27,967 nucleotides of DNA from Smittium mucronatum (Eukaryota; Kickxellomycota; Harpellomycetes; Harpellales; Legeriomycetaceae), in assembly GCA_001953115.1 (NCBI GenBank), contig LSSL01001093.1, forward strand, positions 1 through 27,967. The letters run 5' to 3'. A program made the translations under genes and the position numbers. How positions within the stretch are numbered: position 1 is the first letter of the stretch; every line of letters starts with the position of its first letter. Of the stretch, positions 1 to 27,967 are shown piece after piece. The notes beneath the pieces are model-generated. The model was given only the letters and a program-made list of their open reading frames with translations. It had not been told where the DNA came from and did not search any database.

Positions 1-100
<100 letters not shown>

Positions 101-364
101 TAAATTTTTGAGATTTTGAATCAATAAAAGGCAAAAAGCCTTGAAAATAAAATCCTTTTTTTACAATGATAATTTAAATTATATATAAATTTAAAGATAG
201 TTTGATTGATTAATATCATGTCACCAATCAGTTCTTAATTACCAAAAAACATAAGAGTGAAAAAAGGTGATAAATAATCTTGGAGTATATATAATCTATT
301 GGGTAATTTAACTTGATTATATAATGTATAAAACATAAAACAGTTCGAAGCCTGTAGTGAGAAA

Positions 365-435
365 AATTGGATAATATAGTGGAGTGTATTTCAGTATGTA
401 AAAACGGCAACCTGAGTTTAATTCCCGGTTCAAGA
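365..435 (+). pseudogene. tRNA-like sequence, probably a decayed tRNA gene or SINE head
   Basis: Seen: 372-383 matches the tRNA A box (TRGYNNARYNGG) with one key mismatch and resembles eukaryotic tRNA-Asp, while 415-425 matches the B box at 9 of 11 positions. Spacing fits a normal tRNA. Threading the cloverleaf gives 5 of 7 acceptor pairs (365-371 with 429-435, one wobble), 4 of 4 D-stem pairs (374-377 with 386-389), 3 of 5 anticodon-stem pairs and 4 of 5 T-stem pairs (412-416 with 424-428). The anticodon loop 396-402 has U33 and would read GUA (Tyr), although the body looks Asp-like. The T-loop C56 is T and several stems are imperfect, so I infer a decaying copy, or the tRNA-derived head of a SINE. 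A diverged but live tRNA, or a transferred organellar tRNA, is less likely. Confidence 0.45.
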
Positions 436-439
436 TAAA

Positions 440-445
440 TTTTTT
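440..445 (+). terminator. Candidate RNA polymerase III T-run terminator
   Basis: A run of six T lies four bases after the tRNA-like acceptor stem, the usual place for a Pol III terminator. T-runs are common throughout this AT-rich window, so its value comes only from its position next to the tRNA-like sequence. Confidence 0.35.
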
Positions 446-3400
446 GAAAATTTAAAATCATTTTCATTTAACTAAATATATTATGAAAATATTTATAAAA
501 AGTTATAAATGGTTTAAATTATGTTCCTTTTTAGGTCCTCATCTCTTTAAAAATTGATATTTTTTATTAGCAGTCCAAAATTTTCAAAAAATATTTACGG
601 ATTTTTCTGATCCGAATTTCCAAAACATCAAAAACATATTTGAAACATCAGAAACGAGTTAAACATCCAATATTTTTTTTTTGTAAAATCTGATATTTAA
701 AATAAGTTTAGCGCTTTGATTATTTTTATTTTTATTATTAATTATCAATAAAAAAGCTTTAAAAATATCCTAGTTTTTTTTTATTTTCAATTCTGACCCA
801 AAACTTTATTTCGATAGAATCTACCAGAATTCCAAAAAATAAAAATAGGTGTGAATATTTGATGATAATGTGAGGATTATTAAATTTTAATAAATCCAAT
901 CAGAGATGGTTTAATTCCGCAAAAAATAAAACCCTCAGAAAAAATTAAGCTCTTGACGAGGACTTAAGTCAGACTCTACTATATATAATTAAATAAAAGT
1001 TAGATCATAGATCAAGATTTCTTCTAGTAAATTTTTTTGAAAAAATAAACTATGAAGAGAAAATAAGCTATATTCAATTGTATTATGTACCAAGTCTCGT
1101 TGTTATTCAGCGTTTATTTTAAAAAATTTTAAAATCGAATTTCGTTAAACTATATTCTTAAAGTCAAAATCTTTAAAGCTTGGAATTATAACATGGAACC
1201 AATTTAGTGGATTAAGTGTGCTAAATATTAATAAAAAAAATCAAAGATATATTTGATTTTTTTACTCTTTCTTTTTGTAGAAGAAGAAATAAAAGAAGTT
1301 GATAAGAAACATTCAGTTGTCTTAATTTTATATTTTCATTTTATTTTGGGGATTAATAATAAAATATTTTTTTATATTCTGTATTATTTACTAGCTAATT
1401 TATCGATTAGATTTACAAAATAATTAGGTCTGATTTTACTCAGCTGTTTTTATTAAAAAAAGTAAAAGAATAATCCATTTTTCTAACATTAGAGTCGGGA
1501 TTTCGGAAGAAGTATATATATTTTCAAAAATATTTATTTTTTCGAATTAAAAAAGGTTGTAATAAAAAAAATTATAGTATTTAAAACCAAATATAAAGAG
1601 TATAATCATCTTTTTAATTTTTAAAAAATATTTTTCTGCCTGGCTTCAGCCCAACTAGGTTACGAGTACTTTTAAATTTAATTCAAAGAAATATGAGAAT
1701 ATCAAATACTTGATCTTTTTTATAAGTATATATCTTTTAAATTTAAAGATTTAGTTTGATTAAACTTAAATTTTAAATAATAAAATATAATATTGGTGTA
1801 TTGTAAGATAAATATTATTTTTATGTCTTATATTTTCAATTTTAAAAGATAGAAATTATTTTAAAAAATTACTATGTGGAGGTGGCAGAAATATATTTAA
1901 AATTAATTATTTGAAGGAACGTAGTGCGAATAATTAAATAACAGCAGATTTAAAAAATCAAAGAGAAAAAGATAACCTAATTAATGGAAAATAATTATTT
2001 GATTATTTATAATTTAATTTTTTCATAATTTTAAGGTGTAAAAAGCCATACAGCAATTTCCAAACATAATTTCTAAAAGGCTCTGAATTTTTTATTTAAT
2101 TTTTTTTGAGTATGCATAACGGATAAGATATTTCAAAGTTTTTATGCTACAATTTCAATAAATTAATGTGTAAAAATAAGTGATTTTACAAAAATTATTA
2201 TATAGTATTTTATGGTGTGATATGGCGATTAAAACGAACTCTAAAGCTAAATAAATATTTATGAAGCTATTCTTAAGTTAAACGAAATTCTAAACTTTAT
2301 CCATTGAAAATTTGTGAATATAAAGCTAGATTTATAAAAAATATTAATAGTTATGGGAAATAGAGGCAATGATTTGACAGTTATATTATTTTTATAAACT
2401 GTTGTTTCAAAATTATTTAGCTATTAGTACCTGATGAAAAGGGTTCTTATAGATTGGGACAGAAAAAAATAACTTAATTTATAAAAATATAATTAGGTAT
2501 TTATATTATTGATTCATGAATTTTTTTAGACCCTAAAATCGAATTAAGATAATAATTTATTGTAGTTTATCCAATTTAAGGAGGCTATTAATTTTTTTAG
2601 GCTTTAAAATAGAACTTATCATAAATAAAGTAACGAAAAAGTAATAGATGTTTAGAATTTTAAATTTGACTCTGATTATTGAGACATTTTAAAAGTATAC
2701 GGAAATCAAGACTAAAATAGATATTTACATTTTCTCTAAAAAATAATACAAAATTTTTTTATAATTAAATTTATCTATTATATTTTTCACCATTTAAAGA
2801 GAAGATCGCTGTCCCTATAATTAGAAAAAAGTTTCCAAAAAGTGAAAAAGAATCAAAAACAGAATGTATCATATGAAACAATATGATTTTAAAGAGATTC
2901 AATAAGGTGAAAATATTCGTGCTTGAGAATATAGTAAATTTTTTTTATAACTTCTTATAATTTAAAAATGATTTTTTATTTTAGTAAGAAGAAAAAATCT
3001 GATTATTAATTTATATATTGGTTTAGCCATGCAGACTCGAATGTAATAAAAAATTACCAAAACCATCCTTATAGTTGATAAAAAATTATCTTAATTGTGG
3101 TTTCCGTTTACCCAAGTGAATTTTTCATAGTATCCAATCCTGTAATGACGATTTTAACCTTAATTATTGCCCAGATACAGATCTTTGAGATGAAGAATCA
3201 GAGATTTAAATCCTTTTGTACCAGCTATATTACAACAATACCTTACAAAATTTTGACCTTTTCATCGATTTTTTGAAAATTTTCTGGAGGGTCAAATACT
3301 AATTAATAAACGAAAATTTCATCATGGGGTCTCCTCAAAAATTTTTTTTTTTATAAATTGTTATTTGCACAATAAAAACTTCAAAATGATTTTCTAAGAT

Positions 3401-6049
3401 TTTTTCTTCTTTCACCAAAAATAATTTGAAAAAATGAATATTATGGGGGTTAAAAATTTAATACTGCTTTAACAAATAAAAAGATATTATTTATGCTATT
3501 TTTTCAGATAATATTCAAGATTGAAAATATACTAGCAATAATTTCTTCTGAATTTACTAAATTGAAAGTTTAGAAACTCGAAAAAATCCCAAGGAGTTGT
3601 GATGTAGAATAGGTCGAAGCCAATACATATAATATTTATTTTATTTTGAAGTTTCAGTACCTAAAATTGGGAAAATTTCCACAAAATTCAAATTTATCTG
3701 ATAAATTTAATCCAGATTGCTATTCACTGCTAAGACCATATAAATTAAAAATTGATCTTGCTACTTTAGATTTAAATAGAGTGTAATTAAAAACGCGAAA
3801 TATTTCTTCTTTCGAAGATATTTACCAAAATAAAAAAAAACTTCCAAATGCTCTTATTTTTTCACCACTTTTTAATAAAAGAAAAGCCGACCGAGATGCA
3901 TGTGTTATTTTTTAGTGATTCCAAAGTGAAAATTTCTAACAAAAAAATCGGGTTTCAAAATTTAAAAAATAAGGATAAATACTAAATTTTCTTACAGAAT
4001 ATAAAAAATAAATATTGGTTTAAGCTTTTTAGACGGTTAAATATTTTTAACATTTTCTAGAATAAATTTTGAATATTATATTAGATAGGATATCTGGAAA
4101 CATGTACAATAAATTGAATTATAGGTGTAATTATATATCTTTATTGCTGATATGTAATGCTTATCATTTTGAAATTAAAGGGGGTACTTTAAAAATTTAA
4201 ATTTATCTTGAATTGAATAAAATGATTAATTTTTAGTATTTTTTATAGAAAATTTATAAAATAAAATTTAAAATAAATTATAAAAATACCGAAATATCCC
4301 AATTTTTTTCCCAATCAATTTTTTTCATTCACTATAGCAGTTTAATGTCAAATGTATTCGTTAGAAAACAATAAATTATTAACCCAAATTATTATTAAGG
4401 AGTAAACTAGATATAAGATATATATAATAATTTTTTAGAAAAAAATCAACTGAATTGAATTTAATAGCCTAGTTTTCATATTTTTTAAATTTAAGGGTAT
4501 TTTGTTAAGTATTGAGCCTGAATACTAATTCCTTTCCTCAATATTCAAATTATTTTAAAGTATTATATATATTTAATATTTTAATCATTATTTTTTTACG
4601 CTTTGTGATGATAAAAATGATTGAAAAAAACTAAAATTTGACAGTTTTTTAAAGTTTTAATTTGACTCATTTTTTTATTAAAATTAAAATTTATGACTAT
4701 ATGACGATTATTTCTTTAAATATTCTATATTATTTTTTATTCAAAAAACTTTAAATTTAAATAGCGGAAATTGCTGTAATATTATTGTCATTTCTAAAAT
4801 TAATTAAATATATATTTTTTAATATTCTAATTTTGACCTTCAGTAAATAAACTTTCAAAGAATTCGGAAAATCAACATTTTCAGCCTTTTTTTCATAAAT
4901 TAAGCTAATAAATATCATAAATTTAATTTTTTTTTAGTTTTTATTTTTCTAATAAATTTTTTCTCAAAATTAATACCCCCACCCCCCCAACTCCAATTTT
5001 TTGGAAACTCGGTTAATCTGGATAGTAATGTAGCTAATTTCATTCAAAGCAAATAAATATTAATTAGTGGGCAAATTTTTGATATTAAAATTTCCCAAAT
5101 AAAAAATTCAGTGAACTTTCACCCAATAGCAAAAATAAAATAAGAAATCAATTACTAAAATTGTTATATATATATTTTTACCTTTATTAAGTAAAAAAAA
5201 TATATCTTGGATTTTTCATGAAAAAAAATGATTGATAAAATATCATCTTCAATAAGAATCCAATATTTATTCTTTGAAGATAAAGGTGGGAAATTTCAAC
5301 TTAAATAAAAAAATACGATATACGTCTTATACTAAAAAAAAATATCATTAGTGATAACATTTATATCATTAAACTATAACGATTTTAAATTATTAGAATA
5401 TGATAATTTGATTTAAAAATATATTTTAATATAAGATTTTCTAATAAATATTGAATTTTTTTTTAAAATTTCAATAAATTCGCCTTAAAAAAATTTTTTA
5501 ATGAAATTAGTTTTTTTTTAACCAACTAAAAAAAATATAATACTTATTCCATAATTTTTTTTTAATATAAAAATTCAATGGGTTCAATTGATTTTAATGG
5601 GTAAAGTTTGAAATTCGGAAAAAATATTAGAATTAGAATTATATAAATTTTTAAAATCTAGAAATGAAAAGTAGGCAATGTTAATAATAAATTACTATTA
5701 ATTCATCTAAAATATAAAATAAAATATTTAATTTTTGAAGATTACAACAGAAAAGATAAAGGATATATCAATTCATAAAATTTATTACTTCAAAAAGCGA
5801 ATTTACTTATTAATAAAAAATTTTCTATCAAAAATTTTGAATCAGGTTTATCAGTTTTGAGATATTTAAACCACAATTATATTAATATAATGGAGATATA
5901 AACTCCTGCTAAGTGAAAGTCTTCGAAATAGGTTTCTAATTTTTGGAATATATCAAATAGACATATGTATTTAAGGATTATTATTAAAATTTTTATTCCT
6001 ACTAAACTTATTGATTTTCATTGATTTTTATGTGAAAGTCACGGGTAAA
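446..6049. other. AT-rich spacer without a supported gene
   Basis: About 5.6 kb of A/T-dominated low-complexity sequence with stops in all frames. Minor landmarks are a GC-richer islet at 1636-1668, an open but unremarkable 64-codon stretch at 3082-3276 (slightly less AT-rich, no start with context, no recognisable motif), and a broken C-run at 4976-4988. I recognise no exon, RNA gene or element boundary. Very old, unrecognisable transposon remains are possible. Confidence 0.7.
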
Positions 6050-6054
6050 CTAAA
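6050..6054. repeat. Target-site duplication CTAAA, left copy
   Basis: CTAAA lies immediately before the TGTCA end of the solo LTR and is repeated exactly after its TGACA end at 6498-6502. Five-base duplications are typical of LTR-retrotransposon integrases. Confidence 0.85.
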
Positions 6055-6080
6055 TGTCATGAGTGGAGCTTTCTATAACC

Positions 6081-6103
6081 TTCTAGAATGTTCCGGAATA
6101 TTC
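6081..6103 (+). promoter_or_regulatory. Perfect five-unit heat-shock element in the LTR U3
   Basis: Five alternating TTC/GAA units occur with exact 2-base spacing (TTC 6081, GAA 6086, TTC 6091, GAA 6096, TTC 6101). This is the canonical HSF trimer site, nGAAn in alternating orientation. It lies 27 bases inside the LTR and about 255 bp upstream of the TATA box, a normal place for a U3 enhancer. By known HSF biology it should make the LTR responsive to heat or proteotoxic stress; activity here is inferred. Confidence 0.8.
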
Positions 6104-6123
6104 AGATATCATTGGCAGAAATG

Positions 6124-6163
6124 TTCTAGAATGTTATGAAACGTTCTAGAACATTTCCGAGAA
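6124..6163 (+). promoter_or_regulatory. Second heat-shock element cluster in the LTR U3
   Basis: Two TTCtaGAA modules (6124-6131 and 6144-6151) occur with further GAA (6138-6140) and TTC (6055-relative position 6155-6157) and GAA (6161-6163) units. Spacing is less regular than in the first cluster, as in gapped HSEs. Together the two clusters give about a dozen half-sites within 85 bp, well beyond chance. Confidence 0.65.
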
Positions 6164-6236
6164 ATATTATCGATTTTAATTGTTCTTACGTAATAATTTT
6201 ACGTATTCACATTTTTAAACATCGATAAAGATTTAT

Positions 6237-6270
6237 TTTGATTACTAATCAAGTTTGATTAGTAATCAAA
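6237..6270. repeat. Perfect 16-bp inverted repeat in the LTR
   Basis: The arms 6237-6252 and 6255-6270 are exact reverse complements separated by GT, so the segment is a near-perfect 34-bp palindrome. It sits between the heat-shock elements and the TATA box in U3. It could be a paired homeodomain-like (ATTA/TAAT) binding site or a cruciform; the function is unknown. Confidence 0.9.
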
Positions 6271-6355
6271 TAGATATTTTTCTATAGCTTTCTTTTTAGT
6301 TTATTCCACAGTTTTTCTTTGAAGTTTATGACCTAAAACCAAGCAACGGGAAAAG

Positions 6356-6365
6356 TATAAAAAGG
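6356..6365 (+). promoter_or_regulatory. TATA box of the LTR promoter
   Basis: TATAAAAAGG fits the TATA consensus and has a G-containing flank that stands out in an AT-rich background. Its position after the enhancer-like sites and about 67 bp before the AATAAA signal fits an LTR core promoter. Transcription would start around 6385-6390. Confidence 0.65.
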
Positions 6366-6422
6366 TTACGTTTTTCCTGTCTTGAATTCGACATCTAGTA
6401 TCTTGTATACTTTCTAATAAGT

Positions 6423-6428
6423 AATAAA
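6423..6428 (+). promoter_or_regulatory. AATAAA polyadenylation signal of the LTR
   Basis: The canonical hexamer lies about 67 bp downstream of the TATA box within the LTR, as expected for the R/U5 end of an LTR retrotransposon. The hexamer is frequent in AT-rich DNA, so the support is positional. Confidence 0.45.
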
Positions 6429-6497
6429 TAAATATCTTTATAGTAAATATAGCTTTGACTTCACTTACCTTGCACTCTTATAACCCAGATCTTGACA

Positions 6498-6502
6498 CTA
6501 AA
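6498..6502. repeat. Target-site duplication CTAAA, right copy
   Basis: This is an exact match to 6050-6054, directly after the TGACA end. It is followed within a few bases by a run of nine G (6508-6516). Confidence 0.85.
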
Positions 6503-7581
6503 TTTACGGGGGGGGGTTTAAATTTTTATCTTTTATCTTCAATTAATGTTATCGATGTCAATATTGAGAGCTTATCTTACAATTTTTTTGATTTTAATGG
6601 ATATATAGCTTCATATTCGTGATTCAAATATAGAATATATCTAGAATAATTTTTTTTGGGATTTTTCGGTGCGAATTCTAAAGGTAAATTTATATTTATA
6701 TTTTTAAATTAAATAATAAAGAGATCGCTTTTATATACGATTTTTAATCTTATTAGTTTAAAATTGAATTTCTCAGCTAGTTTTTAAGATATTTATTTAA
6801 GACGCGCCAACACAATTTTTTTTTTCCACACTTATAGATTTAATTATTATTGAACTTTTTTATAGCAATTTATAATCTTTTTTTGTATCCAATAAACTTA
6901 TAATAACCAAATTAACAGAATATTATCATTTTTTTTTGGGAAAAGCATAATTACTTGGTTTCAGTTTTGTTATATTGAAACTTAAGATTTACTAACTAAA
7001 ACCCAGAATTTTTTTTGTAGAAAATAGTTAAAAAAAATTAATTCAGAAAATGTCTTATAAATTTTTAGTAAAGATTTGAAATTTAAGCTATTAAATATCG
7101 AATAAAAATTAAGGCCCAAAGTTAATTGAATTATTAATCAATTTTTCAAATAATGTTGCAAATTTTTTTTCACTGAGTATCTTTAAATTATTTTAAATGA
7201 TTTAAAATAATTTTTTAGATTATTTTTTGGCAATTTTAAAATATTTTTCAGAAATTTTGAGTCTGAAATTAGCTATTTTAAATTTTATCGATTCATAATC
7301 ATTTTTAAATGGCTCAAAAAAATGATAATTAATTTATTAGTGATCTTATTTTGGCTTCAGAGTCGTATAATACCACGAAATAATAAAAAATAATAAAAAA
7401 CAATAAAAGTAATATCAAAATAAATTTGTAAAAAAATCTTTTTTATCTTTAAATCGATAGTTTGTATCAGATTAAGGGAGATCATAATATCTTACATCTT
7501 TCAACAGAATAAAATGTTTATCCAGTGAGTTCAAAGTTAAAATCACTTATTTTTTCTTGAAATTCAATGGATTAATTAAAA
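6503..7581. other. AT-rich spacer with a G9 tract
   Basis: Apart from the run of nine G at 6508-6516 I see only AT-rich low-complexity sequence with stops in all frames. The last 100 bases may contain more of the non-LTR element that starts to be recognisable at 7582, but I cannot place its 5' truncation point. Confidence 0.6.
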
Positions 7582-8139
7582 TTAAAGACGGTGGACCGAA
7601 AAATCGGCGGAAAATGAAACTGGATAAATCTTCAGCTGCTGTACCCTGACCTGAAAATTGGCCTCCAGGACATTGGGAAAATGAGAATGGGGACATTCCG
7701 GACCGTCCAGCGACGATCAAATATGAAATTTTTAGATGAAAGATTTTAAAAAAAATGCCCCTTCTGCAAAATCGATGTGCCCAAAACTGTCGATCACATC
7801 TTATTAAATTGCTCCCGATGGGGCATACAGCAAAATGAGACGATCGGCCGGTTCATACCAGCACCGATCCGCTCAAACATAAAAAATAAACTTTCTAATT
7901 TCAATGAATCCCGGTTGGGGATGGTTGTAAAACTACTTGGGGGGGAGTCTAAACATAATTTAAGTCAGCTCCAAGCTGACACCACTGATCATAAATTTGT
8001 GCTGGAAACAGCCAAATTTCTGATTGGAATCCAAGTGCCACGAAAACTTAAGTTCCAGAGTATAAGTGATTCACCAGCCCCATTGAACCAATGCCCTCGA
8101 GGTATGGAGCTGCTAGAGCGGCAGAGGGGAGTTGGGTGA
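7582..8139 (+). pseudogene. C-terminal end of a non-LTR retrotransposon polyprotein, broken
   Basis: One frame can be read from 7582 to the TGA at 8137-8139, interrupted by TGA at 7615-7617 and TAA at 7747-7749 (the latter at an A8 run). After the second stop comes a zinc-knuckle-like CX2CX9HX4C motif: Cys codons at 7756, 7765 and 7810, His at 7795, in the context CPFC...DHILLNC. Before it lies a stretch with RMGTF and a basic QRRS segment. This pattern (a short basic region, then C-C-H-C, then a variable tail) is typical of the part downstream of the reverse transcriptase in LINE-type ORF2 proteins. No RT core (YxDD) is present, so the copy is 5'-truncated. From 7750 to the stop the frame is open for 129 codons, so decay is moderate. 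The clade cannot be fixed from this fragment. Confidence 0.75.
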
Positions 8140-8180
8140 ATTTTTTTAAATTAGTTTTTATAACTTTTTATTAACTTAAA

Positions 8181-8225
8181 AATAAATTTTCCGTAAAAAA
8201 AAATAAAATAAAAATAAAAATAAAA
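8181..8225 (+). other. 3' terminus and A-rich tail of LINE copy 1
   Basis: AATAAATTTTCCGT (8181-8194), containing the AATAAA signal, leads directly into A-rich simple sequence. Similar motifs end the second LINE copy (11086-11099) and the ribozyme element (14378-14390). This is the expected place for a 3' recognition or cleavage sequence in a poly(A)-tailed non-LTR element. Confidence 0.55.
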
Positions 8226-10941
8226 TTGATTTATTCACATCAGTTCCTGACGGTTATCCTTTTATAATTCAAGCCCATTTATTGAAAATTTAAATTTAAA
8301 AACATGAAATAATAAATATTTAAACATTTTTTAAATATTTATTTTTTTATCAAAATTTAAAAGTTTAAAACTTTATCAAGTTTGTAATTCTTCAAAATTC
8401 CAAAACCAAATTTCTACTCTTTTGTTTCTCATCTTTAATAAGTTTTAGATTTTTTTTTACGATATGTATATTTTACCCTTTTATTTTAAAATGAATATAT
8501 TAAATTATATTTATAAGAATTTTTTTAATAAATGCGGAGATTTCTTATGATGCAACGCAAATCCAATCATAAATAATAATACTGGTTCCATAAAAATGTT
8601 AATTATTTTTGGATATTTATGTGTTAGATATTTTTTTTTTAATGGAAGTATCTACTATCTTTGAATTTTCACACATAAATAATGTTACCGAGGCGTATAT
8701 TAAAATCAAAATGTATTTGAGATTAAGATTAGATATACTTATATAAAAATTATGAATCGAAGCAGAATTTAAATCAATTTTTTAGAAATATATTTTGAAA
8801 ATTTTAAATCTGTTCCTCCGCATTGAAAAAACTTGGTTTAAAATGGAAAAATTTCAAGAATTTTTATAGAAATAAATGGGTTTCAACTGTTTTTACTAAG
8901 TGCATGAATAGTAAACCAAAACCTACAAAGGAATGATTGGCATATATATATATATATAATATAAATCAATTTTGTTGATTTTTTAAAGCGAATTACATTA
9001 TTTTTTCTCCAAATTTTAATTTTTTTATTCAGGTTAATCAAATCAAAGAAAATCCCAGTTTCATTAGATAAATTTTTTTTCTATGCTTTCCATGATTATT
9101 ATAATAGGATATTGGACCTTGTATAAAATTTAGCAAGAAATTTAATTTAATTTATATCTGTTATAAATATAACAATATATATTAGTTATCGTTTTTTTAT
9201 TATATTCCTAAAATATACATAGAAATAAAACATAATTTAGCAAAGAGTTATAACAAATAATTTTAAAGAAAAGTGTCTAAAATAAATAAATTGAGTAAAA
9301 ACATGATTATATGTATGTATTAATTTTGGAACCCAATCCGAAAAATTGTTCAATCTAAATTCATTCGTTCATTATTTACCGATTTTCCTGAAATTTTTAA
9401 TTAATTTTTATCTGTAAAAATATTAAAAAAGATCCTGCTTAATACTAAATAAGGTTAAAAAATTATATATTTAGAATCTTGAATTTATTTAATTTATCTT
9501 AAACCAATTTAATACCGTCAAAGAATATCATGAAAAAAAATCAAAGTAATAATATATTCTTCGGGAAAAAATATTATTTGTTTTTTGCTTTGATTTTAGA
9601 ATAAAGATTATTTAAAGTCCAATTTAAAAAAATTACATAGATTAAATAAAATTCATCCTTAGAATATTTCTTAGAAAAAATATATCTAAAAATTAGTTAA
9701 AAAAAAATTCAGATAAATTTAAAAGCCAAAGGTCAGGGGTTCATAAAGATACACTTAAAAACGGTTTTTACTAAAATCAAATTATTTTATAACATATGTA
9801 TCGATTTTTCTAACTTATTTTGATTGAGAGATATATATAGTTCTATTTACACAAACTTTAATTCTCATCAAATTGAAAAAAATCTGGAAAGAGATGCGAA
9901 TGTTAAAAAAAAGGTGCTATTTTCTCAATTTTTTAGGGTAAAATGGATTATAAACAAAAATAGCATATAAAATATAAATTCAAAAATTTTATTCTTTTTT
10001 TTGAAATATTAATTTAGGTAGATCGAAAGTGAGTTGATTTTTTTCAAATTAATCATAAAAATTAAAAAAAACGATTTTTGAAACAAAAAAAAAAATCTAA
10101 ATTCCAAATACTACAGTTTAAAATATTAAAAAGAGGTGAGTGATTTCAATTTATCAAGACATATATATATATATTAAAAATTTAAGTAGTATATAGTTAC
10201 TAATTACACAATGATTAATAATAATATTTAAATTGATATTGATTAAAAAATGCTACTCGAAATAAATCGAATTTGAAATAAGTTTATAAAAATATTGTTT
10301 AATTTGAATTTTTTCTTTTACATATTTAATATTTTTTTTCTTTAAAAAAATTTAAAAAATAAAAATTTTAATATTTTTTTGATACTATTAAGGATCTATA
10401 AAAAATATCTTAGATTTTTATTGACAATACTTCAAATAATTAAACAAATAATGAAAGATAGTTATGATAATTAAAGTGCGTTTAAAAGAATTTAACATAA
10501 GAAAATCACTACTAATTAATTGAATTTATCTTTTTAAAAGATGTATATTTTAAATTTAAACAAAGAGAAATAGCCATATCTTGCCCCCTCTTTATAATTA
10601 TTTAAGTTCAAATTTTAGGCTTAATATCCAAAATTGATTTTATAGAATTTAAAATTTTTTTTTTTCAAAGGATGAGGTGATTTTTAAGGAATAAACATTA
10701 TTTTATTATTAATATAAAAACTAAATATTTCACACTTTATAAAAAAATAGTTAAAAATATCCATATAAAAAATTAGTTGTCGATATAAAAAATGATGAAA
10801 TTTCAAGCAAATATATAATCATACACAGAAAACAAAATAAGTAATAAAAATATCAAAAAATTAATAATTCATATTAAGTTTTTTTAATTATATTTATTGG
10901 TTATTTTTTAAATTAAAATAGAAAATTTTCTAAATTAGAAA
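8226..10941. other. AT-rich spacer
   Basis: About 2.7 kb of A/T-dominated sequence with stops in all frames. It contains an (AT)n run at 8942-8958 and shorter AT runs near 10160. I see no gene, RNA or clear element. Confidence 0.7.
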
Positions 10942-10963
10942 ACTGAAGAGGTTTATGTTGAAA

Positions 10964-11107
10964 AAAACCATTTAATGCATTGAGCTTCTGGAGCAGCAGA
11001 GGGGATTTTGGAGAAATTTATTTGAAACTTTTTTACTTTTTTTAATTTTTTTAAATTAATTTTTTGAATTTTTTATTGAATTGAAAATAAATTTCCCATA
11101 AAAAAAA
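10964..11107 (+). mobile_element. LINE copy 2: very short 3'-end fragment of the same family
   Basis: From about 10977 the sequence aligns with the coding end of LINE copy 1 (8102 onward): about 26 of 30 bases match through the GAGC..CTG.AGC.GCAGAGGGGA block. It then continues through an AT-rich 3' UTR to AATAAATTTCCCAT (11086-11099) and an A9 tail. The corresponding stop codon and most codons are not preserved as an open frame. Flanks 10942-10963 and 11108-11129 match at about 16 of 22 positions and may be a decayed target-site duplication, which would put the 5' end near 10964. Such dead-on-arrival copies are typical of incomplete target-primed reverse transcription. Confidence 0.65.
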
Positions 11108-11129
11108 ACTGTGAAGGTTTTTATGGAAA

Positions 11130-13156
11130 CTCAAATTTATAAAAAATCTATGAAAAATAAAATTTCAACCAAATATGTCTTGTTAAAAAACAATATACTA
11201 TTTATGAGTAAATTTTCCATATTATTAATAAAAATCAAAATATTACCAAGATAAATTATGGAAAAATATTAATAAGTTAAATATCTAAAAAATTTTCAAG
11301 ATTTATTTTATAAAAAAAATACAAGTACCCGTATTTTCGGAGGTTTTAAAAATAAAAGTAAAAAATTCATTCGTGTTTTGATCTTTTATATTTAAATAAA
11401 AAAATTAAGGGGTTTCATAAAAGTTAAATTTTTTTCTGTTTTGATTTTAAAATCTACAGCTTTTTTTATTTAATATATAAGTTTTTTTATATTAGGAGTA
11501 GTCGTGGTTCTCTCAAAATAAATAGCCAAATTAAAAAGAATTAAGCAAGATAGCTGATTTTTTTCTTAAACCTTATTTCTGATTTATTTTTTTGTATTAA
11601 GAGGCATATTTAACATTTAAATAGGGAATAAAAGACCTTAAAGACTAATCGAAATATTTAAAAAAAAATCTAATTAAAGAATTTAAAAACATCTTTTTTT
11701 GAATAGTATCATCTTTTTACATGTTATTTGGACTTATATTCAGGATATTATATAAATGTGGGTGGCGTTTAAGGTGTATTTATTGGTGTAATCATCTCCA
11801 ATCAGGTGTAATAAGATAAGGAAAATCTCATGAATATTCAATTCGCAAGCTTTAACCAATTTCTAAAACTAGGCTACGATATATATATAATCACTTCAAT
11901 TTCCAAAATTTTTTACTCATATTGTGATTTAAAAATAGTGAAAGTTTTGTGAATTATATTTGTTTTTGCATTCTATTAGCAGTCAAGATGAAACTTCTGT
12001 AATTTTATTATAATAATATTTTTAAAAGATTAGAATAAAATTTAAAAAAATAAAGGCTCTCATTTAATTTATCCCTTTTAAAAAAAACCTAATGAGATTA
12101 TGCAAAAATTAGTTATTGATTAATGAAATGTCAAATAAGATATATTAAAAAATTTATATATGAATGGGTAATATTTTGATGTTTCCATTTAATTTTTTTG
12201 GAATTTGTATATAAATATATTTTATAATATTTTTAATTTTTTTTTATTGGCCAACTAATTTTATTACAAATGATTTTTACTTACAAAATTAACAAATTAA
12301 ACATGATATATATATGTTTTTTTATAATTAAATTCAATAATAAAATATCTTTAAGATATTATGTTATATATAAGTGGTATCAAAATAATTAATGAATTAA
12401 ATATATTTAAAATAAGATGTAAATTAAGAGGAAGATGGGTATTTTTAAATTTTTTCTTTTACTTACGAAATAAAATGAATTTAAAAAAGAAATTTATCAA
12501 TAAATATTTATATTTACAATTTTTTGATTTTGAATCCTGATTGAGGGTATTAAGAGTTAAAAAATAAGTATGATAAACTTAAAATAAATAATATACTGTG
12601 ATTAAAGCAAAATAAAATCCAAAATAACTAACAAACCAATTTTAGTGGTTTTAAAATACCACATTTTAATTTTTTTTAAATATATTTTGCATAGAAAAAA
12701 AGAATATCTATTGGTTGAATTTCAAAAAAAATTAAATCAGGAGAAAAAAAACGATATAAAATATGATACTTAATGAGTTAGATTTTTTAAATTTCCATTT
12801 TGCACCATTAAAAATATTTGGAGTATTCTTTTTATAAAGAAAATATGAGTCTTTATACAAAAATAAACTTTGAACCGGAAAATGTTCAGTATTAATTCTC
12901 ATTTAGCAAAAAAAAAGAATCAAAAAATAGTTTATTTTAAACTAATTAATGCAATTTTTTTTTTTTGTTTTTAATAAAAAAATTATTAAAAAGATTTTAA
13001 AAATGAATATAATAAATACCAAAAGATAAAAATTATCGAAAATTTTTATTATAATAAAATAATATTCAAAAGTTTAATTGACTAAAAATTTTTTTTGGTA
13101 AATAAATAAATTTGAATAAAACAAAAAAATCAATGATTAAATTCATTTTTTTCCAT
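11130..13156. other. AT-rich spacer
   Basis: About 2 kb of A/T-dominated sequence. A slightly GC-richer stretch at 11757-11880 repeats GGTGTA three times, but I recognise nothing in it. Stops occur in all frames. Confidence 0.65.
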
Positions 13157-13171
13157 TTCATAAATAATATA
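13157..13171. repeat. Target-site duplication of the ribozyme element, left copy
   Basis: TTCATAAATAATATA ends at the base before the ribozyme P1 helix. The copy at 14410-14424, right after the A-rich tail, differs at one position of fifteen. A 15-bp duplication in exactly this arrangement is the hallmark of target-primed retroposition. Confidence 0.85.
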
Positions 13172-13250
13172 CCCCTAAGAGTGAAATACCTTGCCGTGGT
13201 TTAGGGGCTTAATAGTGTAATTTTTGAAGTACACTAGACTAAAATTTCAC
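13172..13250 (+). ncRNA. HDV-like self-cleaving ribozyme
   Basis: All helices of the nested double pseudoknot can be read in order. P1 is 13172-13178 with 13201-13207 (CCCCTAA/TTAGGGG, 7 bp). P2 is 13181-13187 with 13244-13250 (GTGAAAT/ATTTCAC, 7 bp). P3 is ACC 13188-13190 with GGT 13198-13200, closed by the 7-base L3 TTGCCGT. The P1 3' strand follows P3 with no spacer. P4 is 13213-13219 with 13230-13236 (TAGTGTA/TACACTA, 7 bp) with a 10-base loop. J4/2 is 13237-13243, GACTAAA, with C13239 in the place of the catalytic C75/C76 of HDV. Cleavage is predicted before C13172. P1.1 is less clear: G13193-C13208, possibly with C13194-G13207 at the cost of one P1 pair. The +1 base is C rather than the usual G. 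The fold is seen; activity is inferred. Confidence 0.85.
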
Positions 13251-13253
13251 GCA

Positions 13254-13333
13254 GCGTTGTACTATTCTTGGTTGGGAGTAGTGGAGACAGCGCACAGCGT
13301 TGCACTATTCTTGGTTAGGAGTAGTGGAGACGA
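13254..13333 (+). repeat. 43-bp tandem repeat, upstream of the gap (about 1.9 units)
   Basis: Units start with GCGTTG at 13254 and 13297. Unit two is cut by the gap after 37 bases and differs from unit one by a few substitutions (T/C, G/A, and a change in the GACAG/GACGA end). Tandem subrepeats are common in 5' UTRs of non-LTR elements, where they can act as promoter modules. Confidence 0.85.
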
Positions 13334-13827
13334 NNNNNNNNNNNNNNNNNNNNNNNNNNNNNNNNNNNNNNNNNNNNNNNNNNNNNNNNNNNNNNNNNNN
13401 NNNNNNNNNNNNNNNNNNNNNNNNNNNNNNNNNNNNNNNNNNNNNNNNNNNNNNNNNNNNNNNNNNNNNNNNNNNNNNNNNNNNNNNNNNNNNNNNNNNN
13501 NNNNNNNNNNNNNNNNNNNNNNNNNNNNNNNNNNNNNNNNNNNNNNNNNNNNNNNNNNNNNNNNNNNNNNNNNNNNNNNNNNNNNNNNNNNNNNNNNNNN
13601 NNNNNNNNNNNNNNNNNNNNNNNNNNNNNNNNNNNNNNNNNNNNNNNNNNNNNNNNNNNNNNNNNNNNNNNNNNNNNNNNNNNNNNNNNNNNNNNNNNNN
13701 NNNNNNNNNNNNNNNNNNNNNNNNNNNNNNNNNNNNNNNNNNNNNNNNNNNNNNNNNNNNNNNNNNNNNNNNNNNNNNNNNNNNNNNNNNNNNNNNNNNN
13801 NNNNNNNNNNNNNNNNNNNNNNNNNNN
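13334..13827. other. Assembly gap of 494 N
   Basis: There is no sequence here. The sequence resuming at 13828 repeats that at 13226 with an offset of 602, so this gap lies inside or between repeated 5'-end modules of the element and its stated size may be only an estimate. Confidence 0.99.
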
Positions 13828-13852
13828 GAAGTACACTAGACTAAAATTTCAC
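13828..13852 (+). repeat. Second copy of the ribozyme 3' half (L4, P4', J4/2, P2')
   Basis: The first 34 bases after the gap (13828-13861) are identical to 13226-13259. They carry TACACTA (P4 3' strand), GACTAAA (J4/2) and ATTTCAC (P2 3' strand). The 5' half would lie in the gap. Either a second complete ribozyme precedes this point in a tandem 5' repeat, or the two contig ends overlap and were not merged. Confidence 0.85.
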
Positions 13853-13855
13853 GCA

Positions 13856-13898
13856 GCGTTGCACTATTCTTGGTTAGGAGTAGTGGAGACGACGCACA
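13856..13898 (+). repeat. 43-bp repeat unit, downstream of the gap
   Basis: This is a single unit that matches the truncated unit at 13297-13333 over all 37 comparable bases, then passes into unique sequence (GCGATTCGG). Upstream of the gap the same leader is followed by nearly two units, so unit number differs between the two sides. Confidence 0.85.
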
Positions 13899-14055
13899 GC
13901 GATTCGGAGGACAGCAATTCCAGAGGAGGACCATCTCGAAACAGAAGAAACCTATCGTTTAGCACAGCTGAGACATAGTCTAGTGCACAAGTCCAGCGTT
14001 CAACAGTCAGACGGATCTCAGCGTCTAACAGCTATTTGTAGGAAAGCCATATCGA

Positions 14056-14111
14056 CCAAACCCACGTTTGGGTAGGAGCCTTATTTTATTAATCCTGTTA
14101 GAAGTAGGCTC
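14056..14111 (+). other. Pair of potential RNA hairpins in the element body
   Basis: CCAAAC (14056-14061) and GTTTGG (14066-14071) form a 6-bp stem with a CCAC loop. GAGCCT (14076-14081) and AGGCTC (14106-14111) form another 6-bp stem with a 24-base loop. They lie in the GC-richer, apparently non-coding body of the ribozyme element. Structured RNA is possible but two short stems are weak evidence. Confidence 0.3.
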
Positions 14112-14377
14112 TGAATAGGAGCTCAATAGCTTCAACGAACTGTTGTTCATTGACAAAGAGCTTAATTCATGACTGCACGTAACCTCAGTCATCCAGCCTA
14201 ATTGAAGCAATGCCAGGGAGGGGGGTCTTTCGGTTAGTAGATTGAACCCTTTTCCCATAGGTACGCAACCAGTAGTCCGGCAGAAGAGCTTATTTTAGTT
14301 AGGGTAATAGTCTTTTCTATACGTCTTTTTCTTTTTTTCAAAATTTTTCAGTATAGTTTTTAATGACGTTATCTTAC

Positions 14378-14409
14378 AATAAAATTCCGTGATACAAAAA
14401 TAAAAAAAA
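14378..14409 (+). other. 3' terminus and A-rich tail of the ribozyme element
   Basis: AATAAAATTCCGT (14378-14390), a short GATA spacer, then an A-rich tail to 14409, directly followed by the target-site duplication. The motif is close to AATAAATTTTCCGT at the end of LINE copy 1, which suggests the same reverse transcriptase could recognise both. Confidence 0.6.
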
Positions 14410-14424
14410 TTCATACATAATATA
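14410..14424. repeat. Target-site duplication of the ribozyme element, right copy
   Basis: TTCATACATAATATA matches 13157-13171 at 14 of 15 positions (C for A at the seventh base). It starts immediately after the A-rich tail. Confidence 0.85.
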
Positions 14425-15310
14425 TTTATAAAAAAAATATTTCAATATAAATAAGGCGATTAAGAAAAAAATTAAAGTATTTCGCTAATTGTATATAAAA
14501 AATGCGTAGCGAATAAAGTTTTTCTAGTTATAAATAATTAAATATGTCTCTTTAAATAAATAAAATTTCGAAATTATAGGTTTAAAGATAAAAAATAAAT
14601 TAAATAAGTTATCAAGGTAAAAAAACATTTTAAAAAAAAAATAATGTAATTAACTAATAAATTTTTTTCTCAAGCTATTTTTTTTTAAAAAAACCAATGA
14701 GATAGATGAAATTTAAAGAAATTTGTTAAATTTTAAATCCATAATAAAATTATTACCAAAGGTTATTGTGTAAGTTAAATTTTATTATTGATAAATTTTA
14801 TAGATTTATAAACTTTAAGAATATTTATCTTTGTATTTTTAATTCATTTTAAATCCGCAGTTTCAATTATTTATAATTAATTAATTTGATATTCCCCAAA
14901 TATACTAATTTATCAATTAAATTTTTGAAAATTTAAAGATAAGAATATTTAGAGGATTAAATGTTAAATATTAATCAAACATAATTACAAAAAATAAAAT
15001 AAAAAAAATCTATATCTCATTTCTTTTTAACATCCTTTAAAATGAATTTTTCATGTATTTTTTTTGGTTTTTATCAAAAAAGAAATATAATATAACGTTT
15101 TTTAAACCAAAAAGTGAAATTAATTGGTTTATTTTTAAATAAAAATACAAAGGAAAAATATTTAATTTTTCTAATGGCAATTATTAATAGAATAAATTAA
15201 ACGAAATTAGCGTCAGTTTTTTTTTCATAAATAACAATAATTTTTTTTGCGAAGAGTTTATTTCAAATTGTAAAAAATATATCAAAAAAAATTAGATTTT
15301 TTTCTTAAAA

Positions 15311-15324
15311 CCCCCCCCCCCCCC
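15311..15324. repeat. Poly-C tract (C14)
   Basis: Fourteen consecutive C occur in sequence that is otherwise almost pure A/T. The complementary strand is a G-run that can form a G-quadruplex. Length is prone to slippage and sequencing error. Confidence 0.95.
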
Positions 15325-18239
15325 AAAATATTTAACACAACTTCTTTCTACCATATTGGAAGCTCCAATATTCTCGGTAGTAGGTCCATAAATTTTTTAT
15401 TATTTTTTTGTAAGATATGAAAATAAAAATAAAAATTAATTAGTAGATAATTTAATAATTGAGTTTTCTAGTAAATTTGCGTTTTTATTTAAATTCATTT
15501 TTTATGTTAAAATTTATTTAAAAGTTTTAATTCTAATTTTATTAGTTTTTTTTTGATTCTAGGAATAATTTTTAACTTTATTAATATTATTTTGGGAATT
15601 TTAACAGTTTTTGATTTGATTTTTTACATAATAACATATTTTATTTAATATATTTAAGAATAGGCATAGATATAAATATATACATTAATTTTTTTAAAAT
15701 TTATATAAAATTTCAATAATTTTCTAATAAATAAACCCGAATAAAATCTGATATATGTTTTTTTGAACTTTAAGGTTTATTTTTTTTGAGTTATTTTAGA
15801 TTTTGTGATAAATTTGCAAATATGTTGTATTTTAGAAAAAGATAGGATTTGAAAATGTGTATTTTTAATTCGATAACCAGGAGCAGGAGAGGATCCCAAT
15901 TAAAAAGATTAGGATAAGGAAAAAAAAGATTACATCAAATTGAAAATTTATCTATGAGAACAGCCTAGAGGATAAGATAAGTGAGTAAAATGAGGATGAG
16001 AAATGAGAAATGTTAATAATTAGTAATGAACTAGGAAAATAATAATATTATTTAATTTTTGGATCATGAATTTTAATTGGTTAAAATTAATTAAAATTAA
16101 AAGTTTTGATGTTTTTATTTAATTAAATTTAAGAACTTTAATAAGTATATTTAAAAACGGTTCCAAAATATAATTTATGAATATTTTTTGATGAGTTGAG
16201 AGTGAAATTTTATCTAAGGTATTTATATAATATTTATGTTTAACTGAAAAATGGAAAGATGAGTGGTTTATAAAATATTAAAATTTCATAATTATTATAA
16301 AAAGTAATGATATTAAAGTTTTTTATTTATATTTCAAACTTTGAAATAGTGGTTTTTTAATTATTATGAAAAAATACTATAAGGTAATATATAATTATGA
16401 ATTTTTTTTAATGATTTGTGTTATAAATAGATTAAACATTTATCCTTTTAAAATAAATAAAGTTTTTATGTTCGTTTTCATCTTTGCAAGCAATTACTTT
16501 TGGTCTCATAGTTTTATCGGTTTATATTTTTTCATGAGATTTTTATGATTTGCTAAGTTTTTCTTTTTTCCATAAATAATTTCATTCTTATCGAGGCTCT
16601 TGTGGGCAATTTTTCTAATTATTATTCTTAAGAATTTTTAAGTTGAAGTTTGATTTAATTCCTTTTAAAATATTTTCTAATGTTATTTCGGTAAATACTT
16701 ACTAATTAATCCTTCAATAATTTTAGGCAAGGGCTTTAGAGAGACATTTTAAAGATTACTTCTATGATTTATCACAAAATTTTAATTATAATTTCAACAC
16801 TAGAAATCTTTTAACAGAAATTTTATTCAGCCAATATAATTTAATTTATTACCAATCAGTATAAAAATTTTCATATCAAATAATCGGAGCTTGAATCTGC
16901 TATTTCGAGTATTTCTCTCGATAGAAGCATTTAATTTTATAAATTTTTATTGAATAAGCTTTAATAAAATGTATTATTTACCCATTTTTCTAATAATATG
17001 TAGTTTTATAATAGCATATTCAAGTTATTTTTAAAATATTAGGACGCAATAAACAATGGTTTTTGATCTCAATTGAATAATTAAACATAAAAATATAAAT
17101 AAGGAATATGCTAAACAGATTCAAGTTTATTTTAAAACATTAAATTTCCAAAAATTATTTTTTAATTCATGAAAATTATAGATAATCAGAAGAAACAGAT
17201 ATTAAAATTACAAAATAGTTAAAAAAAGGCAAGTGACTCATAATATAGTCATATTTCACTTCCAGAAAAACCACTCGGACAATACTCTTAAAAGCAGAAG
17301 TGAGGGAAATGGTTCATAAATAGAGCATAGGATGAAAATTTTACACATTAATAAAATAAAATTTTTTTGGAGAGTTTTTAGAAAAATTGATTTAAAGGTT
17401 TATATTAGATCGAAAGATTGCTCATAGCGCCTTTCCTTCTTAGAATACTGTTAATTTATATTAAAAGATTTTCTAGAACTAAAATATAGGTGTGTTTATA
17501 TTTTTTAACAGTGAAATTAGTAGTGTGCATAAATTATTAGAAATAGAATTATTTGTGATTTGACTTATAATTTTTTTTTTTTTCAAATTGAAAGAATACA
17601 AAAAAAGAGCTAATAATAAGATCAAAAAATATTTATTAGAGGGAAAACAAAAATTCTTTTTATTTGAAAATTTCAAAAATTTACAATGAAATGAATTTTA
17701 ATATTACTATAAAAAGCTAATAATAATTTTCTACAAGTTTCCAACCAAATAATAAGTTTAAAAAGAAAAGACATATGAAAAATACAAGTTATTTAGGATC
17801 TTAAATGATTTTGAAAAACTAATAAAAAATCGTTTTTTTCCTTAATATAACGATATTAAAGAAAAAATTCTTTAATTTTATCCTAAAATAAGCATAAGAA
17901 TATTTATAATGGCTTTTGAAAGACAAAAAACCGAATTACACTAAAAATATATTATTTTTTTAACAAAAATTATAAATTCATTTCCCAAAAATTGAAATTT
18001 AATTTAATTCAATAAAATTACACCCATGGTAAAAAAATTAAATTGATGAAATTTTAAAATAATAAACACAAAAAATAACTCATAATATTGAATTATCACC
18101 TTAAATAGTATTTAACAGAAAAAAAAATACGGCTTTTAGTAATGAAAATCCAAAAAAGGAATCGATTTTGGAAATTAAACTTTCAATCATTAAAATAAAA
18201 ATAATTTATGTAACAAATATTTTAAGGACGTAAAGAGTA

Positions 18240-18251
18240 CCCCCCCCCCCC
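18240..18251. repeat. Poly-C tract (C12)
   Basis: Twelve C are followed by AAACCCAC, again isolated in A/T-rich DNA. It is the second of several C or G runs (others at 4976-4988, 6508-6516, 15311-15324 and 25908-25915). Confidence 0.95.
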
Positions 18252-21200
18252 AAACCCACTTTTAAGGGTTTAATTAATTCGATAAATTTTTATATTGAAA
18301 AAATTGGTGTTTAACTCTTATTTAAAACCAATGAATATAATTTAATTCTGATTTTAGTATCTGATTTTACAAAAAAATTTATACTAATTTTCTTTAATAG
18401 AAAATTTTGTTTTTTTCAATTTGAAATTTAGATAAAAATGTGGGAAAATAAGAAATTTAAAAATACCACACTCTATAGAAAAAAAATCATTAAATAGATT
18501 CCTTCTATTTCAGTTATTATTTAATGGAGATTTTATATCAATTATGAGAATATAGCAATAAAAAACTCCAATTAAAAAGATACGCCCAAATTTATGAATA
18601 AATCTCATTATTTTTTTTTACTTAGCTGTTAAGTTATAAAAGTCTTATTAACTAATTATTGTTTCCAAAATAAAATACCATCAGATTTCTAAATTTATTG
18701 GTCGAATAATTTTATACGATTGATATAATATTTATATACCGATTATTAAAGTTTCATATATTTTTTAGCCGAAATAGCTGATCTATTTATTGATAGGTGG
18801 TTTTATATTGAAATAAATTAACATAAATATGAATTCACACTTAATTTCTTGAAAATAACTCTATTCATATATTTATCCAATTAGGTTAATGTAAATATTT
18901 GAATCACTTTATCTCTTTAAAACAAAATTCTAATTATGTTTTGTCTGTTGAAATATCAAAATTTAATTGCTTTATTTTTTTAAATTCATCCAATAATGAG
19001 TAGGTATTATTAATACAGTCTCAAAAATGATCGAAATCCGAAAAAAAATTTATTATTGCAAGCCCTGAAACGGTTGATATTTTTTTGGATACGAAATTAA
19101 ACTACATTATTATCACAGAATTTTATTATTTTCCGTTGAATTTTTAATAAAATCGGCCCAATTAGATATAATTAAATATATATTTAATTTATAAAAAAAT
19201 TGAATGTCATCTTTTAGTGCTCCAGGCTTTGAAAGTGATAAAAAATAAAAAATTGTCCAAATTTATTTAAATATCTAACCTTCCTAAACCAAAATCTTCG
19301 CCTCATTCATATTTGTGTAAATTATAAATTAAAGTATACTCATTTTCTTGATTTATCTAATTATGTATAAATAATATTAATCTTTTGATAGAATTGAGCT
19401 AAAAGTGAAAGCCATGTTTTTTACCATCAACCCTAAAAGTATAAAGAATCAAAGTTATTAAAATAATATTCAATTATACCTATAAATAGTTCAAAAATTT
19501 TCAAAACTATTATTTGAATCTACCAATTACATAATAAAAAATATATACGGTATTTTTAGTTCTGGAAAGACTTTAACAATTGTATATTAGATATTAACCA
19601 AAAAAATATAAAAAAAATAATTTAAACAGCTAATGAAAGCTCAAAAATAATATATATATATAATAATAATACAATCAAAAACTTATTTCTTCCATTAGCG
19701 AATAATTGGATGTATTAATCAATGATGTAAATTTATCTGAAATTCCTCGGGGTTTAAAAATATATTATGTTAATTTTAAATTAGTCGAAGTTAATCTTTA
19801 CAGAAATCACAACAAGAAATCGTGACCAATTTAAAAAAAAGTTTTATTATTATTAAAAAAATAGTTTATATTGAAAAAAAATTCTTTAAATCAAGAGTAA
19901 ATACTTGTTAAATGAATTATTATCGATTTAAAAATATAAAGGGTTAAGTTTTTTTAAATTTGCGGTTAATATCGTTATATTTTTGCAATTGCGATAAGAT
20001 CTCTAACATCAGAAGTTTTTCTTTTTACACTAAGAATTTCAGAAAATATAGACGGTAGCAAAAAAATTAAATTAATTATGAAATAGCTTAGTTTTTTTCA
20101 AAGCTAGTTTCTTGTTTTTTTTTTTCAAATTTTTTATATGAATTAACTCCAGAAAATTAATTTAAGCCAACAAATTTTAATAATACTTTTAAATATCCAA
20201 CAACCAGAATTACTACATCTCTTTTTGAGAAAAAAATTTAACTTAAAAAAGCTGACGAACTTTTAGCCACAATTAACTCAAGATTATATCCAAAAGCAAA
20301 TTATACAGTAAAAATAACTTTTAAAAATTTAAAACACATCTATAAAGCATAGCTAATATATTAAAAATCAAAGAATAATAATTAAATATTTTTTTTCAGG
20401 TAAATTATATTCCCGAATATTTTTAACTTATATCAGTTTAGTATATGGTTGTGAAATAGTTTTATCAAATTTAGGTAAAATTTCTATTCCGCTTATTAAG
20501 CTCTTCGAAATTGTGAAAAATACCTATTCTAATAATTTTCCAAAACACAATTTATTAATATAGAAAATTTCGAATATTTTTGAAATAAAGATTAAATTGG
20601 ATAGCTTTTTGATGCAAAATTTATCTCTCTAGAGTAATAAAATATTATTTAAAAAAAACATTGAATCATTAAAATTCAAATAATATTAAGAAATACCTAA
20701 TATTTACATAATTTAACAAATTTTTTATTTAAAAATTTCAGAATCTATTTAATGATACTAGAAAAATAAATTTTTATTTTATTTTATTCACAAAATCAAT
20801 TAAATTTTGAAGAATTCGAAACTATCAAAAGTATTTAATGTCCCAATAGAAAATTCACTGTTATTTTTTATCAAAAAAAAAATTTCTAGAAATATTTTAT
20901 TGATAACTTGTTAATTTACGGTCATCAGAATCGAATATATCCTCGTTATATTTTTATAATAGAATATTTTATCGTTATAGTATTTATGATATAAGCGAAA
21001 AAAGTTTTAAATTCAAATTAGTGATTTCTGAAAAATAATTGATTAAAATTTCATTTTTTGGGGCTATTTCTATAGTAAATAGAAGGTAATGTTGAGAGAT
21101 AAAAAAATATATTTGAAGGAAAAATAATAATTCACATGTTTTTATTTAAATGGAAGATTATTTTTGAATCAATATTTTTTTCACCAAAGAACCAAAAGCC

Positions 21201-23524
21201 AAATAAGTATTTTAGTTTTTTTGGATGAATAATATTTCTTTCATCTAATTAATTTTAAGTCTTAACTATCAATATTTAGGATTCTCGCTTTAATACCAAT
21301 AAATTGAACTGATTTAATTAATTTGATTTATTCGAAAAAATAATTAAGTTTAATTTTATTAATTTTTAAATTCCCTAATTAGACAGGTAGTAAAAATTTA
21401 ATTTTAAAGCGTCTGATTTCAAAGATAATCTCCCAATTTAAATATTTTTATTTTGGTAATAAGTAATAGATGATTATCTTTACGTAGATAGCAATTTAAA
21501 TAGAAATAAAATAATTAGATTATTATAAAAGATGCTGTTTCATTCTGAAAAATTAGAGGATAGCAGAAAAATTCAACTAATTTGAATTTTTTCCCGAGGT
21601 TCTCATTATTAATACACATTAAAATAAACTAAAACATCCGATATAGCTCAAAATACTTTTATTTTTTTTTCAATCTTCGAACTTGGAAATCTATTAGGAA
21701 TAATAATTTATTTTATCAAAATAGGAACTAGAAAAAAATATAAATAAAATTAATTTCAAATAATTAATCAAAAAATCACAGTGATATTTTTTATTATATT
21801 TTAATATCTTATAAAATTTATAACATGCAAAAAAAATACTATTTATATGAAATTAAAAAATATCACCTTATGAAAATTATAATTTTAATGAAATTAAAAA
21901 AATTTACTTTGAAAATACATTTATTGAAAAAAGATGTAATGAAACCCCCTTCCTAAAAAACTACTACGCATATTTATTTATTTTCATTGGTTAAGAACTA
22001 TTTTTATTTATCTATAAAAAATAGTTATAAAATATGTATTAAAAATTCGTATTTTTACTCAAAAGGATAAAAATATTATTTTTCATGCAAAACTGATGTG
22101 GATAAATATAGTATAGGTTTACATGTAAAAGATTAATGGTTAAACTTTTATAAACGAAATTTCAAAAATATTAAAATTAAATATTAATGAAAGTAAATTA
22201 TAAAAAAATTAATATTAATACAATATTTTATTTCTAAACCACTGTATTAGGCGAAATGGGTAGTGCGGTGGTAAAAGAAAATACAATATTAAAAAATCAA
22301 TTGATAATAGTTTAATATAATAACTTTTGTTTTATTTTCAGCAAATAATTTCTTGAAAATAAACTATAATGATTTTTTGGTTATAGATTTTTTAATGTCA
22401 AATTAAAAAAAATAATATAAAAAATCGCGGTTTTCATGATATATATCACTATAAGATTGGGTTAGTTATTATTTTCTATAAAATTAAATTTTTTTTCTCA
22501 TATCTATAAAATTTATGCACATTTTTGTGAATAGTTCTTTTTCAACTACACATATATTCAGCAAATAAATTTCTTTTATGTTTTTACTTAATTTAATATA
22601 AATTCTAAAAAAATTTCTTAAAGCAAATTTAGATTAAAATTTTATACTTGTATATCTAAATTTTCCTAGTTTTAAACTAAATTTTGAAAAAATCCAATAT
22701 TTAATTTATTTAAGAATCACTATAAATACTTCTTTTTTAATTTTATGCAATTATTTTTATATTTAACTAGATATTATCACACATATCAGTGCTATTTTTA
22801 CAAGTCGGATTTAGAAGATTAAATCATTATTAAAAAAGAAAATTACGAAATAAAAAAAGTTTTAAACAAGCTTCTAAAAAACGATGGAAATCCGATCAAT
22901 AAAAATTTAATTTATAGATACATTAAACATTCTACATAAGAATTACCTAAAATATAAATGAGAAATGGATGACTTATAGGTGAGTGTGATAAATAGAAGA
23001 CATTAGATAGGTTATTTTAAGATTAATTTTTATCTTAGTTTACATGATTGATATTTTTTTAACTAACTGGCAATATTCTATAAATTCTATTTATAAAATA
23101 TAATTATAACAGAAAAAATGGACAGAGTTGTAAAAAAAAGGGTTTTTTGAAGATTTTTATCTAATTTTTGGTCCTTTTTTTAAAAATTTTATATTAGAAA
23201 AATATCACTTGGATCGATAAATTAATTTATAAAATTTCTTGATTAATACCAAAATAACTTTCATTCAATTATTTTTTATAAATAAGAAAGTTAGTCCAAA
23301 ATAAAGTATAGTAAAAATTTAATTATATAAACTATCGATCTGATTAGTATCTTATTTGAAGATAAAACTGAATCATAATAAATTTCAAAGCTTAATGATG
23401 TGAAGCTAATTAAGATCTCTCAAAAAAAAGTGTATATTATTGTCATTGCAGTTAAAAAATGATCTTTAATATCAAAATTTGTTAAATTTTACATAAGTAA
23501 TTTGATTGAATGGTTTTTTTACAC

Positions 23525-23639
23525 AAAATCTGAAAATTATAGATGGAACCTGGAAATTTCTGCAAATTACGGAAAATATGCACAGACCCTATTTCTCGCT
23601 AGTCATTTATGCCTGCATGTTTTGAAAAATTTCCACAAC
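23525..23639 (+). repeat. Diverged direct duplication, copy A
   Basis: The first 84 bases align without gaps to 23862-23945 at 61 of 84 positions (about 73%), and similarity continues more weakly for about 30 more bases. Many differences are C/T changes. The identity of the repeat is unknown; it may be an old transposon fragment or a local tandem duplication with a 337-bp period. The short frame that begins inside it (23609) has no recognisable product. Confidence 0.75.
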
Positions 23640-23861
23640 AAAATATTTCTAGGATTTATTGGGCAGTTTTTTTGATTTATTTATATATTCAATGTTCAGA
23701 AAAACGGTCTTATATTTTTTATTCTATTTTGGTACCTGAGAATATTATGAAGTTTTTTTTTTCTAGTTGTCATTTTATAACATGTTTAATTAGGTTTATC
23801 CAATTTTTAGATATTATAGTAAATTAGATATTTTAACTATGATTTACGTTAATAGGTAGAA

Positions 23862-23976
23862 AAAATCTCGAAAAATTAGATAAAATTTGGAAATTTTCGC
23901 AAATTCTGGAAAATATGTATAGAATGTATTTTTTACCAGACATTTTTCTGACCAAATTTCGGAAAAATTCAGCAAT
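23862..23976 (+). repeat. Diverged direct duplication, copy B
   Basis: This is the partner of 23525-23639, offset by 337 bp. The best-conserved part is the block GGAAATTT..GCAAATT..GGAAAATATG. No A-tail, terminal inverted repeat or target duplication is visible around either copy. Confidence 0.75.
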
Positions 23977-26900
23977 TTTTTTTTGAAATATAAACATAGG
24001 CTATTTTTTTTTTTAGGCTAAAACTTATCTTAAGTTATAATAAATTACCAATAAAAATTTACAGGTCTTTTTCTTTCGAGGTTTCACAAAGATTTTATCT
24101 AATAGATATGTATCATTTTTAACCTTTCAGTATTTATGTTAAATTATAGCTATTAATATACTATAATTAAATACCCAATTTTCTATAGTTCTTAATAATT
24201 TGATGAGTCTAATTAACCAATATATAGAAAATTATAACTAAAAAAAAGGAGTTCAGTATATTCCTTGGTCCAAAAATAGAATAAAAAATAGGTTAACAAA
24301 TAAAATAAAATAAAATTTGATTGGAATAATCAAGTTAAGTAAAAAAAACAATTTAGGTACACATAGGTAAATTTTAAATCAGATTGTGTAAAAAAATGTT
24401 ATAACTCTTCCAAATCTAAAATTTTACCCTACTCCTATTGTGCCTTATAAAAATTCAATTTTTCCCAATTACTTGATTAATCCATATATATATATAATTT
24501 ATTTATACACAGAATTGAATAAAAAATAAAAGTCATTTTACTGGCACCGGTTTTGAAAGGGTTAAAATCATTAGAATAAAGGAAATTAAGAGTACGTAAA
24601 ACTCAAATATATGCAAGGTTACATGTCTTTAACCCTAAAAGATTTTCTATAAAAACACACAAGTGAATAAAATAACATCTTTTTAGAGAATTTTCGAATT
24701 GAAATCTAAAATATATAATGATGTTGTAATTTGAAAAAAAAATTATTCATAAGATGATATCAAATAACCCTTAAAACCCTATAAGTTTTACCAAATCGAT
24801 TTTTATTTATTTTTGAAGTAATAAATCAGTTTAATGGGGCTCAAAGTTCACCAAATTCCATTCATATAACTTCGCTTGGGCAAATGGTAATTTAAACTTT
24901 TTTTTTTTTAATTATTAATTATTTAATATTTTTTGATTCAAATTGGAGAACTTTTTAAACTTTTTTTTACAAAATCTGATTTAAATTTTATTAATTTATA
25001 CCTAAATTGATTTTTTTACTTAATTTGACACATTAATTAAACTTTTATTTGTATTAGCACAATTTGATTTAAATTTACTTAATTTGATTTTTTTTCAATC
25101 TAATTTGATTATTTTTTACAATTTAACCTAAAATTTACCACTTTACTAATTTTAAAATACTTCAATTATAGAAATGGTAAAATATTGGATTTTATAGTAG
25201 TTGAAATAGGAATATAAAATAATAACTGATGATAGAACGACTTAAATTTAGTGAGTTAAAATCTATTTTTTGATTTTTTCCGATTTTATAATGAAGACTT
25301 TTTTAATTAATTGTTTAACTGCTAAAAAAAATAAGTAATTAAAAAAACATCCATATAAATAAGATTATTAACATATTTATATAAATTCAAGTCATGAATA
25401 TAATTTATTTGATAATTTTAACTGTGAGTTTGAAAAAATTGAGATTTATTTTTGTATTTATTTAATAAAATTAGAAGATTTTATTTTTCTAATTAACGAA
25501 TAAAAAAAATGTGTTAGTGTTTTTGTTATATTCGATTAAATAAATATCTGATATCAAAAGGTGTATAAAAATTAGAATTTATTTTTAATTCTTAATTTAA
25601 TATATATTATTTTTTTATCAGGATATTTAATCAATCTTATATTGTACATTAAATTAAATTAATCTTATTATATAAAAATATCTTTAGTTACGATTCGTGG
25701 TATGAAAAACCATTATAGATATTAAAATTATTTAATAAAATTTATTTGGATCAAGTAAATTAGATCAAACAAGCAGATCTAATTTTGTTAAATAGATTAT
25801 CGATAAAATATTTAAATTCAGATATTTGTACTTTTTTAATTGAATGACTACTAAGAAAAACTTATTATAACCTTAATATATAAGTATTATTTTAGGGAGG
25901 TGTTTTTCCCCCCCCGGAAATTGATTATATATATTGAATTTAAAATTAACTTATTTTTGATATTTTTTAGAGCCAAAAAATAAAAATATAGTTTATACTA
26001 AAGTCTAATAATAAAAAATAAAACATAAATTTTGAGCGGGTAAAAAAATGTATAAATTAATATAATAATACTAAAAAATCACAAATATTAAATATATTGA
26101 CATTTTTCTCATTAAGAATCATTTTATTTCTGAATGTGAATATTATAAATTTTAGAAAAAAATAATTAGTGGTAATGATTTTCAATAATATTTTCCGGAA
26201 TTTTTTACAAAAATATCTTGTTTATAGTCATGTTTTTTAGACGGATTTCTATTTATACACCACTTTTTTCATTAAAGATCTAATCTCAATTTTTGTGCTA
26301 ATTTTTTTCTTGATTTATGAATTTTTTATGAGTTTAAATTTTTTTTATGGAATTTAAGAAATATATACCCGGGATATTAATCATATTTTTTCAAATGTAA
26401 AATACTTAATGTTAAATTTTTTTTAATTATTTATATAATTCTTCCAATTAATATTGGAAAAATCACCGAGATAGAAATTTCATAACGAAAAATAAAATAA
26501 CTTAAATTTCCTTTATATATTATAAAAAATGAAAAAAAATATAAAACTTTTTTTTAAATTTTTTTGGTTTTAAATCACATAAATTTTAATTATTAAATTA
26601 AAATAATGGAAATATTTCAAATAAATATAAAATTCAAAGTAATTGATTTATAAAGCTAAAATAATTTTTAATTAGTAATTTTTATTCTTTGGAATTATTT
26701 TTCTTCTCTATAGAAAACCTGATATAATTTTATTTGTTTTTTTCCAACTTAATAATCAACCCACAATACGGAAATTTAAAAAAAAAAAAGTTATTTTACC
26801 CCTAATTACCTGAATATTTCAATTAAAATTTTGGATAAAAGTAAGAAATAATTTCAGAGTGATAAAATTTAAATCAAATTTATCCGCTTTATTTTTTTTC

Positions 26901-27967
26901 AACCTTTTTTCAGAAATGGGATACTCTTATAGGTTTAAAAAGTAATTTTAAAAAAATTTTCTTATAGAAAAAATTAAAGAATCTCTCATATACAGTTTTA
27001 TTTTCGATTTCTATCCTTATTGTAATATTTTTTTAATTTTAAAAAAATAAAAAAATAGGAATTTCAGTGGAATTAAGTCTCATGAATCTGTGTAATATAT
27101 TAATTTATAGATTAGGCGACACGTTAATTATAAATTTAACATTATAAGTAAAATTAAAATAAATTCATTTGAATTAACTCTAAACTAAATTGAAATTTTT
27201 AGTAAAAATAATTTTATCAAGAACTTATGATAATACAAAAAATTCTTTAAAGCCTTTCAATTCATATTACCATTAAATATTATTTATTTTTGAGAATTAT
27301 AAATAAGTTTTTTCATATTGAATAATAGATTAAAAAAAAAAAACCACTGAATTTTAAATTTACAAATAAATTTTTTTATCTAGCTCGAAATAATGCAAAA
27401 ATAGCATTATTACAATATTAAACTTTTTTTTACAAATTTTTTTAAATAAAAAATATTTTTTTACTATATATAAATTTGGATTATTTGAAAACGATAAAAG
27501 ATTAAGGTTAAAGTTGGAAAAAAAAATTCCATATAAAAAAAAAATATTAATAAAACTGTGGAATATCCAAAAAAATTTCAGATGAAAATAGCAGATGATT
27601 AAAATTAATCTAATTATTTTTTACATTTAGTAAATTTCCATATTCTGCCTTTCTTTTCAATATTTTTTCTATAAATCACATATGATCTTTGGAATTTTAT
27701 TATCCAACACAGCAAATAATAAAATCTAGATTAAATTTCCAATATTTTATTTTTTTTCAATTTTTTACTACTCTTTACAACAGGAATAGCATATTAATCT
27801 CCATATTTTCCGTATTTTATATTTTAAGGAGATAAGATTTTACTCTAATCAAAATTTAAAATAATTTTGGGTCGAATTGGCCCAATAGTTACAATCGCTT
27901 TCAAACTCTTATTATATCCAGAGTATAAATAGAACACTTTAGATAAAAAAAATAATGTAAAAATATG
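23977..27967. other. AT-rich spacer to the window end
   Basis: About 4 kb of A/T-dominated sequence with stops in all frames. It holds the short 90-bp-period repeat at 24969-25087, a C8 tract at 25908-25915 that can pair imperfectly with GGGAGG just upstream, an 8-bp inverted repeat at 27389-27411 (AATAATGC/GCATTATT), and a GC-richer islet near 27870-27905 that resembles a tRNA A box. I find no gene. Confidence 0.65.
24969..25087 (+). repeat. Two imperfect copies of a T-rich 30-bp motif, 90-bp period
   Basis: ACAAAATCTGATTTAAATTT at 24969 and the similar ACAATTTGATTTAAATTT at 25059 recur 90 bp apart in T-rich sequence where TTTGATT is repeated several more times. In such biased sequence this may simply be low-complexity drift. 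Confidence 0.35.

Follow-up and report, generated by a model that had tools for sequence, protein, structure and literature searches.

What opens the insertion found in this stretch of Smittium mucronatum DNA, and does that structure set the point at which the inserted element begins? The species belongs to the Harpellales, commensals of insect guts, and a 102-Mb assembly with 26% G+C has been published (PMC5954228). The stretch analyzed here, which we call the window, is 27,967 nucleotides long and is contig C755 in the 73.8-Mb genome that we searched. One Chitin_synth_1 gene of this genome points to a fungus and matches chitin synthase 1 of S. mucronatum at 99% identity over 83% of the query; the insect cuticle family returned nothing, as did its control. 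Positions 13172 to 13250 had been predicted from the letters alone to form an HDV-like ribozyme. Our analysis gives good support to the HDV-like reading through the layout of the motif, its core residues, and its position exactly at the start of a dispersed retroelement. We consider it highly probable that the window holds a promoterless SINE-like element mobilized by a LINE and that the predicted ribozyme cuts 5' of C13172, setting the 5' end of the element.

HDV-like ribozymes have a nested double-pseudoknot strand order and a P3 of 3 bp. On the forward strand of the window, P1 is formed by CCCCTAA (13172 to 13178) and TTAGGGG (13201 to 13207), P2 by GTGAAAT (13181 to 13187) and ATTTCAC (13244 to 13250), and P3 by ACC (13188 to 13190) and GGT (13198 to 13200), which enclose the loop L3, TTGCCGT (13191 to 13197). 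The P4 hairpin spans 13213 to 13236, with TAGTGTA (13213 to 13219) paired to TACACTA (13230 to 13236), and is followed by J4/2, GACTAAA (13237 to 13243), in which C13239 is the predicted catalytic base. The order is P1-P2-P3-L3-P3'-P1'-P4-P4'-J4/2-P2', all 24 pairs of the window copy are Watson-Crick, and P3 has the expected 3 bp. Four perfect helices of 7, 7, 3, and 7 bp in HDV order, a spacer of zero between P3' and P1', and a J4/2 of GACTAAA with a C at the catalytic position had all been claimed beforehand, and each claim was borne out by the letters. The lengths of P1 and P2 also agree with those described for HDV-like ribozymes, 6 to 7 bp and about 7 bp, respectively (PMC4908430). The model places the likely cleavage site 5' of C13172. 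The unforced minimum-energy fold consisted of P1, P3, and P4 in both 79-nt sequences tried, the window copy and that of locus L005; the folding energy of the L005 sequence gave a z score of -2.89, and that of the window copy was ordinary (z of -0.73). P4 in the majority of the family has 10 bp and a closing UUCG loop, which is better than the shortened 7-bp P4 of the window.

A strict descriptor, written after the motif was known and requiring full-length helices with Watson-Crick pairs only, matched once on the two strands of the window, at 13172. Run on one strand of 94 Mb of random sequence, generated by a first-order Markov model from the dinucleotides of the window, the strict descriptor gave six matches by geometry alone and none when C-N-A-A-N was also required before P2'. 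A loose descriptor, which allowed G-U pairs, P2 from 5 bp, and P4 from 4 bp, matched the AT-rich window 394 and 272 times on its two strands, and the earlier statement that such a fold is not expected by chance is for that reason limited to the strict form. These 666 overlapping matches are what can be said for a chance assembly of the helices. The strict results argue against it, as does the exact coincidence of the motif with an insertion boundary. Moreover, a relaxed descriptor that combined core bases with looser helices, also written after the motif was known, found 29 distinct matches on both strands of 414,142 bases (the fetched loci plus the window, two duplicate loci excluded), and all 29 carried the element's own L3. 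We regard chance assembly as exceedingly improbable. In the model scan that the original prediction proposed, our own strict descriptor found 13172; Rfam at the gathering score gave nothing in the whole window, and none of its HDV-class models matched the ribozyme region of either the window or L005, even at E values up to 10.

The element headed by this motif is about 670 bp long, noncoding, SINE-like, and dispersed, with hundreds of copies in the genome. Of 1468 candidates, the DNA search scored 40, giving 43 matches. Among 32 distinct copies with upstream sequence, 31 start at the same nucleotide, 30 of them with CCCCTAA and one with CCCTTAA. Across the 31 copies, identity is 99.0% over the initial 40 nt of the element and averages 31.8% over the 40 nt upstream, versus 31.2% when shuffled (highest upstream pair, 57.5%). 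The one exception, L036, is missing the first 6 nt and starts directly after its own 14-bp duplication. With one start in 31 of 32 copies, unrelated flanks, and target-site duplications that end at the junction, the claim that the motif begins at the insertion boundary was confirmed. Because most copies had been found with the ribozyme itself, we used a downstream query without the ribozyme as a second sample. This query gave 20 loci, and the 5' junction was present in six of them, window included; five of the six start at the same base.

Exact 24-mers occur 274 times for the 5' end of the element, 448 times for the middle, and 591 times for the 3' end, and an exact 36-mer covering the 5' half of the ribozyme occurs 186 times. 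Since mutated copies escape an exact count and numerous copies sit at contig ends, these figures give a minimum copy number, and the gradient, which would fit 5' truncation, is only a rough sign of it. A 20-mer scan of IMG/VR gave no matches. Two further matches, L027 with L077 at 84% and L078 at 70%, are partial old copies without the ribozyme, and a pattern search for a ribozyme-headed LINE with a different base after P2' gave two matches.

The insertion in the window can be followed from one duplication to the other. The 5' target-site duplication, TTCATAAATAATATA, lies at 13157 to 13171 and ends at the junction, where its last 8 nt form an exact match; it agrees at 14 of 15 positions with the 3' duplication, TTCATACATAATATA, at 14410 to 14424. 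Behind the ribozyme lie about two 43-bp direct repeats (13252 to 13333), the second of which is interrupted by a run of 494 N inside the element (13334 to 13827). The element body (13828 to 14240) begins with a second copy of the ribozyme 3' half (13828 to 13852) and contains no N-free open reading frame of at least 100 amino acids. A LINE-related 3' part (14241 to 14395), its relationship shown on the sister copies L028 and L043, carries AATAAA at 14378 to 14383 and leads into a poly(A)-rich tail (14396 to 14409). Most of the tails inspected likewise end in AATAAA, 12 nt, and poly(A), and some copies vary. Because the duplication flanks the whole, together with the tail and a G+C content of 44% inside the element versus 18% in the flanks, we read the window as carrying one insertion, 13172 to 14409. 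Seven copies were tested for target-site duplications, and five had one. In four of the seven the duplication ends at the junction (exact in L017, L028, and L041 at 15, 13, and 15 bp, and with the one mismatch in the window); the fifth is L036, with its truncated start. None was found for L009 or L011.

The half ribozyme at 13828 suggested a tandem dimer or a retrozyme-like circle. We rejected this arrangement because the two sides of the gap in sister locus L017 agree at 416 of 416 bases, the repeats on either side of the window gap share private variants, and a single duplication flanks the whole; for the window itself we infer the rejection. The L017 identity also indicates that the 494-N gap of the window is probably an assembly artifact made of overlapping contig ends. 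One other copy, L023, has a third 43-bp repeat unit (403 to 667).

Core residues were compared across 32 aligned copies. The first base of L3 (U13191) is a U in all 32 copies; the G five positions later (G13196), at the distance expected of the trans U-G pair, is kept in 30 of 32, and the C before it (C13195) in 32 of 32. In J4/2, the catalytic C and the U-A-A that follows are constant throughout the 32. All counted pairs together with the U, G, and C are intact in 23 copies, and nine show a disrupted pair or have lost one of the core bases. The usual P1.1 of HDV-like ribozymes consists of two C-G pairs, which are absent from the window ribozyme; G13193-C13208 is the only pair possible there, one inverted G-C pair, and both of its bases are invariant across the 32 copies. 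The trans U-G pair in L3 is a signature of HDV-like ribozymes (PMC3386971), and P1.1 helices of one or two pairs have been reported among them (PMC4908430).

In the alignment, pairing is formed in 96.3% of cells, versus at most 50.7% when slid, and across 18 distinct rows no pair among the 27 shows a change in both partners, the ribozymes being 98% alike. With no compensatory change, the alignment neither proves nor disproves the fold. We also sought older copies with a pattern that excluded the usual base after P3'. The seven that were found showed no covariation and resemble decayed members of the same family. Five of the seven (L070 to L074) read CCAAA, with C replacing the U after the catalytic C, and are perhaps an older subfamily.

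These observations bear on whether the 5' structure, though real, is not catalytic now, being either a ribozyme that has lost its activity or a fold retained for reverse transcriptase binding or RNA stability. A P1.1 reduced to one inverted pair and the absence of both covariation and an Rfam match are consistent with such a fold. However, the conservation of the catalytic C and the L3 U in every copy, and of the L3 G in all but two, speaks for a catalytic core, and the predicted cleavage site is also the start of the element in 31 of the 32. In addition, a P1.1 of one pair or two is reported for HDV-like ribozymes (PMC4908430). We therefore consider a noncatalytic fold unlikely and keep to the reading of a ribozyme that cuts 5' of C13172.

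The 3' end of the element points to its partner. The original prediction named R2, RTE, and other non-LTR elements as carriers of such ribozymes; the element here, rather than a demonstrated R2 or RTE element, is a noncoding, SINE-like one with a 3' end related to a local LINE. On the same strand of the window, 7600 to 8230 is a LINE 3' fragment of the candidate partner family, with a C terminus bearing a zinc knuckle (7750 to 8136; CPFC...HILLNC), a 3' untranslated region, and an A-rich tail. Its frame of 129 residues matches the reverse transcriptase (RT)-bearing loci L059, L061, and L065 and also L041, and the fragment, which belongs to the same family as L059 and L061, is 79 to 83% identical to L059, L061, and L041; Pfam gave no match for the part of the fragment starting at 7777. 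The last 150 to 190 nt or so of the element are related to LINE 3' ends of the same genome. When L028 was compared with 21 loci from the RT search, the best match joined its last 190 nt or so to L067, a locus with a short stretch of this kind of LINE 3' end (65% over 193 nt, blastn E of 1.7e-11), followed by L068 (3.6e-4) and weaker others.

Shuffling located this relationship more closely. The 3' 210 nt exceeded all 1000 shuffles for four of seven LINE tails (window, L065, L067, and L005). A 70-nt GC-rich 3' core taken from L043 gave z scores of 10.3, 7.6, and 10.0 against the LINE ends of the window, L065, and L067, respectively, with 0 of 1000 shuffles as high in each case, and was not above shuffles for the other four of the seven tails (L059, L061, L041, and L005). 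A 70-nt T-rich tail was no better than background: it scored 50 against the window LINE and up to 55 at other places in the window, and 9 of 2000 shuffles were as high. Significance is confined to the stretch that holds the GC-rich core. Because the 3' end of the element exceeds shuffles against several of these tails, a LINE of this group likely supplies the machinery. The dispersed copies, the absence of an open reading frame, the target-site duplications, and the poly(A) tail are the features of a SINE or SIDE, and a 3' end common to element and LINE is that of a LINE-mobilized element. Another LINE, at L057 and L076 (contig C2526), has an uninterrupted frame of more than 1200 residues with endonuclease, RT, and zf-RVT domains, preceded by a frame that contains a CCHC-like knuckle; its best-scoring database relative is 29% identical.

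A common 5' end could also be the start site of an internal promoter, with the ribozyme-like fold incidental. L028 contains A-box-like matches, two of them exact and the rest one mismatch away, as well as three B-box-like matches that each have one mismatch, and the Pr77 sequence of trypanosomatids is promoter and ribozyme at once (PMC4035085). Against an incidental fold stands the rarity of the strict ribozyme geometry by chance. The element begins with C, which is an unusual base for a transcription start, and in L028 the AATAAA is preceded by runs of 7 and 8 T, a length that stops polymerase III. Nor was a classical SINE head detected in the window: Rfam at the gathering score gave no match, and hence no tRNA, 5S, or 7SL head, and ARAGORN with bacterial settings found no tRNA. 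We judge a promoter start to be very unlikely, more so than a noncatalytic fold, and prefer a 5' end set by ribozyme cleavage.

The anatomy of the copies suggests how such an element might be propagated. With no detected promoter of its own, the element would be transcribed by polymerase II reading through from host promoters, and the predicted ribozyme would free the element RNA from the upstream host RNA by cutting 5' of C13172. Polyadenylation at AATAAA would define the 3' end and add the poly(A) tail, and the machinery of a LINE with a similar 3' end would integrate the RNA through target-primed reverse transcription.

Nonautonomous elements headed by a ribozyme are already known, and the unusual part here is P1.1. 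Both animals and trypanosomatids have retroelements on record that carry an HDV-like ribozyme at the 5' end. The trypanosomatid NARTc, RIME, and SIDER elements are nonautonomous and carry a Pr77 HDV-like ribozyme at their head (PMC4035085); that 5' end is shared with the L1Tc/ingi LINEs, whereas the Smittium element is tied to its LINE at the 3' end and has a fungal host. The Drosophila R2 SIDE and R2/R1 hybrid SIDE are mobilized in trans and combine a 5' HDV-like ribozyme, as predicted here, with a LINE 3' end; the hybrids have 14-bp duplications (PMC3414825). The Drosophila elements, however, insert in rRNA gene loci, and the Smittium family, whose copies lie scattered over unrelated sites, ends in poly(A). 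With R2 ribozymes the Smittium motif shares the double pseudoknot, cleavage (here predicted) at or near the element 5' end, and the L3 C and G, but a P1.1 stem is described for R2 (PMC3774820), and the Smittium motif has at most one inverted pair and no linked R2 protein.

Fungal HDV variant ribozymes have also been described, with self-cleavage shown for two and with widely variable gene associations, and the Smittium motif has in common with them the fungal host and a C-G pair at the cleavage site (C13172-G13207 here) (PMC5640933). P4 of these variants typically contains a loop E, and an additional base typically separates P2 from P3, whereas the Smittium copies have a plain P4 hairpin and zero bases at that position. 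The word retrotransposon appears nowhere in the main text of that paper as available. Titles and abstract openings in the open-access literature yielded no fungal SINE with an HDV-like ribozyme. We give an even chance to a broader proposal, that there is a fungal SINE class in which an HDV-like ribozyme with a single inverted G-C pair as P1.1 replaces the promoter head and rides polymerase II transcripts, and that the published fungal HDV variants could head similar elements. If true, this would link retrotransposition with a fungal HDV-like ribozyme in a family with 274 exact 24-nt 5' ends, would explain how a SINE spreads with no polymerase III promoter, and would offer a natural test of a ribozyme core that lacks the usual P1.1.

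Several simple repeats were noted as well. The contig that forms the window starts with (TAA)33 in its first 100 nt, runs of 13 to 14 C occur amid very AT-rich sequence at 15311 to 15324 and 18240 to 18252, and one contig begins with a TTAGGG array.
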